NCBI RefSeq assembly: GCF_000332195.1
Contig: NZ_KB235922.1
Span: forward strand, 1,760,211 to 1,824,210
From: Pleurocapsa sp. PCC 7319
Lineage (GTDB): Bacteria; Cyanobacteriota; Cyanobacteriia; Cyanobacteriales; Xenococcaceae
DNA length: 64,000 bases
Direction of reading: 5' to 3'
The translations under genes and the position numbers were made by a program. Below, piece by piece: positions 1 to 64,000 of the stretch. The notes under the pieces were generated by a model that worked only from the letters and a program-made list of their open reading frames with translations, ran no database searches and was not told the DNA's origin. Each line of letters begins with the position of its first letter. Positions within the stretch are counted from its first letter, which is position 1.

Positions 1-1
1 A

Positions 2-3000
2 GTTGACGATAATCAAATTACCGCCACGATTGATGGCGCCGATTCTACAGGTAATGACTTCCTGGAAGAAACTCCCCTCTACCAACTATCGGGAACCGTG
101 TATGAAGACACCAATCTGCCAGATGATAATGCCATCGAGACCGAAGATACACCCATTAGTGGAGTAACAGTCAAACTATTCAATGCGGATGTTGATGGTA
201 ATCCCACTGGAGAGGCGCTCTCCAGCACTACCACTGACGACAATGGCTTCTATGAGTTCAGCGATTTGGGCAACGGGAACTATGTGGTGGTCCAAACTCA
301 ACCAGGTGATTATGACAGTGTGACCGATATTGATGGAGTTGACGATAATCAGATTGCGGCGACTATCGATGGTGCTGATAGCACTGGCAATAACTTTGTA
401 GAAACTCAATTGGGTGCTATCAACGGTAATGTCTCTGAAGATACTACTGGCAATGGACAAGGAGATACTCCTATTGCTGGTGTTACCATCAGTCTGCTCG
501 ATAGTAATGGAGAACCAGTGACTGATGGTGAGGGGAATCCCATTACGACCACTACCAATGAGGATGGTAATTATCTGTTTGAGAATCTGACTCCTGGAGA
601 CTACAGTGTGGTTCAAACTCAGCCAGAGAACTACAACAATCTGACTGAAGATGAAGGTGGTAGTGATGATGACCAACCCGATGACAACGTCGTCAATAGC
701 ATTGGGGTGACCGTCAGTCCTAACGAAACTGATACTGACAACGATTTTGTAGAAACTCAACTGGGTGCTATCAACGGTAATGTCTCTGAAGATACTACTG
801 GTGATGGACAAGGAGATACTCCTATTGCTGGTGTCACCATCAGTCTGCTCGATAGTAATGGCGACCCAGTGACTGATAGTGAGGGGAATCCCATTACGAC
901 CACTACCAATGAGGATGGTAATTATCTGTTTGAGAATCTAACTCCTGGTGACTACAGTGTGGTTCAAACTCAGCCAGCGGACTACAACAATCTGGCGGAA
1001 GATGAAGGTGGTAGTGATGATGACCAACCCGATGACAACGTCGTCAATAGCACTGGGGTAACCGTCAGTCCTAACGAAACTGATACTGGCAATGACTTTG
1101 TGGAAACTCAACTGGGTGCTATCAACGGTAATGTCTCTGAAGATACTACTGGCAATGGACAAGGAGATACTCCTATTGCTGGTGTCACTCTCAGTCTTCT
1201 CGATAGTAATGGAGAACCAGTCACTGATAGCGAGGGTAATCCCATTACGACCACTACCAATGAGGATGGTAATTATCTGTTTGAGAATCTGACTCCTGAT
1301 GACTACAGTGTGGTTCAAACTCAGCCAGCGGACTACAACAATCTGGCGGAAAATGAAGGTGGTAGTGACGATGACCAACCCGATGACAACGTCGTCAACA
1401 GCATTGGGGTAACCGTCAGTCCTAACGAAACTGATACAGGTAATGACTTTGTGGAAGTTGCAATCCCTGGAAACATTAAAGGACGGGTCTGGAATGATAT
1501 TGACTTAGACGGAATTCAAGACGAGGATGAATTTGGAGTAGATGGTGTAGAAGTCAAGCTCTACTTACAAGACGATCCAACCACACCGATCGCTACCACA
1601 ACTACATCTGATGGTGGGAATTATGAATTTCTAGTTAATTCTGATGCCTATTTTGTTGAGTTTACTCGTCCCGAAAATACAGTTTTCAGTCCCGGTGATA
1701 AAGGCAATGATGACAGTCTTGATTCCGATGTCATCAATAAGGTTTCAGGGGTAACTGAAAATATTACACTGTTGCCAGGCGAAACTATCGAATTAGATGC
1801 AGGAATATCTCCTGATTCTGATGGTGACACTATACCTGATGTTACCGAAGGACTGACAGGCGATCGCGATAATGATGGTATACCTGATTATCTAGATGTC
1901 GACCCTGCGGGCTATTTTTACGATCAGAATACTGGAGAAATTATTTCCGGTGCTTCGATTGAGGTGATAGGACCAGGGTTAATCGATCTCACTTCAGATG
2001 GAAGTGCCACAGGATTTTATCAATGGTTTATTGATGGAACTCCCGGAATTTACACGATGGATATTACCCTTCCTGATGGTTATGTCTTCAGTCCAGATCG
2101 TCCTCCTCTTACTCCTGCTATCGATGCAACTGGACTGACACCAGACCCCTTTGAAATGGGATCTTCGAAAAATGAGGCAACAGGAAAACTATTTTCGTTT
2201 GATTTTGCCGATAATCCCTACTATCTTGAATTTGAACTAGCCACGGGAGATCCGTTTATTATCAATAACAACATCCCTCTAATTCCCAATGTGGCAACTA
2301 TTGGTGGAAGAGTATGGGATGACACTGATCGCAACGGAATCGAAGGAGGATTTGAGTCAGGAATAGAAAACATCACTGTCACCTTAATCGGTGGTGGTAC
2401 TGATGGTAATATCGCAACAACCGATGATAATACTGTTGAAACCCTAGTTACTGATAGTAATGGTGAATATCAGTTTATCGACCTTACTCCAGGTATTGAA
2501 TATCAAGTTGTATTTGATCCCAATAATTTACCACCTGAATATAGTGCTGGATTAACTAGCCAGGATACTGGTAACAACGATCAATTCGATTCTGATGCCG
2601 AGCAAAATACTGGTCTTACTCCTATTGTCACCTTAAATCCTGGAGATGCCATAACTGATATTGATGCTGGTCTGTTGACCCCTGAAGTTGATGATCCTAC
2701 TAATCTAATTGAAGGGACACCAAGTCCTGAGGTGATACTTGGTACACCTGGAGATGAAACTATTGCTGGTTATAAAGGTCAAGACACTTTAACTGGTGGT
2801 GATGGTAATGACAACTTCTTCTTTAACGAAACCAGTGATGGGGTTGACATTATTACCGACTTTACTTCAGGAGAAGACCAAATCGACTTAACTTCAATTT
2901 TGAATAATGAACTAGGGTACACAGGTAACAATCCTATTGCCGATGGTCATGTTGTCGTAGCTGACTTTGGTGCAGTAGGTACTATGATTCAAATTGATTT

Positions 3001-3112
3001 TGATGGGGCGAATAGTTTGCTACCTAAAGATGTTGTTTTCTTGGAAGGAGTATCTAACCTCGATGCTAATCCAAATAATGATTTCGATCCTGAAAATGAT
3101 TTAGCCTTCTAA
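2..3112 (+). CDS. SdrD_B/Cna_B-repeat surface protein with RTX C-terminus (5' truncated)
   Basis: Partial: the frame is open from base 2, so the GTG at 98 is probably internal and the true start lies outside the window. The protein is a string of SdrD_B-like beta-sandwich domains (GxVxxDxNxDGxxD, GxYxFxxLxPGxYxV motifs), including three nearly identical 117-residue copies. A thrombospondin-type-3-like Asp-rich stretch (DSDGDTIPD, DRDNDGIPDYLD) sits mid-protein, with another SdrD_B domain near residues 745-830 counted from the GTG. The last ~130 residues carry an RTX-like glycine/aspartate motif (GGDGNDNFFF) followed by a DxITDFxxGEDQIDL block, typical of type I secretion targets. This implies export by an ABC/HlyD/TolC route and Ca2+-stabilised folding outside the cell, as an adhesin or sheath component. 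No secretion genes lie next to it in the window. Strongly acidic composition fits a Ca2+-binding extracellular protein. Confidence 0.88.
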   Translation, partial: VDDNQITATIDGADSTGNDFLEETPLYQLSGTVYEDTNLPDDNAIETEDTPISGVTVKLFNADVDGNPTGEALSSTTTDDNGFYEFSDLGNGNYVVVQTQPGDYDSVTDIDGVDDNQIAATIDGADSTGNNFVETQLGAINGNVSEDTTGNGQGDTPIAGVTISLLDSNGEPVTDGEGNPITTTTNEDGNYLFENLTPGDYSVVQTQPENYNNLTEDEGGSDDDQPDDNVVNSIGVTVSPNETDTDNDFVETQLGAINGNVSEDTTGDGQGDTPIAGVTISLLDSNGDPVTDSEGNPITTTTNEDGNYLFENLTPGDYSVVQTQPADYNNLAEDEGGSDDDQPDDNVVNSTGVTVSPNETDTGNDFVETQLGAINGNVSEDTTGNGQGDTPIAGVTLSLLDSNGEPVTDSEGNPITTTTNEDGNYLFENLTPDDYSVVQTQPADYNNLAENEGGSDDDQPDDNVVNSIGVTVSPNETDTGNDFVEVAIPGNIKGRVWNDIDLDGIQDEDEFGVDGVEVKLYLQDDPTTPIATTTTSDGGNYEFLVNSDAYFVEFTRPENTVFSPGDKGNDDSLDSDVINKVSGVTENITLLPGETIELDAGISPDSDGDTIPDVTEGLTGDRDNDGIPDYLDVDPAGYFYDQNTGEIISGASIEVIGPGLIDLTSDGSATGFYQWFIDGTPGIYTMDITLPDGYVFSPDRPPLTPAIDATGLTPDPFEMGSSKNEATGKLFSFDFADNPYYLEFELATGDPFIINNNIPLIPNVATIGGRVWDDTDRNGIEGGFESGIENITVTLIGGGTDGNIATTDDNTVETLVTDSNGEYQFIDLTPGIEYQVVFDPNNLPPEYSAGLTSQDTGNNDQFDSDAEQNTGLTPIVTLNPGDAITDIDAGLLTPEVDDPTNLIEGTPSPEVILGTPGDETIAGYKGQDTLTGGDGNDNFFFNETSDGVDIITDFTSGEDQIDLTSILNNELGYTGNNPIADGHVVVADFGAVGTMIQIDFDGANSLLPKDVVFLEGVSNLDANPNNDFDPENDLAF
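401..1453 (+). repeat. 351-bp tandem repeat, three copies
   Basis: Copies start at 401, 752 and 1103, each with GAAACTCAA followed by TGGGTGCTATCAACGG, and all are exactly 351 bp (117 codons). Each encodes one SdrD_B-like domain beginning ETQLGAINGN. Copies differ at only scattered bases, so they arose by recent duplication or are homogenised by recombination. The unit is in frame, so copy-number change alters protein length without breaking the gene. Confidence 0.95.
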
Positions 3113-3259
3113 TTTTTCTAGTTAGTTATTTCCAGGAGAATTTGGGCATTTTAAATTATAGATTGAATTTAACTCCTGGAAAACTCACTTTTATTTTGAG
3201 AAGTATGATTTTTGTTTAACTCCAAGTCTATATGTTTCAGTCGTATATTTTACTTATCT

Positions 3260-4231
3260 ATGAATATGTCTATGTTTCGTCAAAACTTAGCCTCCACAGT
3301 TAGTCTGGTTAGTATTTTGGGTTTAGCCAACCTGGTAGCTAGTAATCCTGCCAATGCTTTTACGGTCGATTTCCAAAATACTGATTTTGAAAATAACTAT
3401 ACTGGTTGGAATACTACAGGAGATGCCAGTATTCAAGGAATTTTTCAAGGTATAGATCCTATTGGAGGTAACAATCAAGCTTTGATTACTACCTCTTGTC
3501 CTAATACTGCTTTTGCTGCTGGTGAGTGTTTTGATGCCCAAAATCCTGCTAATCCGCGCTTCGACGATCCTGACGTTAGTAACAATAGAACTTTTAATTT
3601 TTCAGGTTTAGACCAAACTGATGCGAATGGCAATAATGCTCCCAATAATTTGCAAACCTTCTTGGGTTTGGATGCAAATGTTTTAAATATTGACCGTACT
3701 GGCGGAACGATTTCTGGTACTCGTACTCCCAAAGAAGGTTCAGCAATTACTCAAACAATTACTGCCGATGAGTCCTTTACACTTAGTTTTGATTGGAATT
3801 ATTTAAGTAATGACGGCACTCATCCGATTTTCGGTAATCAGGATTTCTCTTTTCTAACTCTTTATCCTGAAGGCTCAGCTCCAAATACTCGCACCATAGA
3901 AATATTGGGAGATAGTACAGGAGCAATTACTCCAATTGATGCCGATCAAACCGATTTTCAGAACGCTGGAGGCTATTTTCGTTATAATTCAGATGTTTTA
4001 GAACCTGGAACTTATGTTGTTGGTCTCGGGGTAGTTGATGTGGATGGTACTGGTATTAGCTCTGGCTTATTGATAGATAATTTTGCTATTCAAAGTCCTG
4101 ATGCTGGAGATCCTGTATTCATTCCTTTTGATTTTTCAGCGACTACTGGTTTAGGCATTGTGGCTGGTATTTTTGGCTTGACCCGTCTACGTCGTAGATT
4201 TAAGTCTGAGACTAACAAAAATATAAGTTAA
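3260..4231 (+). CDS. Secreted protein with cyanobacterial C-terminal anchor (PEP/PFE-CTERM-like)
   Basis: The ATG at 3260 is preferred over the upstream TTG at 3212 because it places a normal signal peptide at the N-terminus: Met-rich start, hydrophobic VSLVSILGLANLV, cleavage after NPANA. The mature part is about 290 residues, rich in Asn, Asp, Thr and Gly, with beta-sandwich character. The C-terminus reads FIPFDFSATTGLGIVAGIFG followed by an Arg-rich tail (RLRRRFK). This is a PF(D/E)FS motif, membrane helix and basic cluster, the sorting-signal layout of cyanobacterial exosortase-like substrates. The function of the extracellular domain is not recognised. It follows the SdrD_B gene by about 150 bp on the same strand and may share its surface role. 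Confidence 0.8.
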   Translation: MNMSMFRQNLASTVSLVSILGLANLVASNPANAFTVDFQNTDFENNYTGWNTTGDASIQGIFQGIDPIGGNNQALITTSCPNTAFAAGECFDAQNPANPRFDDPDVSNNRTFNFSGLDQTDANGNNAPNNLQTFLGLDANVLNIDRTGGTISGTRTPKEGSAITQTITADESFTLSFDWNYLSNDGTHPIFGNQDFSFLTLYPEGSAPNTRTIEILGDSTGAITPIDADQTDFQNAGGYFRYNSDVLEPGTYVVGLGVVDVDGTGISSGLLIDNFAIQSPDAGDPVFIPFDFSATTGLGIVAGIFGLTRLRRRFKSETNKNIS

Positions 4232-4554
4232 TTCCCTTCTTCAGGAAATCACTTAGTTGCTAGTAGTTTGACGAATGATTTTTAACAAGTCAAATCTCTA
4301 TATATGCTGTACTTAGAAAGCATGATAAAAATATCACTACTGTCACAGCTTTTTTGTCAACTGCTAGTATCTATCTACAATAATCAAATATTTTATCGAC
4401 TTCTATAAATTTTAAGTCTATTAATAAAACAAATTTACATATTTTACAAAGTAATATAATCAGTATTTACACTCACAACAAAATAGAATATTTTAGCAAT
4501 AATAAAACCAGTATTTTTATCAATATATTTATTTGATTTTTAGGTGTAATTATA
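4232..4554. other. AT-rich intergenic region
   Basis: About 320 bp of very AT-rich DNA upstream of the glycosyltransferase gene. It probably contains that gene's promoter, but no clear operator, hairpin or RNA gene could be picked out by eye. Confidence 0.5.
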
Positions 4555-5961
4555 GTGTCTATCAAATCGAAGTTGTGGTCAAAAACTACAAGAAAGACTT
4601 TCGTAAAAGCTTTTCAAAAAAAAAGACCTACAAAAGATTTAATAGCTAAAAATTTTAATTTATTAATAATTACTCAATTCTTTCCACCAGATTATGCTGC
4701 TACTGGTCAATTAATTCAAGAACTAGCAAATCAGTTAGGACAAAAAAACATCCAAGTTAATATCTTTACAGGACAACCAGGATATGCTTATAAACAAAAA
4801 AAAGCACCAGCTAAAGAAATCAGAAATAATGTAGCTATACAACGTTCTAGAGCATCACGATTTTGGTCTCAGAGAATTCGAGGGAAAACATTAAATGGGA
4901 TTGTATTTGCTCTTAGATCAGCTTGTTATTTATTTAAAAATGCTCATAAAAATGATCTTGTTATATTAACTACTGCACCTCCTTTCCTCGCAATCATTGG
5001 TTTTTTGGCAAAGTGTTTTTTGGGAATTAATTATATATGTTTGGTTTATGATTTGTATCCTGAGGTTGCTGTAGAATTGGGTGTTATTTCTCAAAATAAT
5101 TTAGTGACTAAATTATGGAACAAAATTAATACTATTGTTTGGAATAAAAGCAAAAAAGTAGTGGTATTAAGCGAAACAATGAAACAAAGAATTATTGCTA
5201 AAAATTTGTTTGTTCCATCAAAAATTTCGGTGATTCATAATTGGGCAGATGCAGAATGGATAAAACCATTAAAAAAACAAAAAAATTGGTTTGCTCGTCA
5301 GTATGGAATAAACCATAAATTCACAGTTTTATATTCTGGTAATTTCGGTTTATGTCATGATTTAGATACAGTTTTAGGAGCCATGAAAATACTCAAAAAC
5401 CAGCCTGTTCAATTTGTATTTATTGGTGCTGGAGCTAAACACGATATTTGTCGCCAAAGAGTCTTAGAATTTAACCTAAAGAATAGTATTTTTCTGCCGT
5501 ATCAAGATAGAGATAAATTACCTTATTCTTTGACTGCTTGTGACTTAGCTTTAGTGAGTATAGCACCTGGTTTAGAGGGCATAATTGTCCCTAGTAAAGT
5601 ATACGGAATTATGGCAGCAGGTAAAGCGATCGCCGCTATTTGTGAATCTCATTCTTATCTACGTAAATTAATTACAGATGCTGAATGTGGGGCGTATTTT
5701 AATAACAATTGCAGCGAGGATTTAGCAAAATTTATTTTAACTTTAGCTTCCAATCCAGAGTTAACCGCGCGGATGGGTATTTCTGGTCGTAACTATATGC
5801 AAAAAAACTTTACTCCTCAAATTATTGCTCAAAAATATTGTGAAATTCTAGATATTGATTCTAGCTTTAATGTTATCGATAATAAATTAGAACGAAAAAA
5901 AGTTAGTCAAGATAAATTTTTACCTACCCGCTATATAAAACAAAGATATACCAATATTTAA
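4555..5961 (+). CDS. Glycosyltransferase family 4 (WbuB-like)
   Basis: GTG start. After a basic N-terminal tail of about 30 residues comes the GT-B N-terminal fold (LLIITQFFPPDYAATGQLIQ, a glycine-containing donor/acceptor loop). The C-terminal Rossmann half has YSGNFGLCHDLDTVL and the nucleotide-sugar motif LEGIIVPSKVYGIMAAGKA near residues 345-362. Length (468 aa) is slightly longer than usual for WbuB-type enzymes because of extra basic tails at both ends. Such enzymes transfer a sugar from a nucleotide donor to a lipid-linked glycan at the cytoplasmic face of the membrane, in exopolysaccharide or O-antigen assembly. The acetyltransferase about 45 bp downstream on the same strand suggests a small operon. 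Exact sugar specificity cannot be read from sequence. Confidence 0.88.
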   Translation: MSIKSKLWSKTTRKTFVKAFQKKRPTKDLIAKNFNLLIITQFFPPDYAATGQLIQELANQLGQKNIQVNIFTGQPGYAYKQKKAPAKEIRNNVAIQRSRASRFWSQRIRGKTLNGIVFALRSACYLFKNAHKNDLVILTTAPPFLAIIGFLAKCFLGINYICLVYDLYPEVAVELGVISQNNLVTKLWNKINTIVWNKSKKVVVLSETMKQRIIAKNLFVPSKISVIHNWADAEWIKPLKKQKNWFARQYGINHKFTVLYSGNFGLCHDLDTVLGAMKILKNQPVQFVFIGAGAKHDICRQRVLEFNLKNSIFLPYQDRDKLPYSLTACDLALVSIAPGLEGIIVPSKVYGIMAAGKAIAAICESHSYLRKLITDAECGAYFNNNCSEDLAKFILTLASNPELTARMGISGRNYMQKNFTPQIIAQKYCEILDIDSSFNVIDNKLERKKVSQDKFLPTRYIKQRYTNI

Positions 5962-6006
5962 AGCCCCATAAAAATATTTTTAGTTCTTCAATTTTTGTCT
6001 ACAAGT

Positions 6007-6618
6007 ATGACAGAAAAAGATATTTTACTTAAGCAAAAACATTATGAAATAGATGTAGATGAAGATTCTTTAGTGGATTTAAGCTCTTACAATCTATCTA
6101 ACTTTAATCTGGGCAAACCTAAGTGGTTTGTAATGGTATGGTGGCTAATTCAAGCATTATTATTTCCGCTCAGCTTACATAATCATAATAATTTTCGCTG
6201 TTTTATCTTACGTTTATTTGGCGCAAAAATTGGCAAAGATGTCGTTATCCGACCAACTGCTCGCATTACTTATCCTTGGAAAGTGGATATTGGCAACTAT
6301 ACCTGGATCGGAGATGATGTAGTTTTCTATAGTCTTGACCAAATAAAAATCGGTTCTCATTGTGTGATTTCTCAGAAATCTTATCTTTGTACAGGTAGCC
6401 ATAATATTGAAGATAAATCATTTAGTCTCATCACTGCACCAATCTCAATTGGTAATGGCACTTGGATTGCTACAGATTGCTTTGTTGCGCCAGGAATTAG
6501 TGTTGGTTCAAACAGTGTTATTGGTGCCAGGAGTAGCGTGATGAAGAGTATTCCTGCTCGACAAGTTGCTTGGGGTAGTCCATGTACCGTGCGTTATCCT
6601 AGGGTGATTAAATCTTAA
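6007..6618 (+). CDS. WcaF-like hexapeptide acetyltransferase
   Basis: The ATG at 6007 (MTEKDILLKQ) is chosen over the TTG twelve bases upstream. The C-terminal two thirds form a left-handed beta-helix of hexapeptide repeats (IGKDVVIRP, IGNYTWIGDDVVF, IGSHCVISQ, IGNGTWIATDCFVAPG, VGSNSVIGARSSV). The SHNIED motif supplies the usual catalytic His. An N-terminal hydrophobic patch (FVMVWWLIQALLFPL) is typical of WcaF-like colanic-acid acetyltransferases. Predicted to O-acetylate a sugar of the exopolysaccharide made with the preceding glycosyltransferase. Length (203 aa) is normal for the family. Confidence 0.87.
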   Translation: MTEKDILLKQKHYEIDVDEDSLVDLSSYNLSNFNLGKPKWFVMVWWLIQALLFPLSLHNHNNFRCFILRLFGAKIGKDVVIRPTARITYPWKVDIGNYTWIGDDVVFYSLDQIKIGSHCVISQKSYLCTGSHNIEDKSFSLITAPISIGNGTWIATDCFVAPGISVGSNSVIGARSSVMKSIPARQVAWGSPCTVRYPRVIKS

Positions 6619-6713
6619 TTCGGATATTATCGAAAAAAGCTAAGCGATCGCTCTTAAGATAAATAAAATTAAATATCCATTAAGCGATTGCTTTAAGTAG
6701 GCAATATCTTAAA

Positions 6714-7724
<1,011 letters not shown>

Positions 7725-7903
7725 CTATATAACCTATAGTTATCAGTAATTTATAAAGTGTCATATTTTCGTTAAAATTTTTAAAACTTACAGTTATTAA
7801 TGCTAGCGCGAAGCGTATCCGACGGGTAATCGCCAACCCAACACTAGAATAACTATGACTTAGAATTGAATTAAACTAACCAAAGACATCACATTATTTC
7901 TTC

Positions 7904-8128
7904 ATGGACAGAATTGCCGTTAATCCTCAAATTCATTTTGGTAAACCTTGTATAGCAGGTACGCGCGTAACGGTGCAAAGTGTTTTAGAACTTCTTAATG
8001 AGGGGTTATCTTTCAATAATATTATTCAAGAGTATTATCCCGAGCTAGAAATCTCAGATATTAAAGCCTGTTTAGAATATGCCATTGCCTTGATAGCGGC
8101 TGAAGATATCAATCTCGTATTTGCATAA
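7904..8128 (+). CDS. DUF433 antitoxin-like protein
   Basis: 74 aa with the DUF433 signature: NPQIHFGKPCIAGTRVTVQSVLELLNEG, then a second helical part with ISDIKACLEYA. This family is a small helix-turn-helix/winged-helix domain that usually precedes a PIN-like DUF5615 protein and is regarded as its antitoxin and DNA-binding repressor. The partner begins two bases after this stop codon, so the pair is surely cotranscribed. The assignment as an antitoxin is by family and context only. Confidence 0.85.
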   Translation: MDRIAVNPQIHFGKPCIAGTRVTVQSVLELLNEGLSFNNIIQEYYPELEISDIKACLEYAIALIAAEDINLVFA

Positions 8129-8130
8129 CC

Positions 8131-8490
8131 GTGAAATTTTTATTCGATCAAGATGTATATGCTATCACGGCTAAATTTTTGATTAGTTCTGGATATGATT
8201 TGATTCATGTTACGGAAATTAGTCTTTCACAAGCTAGTGACGAAGAAATACTCAAAATAGCTCAAGAACAAAACCTAATTATAATTACGCGAGATAGAGA
8301 TTATGGAAATTTAGTTTTTGTCAGACTAATGGGTGCTGGAGTAATTTATCTTCGGATGTTGCCTAATACTTTAAATGAAGTCCACCAAGAACTGATACGG
8401 GTATTAGAAACTTATTCTGAACAAGATTTATCAAAAGCTTTTGTGGTTGTGGAGTCTAACGGACATAAATTTAGAAAACTATCTTTTTAA
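8131..8490 (+). CDS. DUF5615 PIN-like toxin candidate
   Basis: GTG start two bases after the DUF433 stop. The 119-aa protein has the PIN-like acidic pattern: FDQDVY at residues 4-9 and TRDRDYGNL near residues 51-59. This is the layout of DUF5615 (Mut7-C-like) nucleases, which pair with DUF433 proteins. The likely activity is RNA cleavage inhibited by the upstream partner. The acidic residues expected for metal binding are present, so there is no sign of inactivation. Confidence 0.85.
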   Translation: MKFLFDQDVYAITAKFLISSGYDLIHVTEISLSQASDEEILKIAQEQNLIIITRDRDYGNLVFVRLMGAGVIYLRMLPNTLNEVHQELIRVLETYSEQDLSKAFVVVESNGHKFRKLSF

Positions 8491-8803
8491 ATTACTCTTA
8501 AGCGATTGCGCGGAGCGCACTGGCAGAGCCAATCGCTATTAATACAAATATAGGATCAAGTTGCATTTGGATGAAAACTTAAGTAATTTCATCTCGAAAT
8601 ATAAGATAGTAAGATTTTATAATCTTAGCTGGGAATAATTGAGATCGCCGATTAACATCAGCATTTAAGGTCAAATCGAAAACAATTGACCTTAAATTAT
8701 CAAATTTGTGAGAAACTCAGACTGAGAACATGAAAAGATTTTGAAATAAATTTACAGCTATTCTGGCGAACTAAATTGTTTCTAAGAATAGATACAAAGC
8801 CTC
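8491..8803. other. Intergenic region with a palindromic repeat
   Basis: About 310 bp between the DUF5615 gene and the CHAT gene. It holds the GCGATTG-type palindrome at 8501-8537 and otherwise AT-rich DNA. No RNA gene or clear promoter element was recognised. Confidence 0.5.
8501..8537. repeat. GCGATTG/CAATCGC palindromic repeat
   Basis: Arms AGCGATTG (8501-8508) and CAATCGCT (8530-8537) flank a GC-rich spacer. Its position just after the DUF5615 stop could let it act as a terminator, although no T-tract follows. A similar element lies inside the next gene at 8848-8882. Confidence 0.6.
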
Positions 8804-11542
8804 ATGTTGTTTGCTTCCTTGAAAAAAATAAGGCAAAAATGGAAAGTGCGATTGATCTCTGCACATTGGCTTCGCCAATCGCTTTTTAGAACTGTTCAGC
8901 GATCGCTTATTATTGGGCTATGGGCTTTGACTATTAGTCTTGGTATTCACAGTCATTCTAAGATACAAGCACAAACTTCAGAATCGGCTCTAGTTCTAAT
9001 TGAAGAAAGTAAAGAATATTATGATCGTGGGCAGTTTGTTGCAGCTACCGAAGCCTTACAACAAGCATTGCAAATCTACCAAAGATCGGGAGAACGGATA
9101 CAACAAGCACGAACTTTTAGTCTGCTATCCCTAGCTTACGAGCAGTTAGGAGAGTGGCAACAAGCTGAGAAAGCAATTACCAAAAGCTTATCTATCCTCG
9201 ATACATTACCTAAAAGTATAGAAACTAAAGCCCAAAACCAATCTTTTCTAGATCGCGTCCGCGCTCAAGTATTAAATCGTCAGGGACGTTGGCAATTAGC
9301 TAGGGGACAAGCGAAAGCTGCTATAGAGACAGCAGAAAAAGCCGAGTTGTTCTATACTCGCTCTGGAGATACTCAAGGAATATTTATCAGTAAAATTAAT
9401 CAGGCTCAAGCATGGCAAACCTTAGGCTTTTTTCGTCGTACTACTAAAATCTTAGATGGATTAGTCCAACAGCTTGAAGATCAGCCACCGTCTCTAATTC
9501 AAGTCAATAGTTTAAACAGTTTGGGTAGTCTATTCCGTCAGCAAGGAAATTTAGAGCGTTCATCAGAAATTCTCAGCAAAAGTTTGGCATTAGCTCAAAA
9601 ACTAAACCTTGATTCTGAAATCAGCCCCGTTTTACTCAACTTAGGTAACACTAAACAAGCATTAGCCAGTCAAGCGAGGAGTTTAAACGATCTTGAGCAA
9701 GCAAATAATTACCAGCAGCAGGCTGAAAAACACTATCAACAAGTAATTGTAACTGCTAGTTTTCCCCTCAATCGAATTCAAGCTCAGTTAAATCAATTTA
9801 GATTGTTAATTGACAGTGAGCTATTAGTTCAACAAAAGCCTAATCCCAATTTTACAGCTCAAAATTTTATATTTCCCATTAGTCAAGCTCTGGAGAAATT
9901 ACCCGCTAGTAGACAAACCATTTATGCAAATATCAATTTTGCTCGCAGTTTAATGAAAATCCCCTCTACTAGTAATTATGAATCACTCATTACCACAACC
10001 TTGAATAAAGCGATCGCCCAAGCGCAAAGTTTAGAAGATCCCCGCTCAGAATCTTTTGCTATCGGTACCCTAGGACAATTTTACGAACAAACTGACAAGT
10101 TACAACTTGCTCAAAAACTAACTAACTCGGCTCTGGCGATCGCCCAAAAGATGAATGCTCCCGATCTTAGCTACAAGTGGGAGTGGCAGTTAGGTCGATT
10201 ATTGGCAAATGAACAAAAAAGACAACAGGCAATTAGTGCTTATACGGAAGCTGTAAATGACCTACAACTATTAAGACGTGACTTGGCAGCAATCAATACC
10301 GACATTCAGTTTTCTTTTCGGGAACAAGTCGAACCAGTTTATCGGCAGTTAGTAGGATTACTGCTTCAGCACGATAGTCAACAAGAACTTAGTCAGCAAA
10401 ATCTGCGCCAAGCTCGTCAGGCGATCGAATCTCTACAACTAGCTCAACTAGAAAATTTCTTTCGTTCGGCTTGTTTAAATGCAGAGCCAGAACAACTCGA
10501 TCGCATCGTCGAATCAGATCCTACCACAGCAGTTTTTTACCCGATTATTCTGCCTGAACGGTTTGAAGTTATTTTCAAATTACCAGGACAAAAAAGACTA
10601 CAACACTATCACAGCGATCGCCCTCAAGCTGAAGTCAAAGAAGTATTAGCTCAACTACAGCAGTATCTTAATGAACCCGACCGTACCAGCGATGTTAAAA
10701 AACTATCTCAGGAGCTATATAGTTGGTTAATTGAGCCGGTGGCTACTGAGTTGGAAACAAGTCAAGTGAAAACTTTGGTCTTTGTTCTTGATGGTGCTTT
10801 ACGTAATATTCCGATGGGGGTGCTTTACGATTCCCAAAATCAACAGTATTTGCTCGAAAAATATGCGATCGCCGTTGCTCCTGGGTTACAGCTATTAGAC
10901 CCTAAGCCTTTGGCTGGCAATCCCTTGAACGCTCTAATTGGTGGCTTGGAAGAAGAACGGCAAGTAGGAGGAAAAGAGTTTTCTCGTCTTAATAACGTTA
11001 GTTTAGAGTTAAAACAAATACAATCTCAGGTGGCTAAAGGAGAACAACTATTAGATCGCTCTTTTACCAGCGATAATTTACGCGATCGCATTGATCGAGA
11101 AGACTTTTCCGTAATTCATTTGGCAACTCACGGTCAGTTTAGCTCTCAGTTAGAAGAAACGTTTATCTTGACCTGGAACCAATTACTTAAAATTAGCGAT
11201 CTTGACGATCTACTTCAGCTCAATAATCCTCAACGTAACAGTATTGAGTTACTAGTGTTGAGTGCCTGCGAAACCGCTGTCGGAGACGAAAGAGCTGCTC
11301 TAGGATTAGCGGGAATTGCGGTACGGGCGGGAGCGAGAAGTACTTTGGCAACCCTTTGGGCAGTGGATGACCTTTCCACCGCTAGACTGATGGGCGAATT
11401 TTATCGCCAGTTAGCAAATAATCAAATTAGTAAGGCTGAAGCCCTGCGCCGCGCTCAATTAGAACTTTGGAAAGAACAAAGCCAGGATTGGCAACGTCCT
11501 TATTTTTGGGCTTCTTACATTTTGGTTGGTAATTGGCTCTAA
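8804..11542 (+). CDS. Secreted TPR-CHAT protein (caspase-like protease fold)
   Basis: 912 aa. A basic N-terminus is followed by one hydrophobic segment (SLIIGLWALTISLGI, residues ~33-47) and an IQAQ cleavage-like site, so it is probably exported or membrane-tethered. Residues ~55-530 are TPR helices (repeats such as LLSLAYEQLGEWQQAEKAI). The C-terminal CHAT domain (~600-912) has the catalytic pair: His776 in HLATHG and Cys822 in LSACETAVG. Both are intact, so it should be an active separase/caspase-type peptidase. The C-terminus (RPYFWASYILVGNW) is canonical for CHAT. Cyanobacterial TPR-CHAT proteins are abundant and mostly uncharacterised, and no obvious substrate or guide partner gene is adjacent. 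The N-terminus encoded by 8848-8882 comes from an inserted palindrome. Confidence 0.92.
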   Translation: MLFASLKKIRQKWKVRLISAHWLRQSLFRTVQRSLIIGLWALTISLGIHSHSKIQAQTSESALVLIEESKEYYDRGQFVAATEALQQALQIYQRSGERIQQARTFSLLSLAYEQLGEWQQAEKAITKSLSILDTLPKSIETKAQNQSFLDRVRAQVLNRQGRWQLARGQAKAAIETAEKAELFYTRSGDTQGIFISKINQAQAWQTLGFFRRTTKILDGLVQQLEDQPPSLIQVNSLNSLGSLFRQQGNLERSSEILSKSLALAQKLNLDSEISPVLLNLGNTKQALASQARSLNDLEQANNYQQQAEKHYQQVIVTASFPLNRIQAQLNQFRLLIDSELLVQQKPNPNFTAQNFIFPISQALEKLPASRQTIYANINFARSLMKIPSTSNYESLITTTLNKAIAQAQSLEDPRSESFAIGTLGQFYEQTDKLQLAQKLTNSALAIAQKMNAPDLSYKWEWQLGRLLANEQKRQQAISAYTEAVNDLQLLRRDLAAINTDIQFSFREQVEPVYRQLVGLLLQHDSQQELSQQNLRQARQAIESLQLAQLENFFRSACLNAEPEQLDRIVESDPTTAVFYPIILPERFEVIFKLPGQKRLQHYHSDRPQAEVKEVLAQLQQYLNEPDRTSDVKKLSQELYSWLIEPVATELETSQVKTLVFVLDGALRNIPMGVLYDSQNQQYLLEKYAIAVAPGLQLLDPKPLAGNPLNALIGGLEEERQVGGKEFSRLNNVSLELKQIQSQVAKGEQLLDRSFTSDNLRDRIDREDFSVIHLATHGQFSSQLEETFILTWNQLLKISDLDDLLQLNNPQRNSIELLVLSACETAVGDERAALGLAGIAVRAGARSTLATLWAVDDLSTARLMGEFYRQLANNQISKAEALRRAQLELWKEQSQDWQRPYFWASYILVGNWL
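8848..8882. repeat. Palindromic repeat inside the CHAT gene
   Basis: GCGATTG at 8848-8854 and CAATCGC at 8876-8882, with an inner palindrome ATTGGC-TTC-GCCAAT. It is read in frame as part of the N-terminal extension (LISAHWLRQS), just ahead of the signal-like segment. It belongs to the same loose family as 8501-8537. Confidence 0.55.
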
Positions 11543-11634
11543 CATCACACTAATGATTCATTTAATAATTTGCTGTAAACATTTTGTTGATTTTTAAATT
11601 TGTTTGAATGTAATACGATCGCTTTTTTATAAAT

Positions 11635-12051
11635 TTAATAAGAAGTTATTGTCTTCCTGCCTCGAATAATCGTTCGTTCAGGCATTATATTTCCATTGGG
11701 AATAACGGCACCACTTAAATCTGCTCCAGCTAGACTGGCACCCCTTAAATCTGCACCCAGCAAGTTAGCATTAGTTAGTTCAGCACCTCGTAAATCTGCA
11801 CCTCTTAAGTCTGCAAAACACAAATTAGCTTGGTAAAAATTGGCTGCGCTTAAATCAGTACGAGATAGATCAGTTTCTATCAGGATCGCAGCTGTTAGGT
11901 CAACACCTTCTAGAACCGAAATACTAAGATCTGCATGACTCAGATCGATTCCTCGCAAATCTTCCCAGCTCAGATCGCGATCGCGACAATTTATATTGAT
12001 GAAGTCACGTCTACCAGCAGCATATTGTTGCAATAATTCTGTACTTTTCAT
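11635..12051 (-). CDS. Pentapeptide-repeat protein
   Basis: 138 aa. N-terminal leader MKSTELLQQYAAGRRDFININCRD, a common opening for cyanobacterial pentapeptide proteins, is followed by A(D/N)LxX repeats: LSHADLSISVL, LSRTDLSAANFYQANLCFADLRGADLRG. The repeats form a right-handed quadrilateral beta-helix. It ends with a TIIRGRKTITSY tail. No enzymatic function is indicated. The ATG overlaps the stop of the upstream gene (ATGA), so the two are translationally coupled. Confidence 0.88.
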   Translation of the reverse strand: MKSTELLQQYAAGRRDFININCRDRDLSWEDLRGIDLSHADLSISVLEGVDLTAAILIETDLSRTDLSAANFYQANLCFADLRGADLRGAELTNANLLGADLRGASLAGADLSGAVIPNGNIMPERTIIRGRKTITSY

Positions 12052-12497
12052 ATGGTTGTTCCTGAGACACTTAAATACGTTAATCTACTTACAATAGATC
12101 TGGAAAAGTCTAATTTTTTGGTGGCAGCTTTGGTCAAGAAAAAACAGTATTCTTTCATCTGGTGTTTTAGTAATTCAATGTGATGAATTTCATAAAGATC
12201 GCCATAATAGTTTTTTACATCTTCAGGAGTGATATTAAATCGTCTCAATTCACTAGAGCAGGAGTTTGACTCTTTGATAGTTAGTAAATACTTAGAACCA
12301 AGAGGCATCAACTCATCGATCTTTTTACAATAGTTCTGACGTAATTCTTCTGATAAAGTTTCAAGGTAAGTTCGATCATAAACAAGATCGATATGACCAA
12401 TTTCAATAGTATTCAAATCTATGAAAAAGAGCTTTTTTAAAAAAAATTTAATTATTTTTGATGCTTTCATAATTGCATAAGCTTTGAAAGCATACAA
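12048..12497 (-). CDS. Hypothetical protein coupled to pentapeptide protein
   Basis: 149 aa, not recognised. Two further Met codons (MKASKIIKF and beyond) make the exact start uncertain. The sequence is mixed alpha/beta with basic helices (KIIKFFLKKLFF) near the N-terminus and a His/Lys-rich stretch (YEIHHIELLKHQMKEY) near residue 100. Its stop codon overlaps the start of the pentapeptide gene by four bases, which argues for a functional pair. Confidence 0.55.
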   Translation of the reverse strand: MYAFKAYAIMKASKIIKFFLKKLFFIDLNTIEIGHIDLVYDRTYLETLSEELRQNYCKKIDELMPLGSKYLLTIKESNSCSSELRRFNITPEDVKNYYGDLYEIHHIELLKHQMKEYCFFLTKAATKKLDFSRSIVSRLTYLSVSGTTI

Positions 12498-12811
12498 TAT
12501 ATACTACGTTCATAGAGCAAGTATTTCTTTCCCGTTTTTTTAACTTTTACAAGTCTTTTTATGGCTACTAATAAGACATTGTCATCGTAGTTTCTCGACT
12601 TAACTTTTTTCTCTTACGATCCATTAGATAGCCGTACCAAGTAACATTAGGATAAGTTTATTTGATTGCTCGTGAGTAATTATAGCCTTTCTCAAATAGG
12701 TGAGACTAAAGCAAGATTAGACTAAATTGAGCAAGATTAGACAAGACAGTTTCTAGAAAATTTTATTAGCCTGATTACTATTCGATATTCAAAGTAGGCT
12801 AGGTTTTCTCT
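12498..12811. other. Intergenic region with partial MITE
   Basis: About 310 bp between divergent genes. It contains the partial miniature element at 12627-12680 and a second TATAGCC motif just after it. Nothing else was recognised. Confidence 0.5.
12627..12680. mobile_element. Partial copy of TA-flanked MITE
   Basis: Matches the left half of the elements at 37040 and 47052: ATAGCCGTAC, AAGT-A-C-TTAGGA-AAGTTTATTTGATTGCTCGT. The right terminal repeat and most of the heptamer array are missing, so this is a decayed or truncated copy. Confidence 0.65.
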
Positions 12812-13384
12812 ATGTCTCCAACAAAGACTCAATCTTCTGACCGTAGTGAATCTGACCGTAGTGAAATAGAGCAACTAAAAAAAAGAATTAGTAGTCTTGA
12901 AGAAAAACTGTTGAGGGTTAGTAATATCTATCGATATGAAACCCTGCAAAATCTTTTAAAAGAAGGTAAATGGTTAGAAGCGGACAAAGAAACTGTACGA
13001 CTAATCTTGGCGATCGCCGGTCAGGCAGAAATAGAGAATCTGCGTCCTAGTGAAATTGAACACATTGATTGCAGCGAATTGCAGGTAATTGACCGTCTGT
13101 GGCTTACTTATAGTGACAATCGTTTTGGCTTTAGCCTTCAGGTAAAAATGTATCAAGATGTGGGTGGCAATGAGCAAACCACTATTGAACAAAATACTCA
13201 ACTGATTGAAAAATGGGGCGATCGCTTAGGATGGCGCCAAAGTGGACAATGGCTTAAATGTAGCGATTTAAACTACTCTGAAGACGCAGCCAAAGGAAGT
13301 CTACCTGGTCTTTGGTGGAATTCTCCCTATGGTTCTAAAATGACTAATTATTTTTTAGCGCGATTGATGAATTGTAATCTTTGA
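12812..13384 (+). CDS. GUN4-domain protein
   Basis: 190 aa. Residues ~1-40 are a charged coiled coil (SEIEQLKKRISSLEEKLLRV). The GUN4 domain follows: a helical LLKEGKWLEADKETVRLILA, then IDRLWLTYSDNRFGFSLQV, and WGDRLGWRQ, LPGLWWNSPYG near the C-terminus. GUN4 proteins bind protoporphyrin IX or Mg-protoporphyrin and stimulate Mg-chelatase. This one has a short coiled coil in place of the helical bundle of canonical cyanobacterial Gun4, so it may be a paralogue with a regulatory role rather than the main activator. It stands alone, with the decayed SDR gene starting 45 bp downstream. Confidence 0.85.
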   Translation: MSPTKTQSSDRSESDRSEIEQLKKRISSLEEKLLRVSNIYRYETLQNLLKEGKWLEADKETVRLILAIAGQAEIENLRPSEIEHIDCSELQVIDRLWLTYSDNRFGFSLQVKMYQDVGGNEQTTIEQNTQLIEKWGDRLGWRQSGQWLKCSDLNYSEDAAKGSLPGLWWNSPYGSKMTNYFLARLMNCNL

Positions 13385-13428
13385 CTATATTTGAGACATG
13401 AGAATACCATCAAAAATTGCGGTAAAAG

Positions 13429-13854
13429 TTGAATACCAATGCCAGAGGTGTCTTTCTTTCCATGAAGTACGAACTACCAGTCATGGTAAATTCTGGAGGA
13501 GGGGCAATTATTAATAACGCTTCTGTTTCGGCTCATGTTGGTTTTGCTACTATCTCTCCTTACAACGCCAGCAAACACGCTACTCTATCTTTGACTAAGG
13601 TTGCTGCTTTAGAATATGCAGACAAAAATATTCGGGTCAATTCAATCTCTCCTGGTGCTGTAGATACGCCGATGCTGAGAAGGGCTTTAAAAGCTTGGAA
13701 TACAGACTTTGAAACTGTAGCTCAAGATTTTCCGATTAAAAGAATTGTTGCTCCAGAAGAAATTGCCAGAGGAGTAATGTGGCTAGCATCTGCCGAACCG
13801 ATTGCTGTTGTTGGTACAGACATAGATGCTACAGGAGGATATCTGACTAAATAA
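13429..13854 (+). pseudogene. N-terminally truncated short-chain dehydrogenase
   Basis: The frame encodes only the second half of a classical SDR: NTNARGVFLSMKYELP, the catalytic Ser region GGGAIINNASVSAHVG, YNASK (catalytic Tyr and Lys) and the C-terminal NSISPGAVDTPML and TGGYLTK motifs. The NAD-binding TGxxxGxG half is absent and the DNA upstream (13385-13428) does not encode it. The nominal start is a TTG in mid-domain. It is therefore a deletion remnant, not an active enzyme. The stop overlaps the ATG of the SnoaL gene (TAATG), so an original operon is preserved. Confidence 0.8.
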
Positions 13855-14390
13855 TGATGAAATCAAAAGTTTTATCCCGTCGTCATCTTGCCTTGGGAGG
13901 AATTGGAAGTTTGGCTAGTTTAGCTCTTTTAGGAAAATCCTCTAAAACTGAAGCTTCTACACCAGAACATCCTAATGTAGCAGTTGTCCAACGCTATTAT
14001 GAAGCTTACGGTGCTTCAGATATTGAATCAATCCGGAATGAAATCTTTGCTCCTAATATTACCTGGACAATTCCTGGTCATCATCCACTAGCGGGAACCA
14101 AACAAGGTGCTGATGAAGTATTTGCTTTTTTTGAACAGCTTAATCAAGCCAAATTCCAAGCCGAAGTATTATTTCTGGGTGGTAACGATAACTATGTGGT
14201 GGATGTTCATCGCGGTTGGAGTAATTTAACCGATGGAGAAAATATAGATCAAACCTGGGCTTTGTTGTACGAGATTGAAAGCGACCGCATAAAGAGTGCA
14301 GTGAACTTTCCAGGCGATCAACACGCAGCCGATGCTTTTTTTTGGAGGGTTTATAACCTCAAGCCTTTGCCAGATCGCTTGGTACAGTGA
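13854..14390 (+). CDS. SnoaL-like (NTF2 fold) protein with Tat-like signal
   Basis: 178 aa. The N-terminus has a twin-arginine-like signal (SRRHLALGGIGSLASLALLG). The rest is a SnoaL/NTF2-like domain: VVQRYYEAYGASDIESIRNEIFAPNITWTIPGHHPLAGTKQG, a cone-shaped pocket often used for small hydrophobic ligands. The start overlaps the stop of the decayed SDR gene by one base. A second Met follows immediately. SnoaL proteins downstream of SDRs are common in small detoxification or catabolic operons; here the partner has lost its function, so the role is unclear. Confidence 0.82.
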   Translation: MMKSKVLSRRHLALGGIGSLASLALLGKSSKTEASTPEHPNVAVVQRYYEAYGASDIESIRNEIFAPNITWTIPGHHPLAGTKQGADEVFAFFEQLNQAKFQAEVLFLGGNDNYVVDVHRGWSNLTDGENIDQTWALLYEIESDRIKSAVNFPGDQHAADAFFWRVYNLKPLPDRLVQ

Positions 14391-14521
14391 TTTTTCTTCA
14401 AAATGCCTATCTATGTTCACAATGAAAGGAGTAAATTCAAGCTTTTCTCTTTCAAAATACTCTTTCTTGTCAAAAAAAGTACGATATTTCTCCAAACCGT
14501 GAAGTTTATTACAGATTGAAG

Positions 14522-15196
14522 ATGAAAAATACCGACATAGAACTAAATACGGTACAGCTAACGCCAAAAGACTTTGATCGCGCAGCCGATCTTTTAGTCG
14601 AGGCTTTTTATGATAATCCCGCTCATGTCTATATTCTTGCCGATCAAAGCACTAGGTTAAAATAGCTCAAATGGGGGTTGAAAGCTAACCTCAAACTCAA
14701 TCTGACACCACCGCGAAACATTGGTAAGAGTTTTGCCCTGGTTGAAGCCGATCGCCCGCGAGGAGTTAGACAGATTAAAGCAATGGCTTTTTGGCATCCT
14801 CCAAAATGCAACCATATTAATCTGATCGATAAAATTAGATCTGGATGGTTAGTAGCCCCCTTCAAACTTGGCAGGGAGACTTATCGACGCTTATCAAAAG
14901 TGACGAACGCGTTCGACAAAACTAAAGAAGAAGTATTGGGCGATCGCCAAGCTTGGTATCTCAATAATATGGTGGTAGCCAAAGAACTTAGAGGAACTGG
15001 AATTGGTACTAAGATTCTAAAGAATCAGCTTGAATCGGTAGTCGATCATTCTGGCTTCCCTGCCATTTTAATGACTCAAAGAGCAGCTAACGTCAGATTT
15101 TATCAGTGACTTGGTTTTAAAGTAGCGGATGAGTCAACAGTGGGTAGTGGAGAGCATCGGTTTACTAACTGGTGTATGGTTCGTCCTTGTTCCTAG
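14522..15196 (+). pseudogene. GNAT acetyltransferase with two in-frame stops
   Basis: A single reading frame from ATG 14522 to TAG 15194-15196 encodes a complete GNAT if two stops are read through: TAG at 14663-14665 (after ...DQSTRLK) and TGA at 15107-15109 (in FYQ-stop-LGF). The acetyl-CoA site is visible as VAKELRGTGIGTKIL and the C-terminus as FYQxLGFKVADES. FYQRLGF is the expected motif, so the TGA most simply arose from CGA by a C-to-T change. There are no frameshifts, so decay is recent. An inactive gene is far more likely than suppression. Confidence 0.85.
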
Positions 15197-15390
15197 GGGA
15201 GATTATTTTTTAACCAATGGCAAATCTGTTCGAGATCGATCTCGGCGAAATTAGTAGCACTTACTCTCAAGGTGCGATCGCAAACGTCTAAAATTTCGTA
15301 ACCTTCCTGTTTAAATTAGCTTCCAACTCTGCCGATATTAGATGGTCTATAAGATCGGGATATCTTTCTCCAGAGAGCGATCGCATTAGC
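15193..15390 (-). pseudogene. Minus-strand coding relic
   Basis: Read on the minus strand, the DNA gives GYEILDVCDRTLRVSATNF followed by AEIDLEQICHWLKNNLP and a stop at 15193-15195. A one-base shift upstream leads into RYPDLIDHLISAELEANLNR. The two pieces read as one conserved-looking protein broken by a frameshift and lacking an N-terminus. The family is not recognised. The rest of the 15197-15528 gap shows nothing else. Confidence 0.35.
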
Positions 15391-15528
15391 TAATTTCCCC
15401 TCGTATTTCTCTAGCTACAATACCTGTTTTCACCAATCTTTCAATACTTATGGGTAAAGCATAGTAGTATAATTAGGCGTTGTAGAACAATCAGTAATAA
15501 TCGAGAATAGCCATCTAACTTGTAATTA

Positions 15529-16290
15529 TTATTTTTCCGCTATTACCAACATCTCATAATCTTCAGTTGTTAATCGATCCTGACGACTAAACGCACCAAG
15601 TTTTGCTGCAAATATATCAATAACTTTGAAATTGAGTGTTGTTAAAAGCCAAGTTATTTCCGATGGAACATAATATCTTTCGTTGCATTCCAGTTCTTTT
15701 GTGTTACCAAGATCGTCCTCAATCCGGATAGTATGACGATCGCGAAATGTCATTAAATCAAATGAATTATTACTATAAGTGGCATTTCCTTCTTTCGTTG
15801 CTGAAGCGAAAAATTCTTTCACCGAATGGAATAAGGGAAATAAGCCATTTAAGGTGGTAAATATTAATTTTCCTTTTGATTTTAAAGCGTTGCTTGCATT
15901 GCGAAGAATTTGAAAATTCATCTCATCGGTTTCCATTAAGGAAAAACCTCCCTCACAAAGCATAATTACTAAATCGAATTCATTCGACAAAGTTAGTTTT
16001 CTCGCGTCTTGTAGTTCAAAATTAATTGATAAATTCTGTGCGGATGCCTTTTCTTTGGCTCTGTTTAATTGAGATTCTGATAGATCGATTCCTATAACGG
16101 TATATCCTCTTTTTGCTAACTCAATAGAATGTCTTCCAGTTCCACATCCAATATCTAAAATTCGCGTAGTTTTGTCATAGTTGATTTCTTGTTCGATAAA
16201 ATCACATTCTCCGATTGTTCCTTGGACAAAACTCTCGCGATCATATTTCATGCCATAGTTTTCAAATAATTCTTCATACCACTGTTTCAT
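15529..16290 (-). CDS. Class I SAM-dependent methyltransferase
   Basis: 253 aa Rossmann-fold methyltransferase. Motif I is LDIGCGTGRHSIELAKRGY (residues ~45-63), followed by motif II GIDLS and the acidic FDLVIMLCEGGFSLM region (post II/IV). The C-terminus is a short beta sheet typical of the UbiE/Methyltransf_25 group. Substrate cannot be predicted. It lies 49 bp downstream of the second devC on the same strand, so it could be in the exporter operon. Confidence 0.85.
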   Translation of the reverse strand: MKQWYEELFENYGMKYDRESFVQGTIGECDFIEQEINYDKTTRILDIGCGTGRHSIELAKRGYTVIGIDLSESQLNRAKEKASAQNLSINFELQDARKLTLSNEFDLVIMLCEGGFSLMETDEMNFQILRNASNALKSKGKLIFTTLNGLFPLFHSVKEFFASATKEGNATYSNNSFDLMTFRDRHTIRIEDDLGNTKELECNERYYVPSEITWLLTTLNFKVIDIFAAKLGAFSRQDRLTTEDYEMLVIAEK

Positions 16291-16338
16291 CTTGTTTTAT
16301 CCCTATTTACAGTCGAATGCTTAAATATTAGCCAAACT

Positions 16339-17520
16339 CTAAAACACTTCAGCAGGATCGGCAGATTGGAGTTTGCGAATCGCGATCGCACCAGAAGCAA
16401 GACACATAGTAACTGTTAAGAAAAATACTCTCAAAGCGACATCAGATTGCATTGCCAAGGGCATCTTGGTTAAGGTTTCCAGTAAGCCATACATCCCAAT
16501 CGAAACTCCAAAACCAGGAATAAAACCCAGTACGGCTAAAATAATTGCTTCTTGAAAAACTACCGCCAGTAGACTTTTATCAGGATAACCCATCGCTTTG
16601 AGAGTGGCGTATTCGGCTAAATGATCGTTTACGTCGGCAAATAAAACCTGATAGACAATTACTACCCCAACCACAAAACCCATTGCTACGCCAAAGTTAA
16701 AGATTGTGCCTGCGGGGTGATTTTCAGCCCAAAAGTCTTTTTCTGCTGTAATAAACTCTTGATGAGTCATTACAGCAACGTCACTAGGCAAGGTGGCTCT
16801 GACTTTTTGCTTGACTGTCTCTACCTCTGCACCAGTATCAACTTTGAGTACGCCAACTGTTACATTGTCGATACTATCTTTACCATACAAACGCAGATAA
16901 TTCCAATCACTGGTGATCAAATATCCTTCAACCCAGAGGGTACTACCCAAAGTAAACATTCCCCCAACGCTAATTCTGCGTTCTGATATCTCCGTCTTAA
17001 TTGGTTTTCCTTGCTCAAAAGTTGCTGCAATTGGTCCCAAATCTGGTCGGGCTAGGCGATCAACCAGAACTTTATCCGGCAGTTTAATTTTTTCTAGCTG
17101 TTGGTTGACTTCGGGTAAGTCTAAGACAGGATGTGCGGGATCGAAAGCCAAAATCGCTACGCTGGTTACTTTTTTTTCCCAAGGATTAATCCAGCCAGCA
17201 TTAGAATAATAAAAAGGATTAGCCGCAGCAATTCCATCTACAGCAGCAGCTTGATACAGATGACGATGGGAAAAATTTTGACCATCAATGAGGGTTTTAG
17301 CCCTAGCACTCACTAATAATAAATCTCCATTTAAATGTTCGTGAATGCGAGTAATACCGCCAAATAGACTGGTATGAAACCCAAGCTGCATAAAAATTAA
17401 AATATCGGCAAAGGCAATTCCTGACAAGGCAACAATCATGCGAACTTTTTGATGGCTGAGTTGCGCCCAACCCAAAGGGGGTTCTTTGGTGAATCTTTTT
17501 AGTAGAGTTTTAATAGTCAT
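16339..17520 (-). CDS. devC: DevC-like ABC exporter permease (second copy)
   Basis: 393 aa FtsX/MacB-type permease: an N-terminal helix (MIVALSGIAFADILIFMQLGF), a large extracytoplasmic domain of about 210 residues, then three C-terminal helices around YQVLFADVNDHLAEYATLKAMGY, the coupling segment that contacts the ATPase, and GFIPGFGVSIGMYGLLE. DevC proteins form the inner-membrane part of DevBCA exporters, which with TolC export glycolipids or other lipophilic substrates across the cyanobacterial envelope. It is strongly similar along its length to the adjacent 17582-18760 gene, so the two are a tandem duplication that has diverged. Confidence 0.9.
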   Translation of the reverse strand: MTIKTLLKRFTKEPPLGWAQLSHQKVRMIVALSGIAFADILIFMQLGFHTSLFGGITRIHEHLNGDLLLVSARAKTLIDGQNFSHRHLYQAAAVDGIAAANPFYYSNAGWINPWEKKVTSVAILAFDPAHPVLDLPEVNQQLEKIKLPDKVLVDRLARPDLGPIAATFEQGKPIKTEISERRISVGGMFTLGSTLWVEGYLITSDWNYLRLYGKDSIDNVTVGVLKVDTGAEVETVKQKVRATLPSDVAVMTHQEFITAEKDFWAENHPAGTIFNFGVAMGFVVGVVIVYQVLFADVNDHLAEYATLKAMGYPDKSLLAVVFQEAIILAVLGFIPGFGVSIGMYGLLETLTKMPLAMQSDVALRVFFLTVTMCLASGAIAIRKLQSADPAEVF

Positions 17521-17581
17521 TGGTTAGCGGATAGTAGTTAATGGTTAGTACGGACTAAAAAACTTAGTGATTAAAAACCAA

Positions 17582-18760
17582 TTAAAATACATCGGCTGGA
17601 TCGGCAGATTGGAGTTTCTGCATAGCGATCGCTGCTGAAATCAAGCACATTAAAACAGTAATAACAAATACTTGTGAAACAACACCAAATCGCATGGGCA
17701 AAGGGATTCTAGTTAAATATCCCAGTAGAGCATATATACCAGCCGAACCGATAAATCCAGGAATAAAGCCTAATACGCCGAGGATAATTCCTTCCTGAAA
17801 AACAACCATTAGCAGGTTTTTATCTGAGTAGCCCATCGCTTTGAGAGTGGCATATTCTGCCAGATGATCGTTAACATCGGCATGTAATACTTCATATACA
17901 ATCACCACCCCAGTAAAAAATCCCATCGCAACGCCAAAGTTGAAAAGTATGCCACCAGGTACTTCAGCCCAATAGTCTTCCTCAGATTTGATAAATTCTT
18001 GATGGGTCATTACTTCCACATCCTGGGGTAAATATGCCTGGACTTTACTCTTTACCGTTGCTAAATCTACACTAGGTTGAAGAGTAAGGATGCCAACGCT
18101 CAGATTATCGATGCTATCCGCACCAAATAAACGCAGGTAATTCCAATCGCTGGTGACAATGTGTCCGTCGATAAAAATCGTGCTGCCCATAGTAAAAATG
18201 CCGCCAACACTAACTCTATGTTCCGATATTTCAGTAGTAACGGTTTTTCCCTGATTAACTGATTCGGGTACAGAACCCAATTTGGGAAGAGATAGACTAT
18301 CAAATAAGATTGTATTGGGCAGTTTGATTTGTTCTAGCTGTTCGTCTATTTCTGGCAAATCGATTACTGGACGAACGGGGTCGAAAGCAATTACGCCGAT
18401 ACTGCTTATTTTCTGGTTCCAAGGATTAATCCAGTTGCCAAAAGAAAAGTATAATGGGTCAGCAGATGTCACTCCATCTATCGCTTCGGCTTGATATAAA
18501 TGACGGCGATCAAAGGTTTGACCATCACCAAGATATTCGGTGCGGTTACTGACTAGAAATAAGTCTCCACGAAGTTGCTTGTGAAGATTGGTCGCGCCAC
18601 CAAACATACTCATCCTAAACCCCTGCATGGTGAAAATCATAATATCGGCAGAAGCAATAGCTATGAGAGCTACCAACAGGCGAACTTTTTGATGGCGTAG
18701 TTGTACCCAACCTAAAGGAGGTTCTTTATTGAATTTTTTTAGTAGAGTTTTAATAGTCAT
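17582..18760 (-). CDS. devC: DevC-like ABC exporter permease (first copy)
   Basis: 392 aa with the same architecture as its downstream neighbour: N-terminal helix, periplasmic domain with RHLYQAEAIDGVTSADPLYF and SVGGIFTMGSTIFIDG, then three helices around the cytoplasmic NDHLAEYATLKAMGYSDK segment. It starts only three bases after the devB stop, as in devBCA operons. In such operons devA (ATPase) normally follows devC; here a second devC takes that place. The ATPase must be supplied from elsewhere in the genome. Confidence 0.9.
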   Translation of the reverse strand: MTIKTLLKKFNKEPPLGWVQLRHQKVRLLVALIAIASADIMIFTMQGFRMSMFGGATNLHKQLRGDLFLVSNRTEYLGDGQTFDRRHLYQAEAIDGVTSADPLYFSFGNWINPWNQKISSIGVIAFDPVRPVIDLPEIDEQLEQIKLPNTILFDSLSLPKLGSVPESVNQGKTVTTEISEHRVSVGGIFTMGSTIFIDGHIVTSDWNYLRLFGADSIDNLSVGILTLQPSVDLATVKSKVQAYLPQDVEVMTHQEFIKSEEDYWAEVPGGILFNFGVAMGFFTGVVIVYEVLHADVNDHLAEYATLKAMGYSDKNLLMVVFQEGIILGVLGFIPGFIGSAGIYALLGYLTRIPLPMRFGVVSQVFVITVLMCLISAAIAMQKLQSADPADVF

Positions 18761-18763
18761 TGG

Positions 18764-20002
18764 TTATTGACCACTATCCAAATCAATCTTTACTCTGATT
18801 TGTAAATTAGTTAATCCTGCAACTTTATCGCTATCTTCAGGGTCTAGACGCACTTTAACTTCAACCACACGAGCATCTTTATCCGCAGCAGGATCGGATT
18901 CCAGTACGTCTTGTTTTTTGATTTGTAAGCCGATATGGTCTATTATTCCTTGTAATTTTCCTTCAAAGCCACCGTGTTCGCTGATTACAGTTGCCCTCTG
19001 TCCTACTCTTACTTTGCCAACATCGGTTTCATAAACTTCCGCGATCGCATACATTTGGTTTGTTCTGCCCAGTTCGACAATACCTTGACTGGTATCAACC
19101 TGTTCCCCAACTAGGGTGTTGATCTTGAGAATTTGACCGTCTATCGGTACGCGCACATAGTAGTCTTCTAGTTCGGATTCGATCCGTTGTACTTGAGCGA
19201 TCGCGTAATCGACTTCGGCTTGAGCTTCCGCTAAATCTACAGGGCGAACTTCTCTTAGTTTATTCAGCATTGCCTTTTCTTGGGCGATCTGTTCCTGTAA
19301 AGTTGAGCTAGTGTTATCTAGCCTTGCTCTTGCCTGATTCAATCTGGCTTGCGACCTGTCAAATAATTCTTGGTGATCATCTAAAGCCGATCTACTAACT
19401 GCTCCATCTTGATAAAGTGTTTGGTAACGACTATGGTTAATCTCGGCGTTTTTCAACTCTGCTTGAGCGTCAGCTATTTCCGCTGCTCTTTCTAGACTTT
19501 CATTACGTAATTGAGCTTTTAAACGGGCAATATTAGCTTTTTGGGCGGCAATTTCCGCGCTTTTTGCTTCACCCGCCTTAATTTGCTCTAGTTTTGCGCG
19601 ATAAACTTCTACATTCAGTTTTGCTTCAGCAAGTTCTGCTTGTTTTTGATCCAAACCTTGCAGGGTCGCAATTAACTGTTTAGCCATAACGTGATCGCCT
19701 TCATCAACCAACAATTCATTGACACGACTATCTTGAGCATTAGCTACCGAAAGTTTAATCACTTCTCCCTCTGGTTCTAATCTACCCAAAGCAGTCACCG
19801 CTATAGGAGCAATCTTGGTAATTGGTTCTGGCTCAATAGTTTGTGTTGGCGTTTGAGAAATATACCAATAAACTATTCCTCCTCCTAAAGAAGCGATCGC
19901 CAAAATAGCAATTAACCAGGAAGTAAGCTTTTTCTTCGTTGGCTGTTGCTGTTTCTCTGTAGAAGGTGGATTTGTTGACTTTTTATATTGTAAAAGTTCC
20001 AT
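18764..20002 (-). CDS. devB: DevB-like HlyD-family membrane fusion protein
   Basis: 412 aa. Residues ~25-48 form the membrane anchor (SWLIAILAIASLGGGIVYWY). Then follow the first half-lipoyl strand (VTALGRLEPEGEVIKLS), a long alpha-helical hairpin (residues ~110-270, rich in Ala, Glu, Gln), the second lipoyl half (IDGQILKINTLVGEQVDTSQ) and the beta-barrel domain (VGQRATVISEHGGFEGKLQG). GRLEP is a signature of DevB adaptors. The protein links the permease to an outer-membrane channel. The 5' end and upstream DNA are duplicated at 23.46-23.63 kb. Confidence 0.93.
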   Translation of the reverse strand: MELLQYKKSTNPPSTEKQQQPTKKKLTSWLIAILAIASLGGGIVYWYISQTPTQTIEPEPITKIAPIAVTALGRLEPEGEVIKLSVANAQDSRVNELLVDEGDHVMAKQLIATLQGLDQKQAELAEAKLNVEVYRAKLEQIKAGEAKSAEIAAQKANIARLKAQLRNESLERAAEIADAQAELKNAEINHSRYQTLYQDGAVSRSALDDHQELFDRSQARLNQARARLDNTSSTLQEQIAQEKAMLNKLREVRPVDLAEAQAEVDYAIAQVQRIESELEDYYVRVPIDGQILKINTLVGEQVDTSQGIVELGRTNQMYAIAEVYETDVGKVRVGQRATVISEHGGFEGKLQGIIDHIGLQIKKQDVLESDPAADKDARVVEVKVRLDPEDSDKVAGLTNLQIRVKIDLDSGQ

Positions 20003-20147
20003 AGTTTGCTCACAGAGAATATTTTGAAAGTAGATAGTTACCTTTCAGACGGATCTAATCTCTGCCCACGACTATCGATCTATATTCTTAGTTCTAGAAA
20101 AATAATTTGAGGAAGTTGTGAAAGCTTAATAGCCACTAACAACTAAC
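19974..20147. repeat. devB 5' end and upstream region, copy 1
   Basis: About 175 bp covering the first ten codons of devB and its upstream DNA aligns without large gaps to 23464-23631. Conserved blocks include AAAAGTTCCATA, GTAGATAGTTAC, ATCGATCTA, TTGAGGAAGTTGTGA and AGCTTAATAGCC. The block holds the devB leader and promoter region and ends in a heptamer array (CACTAAC, AACTAAC). Confidence 0.85.
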
Positions 20148-20315
20148 TAATAACCACTAACCACTTGTATGAGGGAATAACCATTCGCCGTAAACTAGGT
20201 GTTGATGCAAAAATAACTGGCCGCCGCTTAGGTCCACTTTAAGCTTCTTGAAATGATGATAAGACTCTGGATTTAAGTTACGATCACTATGTAAAAGATA
20301 AATAGGATTTAACTG
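20003..20315. promoter_or_regulatory. devB upstream region
   Basis: About 310 bp between divergent devB and the DUF433 gene. The devB-proximal 145 bp is conserved in the second copy at 23.5 kb, which suggests a promoter and leader in it. No NtcA palindrome (GTA-N8-TAC) was seen; a GTA-N6-TAC (GTAGATAGTTAC) is conserved in both copies but has the wrong spacing. Confidence 0.45.
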
Positions 20316-20645
20316 ATGAGTCTTGTTTTAGAGCGTGAGGCACCTCCTCTTCACGAGGATGAAACTGGAGCAGTTCGAGTTGGCAATTCAAGAGTCTTGC
20401 TGGAAATTGTAATCAGGGCATTCCAAGATGGAGCCTCCCCTGAATCCATTGTGAATCGCTACGATACGCTATCTTTATCCGATGTTTACAACACGATTGG
20501 CTATTACCTTCGGCATATGAATGCTGTCGATGCTTATCTGAGTCGAAGAGCACAGCTGGGTGAGACCTTACAGCAACGTTTATCTGCGACTCAAACCGAT
20601 TTGAGTCTCATTCGTTCACGCTTGCTATCTCAACTTATATGGTAG
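20316..20645 (+). CDS. DUF433 protein (long form)
   Basis: 109 aa. The DUF433 core reads VRVGNSRVLLEIVIRAFQDGASPESIVNRYDTLSLSDVYNTIGYYL, the version of the domain that lacks the GKPxIxGTR loop. A charged C-terminal helix (SRRAQLGETLQQRL) extends it. The family normally sits upstream of a DUF5615 PIN-like toxin. Here its end overlaps a GNAT start by seven bases, so the toxin partner is either replaced or was lost. Confidence 0.8.
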   Translation: MSLVLEREAPPLHEDETGAVRVGNSRVLLEIVIRAFQDGASPESIVNRYDTLSLSDVYNTIGYYLRHMNAVDAYLSRRAQLGETLQQRLSATQTDLSLIRSRLLSQLIW

Positions 20646-21091
20646 GCACACATATCATTCGCCCTGCGTATTTTCATGATGCTGATACGCTACTTGAAAT
20701 TCGAAGAGAGGCAATTTTGGCTCTGATAGGAGTGTTCTCAGAAGTGAGCAAAGTTGAGCGATGGGCTAATTCTGCTGGGCCTGATCGAACAGAAACTGCA
20801 ATCGCTAATCACATTGTTTGGGTCGCGGAATCTCAATCAAATCTTGTAGGTTGGGTGGAGGTCAACGCTGAGACAATTGAAGCTTTATATGTTCGCCCAA
20901 CAGCATGGAAAGCGGGAATTGGTTCTTCTCTTCTGTCACATGCTGAGAAATTTATCCAAGATAGTGGATTCTCTTCTGTACTTCTAAATGCTAGCCCTAA
21001 TGCAGAAGTATTTTATCGTCACCGTGGTTATATGGGCTCAGAGCCTTTAGCAGATAGCTCAATACCCATGGAAAAACAATTTGAAAAATAA
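20639..21091 (+). CDS. GNAT N-acetyltransferase
   Basis: 150 aa. IRPAYFHDADTLLEIRREAI opens the domain, IVWVAESQSNLVGWVEV gives the central strands, and the acetyl-CoA loop is LYVRPTAWKAGIGSSLLSHAE with the C-terminal NASPNAEVFYRHRGY. It overlaps the DUF433 gene (TATGGTAG). GNAT proteins of this size acetylate small molecules or, in toxin systems, aminoacyl-tRNA; nothing here distinguishes these. Confidence 0.85.
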   Translation: MVGTHIIRPAYFHDADTLLEIRREAILALIGVFSEVSKVERWANSAGPDRTETAIANHIVWVAESQSNLVGWVEVNAETIEALYVRPTAWKAGIGSSLLSHAEKFIQDSGFSSVLLNASPNAEVFYRHRGYMGSEPLADSSIPMEKQFEK

Positions 21092-21284
21092 ATTCCCGGT
21101 GAGCACTTATGACACTCTATTGGCGTTACTGCTATTTTTTGTCTGGCTTGGGGCGATCGCCTCTAGCATTCAATTTCTGCCAGTTCGGGTCAGTTTTCTA
21201 ACTATCCCATGCAAGGAACGCTCGAAGCACGCTCACGAGAGATGCTTCAAACATATCTCTCGCGTCCATGATGGATTACGTTAG
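21081..21284 (+). CDS. Doubtful small membrane protein
   Basis: 67 codons from a TTG overlapping the end of the GNAT gene. Residues ~9-32 are hydrophobic (LLALLLFFVWLGAIASS) and could be one membrane helix. The second half runs through the proposed attC-like hairpin at 21196-21286 and looks non-coding. A HIP1 octamer lies within the helix. It may be a fragment; confidence is low. Confidence 0.2.
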   Translation: MKNKFPVSTYDTLLALLLFFVWLGAIASSIQFLPVRVSFLTIPCKERSKHAHERCFKHISRVHDGLR

Positions 21285-21286
21285 CT
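21196..21286 (+). repeat. attC-like recombination site (weakest of three)
   Basis: Left core TTCTAAC (21196-21202) and right core GTTAGCT (21280-21286) pair outward. The inner arms CTAAC-TATCC-CATG and the complement of CATGATGGATTACGTTAG match with small gaps, and a central hairpin CGAGAGAT/ATCTCTCG lies between them. A GNAT gene starts 17 bp after the right core, the usual spacing in a gene cassette. Confidence 0.35.
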
Positions 21287-21302
21287 ATCAAAAAGTAGTG
21301 AA

Positions 21303-21728
21303 ATGAATGTCAGGTATACAACTTCAATTGAAAATATAAAATGGAAGGAAGTGTCCGATATATTCAAAGCTGTCGGATGGGGAGAAAGGCTTTCGGAACA
21401 AGTTAAACTCTCATTCGAAAGAAGCTCCTTTAAACGCTTTGCTTATATCAGTGATGAATTGGTTGGTGTAGGTAGAACAGTTGACGATGGATATTACTAT
21501 GGATGGATAGTTGATTTGGCCGTGTTGCCCAAATATCAAGGGAATGGGATTGGCTCTAAAATCCTTGGTGAACTTGAAAACGACCTCAAGCCTTTTCTCA
21601 CTACGATGTTGACAGCCGCACCAGGGAAAGGCAGCTTTTATGAAAAACTAGGTTGGCATAAACAGTGCTCAGCCTATATATGGCCTCGCTCAGAAGAACA
21701 AATACGCTCATTCTCCGAAAATGGCTAA
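21303..21728 (+). CDS. GNAT N-acetyltransferase (cassette-like)
   Basis: 141 aa. Compact GNAT: RFAYISDELVGVGRTVDDG, then VDLAVLPKYQGNGIGSKILGELE with the Q/R-xxGxG/A acetyl-CoA loop, and PGKGSFYEKLGW near the end. Its TAA stop lies inside the left core (GGCTAAC) of the attC-like site at 21723-21812, and its start follows another candidate site closely. That is the layout of a mobile integron cassette. Substrate unknown. Confidence 0.88.
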   Translation: MNVRYTTSIENIKWKEVSDIFKAVGWGERLSEQVKLSFERSSFKRFAYISDELVGVGRTVDDGYYYGWIVDLAVLPKYQGNGIGSKILGELENDLKPFLTTMLTAAPGKGSFYEKLGWHKQCSAYIWPRSEEQIRSFSENG

Positions 21729-21812
21729 CAAGCGCTTGCAACGGAACGGAAATATACACTATTGATATAAGACAAACATTATCGTCGTCCGCTGAAGCCC
21801 AAACCGTTATGC
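21723..21812 (+). repeat. attC-like recombination site
   Basis: Cores GGCTAAC (21723-21729) and GTTATGC (21806-21812) each match the RYYYAAC / GTTRRRY consensus at six of seven positions. Inside, GCTTGCAACGGA (21734-21745) and TCCGCTGAAGC (21788-21798) pair with one extra G in the left arm. An unpaired base in that box is the hallmark that directs integrase to the bottom strand of attC. The stop codon of the preceding gene overlaps the left core. Confidence 0.65.
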
Positions 21813-21826
21813 AAGGAGATTTTTAG

Positions 21827-22360
21827 ATGTTTTCAAAATTCAAATATTTAAGCGATCTCGGTGCTGGAGATTTTGAACACTTAAATGGCAGTCTTACTAG
21901 CCATTTAGAGGGTACATATTCATTGCTAAAAAAGTGGGGATGCTCTGAAATTCTATGCGATGCAGGTTTATTTCATGCTGCATATGGGACTGCTGGATTT
22001 GATGAAACTATGGTGTCCCTTGATCGTAGGTCGGAAATTTCGGAATTATTAGGTGAAGAGGTAGAAGAATTAGTTTACTTATATTGTGCATGCGACCGAG
22101 AGTATACATATGGGGAGCTTATAAAAGGCTCTGGAAAATATAGAAACCGGTTTACAAGTGAAATCTTTCCGCTAGAAGAAACTCAGGTCAGAGCCTTAGC
22201 TGAATTAACCGTTGCAAACGAGCTTGAACTCGTTATTACAAGCGAAGCTTTTAAAGCCAAATATGGGAAGGGGCTTTATCAACTTTTTGAGGGCATTCAG
22301 CCATATTTGAGTAAAAATGCAAAATCTGAATATCAAAGTGCAATGCCAGAATATGCATAA
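21827..22360 (+). CDS. DUF6817-like protein (cassette-like)
   Basis: 177 aa. It opens with FKYLSDLGAGDFEHLNGSLTSHLEGTYSLLKKWG and continues with LCDAGLFHAAYGTAGF. These His/Asp positions (HL, H, D, H) recall HD-type metal-binding folds and match what I recall of DUF6817. Its start lies 14 bp after the right core of one attC-like site and its TAA lies in the left core of the next. Function unknown; the His residues suggest a hydrolase. Confidence 0.7.
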   Translation: MFSKFKYLSDLGAGDFEHLNGSLTSHLEGTYSLLKKWGCSEILCDAGLFHAAYGTAGFDETMVSLDRRSEISELLGEEVEELVYLYCACDREYTYGELIKGSGKYRNRFTSEIFPLEETQVRALAELTVANELELVITSEAFKAKYGKGLYQLFEGIQPYLSKNAKSEYQSAMPEYA

Positions 22361-22411
22361 CAAACGCAAGCACTTCGACTCGCAAGCTCGCGCGTGTTGC
22401 AGGCGTTGATT
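22355..22411 (+). repeat. attC-like recombination site
   Basis: 57 bp. Cores GCATAAC (22355-22361) and GTTGATT (22405-22411). The inner boxes are GCAAGCAC (22366-22373) and GTGTTGC (22394-22400), perfectly complementary except for one extra G in the left box. The TAA of the DUF6817 gene lies in the left core. This is the shortest and cleanest of the three sites. Confidence 0.65.
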
Positions 22412-22425
22412 GGATCGCACTCACG

Positions 22426-23364
22426 TTAACTAACAGAGCCAGTTTGTTTTTTAACTTGCCAACCTATCTGTGAACCAATTTTTCCCGCTTTAATAAATAT
22501 CCAACTACCTCGATGATACGAAGTCTCATCATGATGACATTGGGGTTTAATACCGATTAATTGTTCTACTTCCTCAGTAGTCAAGATCCAGTTTGCAGCT
22601 TCAGCTTTTTCGAGAACATCCATATACCATAAGGGATTGGGTGGTTGATGCTGAGAAGTCAAAATTGTTTCTAAGCGAACTAAAGAATCAGCGATCGCTT
22701 TTAGCAGTTGTGTAAGCTGTTGATCGCTCTCAACCTGAAGTTGGGGAGATGATAATGTGGGTTCTTGAGCTGCTGATACTTCAAAATCTGCTGATGTAGT
22801 TTCTGTTAGTGGTAGATTTTGTGGAGAAGAATTTTCATCTAACCAGGGATCGGGAGTAATCTCTTTTTTAAGAGTTGGTTTAAATTCATGGTTTTTCAAC
22901 CAAGTGCTGTTCAAGTCTGTTGCTAAATTATTTAAAAAACTAGCTGTTTTTTCGTCTCCCTCTACCGCCATCTGACTAGCGACTTGTTTCATAACCTTGA
23001 CTAGTTCTGGACCAATTAACTCCTGATGGGCTGCCAAAATTTCCGCTTCCGAACCTTCGGGACAACTTAGCAAGGCTTGGATAAGTTCTACATAGGCTTT
23101 GGTTTTATCGTTATTGTTTTTGGGAATAGGCATACTCTCTGTCAAAATATGATGTAATTTCCCTGCCCAGTTATGAAGATATTTAGCCGCTTTGATTTCT
23201 CCTTCTGCTGCTAAATGACTGGCAACTTGTTCCATTACCTCTACTAGTTCAGAATTAACCAATTTGTCATTCTGTCGTAGCAGTATCCATTCTTCTCCTC
23301 TAGGACAACTTAATAGACCTTGAATTAAATCGAGATAAGCTTTGAGGCGTTGTTGGTTCATCAT
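22426..23364 (-). CDS. Hypothetical protein with two internal helical repeats
   Basis: 312 aa, no recognised name. Residues ~8-70 and ~90-152 are duplicated: LIQGLLSCPRGEE / LIQALLSCPEGSE, then LVEVMEQVASHLAAEG / LVKVMKQVASQMAVEGD. The same unit occurs at the N-terminus of many cyanobacterial TPR and CHAT proteins. A linker rich in Pro, Thr and Gln (~160-215) leads to a C-terminal domain (~250-312) with ANWILTTEEVEQLIGIKP and a SWIFIKAGKIGSQIGWQVKK segment, a possible small binding domain. It could be a scaffold. It is transcribed away from the pentapeptide/hyp cluster. Confidence 0.7.
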   Translation of the reverse strand: MMNQQRLKAYLDLIQGLLSCPRGEEWILLRQNDKLVNSELVEVMEQVASHLAAEGEIKAAKYLHNWAGKLHHILTESMPIPKNNNDKTKAYVELIQALLSCPEGSEAEILAAHQELIGPELVKVMKQVASQMAVEGDEKTASFLNNLATDLNSTWLKNHEFKPTLKKEITPDPWLDENSSPQNLPLTETTSADFEVSAAQEPTLSSPQLQVESDQQLTQLLKAIADSLVRLETILTSQHQPPNPLWYMDVLEKAEAANWILTTEEVEQLIGIKPQCHHDETSYHRGSWIFIKAGKIGSQIGWQVKKQTGSVS

Positions 23365-23463
23365 TTATATACTTTTAAAGTACTAAGTCTTTATTAGTTT
23401 TTACTTCTATTAAAAGGGCAAAGCCATTAGCTACAAGCTATAAGCTATAAGCTGTAAACTCAT

Positions 23464-23631
23464 GTTGACTTTTTGTATCGCAAAAGTTCCATAATTAGTT
23501 AACAGATAATATATTGAAGGTAGATAGTTACTCCTCAGACTTACCAAATAACCGACCATCGATCTACATTCACAGTTTTAAATCAATAACTTGAGGAAGT
23601 TGTGAGAGCTTAATAGCCCCTAACAACTAAC
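23464..23631. pseudogene. Relic of a second devB start with its upstream region, copy 2
   Basis: Copy of the devB 5' region (compare 19974-20147). On the minus strand, ATG at 23490-23492 begins MELLRYKKST, equal to DevB residues 1-10 (MELLQYKKST) with one substitution, and is then stopped by TGA. The rest of the gene is gone. Only the leader and promoter region survive, ending in CTAAC heptamers, and the pentapeptide gene begins on the other strand 15 bp further on. Confidence 0.75.
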
Positions 23632-23646
23632 CACTAACAGAAAAAA

Positions 23647-24171
23647 ATGAATGTAGATATTTTATTAGCAAGGTATGCCGCTGGCGATCGCGATTTCAGT
23701 AATGCCGAGCTGAGCGGAGCCAACTTAGCAGGAGCAAAACTGAGTGGCATCAATTTAATTCGCGCTAATTTATCCCATGCCATACTTAGAAACGCCAATC
23801 TGAGCGGTGCGTTTCTAGTCTTGGCCGATCTTAGAGAAGCAGATTTGAGTGGCGCAATCTCGATTGTCGTCAATTTCAGTGGTGCGAATCTTCAAGGCAT
23901 AAATTTATCCCATAGCCAACTCACTGAAGCCATACTAACTGGTACTTGGTTACAAAGGGCTAATTTAACCAATGCCAATCTTCAAGGAGCAATCCTCGCT
24001 GGAGCAAATCTGATTGAAGCTAACTTGCAGGGTGCCGACTTACGAGGAGCAAATCTTTATGGTACAGATTTAAGAAAGGCGGATTTGACTGGTGCCAGCA
24101 TGACTCACGCCAATCTAAGAGGCGCAGATTTAGAGGGAGCAATTATGCCAGATAAGGTGATTACAGTTTAG
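23647..24171 (+). CDS. Pentapeptide-repeat protein
   Basis: 174 aa. Opening MNVDILLARYAAGDRDFSNAELSGANL is the standard leader for this group. Almost the whole length is A(D/N)LxX repeats such as LSHAILRNANLSGAFLVLADLREADLSGA and ADLRGANLYGTDLRKADLTGA, predicted to form one quadrilateral beta-helix of about 28 repeats. It ends with EGAIMPDKVIT, a tail also seen in the protein at 11635. First gene of a + strand run that leads into hypEAB. Confidence 0.88.
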   Translation: MNVDILLARYAAGDRDFSNAELSGANLAGAKLSGINLIRANLSHAILRNANLSGAFLVLADLREADLSGAISIVVNFSGANLQGINLSHSQLTEAILTGTWLQRANLTNANLQGAILAGANLIEANLQGADLRGANLYGTDLRKADLTGASMTHANLRGADLEGAIMPDKVITV

Positions 24172-24205
24172 GCAATGAGGTTAAAACTATTACAGGAGAA
24201 GAGTA

Positions 24206-24862
24206 ATGATAGATGTAACCAAGCTACTAGAACAATACACCGCAGGAGTCAGGAATTTTGCTGGCGTAAATCTTAATGGAGTCTGTCTATATCGCGCCAA
24301 TCTTCAAAAAATCAACTTACACAATGCTAATCTTATTGGCGCCAATTTGAGTGGTGCAGATTTATCTGGTGCAGACTTAAGCAAAGCAAACCTAATCGGA
24401 GCTAACCTAAGTGCTGCCAATTTAATTGCTGCCAATTTCAGTAATGCAGACTTAATTGGTGCCAATTTAGGCGGTGCGAAACTAGCTAATGCCGACCTAC
24501 AGGAAATCACACTCAATGGCGGTAATCTGAGCGGTGCCAATCTAAGTGGAGCCAACCTAAGTCAAGCATCTTTAAAAGGAGCTAATTTTAGCGGTGCCTT
24601 CTTGAATGCTATCCTCACGGAAGCCAATCTGCGGAATGCTAACTTAAGTAGTGTTAGTTTAGTGGGAGCAGATTTGAGTGGAGCCAACTTAACAGGAGCG
24701 AATCTAGTTGGGGCTAACCTCTCTCAAGCTAACCTCGATGAAGCGATTTTGGTTGAAGCTAATTTAAGTAGTGCTAGTTTAACAGGGGCAAATTTAAAAC
24801 GAGCCAATTTACATCAGGCAAATCTCAGTCGCCAAAGCTTGCAGGAGTTTAAGCTAGTGTAA
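24206..24862 (+). CDS. Pentapeptide-repeat protein
   Basis: 218 aa. Leader MIDVTKLLEQYTAGVRNFAGVNL, then continuous repeats (ANLIGANLSGADLSGADLSK...) to near the C-terminus. It starts 35 bp after the preceding pentapeptide gene and its TAA overlaps the ATG of the VOC gene by one base, so the three are cotranscribed. The role next to hydrogenase maturation genes is unknown. Confidence 0.88.
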   Translation: MIDVTKLLEQYTAGVRNFAGVNLNGVCLYRANLQKINLHNANLIGANLSGADLSGADLSKANLIGANLSAANLIAANFSNADLIGANLGGAKLANADLQEITLNGGNLSGANLSGANLSQASLKGANFSGAFLNAILTEANLRNANLSSVSLVGADLSGANLTGANLVGANLSQANLDEAILVEANLSSASLTGANLKRANLHQANLSRQSLQEFKLV

Positions 24863-25266
24863 TGAACCAACCAACTTTCTTAAACAGTATTAATCCACTT
24901 ATTCCAGGTGGAGACGATCTAGAAAAAACAGTCATTTTCTACGAGCAACAACTGGGTTTTAAACGCATTCATCAAGAAGGCAATCCTATCTACATGGCAA
25001 TTGTCAAACGGGACTCCGCCCAAATATTTCTACTCAAAAATGAAGATAAACATTTAGCCGAAGGAACTAGCTTGCGTATCAACGTCAATCAGATCGAGCA
25101 ACTTTACGCTGAATTTCAAGCTAAAGGAGGAAAGATGATTCATCCCCAGGGCAAGTTAGAGACTAAACCTTGGGGAATGAAAGAATTTGTAGTTCTCGAT
25201 CCTGCTGGAGTTTGCCTAACTTTTTGCGAACCAGCTGATCAAGATCTGATCGAAGTTAAAAATTAA
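24862..25266 (+). CDS. VOC-family (glyoxalase/bleomycin-resistance fold) protein
   Basis: 134 aa with paired beta-alpha-beta-beta-beta units: LEKTVIFYEQQLGFKRIHQEGNPIYMAIVKR and the second half IHPQGKLETKPWGMKEFVVLDPAGVCLTFCEP. The PWG-x-EFxxxDPxGxxLxF pattern is the typical second metal-ligand segment. The family includes lyases and drug-binding proteins; this one resembles the small bleomycin-resistance-like group. It lies 20 bp upstream of hypE in the same direction. Confidence 0.85.
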   Translation: MNQPTFLNSINPLIPGGDDLEKTVIFYEQQLGFKRIHQEGNPIYMAIVKRDSAQIFLLKNEDKHLAEGTSLRINVNQIEQLYAEFQAKGGKMIHPQGKLETKPWGMKEFVVLDPAGVCLTFCEPADQDLIEVKN

Positions 25267-25286
25267 TTACTAACAGCAAATTTAAG

Positions 25287-26390
25287 ATGAATCTCTCTTC
25301 TGCTAATTCTCCTCAACATCCTCTATTTGCGAAAGTCGAACAAGTCCGTCGCCGTCATAGCAAAGTGAGAGATAGCCACATTACCTTAGCTCATGGTAGC
25401 GGTGGTAAAGCAATGCGTGATTTGATTGACGATATTTTTGTGGGGAGTTTTGATAACCCCATGCTGGCACAATTAGAAGACCAAGCCAGAATCAGTTTAG
25501 ATAGCTTAATGGCTCTGGGCGATCGCCTAGCTTTCACTACCGACTCTTACGTTATCGATCCCATTTTCTTTCCTGGTGGTAATATCGGCAACTTAGCAGT
25601 CAATGGTACAGTTAACGACTTAGCAGTTAGTGGAGCTAAACCTCTTTATCTATCTTGCGCCATGATTATTGAAGAAGGACTGTCTGTCAAAACCCTGCGT
25701 CAAATAGCTCAAAGTATGAAAGCTGCGGCAGATGCTGCTGGGGTACAAATTGTCACGGGGGACACGAAGGTGGTTAACCGAGGTTCTGCCGATAAACTGT
25801 TTATCAATACCACTGGAGTAGGAATTATTAGAGAGGGTATTAAGATTTCAGCCCATAATCTCCAGCCCGGAGATACTGTCTTGTTTAATGGTTATCTTGG
25901 GGATCATGGTGCAGCAATTACCATCGCCCGTGGTGAACTAGCATTAGATACCACGATAGCTAGTGATTGCCAGCCACTCAATAGCTTAATCGAAACTATA
26001 CTTGCTATTTGTCCCGAAATTAGAGCGATGCGAGATGCTACCAGAGGAGGAGTAGCAACAGTACTCAATGAATTTGCTCTTAGTTCTGAGGTAGGAATAA
26101 AACTTCAAGAATCTTCTTTGCCTGTGCGGGAGGAGGTTAAAGGAGTTTGCGAATTGCTAGGACTAGATCCTTTGTACTTGGCAAATGAAGGAAAGTTGGT
26201 GGTCATAGTACCCCAGTCAAAAGCAGAAGCAGTTCTAACTGCCATGCAAGCCCATCCTGCTGGAGAGAATGCCTGCATTATTGGTGAAGTAATTGATTCG
26301 ACCCCTGGAGTAGTTTTTATGGAAACTATATTTGGGACGGAAAGAATTGTAGATATGCTCGTCGGCGATCAATTACCCAGAATTTGTTAA
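25287..26390 (+). CDS. hypE: Hydrogenase maturation protein HypE (carbamoyl dehydratase)
   Basis: 367 aa AIRS/PurM-like protein. ITLAHGSGGKAMRDLI opens the ATP-binding part, GGNIGNLAVNGTVNDLAVSGA and TGDTKVVNRG continue it, and DATRGGVATVLNEFA is conserved. The C-terminus ends PRIC, whose Cys367 receives the carbamoyl group from HypF and is dehydrated to the thiocyanate that becomes the CN ligand of NiFe hydrogenase. All key residues are present. hypC, hypD, hypF and the hydrogenase structural genes are not in this window. Confidence 0.96.
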   Translation: MNLSSANSPQHPLFAKVEQVRRRHSKVRDSHITLAHGSGGKAMRDLIDDIFVGSFDNPMLAQLEDQARISLDSLMALGDRLAFTTDSYVIDPIFFPGGNIGNLAVNGTVNDLAVSGAKPLYLSCAMIIEEGLSVKTLRQIAQSMKAAADAAGVQIVTGDTKVVNRGSADKLFINTTGVGIIREGIKISAHNLQPGDTVLFNGYLGDHGAAITIARGELALDTTIASDCQPLNSLIETILAICPEIRAMRDATRGGVATVLNEFALSSEVGIKLQESSLPVREEVKGVCELLGLDPLYLANEGKLVVIVPQSKAEAVLTAMQAHPAGENACIIGEVIDSTPGVVFMETIFGTERIVDMLVGDQLPRIC

Positions 26391-26421
26391 CTGAGACAAC
26401 CATCACCAGTTGAATATTGTC

Positions 26422-26766
26422 ATGCATGAATTAGGAATTACGGAAAATATAGTGGCGATCGCTGTAGAATATGCTCAAGGATTACCCGTCAAACAAGTTA
26501 CCTTGGAAATAGGACAACTCTCAGCAGTCATGCCCGATGCAATTCGCTTTTGTTTTGATGTTTGTTGTCGAGATACAGTATTAGAAGGAGCAACCCTGGA
26601 AATTATTGAACTTCCAGGTTTAGGTTGCTGTCGGCACTGTGAAACAAAAACATCTCTAACTCAACCCTACGGTATTTGCGATCGCTGTGGCAGTGTAGAG
26701 TTGGAAATTATCCAAGGCGAAGAATTAAAAATTAAAGAAATGGAGGTGGATGATCTATGTGTGTAA
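26422..26766 (+). CDS. hypA: Hydrogenase nickel-insertion protein HypA
   Basis: Start at the ATG at 26422, because HypA proteins begin MHE and His2 binds nickel; the TTG four codons upstream is not used. The 114-aa protein has the zinc-binding CRHC...CDRC motif near residues 73-92. It ends nine bases after the hypB start codon begins, so translation is coupled. It works with HypB to deliver nickel to the hydrogenase large subunit. Confidence 0.95.
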   Translation: MHELGITENIVAIAVEYAQGLPVKQVTLEIGQLSAVMPDAIRFCFDVCCRDTVLEGATLEIIELPGLGCCRHCETKTSLTQPYGICDRCGSVELEIIQGEELKIKEMEVDDLCV

Positions 26767-27602
26767 CTTGCGGTTGTTCTGGTGATGCTCATGTTACTCT
26801 TACTAATTCTCAAACTGGGAAGATTAACTTAGTGGAGACGGAGAACGATACACCCCATACCCACAAGTTATCTGACGGAACGACAATTACTCACTCTCAT
26901 CGGGGACTGTCTCACACTTTATCTCCCATCAACGTTTCTCAGATCCACGCTCAGATGCACGGCAGAAAAATTAGTTTAGAGCAAGATATCCTCAAGAAAA
27001 ATAACCTTATTGCTGCTCAAAATCGTCACTGGTTTCAAGCCCGCAATATTTTGGCACTTAACTTAGTTAGTTCCCCTGGTTCAGGGAAAACTACCCTCTT
27101 AACCCGCACAATTGAAGACTTAAAAGCGGAAATTTCTTTCAGTGTCATAGAAGGCGATCAAGAAACAGTCAATGATGCTCAAAAAATTCGCGAAACTGGT
27201 TGCCAAGTAGTACAAATTAATACAGGAACAGGCTGTCACCTAGAAGCAAACATGGTACAAAAAGGCTGCCAGGATCTAGACCCACAACCGAATTCTATAG
27301 TGGCGATCGAGAATGTCGGCAATCTCGTTTGTCCTGCTTTATTTGATTTAGGAGAATATGCCAAGGTAGCTATCCTCTCGGTCACAGAAGGTGATGATAA
27401 GCCGATTAAATATCCTCATATGTTCCGAGCTAGTAAGGTTATGATTCTAACCAAGATCGACTTACTACCCTATGTGCAGTTTAATGTTGATCGCTGCTTG
27501 CAATATGCTCGACAGGTTAACCCCAAGCTGAAAATTTTCCAAGTTTCTACTGTGACAGGAAAGGGACTTAATAGTTGGTACGAGTGGTTAAAAGCTCGGT
27601 AA
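26757..27602 (+). CDS. hypB: Hydrogenase nickel-incorporation GTPase HypB
   Basis: 281 aa. The N-terminus has CVTCGCSG, comparable to the CxxCGC nickel site of other HypB proteins, and a modest His-rich part (PHTHKLSDGTTITHSHRGLSH) that may store nickel. The GTPase domain has the P-loop SSPGSGKTTLL near residue 105, EGDQET and TKIDLLPY (NKxD-like). It overlaps hypA by ten bases. The double hairpin after the stop probably terminates the operon. Confidence 0.96.
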   Translation: MCVTCGCSGDAHVTLTNSQTGKINLVETENDTPHTHKLSDGTTITHSHRGLSHTLSPINVSQIHAQMHGRKISLEQDILKKNNLIAAQNRHWFQARNILALNLVSSPGSGKTTLLTRTIEDLKAEISFSVIEGDQETVNDAQKIRETGCQVVQINTGTGCHLEANMVQKGCQDLDPQPNSIVAIENVGNLVCPALFDLGEYAKVAILSVTEGDDKPIKYPHMFRASKVMILTKIDLLPYVQFNVDRCLQYARQVNPKLKIFQVSTVTGKGLNSWYEWLKAR

Positions 27603-27604
27603 TG

Positions 27605-27657
27605 CTAAAGATGTAATGAAATGACATCTTTAGAAGGGTGGGCAATGCCCACCTTTC
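27605..27657. terminator. Two tandem hairpins between convergent hypB and glgB
   Basis: First hairpin: CTAAAGATGT (27605-27614) and ACATCTTTAG (27624-27633), a perfect 10-bp stem. Second: AAGGGTGGGCA-A-TGCCCACCTTT at about 27634-27656. They lie between hypB (ends 27602) and the end of glgB (27681), so they likely terminate both. The second resembles a dispersed cyanobacterial repeat. Confidence 0.75.
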
Positions 27658-27680
27658 AAGTTATTTGAGTTAATTCCTAA

Positions 27681-29993
27681 TTATTTACCTTGCAAAGCTG
27701 CTTGAGTTTTCTGGCGGTCTATTTTAAGGATTAATACACCCAAGGGCGGTAAACATAGATCCAAAGAATAGGGCATATTATGGAAAGACCATTCATCCGT
27801 CCATTTACCACCCAAGTTACCCATATTGCTACCACCGTACTTACGCGCATCACTATTAAACATTTCAGTGTAGAAACCCTGTTCGGGGACCCCAATACGG
27901 TAATGGCTGTGGGGTTGGGGAGTAAAGTTACAGACGGCGATAACAAATTCGTTAGGATCTTTGCTACGTCTAATGAAAGCAATAACACTATGACGATTAT
28001 CACTACAGTCAATCCACTCAAAACCTTCTTCTTCAAAGTCTCGACTATAAAGAGCCGGTTCACTCTTATAAATTCCGTTGAGATCGCAGAAGAATTGTTT
28101 GAGAGTTTGATGGCGATCGTACTGCAACAAATGCCATTCTAAATCTGCCCAAACATTCCACTCACTCCACTGAGCAAATTCCATACTCATAAACATGGTC
28201 TTTTTGCCTGGGTGAGTAAACATATAGGTAAATAGACAGCGAACGTTAGCAAATTTCTGCCACTCATCCCCAGGCATTTTCCCAATAATATTACTCTTAC
28301 CGTGGACAATCTCATCGTGAGACAGTGCCAGCATATAGTTTTCGCTGTGGTGGTACCACATACTAAAGGTAAGATTATTTTGATGGAATTGGCGGAACCA
28401 AGGGTCCATGTTGAAATAATCCAACATATCGTGCATCCACCCCATATTCCACTTCATGTTGAAGCCTAAGCCACCAGTATAGGTAGGCCAAGATACCATC
28501 GGCCAAGAAGTAGATTCTTCGGCAATGGAAAGTACTCCTGGAAAGTAGCTAAATAAAAGACTATTTACCTGACGTAAAAAGTTAGCAGCTTCAATATTTT
28601 CTGCCCCGCCATATTCGTTAGCAATCCATTCTCCATCCTTACGACAGTAATTGAGGTACAGCATGGAAGCCACCGCATCGACCCGAATTCCATCAATATG
28701 ATATTTGTCAAACCAAAATAAGGCATTGGCGACTAAGAAGTTGCGTACTTCGTTGCGATTGTAGTTAAAGACTAACGTTCCCCATTCCTTATGTTCTCCC
28801 TGGCGAGGATCGGCGTGTTCATAAAGATGAGTGCCATCAAAGAAAGCCAATCCGTGACCATCTTTAGGAAAATGACCAGGAACCCAATCTACAATTACCC
28901 CAATATTGTTTTGATGGCATTGGTCAATAAAGTACATTAAGTCTTCGGGATTGCCAAAGCGAGAAGTTGGAGCATAATAACCCGTTACTTGATATCCCCA
29001 GGAACCATCAAAAGGATGTTCGGCAATTGGCAGTAATTCAATGTGAGTATAGCCTAACTCTTTAACATAGGGTATTAATTTATCTACTAGTTCGTAATAG
29101 CTCAAAAAACGAGCTTCCTGTTTCCATTCTGAGACAGGAATTGGCTCTGATTCTCCCGATAATAACTGAGTCGGTTCATCTGCCGAAGCGTGTAACCATG
29201 AACCAAGATGGAGTTCATATACAGATATCGGTTTAGCTAGAGGATCGCTATTGCGTCGCTCTTCCATCCAGGCGTCATCATTCCATTTATAACTATCTAA
29301 TTCAGCCACAATGGAGGCTGTTTTGGGTCTCACTTCTTGTTGAAAGCCGTAGGGATCGGACTTTTCATAGATATGCCCTTCCCAATTTTTTACTTCGTAT
29401 TTATACGCTGCACCGACAGCAATTTCGGGGATGAATAATTCCCAAATACCACTGCCACCTTTGCGCATCTGGTGCTTTCTACCATCCCAGCTATTAAAAT
29501 CACCTAATACAGAAGCATTACGAGCATTAGGAGCCCAGAGAGCAAAATAGACTCCCTCAACGCCATCGATTTTAGTGGAATGTGCGCCCAATTTTTCGTA
29601 GATGCGATGATGATTGCCTTCAGCAAATAGGTGAATATCTAAATCGGTAAGTTTTGGCGAACGAAAAGCATAGGGATCATAAATTACCCTTTCTTTATCT
29701 CCTTCTTTAATTCGCAGTTGATAGTTACTTAGTTGGGGATTCTGGACTACACAAACAAAGAAATGAGGGTTGTGCATTGGCTGCATTGGATACTCAGTTC
29801 TTTCTTCGGGACAAACTACCCAAGCTGCATTGGCATCGGGCAGATAAGCACGAATTATCCAACTTTGAATCGTACCGTTTTGTTCATAAGGATGACGACC
29901 TAATACTTCAAATGGATCTTGATGAAGATTATGAACGATTTGATTGACTTGTTCGGGAGCAATGGTTGATGACATTAAAGTACCGATATCCAA
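27681..29993 (-). CDS. glgB: 1,4-alpha-glucan branching enzyme
   Basis: 770 aa. N-terminal CBM48-type modules (residues ~20-230: [35 protein letters not shown]) precede the GH13 barrel. Catalytic signatures: [13 protein letters not shown] (region I), [11 protein letters not shown] with nucleophile Asp at ~438, [10 protein letters not shown] with the acid/base Glu, and [14 protein letters not shown]. The C-terminal beta domain closes the protein. It makes the alpha-1,6 branches of glycogen or semi-amylopectin. The start is probably the first ATG, but MSSTIAPEQ six codons later is equally plausible. Confidence 0.96.
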
Positions 29994-30163
29994 AAATTTA
30001 ATAGCAGTGAGATTGTTAAAAGAGGTTTTGATGTGCTTCAGATTACGCCCATCAAAACAGCAGAAATTATCTGTTCTAAGAACTTATTAAAGTATTTGTA
30101 TAAATACTTTAACTATTTTTACGCAATATTTAAAAAAGTTTCTTGATTTTTCGATTATAAGTA

Positions 30164-30463
30164 TTAATAGAAAGGAATTATAGTTTTAAATAATTTTCTA
30201 ATCTGTAACAAGAATATGAGTTGTTGGATATCGGAATCAATTTGAGGACTATTGGAGCTTTGGGATAACTGCACCTGTAATTCCTCATATTCAACAGTTG
30301 ACAATGCTTTTCCATCTATAGGCGATCGCCCTTCGAGAATGATCTCGGTGCGCAAAACTTCTTCGGGAATATCTTCTGCCGGAGGCAAAGCTAAACTTAT
30401 ATTAGGTTGAAGCCAACTGACTAAGCTTAGAGCTAAAGCAATAGTTTGCCATCTGATGCTCAT
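30164..30463 (-). CDS. Secreted cyanobacterial conserved protein
   Basis: 99 aa. Signal peptide MSIRWQTIALALSLVSWLQP with cleavage near SLALPP. The mature part LPPAEDIPEEVLRTEIILEG and RSPIDGKALSTVEYEELQ is a motif I recall as widely conserved in cyanobacteria, with no assigned function. It is periplasmic or thylakoid-lumenal. It lies about 170 bp upstream of glgB on the same strand. Confidence 0.75.
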   Translation of the reverse strand: MSIRWQTIALALSLVSWLQPNISLALPPAEDIPEEVLRTEIILEGRSPIDGKALSTVEYEELQVQLSQSSNSPQIDSDIQQLIFLLQIRKLFKTIIPFY

Positions 30464-30627
30464 AATCGAAAAGACTAAGATTTGGTTTCGGTAACAATTT
30501 AAGCGTACTCTGAATGATAATCAATTTTAATCAATCAAGAGATATGCAGACAAACCGATTCAGTGGACAATAACTTCAACAAAACACAGTTAGTGATTAC
30601 GTGCTTGACGTAGTCTGAGCATTGCCC

Positions 30628-30846
30628 ATGTCTTCTTTTGAAAAACGTTTAGCAGTTTTCCGCAAAATTCCCTTAAGAGCTCAATTAGCAACGATTACCT
30701 CTTCTAAAGCTAATAGCATCCTCAATCAAAATCAAGATTATATCGCCAGTTTAGAGCAAATTCATGCCGAATGTCTGGCTAATGCAACCCCAGAAGAAAA
30801 ATTAGCTTATAACAAAGCTAAAGAGTTTTTGATTACTGACTACTGA
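30628..30846 (+). CDS. Small hypothetical protein
   Basis: About 72 aa from the ATG at 30628 (MSSFEKRLAVFRKIPLRAQL); a TTG two codons upstream is possible. It is predicted to be all helical, with SSKANSILNQNQDYIASLEQIHAE and ATPEEKLAYNKAKEFL. No family is recognised. Its last codons are part of the heptamer array at 30831-30870. Confidence 0.5.
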   Translation: MSSFEKRLAVFRKIPLRAQLATITSSKANSILNQNQDYIASLEQIHAECLANATPEEKLAYNKAKEFLITDY

Positions 30847-30870
30847 TTACTGATTACTGATTACTGATTG
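30831..30870. repeat. Heptanucleotide tandem repeat (GATTACT)
   Basis: Five to six units of the 7-mer GATTACT and a variant (GACTACT) in a row. The array overlaps the end of the preceding small gene, which takes its stop codon from the repeat, and ends just before the start of the next gene. STRR-type heptamers are a familiar feature of cyanobacterial genomes. Confidence 0.85.
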
Positions 30871-30874
30871 TTAA

Positions 30875-32920
30875 ATGACAAATCATCTTGAGTCGAGTCC
30901 CAGTCTTTATTTACAAAAGCACGTCCACAATCCGATTAATTGGTGGTATTGGTGTGAAGCCGCTTTAGAGGAAGCTAAACAAGAAAATAAGCCGATTTTT
31001 CTCTCTATTGGCTACTCTAGCTGTCACTGGTGTACGGTGATGGAAGGAGAAGCTTTTTCGGATCGAGCGATCGCCGATTATTTAAACACTCATTTCCTAC
31101 CGATCAAAGTAGACCGAGAAGAACGACCAGACATCGATAGCATTTATATGCAAGCTTTGCAGATGATGACTGGTCAAGGGGGTTGGCCATTGAATATTTT
31201 TCTCAATCCTGAAGATTTAGTTCCCTTTTATGGCGGTACTTATTTCCCAGTTGAACCGAAATATGGTCGTCCCGGTTTTTTGGAGATTCTTACAGCAATC
31301 CGTCGTTTTTATGACCACGAGCCAGAAAAACTGACTGCTTTTAAAACAGAAATTTTAAGCAACCTTCAAAAGTCCACTTTGTTGCCGCTTAACCAAGAAA
31401 ATAGTTTAAACCAGCAATTGCTGCATCAGGGGATTTCAGTTAATACCGCAGTACTACAGCCCAATGATTTGGGTCGTCCCAGTTTCCCCATGATTCCCTA
31501 TGCAACTATTGCCTTACGGGGTAGCAGGTTTCAGGAAGAATATACTTATAATCCCCAGGCATTATCTCAACAGCGAGGACTAGATTTGGTCTTGGGTGGT
31601 ATCTATGACCATGTAGGAGGTGGATTTCACCGTTACACCGTAGATAATACCTGGACAGTGCCTCATTTTGAGAAGATGCTTTACGATAATGGTCAAATAT
31701 TAGAGTATTTAGCTGATTTGTGGAGTAGTGGCTTACAACAACCTGCCGTCAGCAGAGCGATCGCTGGGACAGTAGAGTGGTTACAACGGGAAATGACCCG
31801 TCCCAAGGGGTACTTTTATGCTGCCCAAGATGCAGACAATTTTACTGCTCCAGAAGAGGCTGAACCGGAAGAAGGGGATTTTTATGTCTGGAGTTATGGT
31901 GATTTGGAATCCTTGTTGAGCGCAACAGAATTGACTGAATTACAACGAGAATTTACAGTTACGACTCAAGGTAACTTCGAGGGAAAAAATGTCCTACAAC
32001 GCTCTGGAGATGGAGTACTATCAGATAACGTTATTCAAGCATTAGCCAAATTATTTACCATCCGCTACGGACAACCAGCGACGGAAATAGATATTTTTTC
32101 CCCTGCCAAAAATAACCAGGAAGCTAAAACTAAAGAATGGTTAGGGCGTATTCCCCCCGTTACCGATACCAAAGCGATCGCCGCTTGGAATAGTTTAATG
32201 ATTTCAGGATTAGCCAGAGCCTATGGAGTTTTTAAAGAGCAATCATACCTAGATTTAGCGACTAATGCAGTGCAGTTTATCCTACAAAACCAATGGCTAG
32301 AGGGTCGATTTCAACGTCTTAACTATGATGGGATGGCTACAGTACCAGCGCAATCAGAAGACTATGCTTTATTTATCAAAGCTTTGTTAGATATTCAGAC
32401 TGCTTGTCCAAATGATGCTCAATGGTTAGAACAAGCGCTCAAGATTCAAGAAGAATTTGATGAATTGCTTTGGAGCATCGAAACAGGTGGTTACTTCAAT
32501 AATTCCACCGATGCAGGCAAAGAATTACTGGTAAGGGAACGAAGCTATATGGATAATGCCACCCCGTCTGCTAATGGAGTTGCGATCGCCAATTTAGTTC
32601 GTCTTTCCTTGTTAACTGACAATTTAGAATATCGCGATCGCGCTCAACAAGGATTACAAGCATTTAGTTCGGTCATGGGAAAATCTCCCACCGCCTGTCC
32701 TAGTTTGTTTACTGCTTTAGATTGGTTTCTGCATGGCACAAGTGTTAAAACTAGCATTGAATATGTAGAGCAATTAAGTTCTAACTATTTACCTACTACT
32801 GTCTTTCGGGTTGAAACGGATTTACCTCAAGGAGCGACAGCTATAGTTTGCCAAGGTACATCTTGTCTTGAACCTGCAACTACTATTGAGCAGGTATTTA
32901 AACAGATAAAATCTGTTTGA
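30875..32920 (+). CDS. DUF255 thioredoxin-like / YyaL family protein
   Basis: 681 aa. N-terminal thioredoxin-like domain (residues ~1-165) with SCHWC as the CxxC motif and WPLNIFLNPE as the cis-Pro region, followed by an (alpha/alpha)6 barrel-like domain (~190-640) with GGIYDHVGGGFHRYTVD, HFEKMLYDNGQ and AAQDADNF. This is the architecture of the YyaL/SPATA20 family, whose biochemical function is still not settled; the helical half resembles N-acylglucosamine epimerases. The C-terminal ~40 residues include CQGTSC. It converges on the DUF554 gene with two bases between stops. Confidence 0.9.
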   Translation: MTNHLESSPSLYLQKHVHNPINWWYWCEAALEEAKQENKPIFLSIGYSSCHWCTVMEGEAFSDRAIADYLNTHFLPIKVDREERPDIDSIYMQALQMMTGQGGWPLNIFLNPEDLVPFYGGTYFPVEPKYGRPGFLEILTAIRRFYDHEPEKLTAFKTEILSNLQKSTLLPLNQENSLNQQLLHQGISVNTAVLQPNDLGRPSFPMIPYATIALRGSRFQEEYTYNPQALSQQRGLDLVLGGIYDHVGGGFHRYTVDNTWTVPHFEKMLYDNGQILEYLADLWSSGLQQPAVSRAIAGTVEWLQREMTRPKGYFYAAQDADNFTAPEEAEPEEGDFYVWSYGDLESLLSATELTELQREFTVTTQGNFEGKNVLQRSGDGVLSDNVIQALAKLFTIRYGQPATEIDIFSPAKNNQEAKTKEWLGRIPPVTDTKAIAAWNSLMISGLARAYGVFKEQSYLDLATNAVQFILQNQWLEGRFQRLNYDGMATVPAQSEDYALFIKALLDIQTACPNDAQWLEQALKIQEEFDELLWSIETGGYFNNSTDAGKELLVRERSYMDNATPSANGVAIANLVRLSLLTDNLEYRDRAQQGLQAFSSVMGKSPTACPSLFTALDWFLHGTSVKTSIEYVEQLSSNYLPTTVFRVETDLPQGATAIVCQGTSCLEPATTIEQVFKQIKSV

Positions 32921-32922
32921 CG

Positions 32923-33678
32923 TTAGCGTCCCACAAAATTTCCTAAATAATACATCAGGGGAGCAAAAGCGATCGCCGGTAGAAAAGAAGCGACCCGAAT
33001 TTTAACAATTGACAATAAATTACAGCCAATCGCCAAGATCATTAATCCCCCAACTCCCGTAATAATCAAAATATAAGGACTATGCTCGGGATCGGGGATA
33101 GTATTGGCAATCAAGCCGGCAATTAAAGATAGACCACCTTGATAAATTAAGATGACTAAAGTCGAAAAACCAACCCCAATCCCATAAATATTAGCCAGGG
33201 CAATGGAAACCAATCCATCCATTGTGGCTTTGAGGGTTAACAAGGTATTGTCCCCATTTAAACCATTATTCAAACTACCAATCAAAGTCATGGGACCGAC
33301 ACAAAACAATAAACTACTAGCAACAAAACCCTCAGTAAACAACCCTTGACCGCGAAATTTCTTTTTGAGCCAATCTCCAATTGCAGTTAACTTTTCTTCA
33401 ATTTGTAACCATTCACCCAGTATGCCTCCTAAAACTATTGCTAAAAGTCCTAGTATTGCTCCGTCTATTCCTCCAGCTTGTACTTTACTCATACTGTTTG
33501 CCATACTTAAGCCAATCCATATCGTGAGTAAACCGATACCTTGAGTGATAATAGTTTGAATCTTGGATGAGAGGCGATCTTTTAGGATTAAACCTAAACT
33601 TGTACCGATCGCCACAGTAAAAAAATTAATCCAAGTCCCACTGGTTTTTGCCCAAAAGTCTAAGCTCATATCGATCAA
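32923..33678 (-). CDS. DUF554 membrane protein
   Basis: 251 aa with about seven hydrophobic helices: INFFTVAIGTSLGLIL, IIGxGLLTIWIGLSMANS, GAILGLLAIVLGGILGEW, SSLLFCVGPMTLIGSL, ALANIYGIGVGFSTL and two near the C-terminus. GLLxIxIGxxMA, GGxxGEWxxIE and FCVGPMTLIGS are DUF554 (YqgA/YdfK) signatures. It is an inner membrane protein of unknown transport role. Its start is at about 35 bp from the GST gene end, in the same direction. Confidence 0.88.
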   Translation of the reverse strand: MIDMSLDFWAKTSGTWINFFTVAIGTSLGLILKDRLSSKIQTIITQGIGLLTIWIGLSMANSMSKVQAGGIDGAILGLLAIVLGGILGEWLQIEEKLTAIGDWLKKKFRGQGLFTEGFVASSLLFCVGPMTLIGSLNNGLNGDNTLLTLKATMDGLVSIALANIYGIGVGFSTLVILIYQGGLSLIAGLIANTIPDPEHSPYILIITGVGGLMILAIGCNLLSIVKIRVASFLPAIAFAPLMYYLGNFVGR

Positions 33679-33713
33679 TTGCCTGATAGTAAAAAGTAAT
33701 TGTCCATTGCTGA

Positions 33714-34436
33714 CTATAAATCGCTAAAGTAATTACTTTTCATTCTTTGGCAATAGTTACGTAAGGTTTCGCGATCGCGAGCAAAGGTATTGAGGGGACA
33801 TTCAATAGGTACATCAATTAGGTTGGCTAAAAAAGAATAGGCGATCGCGTCATAAGAGGATGGTTGTTCGCCCAACAGATAAGGTTGATTCCCCACAATA
33901 GTTGCTACCGCATCGATATCTTTGTTCCCAAATGCATAAATTTCCTCAGGGGTAAATTTACCAATTCCATTGGAATTAAGTGTAGTAGTAATGCGTTTTT
34001 TGCTTTTTGTTGCTAATAGAGGAAATATGATTCTAAGAGGAAAAGGGAGTAAATCAAGAAAAATATGTTGAAAAGAAGGTGAATAGCGTTTATCTAACCA
34101 ACGACTGTAGACAATACACCATCTCAAGCGTTCTTCAAGCATGATCTTAACTGCATGACCAATGGCTAATTGTTCTTGATTTAAATGATCATTGAGAGTT
34201 ATGGAAAAATGTGAAGTGAGATATTCAATAATGTGGCTTGAGTCGGGAATCTTTTGTCCTTGATGAATAACATATGGTAGTTTACCCTTGGGAGCTTGAG
34301 CTGGATTGAATATTTCTTCAATGTGATAAGGAATAGAAGTCATCCTCATAAACACTTCAACCTTCATGCAGAAAAAACCCAAGTTTGCCACCATTCCAGG
34401 ACGAGGAAATTGATAAAGAGTTATTGTTTCTGGCAT
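33714..34436 (-). CDS. Glutathione S-transferase-like protein (metaxin/Fax type)
   Basis: 240 aa. Thioredoxin-fold N-terminus (ITLYQFPRPGMVANLGFFCMKVEVFM, KGKLPYVIHQGQKIPDSSHIIEYL) with the cis-Pro and SS motif for glutathione, and a helical C-terminal half ending in a conserved LLGEQPSSYDAIAYSFLANL. It resembles the Fax/metaxin-like GST group of bacteria. Catalytic activity is uncertain since the usual Tyr/Ser/Cys is not obvious. Confidence 0.82.
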   Translation of the reverse strand: MPETITLYQFPRPGMVANLGFFCMKVEVFMRMTSIPYHIEEIFNPAQAPKGKLPYVIHQGQKIPDSSHIIEYLTSHFSITLNDHLNQEQLAIGHAVKIMLEERLRWCIVYSRWLDKRYSPSFQHIFLDLLPFPLRIIFPLLATKSKKRITTTLNSNGIGKFTPEEIYAFGNKDIDAVATIVGNQPYLLGEQPSSYDAIAYSFLANLIDVPIECPLNTFARDRETLRNYCQRMKSNYFSDL

Positions 34437-34577
34437 AAAACTAAAGTTTTCTTAAATGTTTTCTACTCGTTAATTTGATAAGTCGATATTCGTGTTTGTG
34501 TGAATAAGTAGCTACAATTTACAATGGGTTAGTTGGTGCAAAAACTAGCTCGCTATTTTCAGTATAGGAAAAAGATT

Positions 34578-34973
34578 ATGGCTAATAGTCGTCGTGTGGC
34601 TCGTGTAGCTGCTTTAATCAAGCGGGAGGTAAGCCAGATGTTACTCAGTGAAATCAAAGACGATCGCGTTGGGGCGGGAATGGTCAGTGTCACTGATGTT
34701 GATGTTTCAGGAGATCTGCAACATGCCAAAATCTTTGTCAGTATTTATGGCACAGAAGAAGCCAAAATTGAAACAATGGCAGGTTTAGAGTCTTCGGTAA
34801 ATTATGTTCGCAAAGAATTGGGGAGTCGGATGCAATTAAGACGCACTCCAACTGTCAAGTTTCTGCAAGATCTTTCTTTAGAAAGGGGAGACAATATGTT
34901 GGATCTACTCAACAAGATTAGTCAAGAAAGACAAGCTAAGTCAGAGAAAGTAGAATTAGGCGAAGAATCATAA
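34578..34973 (+). CDS. rbfA: Ribosome-binding factor A
   Basis: 131 aa from the ATG at 34578 ([20 protein letters not shown]); the TTG at 34533 adds a non-conserved leader. GGAAAAAG 4-11 bp upstream can serve as a ribosome binding site. The KH-like domain is complete: [24 protein letters not shown] and [21 protein letters not shown]. It binds the 30S head for 16S 5' end maturation and cold adaptation. The nagZ gene begins 11 bp after its stop. Confidence 0.95.
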
Positions 34974-34983
34974 TTGCTATACC

Positions 34984-36594
34984 GTGCTTAAATTACCAGA
35001 TTGGCAAAGTTTATCGTTAAAAGAGCAAATTGCTCAAATGATTGTTGTTCGTGCCTCTGGTTATCATTTCGATCATCAAATTCGTTACCCTGCCTGGGAA
35101 GCTAACCATACTCAATTAAAACAATGGCTAGCAGAGTTGAACTTAGGTGGGGTAATTCTTTTGGGGGGTAGCAGCGTTGAATTACAAGCGCGATCGCAAC
35201 AGTTGCAGTCTTGGGCAAATATTCCTTTACTAATCGCTGCAGATATCGAAGAGGGAGTAGGACAACGTTTTCCTGGGGCAACCTGGTTTCCTCCTCCGAT
35301 GGCTTTGGGTGCAATTTATGAGCAAAATCCTAGTTTAGCAGAGCAATACGCTACGGAAATGGGTCGCATAACGGCACAAGAAGCTTTAGCAGTAGGCTTA
35401 AATTGGTTACTTTCCCCAGTGGTAGATGTCAATAATAATCCTGACAACCCCGTAATCAATATTCGTGCTTTTGGCGATCGCCCTGAAGTAGTTAGTGCCT
35501 TAAGTTCTGCATTTATTACTGGTACGAAGTCTCAATCTATTTTAACCACCGCCAAACACTTCCCAGGACACGGAGATACTACCACTGACTCTCATTTAGA
35601 TTTACCTACCCTGACTCACTCAGAAGCCAGACTAGCAACTGTTGAATTGCCACCTTTCCAACAGGCGATCGCGAGTGGGGTTGACAGTGTGATGACTGCC
35701 CATCTAATGATTCCTGCCTGGGATCGACAATATCCTGCTACTTTGTCTCAGACAATCGTGACGGAAAAACTAAGAAAACAGTTCCGATTCAACGGTCTAG
35801 TAGTCACTGATGCCTTAATCATGGGAGGAATTACTAAATATGCGCCCCCTGAAGAAGTTGCTGTTAATGCAATTGAAGCAGGCACAGATATATTATTGAT
35901 GCCTGATAATCCGGAAGTGGCGATCGCCTCTATTTATCAAGCAGTAGAATCAGGACGCATTACTCCAACTAGAATCCAGCAATCATTGACGCGTATTTGG
36001 CAAGCTAAACAGAAAGTAATCCAGTCAAGAAAGCCACTGCCATTGACTTCCGAGTTATCTAGTCAGCAAGCACAACAGACTGTCGATTCAATCCTCAAAG
36101 ATTCATTGCAGATCGGAGGTAAGATACCTCTAATTCCTGAGGCTAAAACAAATGCACGCAATTTAATTGTGGTAGATGATGTCTTAAATGCTACTTATCT
36201 CGATCTTCATACTCCTGCTATTGCCATTCCTCAAAAGTTGAATTATCGAAGACAAATAGTAGATAGTAGTACCCTAGACTGTATTCTCTCCAACCTCAGC
36301 CCTACCCTGTTGCAAATATTTATTCGCGGCAATCCTTTTCGCGGTAATGCCGGTTTAACTGTTAATGCCAGACAAATTTATCAACAACTGCTTCAAAAAG
36401 GTCAAGTAGAGGCTTTAATTATTTATGGTAGTCCTTATGTATTGCATTACTTCTGTGATTGGATACCAGAAGATTTACCTTGGGTGCATAGCTACGGACA
36501 AATGCCACAATCACAGGCGATCGCTCTAAGAACTTTATTTAATCTCAATCTTGATGTGCTAACATCGGAATCCTGGTCAAATTTCGGGTTTTAA
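34984..36594 (+). CDS. nagZ: Beta-N-acetylhexosaminidase, GH3 (NagZ-like)
   Basis: 536 aa from a GTG. The GH3 barrel has DIEEGVGQRFPGATWFPPP, the NagZ signature KHFPGHGDTTTDSH (residues ~192-205; the His of the loop acts as acid/base) and the nucleophile Asp in LVVTDALIMGG. Family NagZ proteins are usually ~340 aa; here a C-terminal extension of about 170 residues (from ~370) resembles the second GH3 alpha/beta domain (RNLIVVDDVLNATYLDL, LQIFIRGNPF). It trims N-acetylglucosamine from peptidoglycan turnover fragments. Cotranscription with rbfA is likely. Confidence 0.9.
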   Translation: MLKLPDWQSLSLKEQIAQMIVVRASGYHFDHQIRYPAWEANHTQLKQWLAELNLGGVILLGGSSVELQARSQQLQSWANIPLLIAADIEEGVGQRFPGATWFPPPMALGAIYEQNPSLAEQYATEMGRITAQEALAVGLNWLLSPVVDVNNNPDNPVINIRAFGDRPEVVSALSSAFITGTKSQSILTTAKHFPGHGDTTTDSHLDLPTLTHSEARLATVELPPFQQAIASGVDSVMTAHLMIPAWDRQYPATLSQTIVTEKLRKQFRFNGLVVTDALIMGGITKYAPPEEVAVNAIEAGTDILLMPDNPEVAIASIYQAVESGRITPTRIQQSLTRIWQAKQKVIQSRKPLPLTSELSSQQAQQTVDSILKDSLQIGGKIPLIPEAKTNARNLIVVDDVLNATYLDLHTPAIAIPQKLNYRRQIVDSSTLDCILSNLSPTLLQIFIRGNPFRGNAGLTVNARQIYQQLLQKGQVEALIIYGSPYVLHYFCDWIPEDLPWVHSYGQMPQSQAIALRTLFNLNLDVLTSESWSNFGF

Positions 36595-36777
36595 TAGCTA
36601 AATTTTCTCAATTATATATTAAATCTTAAGAGATCGATTTGTTTTTTTTATACTACAAAGGTTTTGTTATTTTAGATACAGCAAAAAGATGAATACCCCT
36701 ATCAATCAGCAGTTATCTGGTTTATAGTGATAGTAGAAAACGTTTTAATTAGAAGTTATTTATTTCGGTGATAAACT

Positions 36778-37020
36778 ATGGCCACTGCTACTGCATTCCC
36801 CTCCCTTTCTACTAGATATTCAATTGACACCTTAAAAGATGAAGCTCGGCAATTAATTGAAACAGGTATTGTCAGTCGTCAGCAAACTATTTATACACTC
36901 TGTAAATACATCCCCGCTCGTGAATGGGTCAAGGTTGAATGTGAGTTAGAAAGATGCGACTATTTACTCCGCGATCCAATTGGGGATTTAGTCTGTTGTG
37001 ATAACTGGGAAAGTGACTAA
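36778..37020 (+). CDS. DUF4327 family protein
   Basis: 80 aa. YSIDTLKDEARQLIETGIVSRQQTIYTLCKYIPAREWVKVECELE and a short Cys/Trp-containing tail match the cyanobacteria-specific DUF4327. Small, soluble, function unknown. The MITE element starts 20 bp after its stop. Confidence 0.88.
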   Translation: MATATAFPSLSTRYSIDTLKDEARQLIETGIVSRQQTIYTLCKYIPAREWVKVECELERCDYLLRDPIGDLVCCDNWESD

Positions 37021-37039
37021 GTAAAGAACTAGATGATTG

Positions 37040-37165
37040 TATAGCCGTACAAAGTTGTATTAGGACAAGTTTATTTGATTGCTCGTAAGTAATAAGTAAC
37101 GAGTAACGAGTAAAAGTAACGAGTAACGAGTAATAAGTGTCCTAACGTAAGTCCGTATTGCTATA
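37040..37165. mobile_element. MITE with terminal inverted repeats and heptamer array (126 bp)
   Basis: Left end TATAGCCGTAC...TTAGGACA (37040-37067) and right end TGTCCTAACG...TTGCTATA (37138-37165) are inverted repeats of 28 bp matching at about 20 positions. The interior carries repeats of GTAACGA. Ends TA|TAGC...GCTA|TA suggest a TA target duplication, as for IS630/Tc1 elements. Full second copy at 47052-47157; partial copy at 12627. Confidence 0.8.
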
Positions 37166-37242
37166 ATCGTTGAGAATCTCTAATCAGCAAAAGTTTCAAG
37201 TTTCAGAATTTTTCCCAATTAATTAGTAATTAGAAATAATCT

Positions 37243-37296
37243 AGGGGTGGTATAGGCTGAGTTTTTGTATTTTGATTCAGCGGTTGTCCACCCCTT
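37243..37296. terminator. Long hairpin between convergent genes
   Basis: AGGGGTGG (~37243-37250) pairs with CCACCCCT (37288-37295), and GGCTGA pairs with TCAGC inside. It sits between the ends of DUF4327 and the pentapeptide gene, consistent with a bidirectional terminator. Confidence 0.55.
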
Positions 37297-37338
37297 CGTT
37301 TTGGTTAAGAATTAGTAGATAATATTTTAATTTTAATT

Positions 37339-38610
37339 CTAATTTGCAGGGATTAATTGCTCTGGTTTTTGTTTCCAGGGTTGTAAGGTTTGTGGGAATG
37401 TTAAATCGGTTTTTTCACTCAGAAACAGGTAAGAGCCAGCAATAATTAAGCCGATAACTCCTAAAAATAATAATATGCCTTTAATACTATTATTGGACTT
37501 AGACTTATTTTTCGATTTATTTTGGTCTGGCGATACATTAACTACTGCATCAACTCTAGAAGTATTAACAGATGGAATTTTGCTTTCTGGTCTTTCTTGA
37601 ACAATCAGATTAGTTTTAGCCGATTTAAATGCTAGTGGCAACTGAGTATCGCGATCGCCAATTACTGATTTTAATTTCGTACCTTTGAGATTGGCTTGCT
37701 CCAAATCAACACCGCAAATATTGGCACCAACTAGGGCGGTATTAGTTAAATTAGCTCGTTCAAGATTACTACGACGTAAAATAGCATGGCTCAAATTGGC
37801 ATTAGTTAGATTTGCTTCTTCAAAGTTGACTCCCTGAAGATTAGCATTGCTCAGATCTGCACCGCTTAAGTTTTTCTTGACTGCGCCCCGATTAACTATT
37901 TCCCAAACAGAATACCATTTGGGATCGATCATCGTTTTGTTGCTTAGTTTAGTTGTTTTCAGATTGGCAAATTGTAGTTCGGCATCTTTGAAATACGTTC
38001 CACAACACAATGCTCCACCCAAGTAGGCGTTAGTTAGATTTGCATGACTAAAATAAGCATTTTTTAAGTTGGCATTCTGAAAATTTGCCGACGTTAAATC
38101 TGCTCTATATAAATAAGCATTACTAAGATTAGCATTAGTGAAATTGACATTTTCTAATTTGGCATTTCTTAAGTCGGCATTACTCAAATCAGCATGAAAG
38201 AGATTGGAATTACTCAAATCATACCCAGCAAAATTTTTATCTGGAGTTTGGTTATTAACAATTTCCCAAACTCGACGACTTTTAATCGAAATTATAGTTT
38301 TAAGATTTATTTTCGCTTGAAAAAAGATGACATGATCTAAGTCCGCTCCCTTCAAATTAGCATTTTGTAAATCTGCTCCCAGAAAGTTAGCTCCTCTCAA
38401 ATTAGCATTAGTTAACTGTGCTTTAGTTAAGTCGGAATTGCTAAAATTTGCGTGGTTAAGATCGGCTCTTTTTAAATTAATACCACTTAAACTAAGATTA
38501 TGAAGATTCGCTTTAGCTAAATCTGGAATTACTTTTTTATGTTTTTTGTACCAGCTATTCCATACTGCTGCACCTTGCTTGATTAATGCTATGTGTTCTG
38601 GGTTTGCCAT
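37339..38610 (-). CDS. Membrane-anchored pentapeptide-repeat protein
   Basis: 423 aa. N-terminal MANPEHIALIKQGAAVWNSWYKKHKKVIPDLAKANL, then three blocks of A(D/N)LxX repeats separated by two VWEIVN linkers (RRVWEIVNNQ, YSVWEIVNRG). After ~320 there is a Lys/Asn/Ser-rich linker and one membrane helix near the C-terminus (GILLFLGVIGLIIAGSYLFL). The repeats face the cytosol or lumen depending on orientation. The two linker-led blocks (YKKH-like start, EIVN) suggest internal duplication. Confidence 0.88.
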   Translation of the reverse strand: MANPEHIALIKQGAAVWNSWYKKHKKVIPDLAKANLHNLSLSGINLKRADLNHANFSNSDLTKAQLTNANLRGANFLGADLQNANLKGADLDHVIFFQAKINLKTIISIKSRRVWEIVNNQTPDKNFAGYDLSNSNLFHADLSNADLRNAKLENVNFTNANLSNAYLYRADLTSANFQNANLKNAYFSHANLTNAYLGGALCCGTYFKDAELQFANLKTTKLSNKTMIDPKWYSVWEIVNRGAVKKNLSGADLSNANLQGVNFEEANLTNANLSHAILRRSNLERANLTNTALVGANICGVDLEQANLKGTKLKSVIGDRDTQLPLAFKSAKTNLIVQERPESKIPSVNTSRVDAVVNVSPDQNKSKNKSKSNNSIKGILLFLGVIGLIIAGSYLFLSEKTDLTFPQTLQPWKQKPEQLIPAN

Positions 38611-38824
38611 CTTAGAGATTCTCCAACTCTACTACTATTATAAAGTTGTAATACCACCGAGCCAATGAGTTAATCTTCTAATAATAAAACCCAAAAATAT
38701 GCCAAATGTTCTGTAGTATGACAGCTTGATATTTGCCATAACAATCATATTAAATGTCGAGTTCTCAGTCTAAAAAATTATTTTAAATTTACAATACAAT
38801 TTATCATGAGAAACTGGTGGTTGA

Positions 38825-40738
38825 TTACTTATAACTACGATTAGTTAGCTCAACATTCTCAAACTCTAACTGTTCTTGATGTAAAGTTGGAGTTTGTTCA
38901 TCTCCCTGATATTGCCAAGCTGCGACATAGGTAAAATCTTCGTCATTGCGTTGAGCTTCCCCCTCGGAAGTTTGATATTCTTCTCGGAAATGTGCGCCAC
39001 AAGATTCTTTCCTGGCTAGGGCATCCCGAGCCATTAGCTCGCCTAATTCTAAATAGTCAGCTACTCTACCCGCAAATTCCAGGTTTTTATTAAAGGTATG
39101 TTTGTCCCCAGGAATAGTTACATTTTGCCAGTATTCTTGTTTAAGTTCGGTAATTTCGGCGATCGCTTTTTCTAAACCTGCTTTATTCCGGGACATGCCG
39201 ACGTTATCCCAGAGGATTTTGCCCAATTGGCGATGAAACTCAGTAACTGTTTTCTTGCCTTTAATACTTAATAGCTTATTTACTTTGGTGTTTACTGTTG
39301 CTTCCGCTTCCTCAAAGGCTGGGTGCTTAATTCCAACGGTCGGTAAATCGTGGGTAGCGATATAATTGCCCAAAGTGTAAGGAATTACAAAATAACCATC
39401 AGCTAAACCCTGCATCAAAGCACTAGCACCAAGACGGTTGGCTCCATGATCGGAAAAATTAGCTTCTCCTAATACGTGTAGACCAGGAATAGTACTCATG
39501 AGATTGTAATCGACCCATAAGCCTCCCATGATGTAGTGTACGGCAGGATAAATGCGCATGGGAACTTTATAGGGATTTTCGCCTGTGATTCGTTCGTACA
39601 TCTGAAATAAATTTCCATAGCGATCGCTGATCGTCTGTTTACCTAATTTGGCGATCGCATCTCTAAAGTCCAAGTAAACTGCTAATCCAGTTGCTCCAAC
39701 TCCTTTACCTTCATCGGTGACTTGTTTGGCATTGCGAGAAGCCACATCACGGGGAACAAGATTACCAAAGCTAGGATATCTAGTTTCTAAATAATAATCC
39801 CTTTCTGCTTCAGGAACTTGATTGGGATGACGTTTGTCCCCTGGCTTTTTCGGTACCCAGACCCGCCCATCGTTACGCAATCCCTCACTCATCAAGGTCA
39901 ACTTGGATTGATACTCCCCTGATACAGGAATACAGGTCGGATGAATCTGCGTGTAACAAGGATTGGCAAATAAAGCTCCTCGTTTATAACATCGCCAAGC
40001 AGCAGTGACATTAGAGTTGCGAGCATTAGTAGAGAGATAAAAAACATTACTGTATCCCCCAGTGCAAAGCAATACTGCATCTCCAGCATAGCGTTCGATT
40101 TCTCCCGTAATTAAATTACGAACAATAATACCTCTGGCTTTCCCTTCAACTAATACCAAGTCCAACATCTCACGACGGGAAAACATCTGAATTTTTCCGG
40201 CGGAAATCTGGCGGGACATGGCACTATATGCCCCCAACAAAAGCTGTTGTCCTGTTTGTCCTTTGGCGTAAAAGGTACGAGATACTTGCGCTCCACCAAA
40301 AGAACGATTTGCTAATAAACCACCGTATTCCCTGGCAAAAGGTACCCCCTGAGCAACACATTGATCGATAATACTATTGCTAATCTGAGCTAAACGATGC
40401 ACATTAGCTTCTCTAGAGCGGTAGTCGCCCCCCTTAATGGTGTCGTAAAACAATCTCCAGACAGTATCTCCATCATTCGGATAGTTCTTCGCGCCATTAA
40501 TGCCTCCTTGGGCGGCAATGCTATGGGCACGACGTGGAGAATCCTGAATACAAAAACTTTTGATGTTATAACCCAATTCCGCCAGGGTTGCTGCTGCCGA
40601 TGCTCCCGCTAAACCAGTTCCCACAACTAAAATAGTGTGCTTTTTCTTATTTGCTGGACTAACTAACTTGCAGTGATCTTTGTAGTAGTCCCATTTATTT
40701 TGAAGTCTACCAGGAGGAATTTTGGGGTCAAGTTTCAT
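38825..40738 (-). CDS. sdhA: Succinate dehydrogenase/fumarate reductase flavoprotein subunit
   Basis: 637 aa. [22 protein letters not shown] is the FAD-binding Rossmann motif; [17 protein letters not shown] holds the His for covalent FAD (near residue 70). [18 protein letters not shown] and [21 protein letters not shown] are family marks, and the active-site region HPTCIP is present. It is the long (Bacteroides/epsilon-type) subclass. sdhB is not adjacent, as is usual in cyanobacteria. It acts at the thylakoid membrane, oxidising succinate and feeding electrons into the plastoquinone pool. Confidence 0.93.
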
Positions 40739-40771
40739 ATCAATTATGAGTTAGTAATCGATTTTAATATA

Positions 40772-42088
40772 CTAAGTTTCTACGGCAAACTCTTCAGGAT
40801 CGATATCCCAATTCATCCAGGTAATAGCTTCTTTAGCGGAACGAATGTGGGGAGGTACGCGAGTCGCATGAATATGTTTGGTACTAGGACAGATCATTTT
40901 TAATAGATGAATCGGCTCAACATCAATATTATTATCAATTCTCAATAGAGTATATTCACGCCAAAAATCAATTTCTGTTGCTTGTAATTCCTGACAAATT
41001 CGTCCATATCCAATTCCTTGAATTAAAACTCTTCTCAATTCGGCATTAGGTTCAGTTAATAACCAACTTGCTTGCCATTGGTGAGGATGAAGTCTGCCAT
41101 ATTTTTCTGGCAAAACAACACCATTATAAGCATACACACAATCACCATCATTATAGGCGATCGCCGGTTCTCCTTCTGCGTGAAGACGATATTGGTCGTC
41201 AAAGGATATTTTATTTGGGCGATCGCAAACTAAACAGGTTCGTTCAAAGAACAATACCCAACCACAATCTTGAATCAAAGACCTCTTTGCCGACCATTTA
41301 TCTGAGTCATATTGACAATTCAAAACTTCAATACAATAGTCAATTAAAGCAATAAAGTTCAATTCAATCCCATTAAATAAACTAGAGGCTAGTCCTAAAC
41401 CATTAGTCATCTGTAACCAAGGCAAAGAAAATTGTTTGAAAGTTGCTTCCAAATCTTGCATCCAAGGTTGTTGGTTAATTTCATTAACTATCGGTTCACC
41501 TACTTGCTGCCAAGCTGATTGACCAAAATTTTCCCAGACACTATCCCCAATACCCAATAAGATGTCTCCTCCCGGAAATTGTTGCACCTGGCTTCTAAGC
41601 CACTTCTCTGATTCTGACCAGCGATTTTCCCATTGTTGTTCCGATAGTTGCTGCCAAAGTTCTGTCCCTCTTTGAACATCTGTTTCCAAAATTTGTTCCG
41701 ATCTTCCTAGCTGTTGCCAAAAAAAGGTTAAAGGTTCCCATCTAGGCTGCAACTCTGCGTTTAGCTGAGTCCATAAATCCTGCCCAACTTGTTGTTGTAA
41801 ATTCCTTAATAGCTCAAAAGATAAAGGCTGCTTTAAGATTGGCGATCCTAATTGTTTAGCTAAAATTTCCGGAGGTTGGGTCAAAAGTTCATTTTTGATG
41901 TGATTGGGGCTAGCAAAAAATTGAACTACAGGCTTATTTTTACCCATCACTGAGTAAACTCTATTGATGGCAGCGATCGCCTTGTTTCTGTCTATTGGTT
42001 CAGTCGATGCAATTATTTCCTGCCATTTTTTTTGATAAATGGGAATTAAAGCATTTTGTTCTGCGGTTAGATGAGTAATTTGAGACAT
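40772..42088 (-). CDS. DUF6745 domain protein
   Basis: 438 aa. The C-terminal half has YRLHAEGEPAIAYNDGD, GVVLPEKYGRLHPHQWQASWLL, AELRRVLIQGIGYGRI and VEPIHLLKMICPSTKHIHATRVPP, which I recognise as the DUF6745 signature. The N-terminal ~250 residues are helical and Trp/Gln-rich (WEPLTFFWQQLGRSEQ). Biochemical function is unknown. In other cyanobacteria the family is often followed by a small HSHR-containing protein, as it is here at 42205. Confidence 0.78.
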   Translation of the reverse strand: MSQITHLTAEQNALIPIYQKKWQEIIASTEPIDRNKAIAAINRVYSVMGKNKPVVQFFASPNHIKNELLTQPPEILAKQLGSPILKQPLSFELLRNLQQQVGQDLWTQLNAELQPRWEPLTFFWQQLGRSEQILETDVQRGTELWQQLSEQQWENRWSESEKWLRSQVQQFPGGDILLGIGDSVWENFGQSAWQQVGEPIVNEINQQPWMQDLEATFKQFSLPWLQMTNGLGLASSLFNGIELNFIALIDYCIEVLNCQYDSDKWSAKRSLIQDCGWVLFFERTCLVCDRPNKISFDDQYRLHAEGEPAIAYNDGDCVYAYNGVVLPEKYGRLHPHQWQASWLLTEPNAELRRVLIQGIGYGRICQELQATEIDFWREYTLLRIDNNIDVEPIHLLKMICPSTKHIHATRVPPHIRSAKEAITWMNWDIDPEEFAVET

Positions 42089-42204
42089 AACTAAACCAAT
42101 AATTCATATACAAACAAGTACATCTTAAATAAGCTATTGGATAAGAAAAATATGCTGCCAAAAATCAAGCAAGATATTGTATTTCTTATCCTCAATCTCA
42201 TTAG

Positions 42205-42498
42205 TTAATCGGCAACGTATCGCCAACCTTCGGGTTCATATTCTCTTTGTATGCGTACCATCCAATTTCCCTGGGGTATCTCAACTGCGTTATGCTCTTC
42301 ATGAATTAATTTGGCTGTATCCGACAAGACTCTGAGATAAAGAGTTCCGTCTTTTTCATATAATTCTGCCTGACCATCGGCAATGCGATGAGAATGTCCT
42401 GTAACCTCTCCCTCGGCTAAAGTAAGATGTGCAAGTTTCCTGCCTTCAACATGATTAATCGCTTTTAAAATTACGTCGCCTTGTCTAATGGGTAACAT
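42205..42498 (-). CDS. Small conserved protein linked to DUF6745
   Basis: 97 aa. RQGDVILKAINHVEGRKLAHLTLAEGEVTGHSHRIADG, then WMVRIQREYEPEGWRYVAD. The GEVTGHSHR segment and the terminal EYxPxGWRxV motif are conserved features I recall from this family. The paired DUF6745 gene starts 116 bp downstream on the same strand. Likely a beta-barrel; function unknown. Confidence 0.7.
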   Translation of the reverse strand: MLPIRQGDVILKAINHVEGRKLAHLTLAEGEVTGHSHRIADGQAELYEKDGTLYLRVLSDTAKLIHEEHNAVEIPQGNWMVRIQREYEPEGWRYVAD

Positions 42499-42584
42499 AA
42501 TTGTCTGTTTCCTTATTTACATCTACACTTTGATTGTAATTCAGTAGCCCAAGAAAATAGAACAAAAATACTTAAAAGTTCAAA

Positions 42585-42728
42585 GATGACCATGATGTTG
42601 ATGATTTTGGAGATTGCGTTATTTACTCTTATTGGTATCTCAACTTTAGATCGGTATGGTATTGTACTTGCTCAAACAAATGTAAAAGAAGCGATCGTCT
42701 TGTTGAATTATTTAAAGTGGGCATTCTA
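42585..42728 (+). CDS. Doubtful 47-aa membrane peptide
   Basis: ATG at 42585 gives a hydrophobic helix (MTMMLMILEIALFTLIGIS) and a short tail VKEAIVLLNYLKWAF. It may be the lost N-terminus of the histidine-kinase fragment at 43340, which shows a similar EAIALL stretch after the same GAAGCGATCG bases, or it may be noise. Nothing else is seen between 42499 and 42757. Confidence 0.2.
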
Positions 42729-42757
42729 AAACTAACAGAATAATTTTTGCTTACTGA

Positions 42758-43336
42758 ATGGAAAAATTCAAAGGAAAATATAGAATACCATCGACAAGGT
42801 TGCAAAATTGGAATTATGGCTGGAATGGGGCGTATTTTATTACTATTTGTACCAAAAACAGAATTCATTATTTTGGCAAGGTCGTAAATAGAAAAATGCA
42901 ATTCTCTCACATTGGAATTGTGGCGGATATTTTATGGTATGAAATAAAACATCATGCTGATCGTATAGAATTGGGTGAATTTGTAGTGATGCCCAATCAC
43001 ATACATGGGATTTTGATATTGAATGATCAAAATTGCGATCGCAACGAAAATGATAATGATAAACGTAGAGACAAGGCATGCCTTGTCTCTACTACCAACA
43101 ATAAAACAATTGGACAAAAACGATTTCAAAATCAGGGCAAAAATACCATTTCATCGATTGTGGGGGGATACAAATCTGCCGTTACCAAACACGTTCGGCG
43201 TTTAGGATATCAATTCACCTGGCAATCAAGATTCCACGATTACATTATTCGTAATGATCTTGAATACGATCGCATTGTTAAATATATTCAAAACAATCCC
43301 CAGAATTGGCATAACGACAAATTTTGCGATTCGTAG
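42758..43336 (+). CDS. REP-associated tyrosine transposase (RAYT)
   Basis: 192 aa HUH-type Y1 transposase (IS200-like). Signature MPNHIHGI holds the HUH histidines; YGWNGAYFITICTKNRIHYFG opens the fold, and the catalytic Tyr lies in the helix FHDYIIRNDLEYDRIVKYIQNNP. The C-terminus WHNDKF is complete. Cyanobacterial RAYTs are thought to mobilise REP palindromes. A perfect 28-bp palindrome sits in frame inside this gene (43065-43092) and adds residues RRDKACLVST. Function may be retained since the frame is open. Confidence 0.9.
   Translation: MEKFKGKYRIPSTRLQNWNYGWNGAYFITICTKNRIHYFGKVVNRKMQFSHIGIVADILWYEIKHHADRIELGEFVVMPNHIHGILILNDQNCDRNENDNDKRRDKACLVSTTNNKTIGQKRFQNQGKNTISSIVGGYKSAVTKHVRRLGYQFTWQSRFHDYIIRNDLEYDRIVKYIQNNPQNWHNDKFCDS
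43065..43092. repeat. 28-bp REP-type palindrome within the RAYT gene
   Basis: Perfect inverted repeat with arms GTAGAGACAAGGCA and TGCCTTGTCTCTAC. Same length and same GTAG...CTAC termini as two palindromes in metH (56725-56752 and 57171-57198). Confidence 0.9.
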
Positions 43337-43339
43337 AAG

Positions 43340-43515
43340 CGATCGCACTTTTATCTAGCAGTTTGGGCAGTATCTGGCTGACTCGTCGGGCGATGCAACC
43401 GATTGAATCTAGCTTTACCAGATTAAAACAGTTTACTGCTGATGCTTCTCATGAGTTACGAAGTCCCTTAATGGCAATCAAAACCAATGCTGAGGTGGCA
43501 CTTAAAAACAGGTAA
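43340..43515 (+). pseudogene. Histidine-kinase fragment (HisKA box)
   Basis: ALLSSSLGSIWLTRRAMQPI, then ESSFTRLKQFTADASHELRS and PLMAIKTNAEV: the end of a membrane helix, a HAMP-like linker and the H-box HELRSPL of a two-component sensor. The ATPase domain is missing and a TAA follows. It begins at the end of the RAYT gene, so rearrangement around that insertion probably removed the rest. Confidence 0.85.
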
Positions 43516-43623
43516 CAGGGAATAGAAAATGTCCTAATGTTTTCTGGTAGTGCCATACCTACTACTACCTAAAATTCACCGATCGAGTAGCAATTGTTAA
43601 CCGAGAAGTATTGGATGTCAAGA

Positions 43624-46600
43624 TTATCGACACTGATTGAATAACTGCCAATAGTCTGGTTTATTGGGCTGCGGAATATAGCTTAACAGTTCTATATTTC
43701 CTTGAGCGTTAACACTCCAAGCTTTAGCTTCGACAATTTCAGAATCCTTGGGCACCTGGGCAACGATTGAACTATCAGCAAAATTTCTTAAATCTTCCCA
43801 AACTGATTCTCCCCGCAGATTTTGACTGGGATTTTCAGCTAATCCTCCCTTACCCGTAATACTAAGAGTATTGATTTCTTCTTTTGGGCATATCGAAGCA
43901 ATGAGTGAACTTGGGTCGGTAAAATTTTCTGGTAATTTTGCTAAGCCAATTTGTTGATCATTATCGGGAGTATTTATATCTACTACTCCATCCAATCCAA
44001 ACTGGGAACTAGCTGTAATTTCACTATCCAAAGAAAGTAAGATTACTTCGGTATCGATGTTAATGTTGCCTCCATCTCCTTCGACGGCATTGGCTCGGAT
44101 GTCGCTGTTATTTCTGGCGATAATGTAATTAGTATCAATATTGATGTTGCCTCCACCGCCAGCACCTCCAAAAACGCTGCTGGATATTTCGCTATTTTGA
44201 TTCAAATTGATAAAGTCTGTAGTTAACTCAATATCACCTCCACCAGATTGAAGAGATGTAGCAGTAATTTTGCCTTGGTTGGAGTTGAGATTATTAACCG
44301 TAATGTCAATATTGCCCGCCTGTCCAGTGCGATCGCTGTTAACGGAAACTTGCCCCTGGTCATTAAGGTTTAAATTATTCGCTTGAATATTGATGTTGCC
44401 ACCTTGTCCAGCACCCTGAGTGTCAGCACTAATTTGACTATTATTGTTTACAGTCAAATCTCCCAAAATGTTTAAATCGATATTTCCGCCACCACCATCA
44501 TTAGTTGAAGCTGTAATGCTGCTGGGAGTAACAACAGCAGAACTGTTATCGAGCATCACAGAATTAGCATGAATTTCAATACTACCTGCTTGCCCTTGCC
44601 CCGGTGGACTGCCTGTACGACTGGAGAAGTTACTAGCACTGATAGTTGCCCCATCTAAAATAGTTAAATTACTGGTATTAATCTGCAGATCTCCGCCATC
44701 TCCCATACCGGAAATAGCATTGCCAAAAATACCACTGGCACTCAACTCCGAACTGCCAACTAACTCAATCTCCTGGGCTATAAGTTCTAAATTGCCTCCA
44801 TCACCAATGCCAGCAGTACTAACTGCAATTTGCGCCCCATCACTGATTAGTAAACTGCCGGTTTCAAGATTCAAATTACCACCATTTCCTTCTGCTACTT
44901 CGGCGATCGCTGTAAATACACCACTGGGAGCATTGGTAGAAATGCCAGTTAATTCTATTTCATTTGCCTTGATGTTTATAGAGCCACCTGTTCCCAAATA
45001 AAAAGTAGTTCCCCCAATTTGCGCTCCATCAGCAATGTATAATCTTGCTGCTTCGACATTGATCTGACCACCATCACCTGTTGCTCCAAATTCCACATTA
45101 GAAAATAATCCGCTACCAATTCCGTCTCTTGAAGTACCAATTAAGTTTATTTGATTAGCATCAACATCAAGAGTTCCAGCGTCACCATCACCAAAAGTCG
45201 AGGCAGCAAGCTGTGCCCCCTGAGAAATTGATAAAGACTCTGTTTCAATATCTAATGTCCCACCATTACCTGTTGCTCCAAATTCCACAATAGTAAATAA
45301 ACTACTGGGAGACTGTCCTCTAGAAGTACCAACTAATTCGAGCCGATCTGCCTCGGCAACTATATTACCCCCCTCACCCCGATCAAAAGTGATAGTAGCA
45401 GCTTGAGCTCCATTAATAATAGAAATGTTATCCGCCCCAAGATTGATATCGCCACCTTTACCAGCGCCAAAAACTAAGGTAAATAAACCACTTGGTCCTA
45501 GAACCGGGGAGCCACTAAACAATTCTATGTAATCAGCATTTACCTTGATATTTCCAGTATTGCCCATCCCATAGGTACTACTAATTACCTGCGCTCCATC
45601 GGCAACAATTAGATTAGCGGAATCTAGCTCAATATCACCTCCGTTACCTGTAGCTACTGGGGCAACATCAGTAGATAAACGACTGATAAATGGCAAATCA
45701 AATGATGTACCCGCAACTACCAACAGTTCTGAAGCGTTGACTTCCAGTTTACCGCCATCAGAATTACCGAAGGTATCTGCCAAAATAGCCGAACCATCAG
45801 TAATAATTACTTCTCTTCCTTGTAACTGTAGATCGCCCCCTCCATTACCACTTACTTCTAGGGAGGAGGCATTAGCAAGAAAAATATCTTGAAAATTACT
45901 TATCTCTCCATAATCTAAATTCCAACCTGAGTCTGTTGAGTTCAGTTTGACAAAGCCATCTCTAGCAATACTACCTAATTCAATTCTTCCCCCTTCTGCT
46001 GTTAGATTTCCCCCGTCGATTAATATATTTCCTCCTACCAAAGCTAACGTTTGTTCAGGATCTACCTGAAGCCCATTAGGACGCTCAGTTCGATTTACCG
46101 TAAAATTAGGGGTGAATTGAAGTCGATTGCCGCTGCCTTGAACTTCTATATCTCCGTTGCCTGCTCCATACTGCAATCCCACGGGAATATTGACTGTTAA
46201 CAGAGGTGGAGCTTGGGGATCTACGGCACTAAATTCACTCCCATCAGCAAACTTCAAACTATCCGCAGTGCTACCGAGAAAAGAGCCTCCAATATCTAAG
46301 GCTGCATTTTCCCCAAACACAATACCGTTAGGATTAATCAAAAATAAATTGGCAGTTCCATTAGCCTGAATTAAACCATCAATATTAGAAATAGAACCAC
46401 CAGTGACACGACCAATAATATTTTCTATGGTTAAAGCATTATTAAACCAGGCTGTATTTCCCGTAGACAGAGAAAACTGCTCAAAACTATGAAACAGATT
46501 ACTTCCTGCGGTTGTTCCGCCAGTAATTTCGATTAGATTTCCATTGGGCTGTGTCACAGAATTATTAGGCAAGGTGTTATCGGGAACTATCTGTGCTGAT

Positions 46601-46725
46601 GCTGCTGTTGTACCTAAATCGAACAGCAGTAAACTGACAAAAGGCATGATAGTAAAAGATAAACTTTTTCTAGAGATAAATGCCAGCCCAAAATAGTTTC
46701 TGGGTATTAATTTTTGCTGTGTCAT
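43624..46725 (-). CDS. Filamentous-haemagglutinin N-terminal domain (TpsA-like) protein
   Basis: 1033 aa. Signal peptide FISRKSLSFTIMPFVSLLLF, cleavage after TTAASA (residue ~45). The FHA/TpsA domain follows: FHSFEQFSLSTGNTAWF, RVTGGSISNIDGLIQA and NLFLINPNGIVFG, the NPNG motif that marks two-partner secretion. Residues ~200-950 form a parallel beta-helix of repeats such as GDGGxLxIxTxxLxIxDGAxI. The C-terminal 100 residues are less repetitive (ICPKEEINTLSITGKGG). The TpsB transporter is not in the window. It is an exported surface adhesin. Confidence 0.9.
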   Translation of the reverse strand: MTQQKLIPRNYFGLAFISRKSLSFTIMPFVSLLLFDLGTTAASAQIVPDNTLPNNSVTQPNGNLIEITGGTTAGSNLFHSFEQFSLSTGNTAWFNNALTIENIIGRVTGGSISNIDGLIQANGTANLFLINPNGIVFGENAALDIGGSFLGSTADSLKFADGSEFSAVDPQAPPLLTVNIPVGLQYGAGNGDIEVQGSGNRLQFTPNFTVNRTERPNGLQVDPEQTLALVGGNILIDGGNLTAEGGRIELGSIARDGFVKLNSTDSGWNLDYGEISNFQDIFLANASSLEVSGNGGGDLQLQGREVIITDGSAILADTFGNSDGGKLEVNASELLVVAGTSFDLPFISRLSTDVAPVATGNGGDIELDSANLIVADGAQVISSTYGMGNTGNIKVNADYIELFSGSPVLGPSGLFTLVFGAGKGGDINLGADNISIINGAQAATITFDRGEGGNIVAEADRLELVGTSRGQSPSSLFTIVEFGATGNGGTLDIETESLSISQGAQLAASTFGDGDAGTLDVDANQINLIGTSRDGIGSGLFSNVEFGATGDGGQINVEAARLYIADGAQIGGTTFYLGTGGSINIKANEIELTGISTNAPSGVFTAIAEVAEGNGGNLNLETGSLLISDGAQIAVSTAGIGDGGNLELIAQEIELVGSSELSASGIFGNAISGMGDGGDLQINTSNLTILDGATISASNFSSRTGSPPGQGQAGSIEIHANSVMLDNSSAVVTPSSITASTNDGGGGNIDLNILGDLTVNNNSQISADTQGAGQGGNINIQANNLNLNDQGQVSVNSDRTGQAGNIDITVNNLNSNQGKITATSLQSGGGDIELTTDFINLNQNSEISSSVFGGAGGGGNINIDTNYIIARNNSDIRANAVEGDGGNINIDTEVILLSLDSEITASSQFGLDGVVDINTPDNDQQIGLAKLPENFTDPSSLIASICPKEEINTLSITGKGGLAENPSQNLRGESVWEDLRNFADSSIVAQVPKDSEIVEAKAWSVNAQGNIELLSYIPQPNKPDYWQLFNQCR

Positions 46726-47378
46726 AGTGATGGAATGGTAGTTAATTAGACCCAGTTTATTTTTATTGCAAGAAACTAATTATTTAATTTGTGATATTTA
46801 GCAAATCAAATGTATTTTAAATTACATTTATTATAATTTTGGTATTTTTAATTAATGTTTAGCTCAGAAAATAATAGCTATTAACACTTGCGATGAATTG
46901 ACGAAAGGCATAGTTATTTCAGCTATCATTATTAAGTTCCTCCAAATTAAAACAAGAGCTATATATAGACTTCCCCAAAAATATTTTTAACTAACATATA
47001 CAAGCATCAAAAATTATTTATTTTCCGAAAATAATATCTACCAATAGCAGTTATAGCCGTACAAAGTTACGTTAGGACAAGTTTATTTGATTGCTCGTAA
47101 GTAATGAGTAACGAGTAACGAGTAATGAGTGTCCTAATAAAAGTTCGTATTGCTATAAATAGCAAATGGATAGAGCAATTAGACTTACATCTAGCCTAAG
47201 AAATGCTCTACCCATCCTTTAAAATAATTAGTATAATTTAGAATGCTCGGTAATTAATAGTTAATGATCATAAACGTAGAATAGTGGAAGTTAAAACTTC
47301 GACTGATTGTCTAAATCTTTTAAATTTGGATAATCAACTTAGTCATAATCTTCGCTGTCGTCGCCATCATTATCGTCT
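46726..47378. other. Intergenic region with MITE
   Basis: 650 bp between two minus-strand genes. It contains the MITE at 47052-47157; the remaining AT-rich DNA shows no gene. The open frame from 47284 on the + strand is the complement of the metalloprotease repeat tail. Confidence 0.55.
47052..47157. mobile_element. MITE with terminal inverted repeats (106 bp)
   Basis: Full copy of the element at 37040. The left end TATAGCCGTACAAAGTTACG and the right end complement agree at about 23 of 28 positions with TATAGCAATAC...TTAGGACA. The interior has two GTAACGA units, fewer than the other copy. Confidence 0.8.
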
Positions 47379-48797
47379 TCATTTCCAAGAGTTACTACTC
47401 CAAGAGTTACCACTCCAAGAGTTACCACTCCAAGAGTTACCACTCCAAGAGTTAGTACCCCAAGAGTTAGTACCCCAAGAGTTACTACTCCAAGAGTTAG
47501 TACCCCAAGAGTTACTGCTCCAAGAGTTAGTACCCCAAGAGTTACTACTCCAAGAGTCTTTGAGCCAATCAGTTATTGTTTCCACAGCATCCCATAACTT
47601 ATCTACACCAGACTCGTGAGTGTGATAGTGAGTTTCTCCTGTAGTAGAATCAGTGTGCGATTCCAGCTCCATAAAATAACCTTCTTGCCAGAAACCTGTA
47701 GTCGAGGAAGCTCTTCCCCACCAGAAGCCTGTAGTCGAAGAAGCTCTGCCCCACCAAAAACCCGTAGTAGAGGAAGCTCTTCCCCAGTTATAGGCATCAC
47801 TGCTAAATATATAATCTTCTACTTCGATTCTGCGATCGCCAACCCATGCTGATTCTGCTTCTGCTTGGGCAGCATTGTAGATAGCAGCCATGTCAATTAC
47901 TCCTGGGTTAACCACATCCCAGCCGATCGCATCTAAGACCAATAAATCATCACCAGTTATCGACCAACGTTCATTTAAACTAATACTTGGACTCATCAAA
48001 GCATGGTTATGATCGTGATCTTCTTCTGATTCTGCTTCTGCCAAGTGACCAACTTGAAAATCTGCTCCTGTGGCTAATTCCACAGTACTAACTTGACCAT
48101 CAATCGAAAAGAAAGCTACTTGACCATAGGTAAGATCGTTGATTCCTAGTTCGACACTATCAGTAGAGTAACGGAATAAATCCATGGTACTCATATTGGT
48201 AATTCTGTTATCAACCGTCTCTTCAGTATGTTCAGCACCACTAATAAAGCCTAAGACATGACCGATTTCATGTTGAGCCATGCTGAGAAAATCTAATGTA
48301 CCTTCTTGAGGACCACCAAGATAGTTATAATTCCACAGCGAGCCCTCGAAATTATTTAAGACGATATAGCCATCTAATTCTGCGCTATCTCCAGCTACCA
48401 TACCTAAAGCTTTCAAATTAGCTCTGGTGACGTGAGTCTTGAAATTCTTATCGATTACTTCACTACCAACCAAAGCATCAATCTTATTTTGGTCTAGCAG
48501 ATTATCCGCCACAATGCTATCGATACCGGTAGTTACATCATTTTGAATCGCATCGTAAATATCACCATATTTGATACCTGTTTCGATGGTGGGAAATGCT
48601 CCACCGACAACGTTATCGGGTAAAAGTTCATCTGTCGCTTCAACATAAATATTGATTTCTAGATCTTTACCTTGATAAGAATCTGCTAAATGCTGCGACC
48701 AAATTTCACCAGCTATTTCAAATCCTAGTATTTGTTCGTCTGTTATTCCTGGAGCAAAACTAAAATTAAAGTCTACTCCTGTTTCTATTCCACTCAT
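47379..48797 (-). CDS. Metzincin-like metalloprotease with Trp-rich tandem-repeat tail
   Basis: 472 aa. Residues ~20-300 are a zinc protease: SMAQHEIGHVLGF near 173-185 (HEIGH metal site, third His further on) and MSPSISLNERWSITGDDLLVLDAIGWDV closing the catalytic domain. It fits the NF038122-type secreted metalloproteases of cyanobacteria. No signal peptide is visible; export could be by a type I system. The C-terminus has two repeat arrays: three copies of WGRASSTTGFW (~340-370) and eleven pentapeptides ending in NSW (last 56 residues). It ends SSNSWK. Confidence 0.87.
   Translation of the reverse strand: MSGIETGVDFNFSFAPGITDEQILGFEIAGEIWSQHLADSYQGKDLEINIYVEATDELLPDNVVGGAFPTIETGIKYGDIYDAIQNDVTTGIDSIVADNLLDQNKIDALVGSEVIDKNFKTHVTRANLKALGMVAGDSAELDGYIVLNNFEGSLWNYNYLGGPQEGTLDFLSMAQHEIGHVLGFISGAEHTEETVDNRITNMSTMDLFRYSTDSVELGINDLTYGQVAFFSIDGQVSTVELATGADFQVGHLAEAESEEDHDHNHALMSPSISLNERWSITGDDLLVLDAIGWDVVNPGVIDMAAIYNAAQAEAESAWVGDRRIEVEDYIFSSDAYNWGRASSTTGFWWGRASSTTGFWWGRASSTTGFWQEGYFMELESHTDSTTGETHYHTHESGVDKLWDAVETITDWLKDSWSSNSWGTNSWSSNSWGTNSWSSNSWGTNSWGTNSWSGNSWSGNSWSGNSWSSNSWK
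47385..47552. repeat. 15-bp tandem repeat encoding xxNSW pentapeptides
   Basis: Eleven exact-length units of CCAAGAGTTACTACT-like sequence (starts every 15 bp from 47385 to 47535), plus a partial twelfth. Variation is mostly at two positions and gives the classes SSNSW, GTNSW and SGNSW. Confidence 0.93.
47688..47786. repeat. 33-bp tandem repeat encoding WGRASSTTGFW
   Basis: Three copies starting at 47688, 47721 and 47754, each 33 bp. Copies differ by a few synonymous changes only, so the protein units are identical. Confidence 0.93.
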
Positions 48798-49448
48798 TTA
48801 TATTTGAATCCTATATTCTATTTAGAAATAAAGTTTATTAATTAGTTCTTTTTTGGCTAGGTTGTTAAATCCTAATCACAAATAAGCTTATATAGGCAAA
48901 GGCTAGATGTTTTTTTTCATAAATAGTGAGGCTGATTTTTATGTACTTTTCATATGTTTATTGTGTATTTTTAGTACAAGTACGCATTTAATTGATGAGA
49001 CGATCAGTTATCTTACTGGTTGATCTAAGTCCATATCTTTATCTTTACTTTAATTTCTCTAAAATTTCGCTGACTAGATCAGTCAATACCTGGGAATAAT
49101 TGATTATTTTGGAGAAATAAAATAGCTAAAATAATTATTTGGTGAGGAATTATATAGTATAAATTAAGCTTGAAAATAGTTTAACAATTTGATTCAGTGA
49201 TCCCGCCTATTAGTCTATGCCTTACCCAAAAGTGCTGATACAGTGAAAGAAAATGAGTTGCTTACCAAAGTTGGAAACTGTTCGTTCCGACTTTGTACCT
49301 TTTAGCTTGATATAAAACATTTAATTACCTACTGTTATTTTCTTTATTTTTTTGCTTGGTGAATATGCGATCTGCTCTGCTAGTGGGCAATAAACAATCA
49401 TCTCTGGTGATTGGCTTAGCAAACAACCGGAGCATAATCGCTTTTTGT
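48798..49448. other. Intergenic region without recognised genes
   Basis: 650 bp of AT-rich DNA. Short HIP1-like and GTGATTGGC motifs occur, but no open frame of note, hairpin terminator or RNA gene could be supported. It contains the probable metalloprotease promoter. Confidence 0.5.
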
Positions 49449-50465
49449 TTAACTTAAAAATGCTCTTGCTTTTACCAATTGCCACCAACAAAACCAGCCA
49501 GAAATCAAAAATAGAAAACCCGCCATAATTAATCCCGTAAATAGATCGTAGCGAGAAGCGATCGCGCCTATTAGAGGAGCAACTAAAGCAAAACTAATCC
49601 GAAATACAAGACTATTAAGAGAAAGAATGGTAGCTCTGACTGATGAGGCTATTTGTTGATTGATGATGTTGAGAATTAAAGGAGAAGATAACCCCCGAAC
49701 CAAATAAATACTCATGATAAAAATTATTCCCCAAACTCGAGCAATACTCCCCAAGCAGATATAAGAAACTGCTAACAGCACAACCAAGAAAAAAGTGGCT
49801 TTTTTAATACCCAAAAAACTTTCTATTCGATGAGCATTGATTGAAGCCAGACTCATACCCAGATGAAATATTGCCCAAGCCCAACCGAAGGCTTGAATCG
49901 GGATATTTAATTGTTTTAGGTAATCTTGGGATAACCAAACAATCAAAAAACTAGCACTGGAAAAAGTACCGCTTAATAAAAATAGCCACCTGAGACGAGG
50001 ATTTTTCAAAACATCAATAATAATATTTTTTAACTGCCCCAATTGCTTATTTTTACTAATGGGCAGATGACACGATGGCTCAACTAGAGTTAATGCTAAG
50101 CAAAAATAAATAATCAAACAAATTATTTGTAAATAAAAAGGATATACCAAATTTATGGCAGCGATCGCCGCACCGATAATCCCACAAACTGCTTCACTGA
50201 TGCCAGCGATCGCGACTAATCTTCCTTCCCAAATTGGATAAAATTTTTCTCGCCCTAACTGTAATAAAGTATCAAAACCTAGGGCAGTATTTGCTCCAGA
50301 AATCAAACTTCCTGCTACTCCTGCCAAAACTTCGGCGATCGCAAATTCACCAAAAGAATTGCCGACACAATAGATTAGCCAACTAAAGATCCAAACTCCG
50401 CTTCTGAGAACTAAACAAGCTTTTCGTCCCCGAAGATCTGCTAAGTATCCCGATGGTACTTGTGA

Positions 50466-50650
50466 CATCCTCCTACGCTGACTGCTTGGCAGTACAGACC
50501 TAGGCTTCCAACTCTCGCAAGTTGGCATTTCTGGATCGGCACTTATCTAGATACGAGATCCCCGACAGTACGCCACTACCAGACAGTTTCCATTCCCGAC
50601 AGTCCGTCGGTACTGATTTCAATCCTCGTTGTAAAATCACTCTCCCGCTA
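50466..50650 (-). ncRNA. Putative omega (re)RNA at the tnpB 3' end
   Basis: By analogy with characterised TnpB systems, the guide RNA scaffold overlaps the last ~150 bp of tnpB and the right end of the element, with a guide taken from the MFS sequence just beyond. A GC-palindrome (GCCTAGG) lies near the right end. This is an inference from family behaviour; RNA boundaries are not visible. Confidence 0.35.
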
Positions 50651-51756
50651 GCATGATCTCTTGTAGTAGAGTAGCCACATTCAGGACAATTGTGAACTCG
50701 TTGAGTCAGTTGTTTTTTCCCTGTGTGAGCATTACACTCAGGACAAATTTGACTGGTGTATTTATGGTCTACTTGCTGAAAGTATTTGCCACGTTTCCAG
50801 CATACCCAGGACAACAAATCTCGAAATTGACCGAAGCCACCATCAAGCATTTGCTTGCCTAAAAATCCTCTAGCAGTCATTTTAAAGTTGATGTCCTCCA
50901 CAAAAATCATGTCTGCCATGTCACACAGAAGATGGCTAGTTTGAAAGTGAAAGTTTTTACGAGTATTAGATATTTGATGGTGAACTCTAGCTACTTTAAG
51001 CTGTGCTTTTTCCCAGTTTTTAGACCGTTTTTTCTTACGAGATACCTTCCGTTGCAGCACTTTAAGCCTACTTTGGAGTTCTCGAAAAAAAAGTGCCGGT
51101 TCAACTCGGAAGTTATCGCTAGTTACCAAAAAAGATTCCAGTCCAATGTCAATCCCAATCCCACGCCCAAAAGGCAACGGGTCGGGTACTTTGACATCGC
51201 ATTGAATAGTTACTACTGCATACCAAATAGTTCCTCTTGCTCTGGCTACAATCCTGACTCCTTTGACCTTAAATCCATCGGGTATGGGTCGATGCTGATT
51301 GATTTTGATTTCACCAATCTTCGGCAGTTTTACTATCCCATTTTCGATGGGATTTAACTTAAATTGAGGAAACAGAAAAGATTGATATCTTCCGTACTTC
51401 TTATAGCGAGGGAAACCAAAACCTCTATTCTTAAAAGCTTCCCAGGTGTTATGCATTCGCTTAACAACATCCTGAGTTACTTGAGAATGAACTTGTTTGT
51501 ACCGAGGATTAGTCTTTTTCCATTGAGTCAGTTGTCGTTTCTGCTCCAAATAGCTCGGAAAAGAAATGTCAGCAGACATAATATATTCTCGATTAATTGA
51601 GCAAGAGTACAAACTACATTTTCTCGAAGCAATCCAATCTTTGAGGTCGCGCAAACATCGGTTATACAAATGTCGACACGTCTCCAGCCAATCAAGCATC
51701 ATCGCCTGTTGCTCAACAGTTGGTTCAATTCGATAGGTGTAATTCAGAGTCAACAT
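50500..51756 (-). CDS. tnpB: TnpB RNA-guided nuclease (IS605 OrfB)
   Basis: 418 aa. The N-terminal helix-turn-helix (YRIEPTVEQQAMMLDWLETCRHLYNRCL), RuvC motif I GIDIGLESF with Asp, motif II FVEDINF with Glu and motif III TTRDHASGRVIL with Asp are all present. The zinc finger CPEC...CPEC lies between II and III. The catalytic triad D-E-D is intact, so it should still be active as an RNA-guided DNA nuclease. The ATG is not far from the left end of the element and the C-terminus overlaps the MFS frame over ~30 bases. Confidence 0.92.
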   Translation of the reverse strand: MLTLNYTYRIEPTVEQQAMMLDWLETCRHLYNRCLRDLKDWIASRKCSLYSCSINREYIMSADISFPSYLEQKRQLTQWKKTNPRYKQVHSQVTQDVVKRMHNTWEAFKNRGFGFPRYKKYGRYQSFLFPQFKLNPIENGIVKLPKIGEIKINQHRPIPDGFKVKGVRIVARARGTIWYAVVTIQCDVKVPDPLPFGRGIGIDIGLESFLVTSDNFRVEPALFFRELQSRLKVLQRKVSRKKKRSKNWEKAQLKVARVHHQISNTRKNFHFQTSHLLCDMADMIFVEDINFKMTARGFLGKQMLDGGFGQFRDLLSWVCWKRGKYFQQVDHKYTSQICPECNAHTGKKQLTQRVHNCPECGYSTTRDHASGRVILQRGLKSVPTDCREWKLSGSGVLSGISYLDKCRSRNANLRELEA

Positions 51757-52203
51757 CAGGACATTTTAGCATAGAACATGACCGGCGATAAAACTTGTAA
51801 TAATCAAAAACCTAGCCTCGGCTCCCATCCCACGCTGACACGCTATCACGGTACAGACCTGGGGCTTCCCACCGACAATGCTAAAATTAAAATCGATAGG
51901 GATAAAATCGTTTTCAGCAGAACTGTTTGCTCTAAATTTAGACCATGACTCTCATAAAACAAGACAATAGTAGGAATAGGAAACCAAGCAAAAGCTAGTC
52001 CTCGCAAGATATACAGCTTGTTTAAGTTGGCGGCGATGGATTGATTCAAGAATTTTGTTTGTATTATTTCTTAGTATTTTTGTAGCTTAATTATTTACTT
52101 AACAATAAGACTTAGTAAAAAGTGAACTCGCACCCAGCAATTACCAATACATATAATCTAGGCTAGATCTTCACCCCATTTCTATGGCTGGAGTTATCTA
52201 GTA

Positions 52204-52899
52204 ATGCAACTCAATTCTTTTAAGGTATTAATGCAATTATTGCGCGATCGCACTACTTTTTTAGGCGAAATCGAACAGCAAAAATATCTTGACCACAAAA
52301 TCGTATCTCTATTAATTTCTAGTTCTCTATTTCTGGCTTTGTACGGAGCAATTATTGGCTCAACCCATGGTGGGCTGCAAATAATCTCCTCAGCATTTAA
52401 GTTACCCGCTTTATACCTGCTCACCTTACTAATTTGTTTGCCAACTCTTTATTTTATGGATATTGTCTTAGGTTCAAAACGAACTTTTGGTCAGTATGTC
52501 TCTTTACTATTAGCCTCAATGGCAATGATTAGCGTCATGCTATTCGGCTTTGCCCCTGTTACCCTATTTTTTCGCTTATCAATTAATGATTATTGGTTTT
52601 TCCTCTTATTAAATATTGTTGTTTTAGGTTTTACGGGTGTTGTAGGAGTTAGATTTTTTTATAAATCAATGCTGGCATTAATTGCCAAAGAGAAAGAAGA
52701 CAACAACATATCACCTAATCGCCATAAACTTATTAAAGCTTGGTTATTTCTCTATGGTTTTGTCGGTAGTCAATTAGGATGGACCCTAAGACCATTCGTT
52801 GGTTCTCCAAGTGAGCCTTTTGCCCTATTTAGAGAAATTGAAAGTAATTTTTATGTTCAAGTAGTAAAAATAGTTGGTAAAGTTTTAGGGCTTCATTAA
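52204..52899 (+). CDS. Membrane protein of unknown function (Yip1/WH2-annotated family)
   Basis: 231 aa. N-terminal LLRDRTTFLGEIEQQKYLDHKIVSLLISS, then about four to five membrane helices (FLALYGAIIGSTHGG, LYLLTLLICLPTLYFM, LLLASMAMISVMLFGFAPV, FFLLLNIVVLGFTGVVGV). The C-terminal SQLGWTLRPFVGSPSEPFALFR is distinctive and, from memory, belongs to a family that databases name after an actin-binding WH2 domain, a doubtful label. Function unknown. The next gene begins 65 bp downstream and may be cotranscribed. Confidence 0.72.
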   Translation: MQLNSFKVLMQLLRDRTTFLGEIEQQKYLDHKIVSLLISSSLFLALYGAIIGSTHGGLQIISSAFKLPALYLLTLLICLPTLYFMDIVLGSKRTFGQYVSLLLASMAMISVMLFGFAPVTLFFRLSINDYWFFLLLNIVVLGFTGVVGVRFFYKSMLALIAKEKEDNNISPNRHKLIKAWLFLYGFVGSQLGWTLRPFVGSPSEPFALFREIESNFYVQVVKIVGKVLGLH

Positions 52900-52964
52900 T
52901 TAATTATTAATCATTAATTTTGAACTAGTAAAATAATTGTCTTATTCAAATATCAATTATAGTA

Positions 52965-53744
52965 ATGTCATTAGGTTGGGAAAAACTTAAAATTAGTCAA
53001 GTTGAATTAGATGAAATTTTTGAATTAAATATTTTTGCCAACTGGGCGATCACTTTAAATCATTTATTTTTACTACGTCAGAGAGAATATTTACAATCTC
53101 TGTTTTTCACCGAAAGTTCTTTTTTGTTTATCGGAGTAGTTTTAGTCTTCCCTATCAATCTACTCATTTTTCGGAAATTAGGTTTATTAAATACCAATGC
53201 TAGTAGCCTATTTTTGATTTTAATTAGTACTTGTATTTGCTCAACTTTAGCCTTGATTGTACTTAATTACTATCTGTGGCAGAAGGCAAAGAAATTAAAA
53301 GTATTGGCAAAAATATTGGCAAAAGTAGCTCAATATAATGATCTAATTAGTAATCTTGAGATCTTAGCTAGTTTAAACTCAATCACTAATGATAATTCAC
53401 TATCTAATAGTCCTACTCACAGTCCAGCTTTGGTAGAAAACTTCCAAGATATCTCCGAGCTAAAAACTATTTTAAATCTGACTAAAAAGAGCTTACTTAA
53501 AAGTCTTGAATTAGAAAGTTTTATTTATCGTCATCAAAAAATTAAGGGCAAAAATAAATTATCCGTTCCTGGCGATCGCTATCAACTGCTAGCTAATTTG
53601 GAACATAATTTGCTTAACCTATCTATTTCTGAAACAGATTCCAATCAAGAATACCAGCAATTGTTACATGATGCAGTTGCGATCGGTTTGAGTGTGCATC
53701 AAGAAATGAGAAAAATCGAAACTATAAGGCGATCCGTAGGCTAG
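52965..53744 (+). CDS. Hypothetical membrane protein
   Basis: 259 aa. Two hydrophobic helices (SSFLFIGVVLVFPINLLIF and SLFLILISTCICSTLALIVLNYY) followed by a long helical cytosolic part with coiled-coil propensity (KAKKLKVLAKILAKVAQYNDLISNLEIL). No family is recognised. The final ~6 residues (RRSVG) and stop come from the palindrome at 53726-53762. Downstream of the Yip1-like gene on the same strand. Confidence 0.6.
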   Translation: MSLGWEKLKISQVELDEIFELNIFANWAITLNHLFLLRQREYLQSLFFTESSFLFIGVVLVFPINLLIFRKLGLLNTNASSLFLILISTCICSTLALIVLNYYLWQKAKKLKVLAKILAKVAQYNDLISNLEILASLNSITNDNSLSNSPTHSPALVENFQDISELKTILNLTKKSLLKSLELESFIYRHQKIKGKNKLSVPGDRYQLLANLEHNLLNLSISETDSNQEYQQLLHDAVAIGLSVHQEMRKIETIRRSVG

Positions 53745-53762
53745 GCGGAGCCTAATCGCCTT
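53726..53762. repeat. Palindromic repeat overlapping a gene end
   Basis: Arms AAGGCGAT (53726-53733) and ATCGCCTT (53755-53762) with inner TAGGCT/AGCCTA. It supplies the last codons and the TAG stop of the preceding gene and may act as a hairpin terminator. Confidence 0.7.
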
Positions 53763-53834
53763 CACAAAATACCAATAATTAACTCTTGCCTGTGCAGACA
53801 TTTTGCTTGTTTAAGGTTAAGGAAAAACTGAGAA

Positions 53835-54056
53835 TTAGGTGTCTTTTTCGTCGGGCTTCACAATTAAAAGCTCTTTTCTACCTAGCTTTTCATTCAATTC
53901 AGAAACAGATTTTATGCCCAATTCCATAACTAACTCTTTAAGCGAGTCCCATGCGGTGTTAGTTACGGCTATATTTCTTTTCTTTTTTAACTCATCGCGA
54001 TCGCTTTTGCTTCCTTTACGACTTAAATTAGCTAAAGAATTCGGATGAACTGGCAT
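53835..54056 (-). CDS. Small basic protein, possible DNA-binding
   Basis: 73 aa. MPVHPNSLANLSRKGSKSDRDELKKKRNIAVTNTAWDSLKELV and a C-terminal part LGIKSVSELNEKLGR. The opening (M)PVHPNSLANL resembles a widespread group of small cyanobacterial proteins, and the C-terminal half is laid out like a ribbon-helix-helix or related short domain. Function unknown; the opposite-strand reading frame of similar length is judged to be a shadow. Confidence 0.55.
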   Translation of the reverse strand: MPVHPNSLANLSRKGSKSDRDELKKKRNIAVTNTAWDSLKELVMELGIKSVSELNEKLGRKELLIVKPDEKDT

Positions 54057-54172
54057 CTTTTAAAAATAACTAAAAAATATATGATTTTTAGTTCCCGACA
54101 TGGAGTATAATGAGGAAAAGGAAATAAAGTCTGAATTAAACAATTCAGACCCTACTTAAACTTATTTATATT

Positions 54173-54610
54173 ATGGCACCTCTACCTCAAATTAATCAAC
54201 TGCTCGAACCAGAACAATTAGAAGCAGTATTAGATAATGTATTTCATAACGGTAATATCAACATTCTCAAGGTAATACCCGCAACTGGAAGGAGTAAAGT
54301 TAGCTGGATTTATTACGAGTGGATGGGTTTTCGGTTTGCCACCTTTGTTTCATTTAACGATTTAATCAAATCTTTCTATAATTGGCTTGAAACGATTGAA
54401 GTAGCTTTATTATACTTTTGGGAAAAGCTGGCAATCTCCAGAAGTGTTTACAGAACTGTCCCAGTTAATAGTTTAGTTTGCCATCGTAACAGAGTTGAAA
54501 TGGGCGTAGTGATAAGCAAACATATGGACTGGAGAAAAAAGCCGACGATGGAAATAGATTGGGGTAACGAAATTACTATCGAAGATCCGCTAAATTTATT
54601 TGTTTTTTGA
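54173..54610 (+). CDS. Hypothetical protein
   Basis: 145 aa, not recognised. It has LPQINQLLEPEQLEAVLDNVFHNGNINILKVIPATGRSKVSW at the start and an amphipathic region around SFYNWLETIEVALLYFWEKL in the middle. The C-terminus (MEIDWGNEITIEDPLNLFVF) is acidic. It is flanked by short minus-strand genes on both sides. It could be a real small protein but nothing supports a function. Confidence 0.45.
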   Translation: MAPLPQINQLLEPEQLEAVLDNVFHNGNINILKVIPATGRSKVSWIYYEWMGFRFATFVSFNDLIKSFYNWLETIEVALLYFWEKLAISRSVYRTVPVNSLVCHRNRVEMGVVISKHMDWRKKPTMEIDWGNEITIEDPLNLFVF

Positions 54611-54632
54611 TTTTAGTGCGATCGCAATAATA

Positions 54633-55007
54633 TTAATCTTCTATGAAATAATCAGAATCTATTTTCTTGACTTCGTATCTAGCAATTGGCGCAACACCAA
54701 CATTATGCTCTATCATCAATTCTGTTAATCTATTACCATCAACTAAAATAATTTTACTTTCAATACGAGAGACATATTCAATAGCGTCTTTAGTAAAATC
54801 GGAAGTAGTTATAAATATTCCTTTTTTAGCTCTTTGTCCTTGAAGCGCGCCAGCGAATTTTTGTATTTCTAGTCTGTCTACAACATTCTGACATCTTTTA
54901 GCTTGCAGATAGATAATATCTAAACCCAATCTATCTTCTTTAATAATGCCATCAATTCCTTCATCTCTAGAACATCTTAAAGCTTGACTTGTTTCTTTTC
55001 TTCTTAA
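54633..55007 (-). pseudogene. Truncated Mrr-type restriction endonuclease
   Basis: The open frame reads SRDEGIDGIIKEDRLGLDII, then YLQAKRCQNVVDRLEIQKFA and GALQGQRAKKGIFITTSDFT: the catalytic core of Mrr (RDxGIDG with Asp, QAK). The N-terminal Mrr_N DNA-binding domain is absent because the frame closes with TGA at 55008-55010. The 3' half including VDGNRLTELMI is intact. An N-truncated remnant is the simplest reading. Confidence 0.75.
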
Positions 55008-56116
55008 TCAGAACTAAACGAAATAATACTATCAGATGGAATAGTAAATTTTATTCTCTTTTTTTCTGATTTATTTAAATTGATTTTCAACTCAAGATAA
55101 GACTCTTCTCCAAGCCTTGAAAGAATATTAACATCAGGAATAACACAAGTCTCTTTATCTGTATTTATCTTATAAGTTTTATCTTTATACTCTATGTATC
55201 CACCTCTCATATCAATATTATTCTTAGCAATACTGCATCCTATTTTATCTAGAATAATAGAATGTGCTTTGATATTACCAAATTTATATATCTCCATCAC
55301 TCTACTTGGTATAAACGATAATTCTCCATAATATAAAATACTTATGAGAAATATAATTGTGGAAAGGGACAAGTACCAATAAAACCTATTAATATTCTTG
55401 GGTTTTAAAATAGAGACAATATTAATAAGTACAACAAGAATAAATATCATGATCAAATAAACAATTGCTTGTATTTTATTGGAAACAGGATCATTCAAGT
55501 AATATCTTTCTGATAATTTATATATAAAAGAAAATGAACCAAGCAAAATCAAATTATTTAGTATTGAAATCAGAAAAAAATATCCAAAATAGAGAAATCT
55601 TAATTTTCTAATTTTTAATTTTCGTTTATATTTATTATGTTGCACATAAGAAAACATATATATATATATCAAACAAAAATAATTAATAATCAGTAAAATT
55701 AAGGGGATATACCAATATTCTGAATTGGCTATAAGCATCAGTGTGTAAAAAAATGTAGTTGGGGTGAATAACCATATAATTAAACCAATCAGCTTCCCTT
55801 TCTTTTTATCTGTATCGTACAAAAGTCTTTTAAAACTCCGTTTTTTGAATAATGTTAAACTCCATAAAATACCAGGAGCTATAAATAATAACAAACAAAC
55901 CACAACTATAAAAATAGATGTTATGGATGCCAAAAATATTAGCTGTATTGAATCTTTGATGTTTAAATCTGGTAAATACTCAATATTAATATAGTAAATT
56001 ATAAAAACCGAAATACCTATAATTGTAAATATAAACCATATGCTCTTAAATGGATTTTGATCAATAAATTTAAAAAGTTCTGACTTTAATTTCAAATAGA
56101 TAGTATTAAGTTGCAC
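55004..56116 (-). CDS. Very AT-rich multi-pass membrane protein, unknown
   Basis: 370 aa with about eight hydrophobic helices (IWFIFTIIGISVFIIYYI, LIFLASITSIFIVVVCLLLFIA, IIWLFTPTTFFYTLMLI, IPLILLIINYFCLIYIYM, YFFLISILNNLILLG, IVYLIMIFILVVLINIV, YWYLSLSTIIFLISILYY) and a C-terminal ~100-residue soluble domain (CSIAKNNIDMRGGYIEYKDK...). Codon and base use is far more AT-rich and rich in Ile/Lys/Asn than neighbours, indicating transfer. It ends next to the Mrr remnant. Not recognised; a defence or membrane-stress role is only a guess. Confidence 0.6.
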   Translation of the reverse strand: MQLNTIYLKLKSELFKFIDQNPFKSIWFIFTIIGISVFIIYYINIEYLPDLNIKDSIQLIFLASITSIFIVVVCLLLFIAPGILWSLTLFKKRSFKRLLYDTDKKKGKLIGLIIWLFTPTTFFYTLMLIANSEYWYIPLILLIINYFCLIYIYMFSYVQHNKYKRKLKIRKLRFLYFGYFFLISILNNLILLGSFSFIYKLSERYYLNDPVSNKIQAIVYLIMIFILVVLINIVSILKPKNINRFYWYLSLSTIIFLISILYYGELSFIPSRVMEIYKFGNIKAHSIILDKIGCSIAKNNIDMRGGYIEYKDKTYKINTDKETCVIPDVNILSRLGEESYLELKINLNKSEKKRIKFTIPSDSIISFSSD

Positions 56117-56221
56117 TACATTAAACTATTAGGTCAATAGTGTTAAATTATAATCACAAAACACAACAAAGAAAGGTGAGTTAAACACCCACCCTTAAAA
56201 TTTAAAATCTTTTCAATTATC

Positions 56222-59200
56222 TTAAGTACTAAAATACCTAGCCACAGGATGATAACAGACGATCGCCGTAGTAGATTGTTCTGGATACAGTTGCTCACTT
56301 TCATCCATATACATATCGATTCTTTCAGTATCGAGTAAATCCAGTTGCTTATATTGATCCTGAATATTGGGACAAGCAGGATAACCAAAACTATAACGAG
56401 AACCTCGATAGCGTTGCTGGAGAATATCGCGGATATTATCAGATTCTTCTCCTTCAAATCCCAGCTCCAGACGGATTTTAGCGTGTGTCCATTCGGCTAA
56501 AGCTTCTGCCATCTGTACTGCTATGCCATGATAGTAGAGGTAGTCAGTATAATTATCAGCTTTGAATAGCTTCTGTGCATACTCAGTGGCAATTTCTCCT
56601 ACTGTTACTGCCTGCATAGGAAAGACATCAATTTTTCCTGATTCTTTTGTGGCAAAGAAGTCGGCAATACACAAGCGTTTACCCGATCGCTGACGGGGAA
56701 ATTCAAATGATGTTACGGGTTCTGGTAGGGGCGTTTCGTGAAACGCCCCTACGGGGTATATGTATAATGTATTTCCTTCAGCATTACAGGGGAAATAACC
56801 GTAAATTACTGTGGGCTGTAATAAATTATCCGCAACAACTCTTTGTTTCCACTCTTCTAAAATAGGATGAACTTTTCTGGCTAAAAACTCATCATACTCT
56901 TCTCGTGATTGATCTTTGGGTTTACGGAACTGCCATTGTCCAACGAACAAAGCCTGTAAATCTAAATAAGGAAAAACTTCTTCAATCGGGATATCTTCGG
57001 CATTTAATATTTTAGTGCCCCAAAAAGGAGGAGTGGGACGTTCTATATCTAAAGCCACTGCTTCAGAACGTTTGGTATCGATTACTAAAGGTTCAGCTGG
57101 CTTGCTAACCTCATCAACAAATATTTTATCCTGGTTTTCTCCCTCAAATGGAATTTCTCCCCCATTCTCAGTAGGGGCAAACGGCTGTTCGCCTCTACCA
57201 TTATTGTCAACCTCGTCTAAAAACCCTTGAAGATCATCCCAATTATCTTCTGCTTTGGCGGGCATTAATTTATCCATGAAATGTAAATCTGCAAAAGCAT
57301 CTTTACCATAGATGACTTTACCGTTATAGGTATTTTGACAATCCTGATTAACAAATTTAGGAGTTAATGCCGCACCACCTAAGATAACAGGAACAGTAAT
57401 GCCCTTTTCGTTGAACACCTCTAGATTATCTTTCATGAAAGCAGTGGATTTGACTAGCAAACCACTCATGGCGATACAGTCTGGCTGATGTTCTTCGTAT
57501 GCTTGGATAATATTGTCTATGGGTTGCTTAATTCCTAAGTTAATTACCTTGTAACCGTTATTAGAAAGGATAATATCTACTAGATTTTTACCAATATCAT
57601 GAACGTCACCTTTTACCGTGGCAATCACAAATTTCCCTTTCCCACTATCGTCAGCCTCTTCTTTATCCATATGGGGTTCTAAATGTGCTACCGCAGCTTT
57701 CATGGTTTGCGCCGACTGAAGAACAAACGGTAACTGCATCTGTCCAGAACCGAATAATTCACCGACAACTTTCATTCCATCTAAGAGGAAAGTGTTAATA
57801 ATATCTAGAGGTGGATATTCTTGTAGAGCTTCGTCTAAAGCTTCATCTAAGCCAATACGTTCCCCATCAATAATATGTTGTTTGAGACGTTCATCGATGG
57901 GTAGATTTTTATCGACTGCTTCTGATTTCTTGGCTTTTTTTCCTGCAAATAGAGTTGTTAATTCTCCTAGAGGATCATAGGTGCAAATCTCGCCATCGAA
58001 CTCTCGTTTATCGTAGATTAAATCGCGACAAATCTTTTGATGAGATTCATCTATTTTAGATAGGGGTAAAATTTTACTGGCGTTAACAATAGCCGAGTCT
58101 AATCCCACTTGCATACATTCATGCAGGAAAACCGAATTAAGTACTTGTCTAGAAGCAAGGTTTAAACCAAAAGAAACATTAGAAACCCCCAGCAGAATGT
58201 GACACCCTGGTAATTCTTCTCTAATTCTTTTAATAGCTTCGACAGTAGCTTTTCCGTTTTCTCGATCTTCTTCAATACCTGTCGATACGGGTAAGGCTAG
58301 AGGATCAAAGAATATTTCGTAGGGAGGAATACCGTATTCAACAGCTGCATCGTAAGCACGTTTGGCAATATCAAATTTTTTATCCGCAGTACGTCCCATC
58401 CCATCTTCGTCGATAGTACCAACAACAACTCCCGCGCCGTATTTTTTAGCTAAGTCTAATACTTGATAAAACCTTTCTTCTCCGTCTTCGTAGTTAGTGG
58501 AATTGAGAATACATTTTCCACCAGCTACTTTTAACCCTGCTTCCATTTTCGTCCATTCGGTGGAGTCAAGCATTAAGGGAAGAGTGACATTATTAACCAG
58601 ACGGGAAGCCAGTTCGTGCATATCTCTTTCTCCGTCTCTGCCAACGTAATCGACGTTTACATCGAGGACGTGAGCACCTTCTTTCACCTGAGACTTGGCT
58701 AAAGCGACTAGACTATCCCAGTTTTCTTCATTAAGTAAGGTACGACATTTTTTAGAACCACTGGCGTTCAATCTTTCACCGACAATTAAGAAAGAATTAT
58801 CTTGAATATATGGTTGCGTACTATAAATTGAGGCAGCCGAAGGTTCGTAATGGGGATGACGTTCTTTTGGGGTTAAGTCTCCTGCCATTTCTGCTAGTTG
58901 CTGGATATGTTCGTAACGTGTACCACAACAACCACCAATAATTTGCACTCCTAAATCTTCTACGAAGTGCATTAACGCCATGCGTAATTCCATGGGCGTA
59001 AGTTTATAGTGTGCCTGTCCACCAATATTCTCTGGTAATCCAGCATTGGGAACACAGGAAACGATAAACGGTGAGTGTTCTGATAAATGTTTGACGTGTT
59101 CTTTCATTAGGTCTGGTCCTGTAGCGCAGTTGAGACCTAAGATATCGATGGGGAAGGGTTCTAGTACTGCCAAAGCTGCTTCCATAGTCGAGCCAGAGAG

Positions 59201-59809
59201 CATAGTACCCATTTGTTCCATAGTGACGGATACCATTAAGGGACGGCGATCGCCTTTTTCTTTAAATACTTCTTCAATGCCATTTAGTGCTGCTTTAATC
59301 TGCAACACATCCATACAAGTTTCAACTAAAAATAAATCTACGCCACCGTCATATAGTCCTGTTGCTTGTTCTTTGTAGTTAACGAGCAGAGTATCATAAT
59401 CAATATGTCCCAGAGTGGGCAACTTAGTACCAGGACCCATAGAACCAGCTACAAAACGAGGCTTTTCAAGTGTAGAGTATTCTGCCGTCAGTTTTTTAGC
59501 TAATTCCGCGGCGGTTTTATTTAAATAATAAGCTTGATCGGCTAAATCATATTCAGCCAATACCATAGCAGTACCACCAAAAGTATCGGTTTCAATTACA
59601 TCCGCACCTGCTTCTAGAAAACCTCGGTGTACTTTTTCTACCGCTTCTGGTTTGGTATGGACTAAATATTCATTACACCCTTCATATTCCTCTCCGCCAA
59701 AATCTGCTGCGGTGAGATTTTGGGTTTGCAGGTTGGTTCCCATCCCGCCATCTAAGACTAATACAGGGCTATCGGGGCTTTTAATACGGTTTAAAAAAAT
59801 ACTGTTCAT
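56222..59809 (-). CDS. metH: Cobalamin-dependent methionine synthase
   Basis: 1195 aa, full length. Homocysteine domain (residues ~1-320, [16 protein letters not shown] zinc site near 292), pterin-binding TIM barrel (~345-620, [20 protein letters not shown]), cobalamin cap and B12 domain (~650-860, [11 protein letters not shown] near 735 with the His that ligates cobalt) and the activation domain (~920-1195, ending in [10 protein letters not shown]). The metal and cofactor residues are all present. It transfers a methyl group from methyl-tetrahydrofolate to homocysteine. Two 28-bp palindromes are inserted in frame in the region after the B12 domain (57171-57198) and in the activation domain (56725-56752). 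Confidence 0.96.
56725..56752. repeat. 28-bp palindrome within metH
   Basis: Arms GTAGGGGCGTTTC and GAAACGCCCCTAC around a 2-bp centre, an otherwise perfect inverted repeat. It adds [10 protein letters not shown] to the MetH activation domain, in frame. Confidence 0.92.
57171..57198. repeat. 28-bp imperfect palindrome within metH
   Basis: GTAGGGGCAAACG and TGTTCGCCTCTAC match as an inverted repeat at about 10 of 13 positions. It lies in the linker after the B12-binding domain, encoding RGEQPFAPT, so it could be tolerated. Confidence 0.85.
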
Positions 59810-60260
59810 TGCTAGCGACTGCTGATCAACAGGTTATAAAAATTTACTTAAATCTCATTATATGTTTGTCTTTGGGAAAAAGGGGAATAATAAGCTGTTA
59901 GGCTAGCTGACAGACACAAATAGAGGTGTCAAATATGAGTGATAAGCTCAAGACTCTGAATACGATCTCTGATTGCCATTAATCCTCAAATCTGGCAATT
60001 TACGGTATGAACTAATATTGTTCGGGTAAGTATTGTTTTTGCTTCCTCTGCTTTTCTTAACAGAAAAGTATTGCGATATGACCTGGCACGCAATTAAATT
60101 GTTTTTTTTGCCACCTACATTCTTTATTAGGTAGCTATCAGATTTAATAAATAAATGTTCTGTTTCAAGTTTGTCACCTTTTATTCCTTAATATATTGTT
60201 CATCAAATATCTTAATATTTATCGCTCATATTAAGATTATTTTTTAGAGGAATAGTTTTC
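59810..60260. promoter_or_regulatory. Divergent intergenic region between metH and the iron-sulfur gene
   Basis: 450 bp. It has a possible 15-codon open frame (59935-59982, ATG preceded by AGAGGTG), then CAATT-A-AATTG plus a run of eight T near 60092-60110, which looks like a weak terminator. No cobalamin or SAM riboswitch was recognised. The probable promoters of both genes are here. Confidence 0.45.
59935..59982 (+). CDS. Possible 15-aa leader peptide
   Basis: MSDKLKTLNTISDCH, preceded by AGAGGTG 6-12 bp before the ATG. With a hairpin plus T-run about 110 bp later it could be a leader peptide or part of a small RNA. A chance frame is quite possible. Confidence 0.2.
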   Translation: MSDKLKTLNTISDCH

Positions 60261-62801
60261 ATGTTTAATCAAGTTGCAGAGCGGAAAATGCATGTTTTTC
60301 GCTATATTTTAGTAGTTAGTTGGCTACTATTAATTCTGTCATTATTTATCGATCCAATCTCTCCATTATTAACCGATCCTAACAGTAGTTTTTTTAGTCC
60401 TTTAAAAGATAATCTGATTAATCTAGCTCAAGACCCAGAAACCTGTATTCGGGTTCAAGGGAAATGTTTGATTTCAACTCCCTACGCAGTCGGAGCGAGA
60501 CTGTTCTGGGGATTTATTGTTCCCAGTGCGATCGCCATTGTTTTTGTTTTGGGACATGAAACTTGGCGGAGAATTTGTCCTCTATATTTCCTGTCTCAAA
60601 TTCCTCGGGGTTTGGGAATGAAACCCCGCAAGAAAATAGCGCAAAATAAGTGGTTAGTAGAAAATCATCTTTATTTGCAGTTTGCCCTATTCTTTTTAGG
60701 GCTAAATATGAGGATTCTCTTTATTAATTCTGCTCGTCCTGTATTTGGTTTCTTTTTACTCTTTACTATAGCTTCGGCGATCGCAATTAATTTTATCTAT
60801 GGTGGTCGTAGCTGGTGTCATTATGTCTGTCCCTTTGGTATGGTACAGATGGTATTTACTGGACCAAGGGCACTTTTAGGTAGTGAAGCACAAAAAGAAC
60901 CAGCAAAAACCATTACTCAATCAATGTGTCGCACCTTCGATCCAGAGACTAACAGTGAGAAAATAGCTTGTATTGGCTGTAAATCTCCCTGCATGGATAT
61001 TGATGCCGAAAAAGCTTACTGGGAACAACTAACTAAACCAGGTCGTAGACTTGTTCAATATGGTTATTTGGGATTAGTTTGTGGCTATTTCCTTTATTAT
61101 TTTTTATACTCAGGTAATTTTAATTATTATTTTTCAGGTGCTTGGACTCATGAAGCTGGTCAAGTAGCAAAGGTTCTCCATTCAGGTTTCTATTTTGGTG
61201 GACAAGCAATTCCTATTCCCAAGTTAATTGCTTCACCCCTGACCCTAGCTATTATGGTCGGCATTTTTTATGTTGCAAGTAGCAAAGTTGAAAAAATCTA
61301 TGGTGCCTATCTCAAAAAACAAAACCCTGATATCGACCGCAAAATAATTTTGCATCGGGTTTTTACAGTAGTTACTTTCCTCTCGTTTAATGCCTTTTAT
61401 GTCTATGGTGGCCGTCCTGAGATTCTGCGCCTTCCCGTATATGTGCAGATATCCTTTAACGTTTCGGTAGTTTTAGTCAGTACTTTTTGGCTATACCGTA
61501 CTTGGGGGCGTACCGCTAATCAATACAACCAAGAAAGTATTAGTGATAAACTTCGTCGTCAATTGCAAAAACTCAAAATCGATTTTACCAGTGTTCTCGG
61601 TGGTCGTTCAATAGATAACTTGAAAGCAAATGAACTGGAGTTATTAGCCCAAGTCCTACCTAAAGTGACCCGACAAGATCGTTTGCAAGTTTATCATGGT
61701 GTTCTCGAAGAATCTCTCCAAGCAGGTAACATAGAAGCCTCTAATAGCCTTCATGCTTTGGAATCGATACGTAAGCCTCTGGCAGTCACAGAAGAAGAGC
61801 ACTTTGCTATTTTGACTGAGTTGGGTATTGATGATCCTAATTTACTCAAGTCTCCTCAAGAATATGCCCAAGAAGAAAGACTAAAAATCGAAAGCTATCA
61901 GGAGGCACTTACGGGATTACTTCAGGAATTAGTAGATAGTGGAATGCCTGTCCATGAAGCGGTGGAAGCCAAAACAAAGCAAATTAGTAATCTGAAGAAC
62001 CAATATAATATCACCAAACAAGAACACCTACGGGTATTGGACGGACTATTTAATTCTCTACGCCCCAAAGCTGAGAAGCTCCTAGCACTAGTACAAGTAG
62101 AAAACTCTCGTTATCAGATAATTAGTGACTTTCAACCTCATAGCAATGCACCAATCTTTCATCTGTTAGGCAAATTATTGCTGGCAAAAAAACAATTGAT
62201 TGTTACCCCCCTCTTGGCAGTATTAGAATTACTAAAGGATGAACCAGATGTAGTTCCACTGGCTCGTAGGACAGGTATTTTAGCTCCACACGCGATCGCC
62301 CAGGTTTTTGCTACTGAACCCCAATGGCAACAGCGTTTAAATCCACAAATTCTCCGAGAATTAATTCCCAGTAACTTAAATAATAGCCAAATAAATGTGA
62401 TTCAAGACGAAGAAGCTGAAACTTTAAAAGATCGAGAACCTTTCTTGGCACAAGCAGTAGAGGATGTTCTATTAGAGTTGTTACAAGAGCCCAATCCTAT
62501 TACCGAATCAGTAAGCCTATATGCTTTAACTCAACTCAATCAAACTCAGGGGTTAGCTAAAGCTCAACAAATACTCCAAAAACCGTTTTCAGATGATTTA
62601 GTTAAAGACACCGCTGCTAGTCTTTTGGCTCCATCATCCAAAGGTGGGGTAATTGAGCAATTACTGAGTATCTCCAGGCAGCCTCATTTTAAGGCAATGA
62701 CACCAGAGCAATTATTGAGCATCTCTCAACACCCTCATTTTAAGACGATGCCACCAGAACAGTTACTGTCTCTTTTGAAACAGATACAGATCAATGATTA
62801 A
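60261..62801 (+). CDS. NapH/NosR-like membrane 4Fe-4S protein with helical C-terminal extension
   Basis: 846 aa. Residues ~1-430 are a membrane domain with about nine helices and iron-sulfur ligands on the loops: RRICPLYFLSQIPRGLG, SWCHYVCPFGM and IACIGCKSPCMDID (the last a CxxCxxxC cluster plus a more distant Cys). This is the NapH/NosR/RdxA-type polyferredoxin layout for passing electrons across or to the membrane. Residues ~430-846 are cytosolic helices: two related modules ending in EEEHFAIL and KQEHLRVL, a HEAT-like region, and two repeats of PEQLLSISxxPHFKxM at the end. ATG with GAGGAATAG upstream. The reductase gene follows 77 bp later. Substrate is unknown. Confidence 0.85.
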   Translation: MFNQVAERKMHVFRYILVVSWLLLILSLFIDPISPLLTDPNSSFFSPLKDNLINLAQDPETCIRVQGKCLISTPYAVGARLFWGFIVPSAIAIVFVLGHETWRRICPLYFLSQIPRGLGMKPRKKIAQNKWLVENHLYLQFALFFLGLNMRILFINSARPVFGFFLLFTIASAIAINFIYGGRSWCHYVCPFGMVQMVFTGPRALLGSEAQKEPAKTITQSMCRTFDPETNSEKIACIGCKSPCMDIDAEKAYWEQLTKPGRRLVQYGYLGLVCGYFLYYFLYSGNFNYYFSGAWTHEAGQVAKVLHSGFYFGGQAIPIPKLIASPLTLAIMVGIFYVASSKVEKIYGAYLKKQNPDIDRKIILHRVFTVVTFLSFNAFYVYGGRPEILRLPVYVQISFNVSVVLVSTFWLYRTWGRTANQYNQESISDKLRRQLQKLKIDFTSVLGGRSIDNLKANELELLAQVLPKVTRQDRLQVYHGVLEESLQAGNIEASNSLHALESIRKPLAVTEEEHFAILTELGIDDPNLLKSPQEYAQEERLKIESYQEALTGLLQELVDSGMPVHEAVEAKTKQISNLKNQYNITKQEHLRVLDGLFNSLRPKAEKLLALVQVENSRYQIISDFQPHSNAPIFHLLGKLLLAKKQLIVTPLLAVLELLKDEPDVVPLARRTGILAPHAIAQVFATEPQWQQRLNPQILRELIPSNLNNSQINVIQDEEAETLKDREPFLAQAVEDVLLELLQEPNPITESVSLYALTQLNQTQGLAKAQQILQKPFSDDLVKDTAASLLAPSSKGGVIEQLLSISRQPHFKAMTPEQLLSISQHPHFKTMPPEQLLSLLKQIQIND

Positions 62802-62878
62802 GAGAGCTCAGATCTGAAATAACCTTAATGGTTAAAAAATTTATTTTCACATTAACATTATTTGTATAGAGGAAAACC

Positions 62879-64000
62879 ATGCCAGAAATCATACTTATTG
62901 ATACTAGAAAGCCCCAGGAAACAAAATCAATTTTACTGACTCCTGAAAACCAACTAAATCAAGAAAGTCTTTTAGGTCGAGATGGGCGTAGCTGCATTGT
63001 TCTAGATGATTCCATGGCTAGTCGTACCCACGGTAAAATTGCTTTCCGCAATGGTAGTTATTACTACTCAGACTTGGGTAGTAGAAATGGTTCTAAAATT
63101 AATAACCTAGATATCAAACGTAACCAAGAATATTTATTAAAATCTTTAGATACTATTACTGTGGGGCGTCATCTCTTGTGGGTCAAAGCAATTAATAATG
63201 GACAAGAGACTCCGACTGTTCTTCAGTCATTGACTCCTGACCAGTATATGCCCCTGGCTACTATTGATACTACCAGCCTAGAAACTTGGACTCAGGGGAA
63301 AAAGCAGCTTAAATGTGTACAGATTATCAATGAAACTGCTGATGTGAAGACTTTTAGCTTCATCTCTGACCCTCCAGTTAAGTTTAACTATCAACCAGGA
63401 CAATTTGTTACCCTAAGTTTGGATATTAATGGTAAAAAAGTTAAACGTTCTTACTCAATCTCTTCTACCCCTTCTCGTCCTCATAGTCTTGAAATTACTG
63501 TCAAAAGAGTTCCTGCACCCAGAGATGAGCCTAGCGCGCCTCCAGGATTGGTAAGTAATTGGTTGCACGATCACATGAGAGTCGGTAGTCAGATTGAGGT
63601 CAATGGACCAATGGGCAAATTTACCAATTTTGCTAATCCTTCTAATAAATTACTCTTGATTTCCGCAGGTAGCGGGATTACACCGATGATGTCAATGTCC
63701 CGCTGGATCTGCGACACTGTATCAAATATAAACATTGTTTTTGTCCATAGTGCCCGTAGCCCAGAAGATATTATTTTCCGACAGGAGCTGGAAATGATGT
63801 CAGCTCGCTATCCTAACTTTGAGTTGGCTATTACCATAACTCGCCCCCAATCTGGTCAATCCTGGTGTGGTTACACGGGTAGAATTAATGACACTATCTT
63901 ACCGGCGATCGCCCCCGACTATAAAGAGCGTACTGTGTATGTATGTGGTTCAAATCCTTTTATGAAAGCTACCAAAGAATTGCTGCAAAAAATTCATTTC
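62879..64000 (+). CDS. FHA domain-flavin/NAD(P)H oxidoreductase fusion (3' truncated)
   Basis: 374 codons in one frame up to the last base of the window, no stop reached. Residues ~25-100 are an FHA domain: LLGRDGRSCIVLDDSMASRTHG, SDLGSRNG, with the Gly-Arg, Ser-x-x-His and Asn residues for phosphothreonine binding. Then a ferredoxin-NADP-reductase module: RSYSISSTP (FAD), VNGPMGKF, ISAGSGITPMMSM (NAD(P)) and YVCGSNPFM. The RNF/HCP-reductase type usually continues with a 2Fe-2S domain; that part, if present, is outside the window. GAGGAAAA seven bases upstream of ATG 62879 is a good ribosome site. It follows the membrane iron-sulfur gene and is likely its partner. Confidence 0.9.
   Translation, partial: MPEIILIDTRKPQETKSILLTPENQLNQESLLGRDGRSCIVLDDSMASRTHGKIAFRNGSYYYSDLGSRNGSKINNLDIKRNQEYLLKSLDTITVGRHLLWVKAINNGQETPTVLQSLTPDQYMPLATIDTTSLETWTQGKKQLKCVQIINETADVKTFSFISDPPVKFNYQPGQFVTLSLDINGKKVKRSYSISSTPSRPHSLEITVKRVPAPRDEPSAPPGLVSNWLHDHMRVGSQIEVNGPMGKFTNFANPSNKLLLISAGSGITPMMSMSRWICDTVSNINIVFVHSARSPEDIIFRQELEMMSARYPNFELAITITRPQSGQSWCGYTGRINDTILPAIAPDYKERTVYVCGSNPFMKATKELLQKIHF

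Follow-up and report, generated by a model that had tools for sequence, protein, structure and literature searches.

Membrane modules of the NapH/NosR/RdhC superfamily are believed to shuttle electrons between quinones and redox enzymes, and the NapH and NosR proteins are recognized by two CX3CP and two 4Fe-4S motifs (PMC5928378). In GbcB, Hcr and NqrF, FAD/NAD domains and a 2Fe-2S ferredoxin feed a partner. Electron export driven by NAD(P)H is the task of the NADPH oxidases (NOX, DUOX and plant RBOH), which are under EF-hand or kinase control, the EF-hands being carried by NOX5 and plant RBOH. In a different field of regulation, the Hanks-type Ser/Thr kinases that control FHA proteins of the GarA/OdhI type recognize E/D-x-T motifs. 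GarA itself is a substrate of a Hanks-type kinase (PMC6213207).

Here, we describe a gene pair that recalls all of these systems. It lies in a 64,000-nucleotide stretch (the window, G000:C7:1760211-1824210, forward strand) of the 7.39 Mb genome of Pleurocapsa sp. PCC 7319. Gene A (60261-62801, + strand, 846 codons) is an open frame of a wide cyanobacterial family and encodes a membrane Fe-S protein; after a gap of 77 bp between the open frames (62802-62878, +) it is followed by gene B, whose residues 1-374 of 569 lie in the window (62879-64000, +). By sequence comparison, the pair is most similar to those of Pleurocapsa and Waterburya. An earlier note on this DNA knew of no described pathway with these parts and, in the literature searched, which lay outside the subscription journals, neither such a pathway nor a description of the A-B pair was found.

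Our best explanation, to which we give somewhat better than even chances, is that A and B work together as a single membrane unit for electron transfer, made conditional by a kinase-dependent FHA contact. B would take electrons from NAD(P)H through FAD and then its own 2Fe-2S centre. The Fe-S centre on the cytosolic side of A would receive them from B and deliver them to an acceptor located in or beyond the membrane. The FHA domain of B would bind a threonine that a Ser/Thr kinase has phosphorylated, so that B and A would not meet unless this kinase is active. The threonine-rich tail of A itself would probably be the ligand in one clade. Cofactor loading, electron direction, phospho-binding and acceptor are parts of this model that we infer.

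The Membrane Fe-S Protein A

The core of A (residues 1-430, 60261-61550, +) is predicted to have eight helices, arranged around loops with conserved cysteines. This count comes from AlphaFold models whose quality allows no further use: with a pLDDT of 62 for the whole protein and 60 for the core they are too poor for a claim on the fold, Foldseek searches with them gave no match at E ≤ 1e-3, and a profile search of A against the PDB returned only chance coiled-coil matches. From the charges of the loops, the cysteine loops and the C-terminus are predicted to be cytosolic. An alignment of 29 A proteins shows the conservation of C106, C186, C190, C223, C237, C240 and C244, to which a further conserved pair, C62/C69, is added in the first outside loop. 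The array C223-x13-C237-x2-C240-x3-C244 (60927-60992, +), invariant in all 29, is the presumed single [4Fe-4S] site, and H99 is the sole near-invariant histidine in the membrane core. A ferric-reductase domain, with the paired haem histidines of the NADPH oxidases, gave no Pfam match in A.

The earlier note had called A NapH/NosR-like. The resemblance stands, since the Pfam domain Fer4_5 is found above cut-off at residues 165-198 and the protein combines, as NapH, NosR and RdhC (PceC) do, a membrane module with a CX3CP-type motif and a cytosolic 4Fe-4S motif; membership does not. Only the second CX3CP motif is present (C186-x3-C190-P), the position of the first reading W102-x3-C106-P in all aligned A proteins, and the only 4Fe-4S motif is the one given above, whereas NapH and NosR have two of each; moreover, the NapH model TIGR02163 scores 12.3 bits against a cut-off of 213. 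A is therefore, as judged from motifs and profile scores, a relative of the NapH/NosR/RdhC superfamily and not a NapH or NosR member. It also departs from the superfamily in other ways: its helices are more numerous, its long cytosolic extension carries exchangeable signal modules, and a periplasmic FMN domain is missing.

This helical C-terminal extension (61551-62798, +) had been described as two related helical modules with a HEAT-like part. The likeness between the modules is weak, its score being reached by three of 500 shuffled sequences, and the HEAT similarity lies below the Pfam threshold (12.5 bits vs. 27.7). The repeats noted at the very end are real: three copies, read directly as EQLLSIS, PEQLLSIS and PEQLLSLL (62652-62798, +), with the EQLLS motif repeated only in the A proteins of the closest relatives. 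The proposal that these approximately 400 residues are the docking platform for the FHA domain fares worse, because the same extension is common to A proteins from genomes in which no B was detected and is thus not specific for B. There, it carries a cNMP-type domain, EF-hands or an FHA domain of its own, and the clade with the strongest kinase linkage has mostly lost it and has a threonine-motif tail instead.

Of the A genes fetched, 26 have a cNMP-type domain at the end, preceded in five of them (L096, L098, L107, L187 and L188) by an FHA domain. Five others (L111, L126, L127, L130 and L131) end in EF-hands; an A protein with an EF-hand pair may be a membrane Fe-S protein responsive to calcium. 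One (L136) ends in a ferredoxin domain, and Leptolyngbya-type A proteins end in a low-complexity tail. Cyclic-nucleotide sensing is not claimed, since the cNMP-type domains mostly lack the phosphate-binding arginine, which a motif scan saw in three of the 26, ten being unreadable. In several families, A genes with a cNMP-type domain adjoin an operon for a nitrate/bicarbonate-type ABC transporter (L104, where the ntrB and ntrCD models match, L122, L123 and L133; the same arrangement at L191 is judged by ORF sizes only); this neighbourhood of some unpaired A genes is not taken as the function of A. Elsewhere in the window, a short frame (54633-54929, - strand) looks, by eye, like the terminal part of an Mrr-type restriction endonuclease and is possibly a truncated gene.

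The FHA-Flavin Reductase B

The motifs that the earlier note had read in B (GRDG, SRTH, GSRNG, RSYSIS and GSGITPMM) are all present as written, and so is the fusion of an FHA domain with an FNR-type reductase. The whole protein of 569 aa ends beyond the window, at the equivalent of position 64588 (L048:7090-8799), and is composed of an FHA domain (residues 13-110), an FAD/NAD reductase (135-389), a Ser/Thr/Pro-rich linker and a plant-type 2Fe-2S ferredoxin (491-569). The FHA domain (62915-63208, +) is matched by Pfam with E = 4.5e-13 and 49.9 bits against a threshold of 20.7, and in alignments its phosphothreonine contacts are intact (G33-R34, S48-R49-x-H51 and N70-G71). FAD_binding_6 and NAD_binding_1 exceed their cut-offs in the reductase part (63281-64000, +), which continues past the window. 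The 2Fe-2S domain, which the earlier note had suggested looking for beyond position 64000, is there: it is marked by the C-terminal signature CGCRVGACGACK...C and matched by ferredoxin structures at E 4e-14, the fdx_plant model giving 54 bits, below its cut-off of 81.

GbcB and Hcr share the domain order of B; NqrF differs in that its ferredoxin is N-terminal and not C-terminal. B adds to the plan of all three an N-terminal FHA domain and the Ser/Thr/Pro linker, and stays below every family cut-off, with 370.8 bits against 500 for NF058606, the model of GbcB (the reductase of glycine betaine monooxygenase), and 82 against 295 for NqrF. B differs from GarA and OdhI, FHA proteins under Hanks-type kinases, in that its FHA domain forms part of a redox enzyme and has a membrane electron carrier as candidate ligand.

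Pairing and Distribution of A and B

A lies directly upstream of B in 23 of the 31 fetched B loci with readable upstream DNA, a count that includes L097, which holds only a fragment of A; the loci without an adjacent upstream A are L009, L036, L095, L099, L101, L102, L185 and L190. The neighbourhood is thus conserved, and the pair is also duplicated in the window genome, where a second complete copy (C7:4426151-4430334), about 50-53% identical to that of the window, has A and B overlapping by 4 bp. Neither of the outcomes that the earlier note had set against its own proposal, homologues that never cluster and an FHA domain lacking its binding residues, was found. Across 386 cyanobacterial genomes, strong A matches occur in 44 and B in 15; of the genomes with B, 14 have a strong A and the fifteenth an A fragment, and at the thresholds used 30 of the 44 strong-A genomes have no B. 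In L136, A is fused directly to its C-terminal 2Fe-2S domain. Adjacency, co-occurrence, duplication and this fusion together support the passage of electrons between the ferredoxin of B and A.

Some features of single loci can be added. In L097 (8931-10785) A is a fragment and B has no FHA domain, as if by joint decay. In L010, L012, L015 and L016 the pair is flanked directly by a sigma-70-type gene, upstream of A, and by a DUF1822 gene, downstream of B, and RTX-repeat proteins are encoded near the pair in L011, L012, L013 and L016.

Kinase Linkage and Proposed Phosphothreonine Gating

Ser/Thr kinases of several types are encoded near 14 of the 22 linked pairs (strictly 13, since the 14 include L018, which is not among the 22, starting inside B with its A not visible), vs. 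none of the 34 control loci with an unpaired A. These controls span 555 kb, for which 3.3 kinases would be expected from a density measured in other genomes. A PknB-like kinase is found, in more than one orientation, at nine Leptolyngbya-type loci (L018 included; eight are among the 22), mostly accompanied by a WD40 membrane protein; the naive chance of these nine is ~1e-10 at the measured one kinase per 167 kb. Three Pleurocapsa relatives have a kinase of another type three genes away, and CHASE2-kinases lie beyond B in G365 and G313. Among the 99 neighbouring proteins, Pkinase is the commonest Pfam family (6). Because loci of one clade share descent, and the control genomes did not contribute to the density, these numbers rank the evidence and are not strict probabilities.

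The tails of A point in the same direction. Eight Leptolyngbya-type tails hold 19 D/E-x-T-[VILM] motifs, vs. 1.2 expected, a count reached in none of 20,000 shuffles, with a motif chosen after the tails had been seen. The same motif is found, in several genomes, beside the presumed membrane helix of the neighbouring WD40 protein. A preset rule, that a kinase occurs exactly where A has a tail and no cNMP-type domain, failed at two of four new loci (L187 and L188).

These data could also be read in another way, in which the FHA domain constitutively serves as scaffold or tether and reads no phosphorylation, and the kinases are adjacent by chance of genome organization. Several linked pairs, that of the window included, have no kinase in the flanking DNA examined, the kinase block of the Pleurocapsa group can occur apart from the pair, and the binding residues are lost in the unlinked B proteins of L099 and L101. 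However, the binding residues are kept in linked B proteins, kinases of several types accompany linked pairs and none the 34 controls, and the threonine motifs are enriched; a purely structural role of the FHA domain seems to us improbable. Gating by phosphothreonine is plausible and, for the family as a whole, supported by these comparisons, and we lean slightly toward it.

For the window pair itself, the earlier suggestion that the reductase may depend on a Ser/Thr kinase holds through its relatives: kinases are linked to the A-B family, but the nearest one lies 171 kb from the window pair (8 kb from the second copy), and the window A, ending in its PEQLLS repeats, has no D/E-x-T-[VILM] motif in the tail. 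Phospho-gating of this pair is consequently a candidate, drawn by analogy from its relatives. The gene order in L008, kinase-145aa-anmK-A-B-ABC genes, joins a left side shared with L006 and L017 to a right side shared with the window, which makes it probable that the window pair once had a kinase neighbour and lost it. An orthologue of that kinase (77%) is found with the same neighbours at C7:3836117, 2 Mb from the window pair (L118). Since the kinase-145aa-anmK block persists at such a distance, the kinase adjacency in the Pleurocapsa group may be positional, and we give it less weight. The same genome has a dense run of about nine Ser/Thr kinases in 16 kb of a small contig (G000:C3:9934-25833).

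Neighbouring Genes and the Possible Electron Acceptor

Two kinds of enzyme recur directly beside the pair, in different lineages. A vanadium-haloperoxidase-like gene adjoins it at three loci (L050, which is the second copy of the window genome, L186 and L184), vs. ~0.05 expected. Such genes occur in 15 of 291 cyanobacteria, and in G318 and G373 no haloperoxidase was found other than the one beside the pair. The haloperoxidases beside pairs have the K-x-RP and SGH vanadate-site motifs, and those read have no obvious signal peptide. A lipobox-bearing Cu/Zn superoxide dismutase (SOD), of a lipoprotein SodC family found in 26 of 291 cyanobacteria, adjoins the pair at L187 and L188. A peroxidase-like ORF in L007, which proved to consist of a C-terminal domain only (42% identical), was not counted. 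The window genome has four vanadium-haloperoxidase-like genes, two in tandem (C7:3784556-3789068, C7:4423893-4425632 and C9:31260-33005).

A shared extracytoplasmic output of reactive oxygen would explain both neighbours, hinting at a controlled export of electrons to oxygen. A-B could then be a regulated exporter reducing oxygen outside the cytoplasm, an Fe-S-based functional counterpart of the NADPH oxidases; this would extend our explanation by naming the acceptor, with superoxide or H2O2 dismutated by SodC or used by the haloperoxidase outside. The EF-hands ending some A proteins, as in NOX5 and plant RBOH, fit such a role. Against it, A has a single conserved helix histidine and no ferric-reductase domain, hence no NOX-type haem pair, no periplasmic cofactor domain is visible, the haloperoxidases show no evident export signal, and 17 of the 22 linked loci, as well as the window pair, have neither haloperoxidase nor SOD. 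The likeness to NADPH oxidases, from which A-B also differs in being two proteins and Fe-S based, holds only if the output is oxygen. As A has no haem ligands and most pairs have neither gene, we keep oxygen as a rival to, or an extension of, our explanation, and consider it possible but rather unlikely. The fullest form of this scheme, in which a phosphothreonine-recruited reductase would drive oxygen-directed export through a non-NOX Fe-S protein, feeding a haloperoxidase (H2O2) or SodC (superoxide), with relatives switched by EF-hand, FHA or cNMP-type domains, is more speculative and, as a whole, unlikely.

The acceptor could instead be plastoquinone. A-B would then act as an NAD(P)H:plastoquinone reductase, tuning redox balance in the thylakoid or plasma membrane, and the haloperoxidase and SOD genes next to it would be incidental stress genes. 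NapH-type membrane modules have been proposed to exchange electrons with quinones (PMC5928378), the reductase of B resembles NqrF-type input modules, and there is no fixed terminal enzyme beside the pair. Yet no quinone site was identified in A-B, two kinds of extracytoplasmic oxygen-handling enzymes recur beside it, and A conserves the outside cysteine pair C62/C69; we hold this role of A-B to be a tentative and somewhat doubtful one.

Significance

Taken together, the comparisons suggest that A-B is a candidate for an undescribed, signal-controlled route that would push electrons into or across the membrane. To our knowledge, the targets of Hanks-type kinases in cyanobacteria are largely unknown; phosphothreonine control of a redox enzyme at a membrane electron carrier, if true, would tie the signalling of these kinases to the redox balance of the cell. 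Of 16 phytoplankton strains, among them several cyanobacteria (Synechococcus and Prochlorococcus), 14 have been reported to produce extracellular superoxide in a manner sensitive to flavoenzyme inhibitors, and the available part of that report names no cyanobacterial gene for it (PMC12684733). If the acceptor is oxygen, A-B would be a concrete pair of candidate genes for the extracellular superoxide of cyanobacteria.
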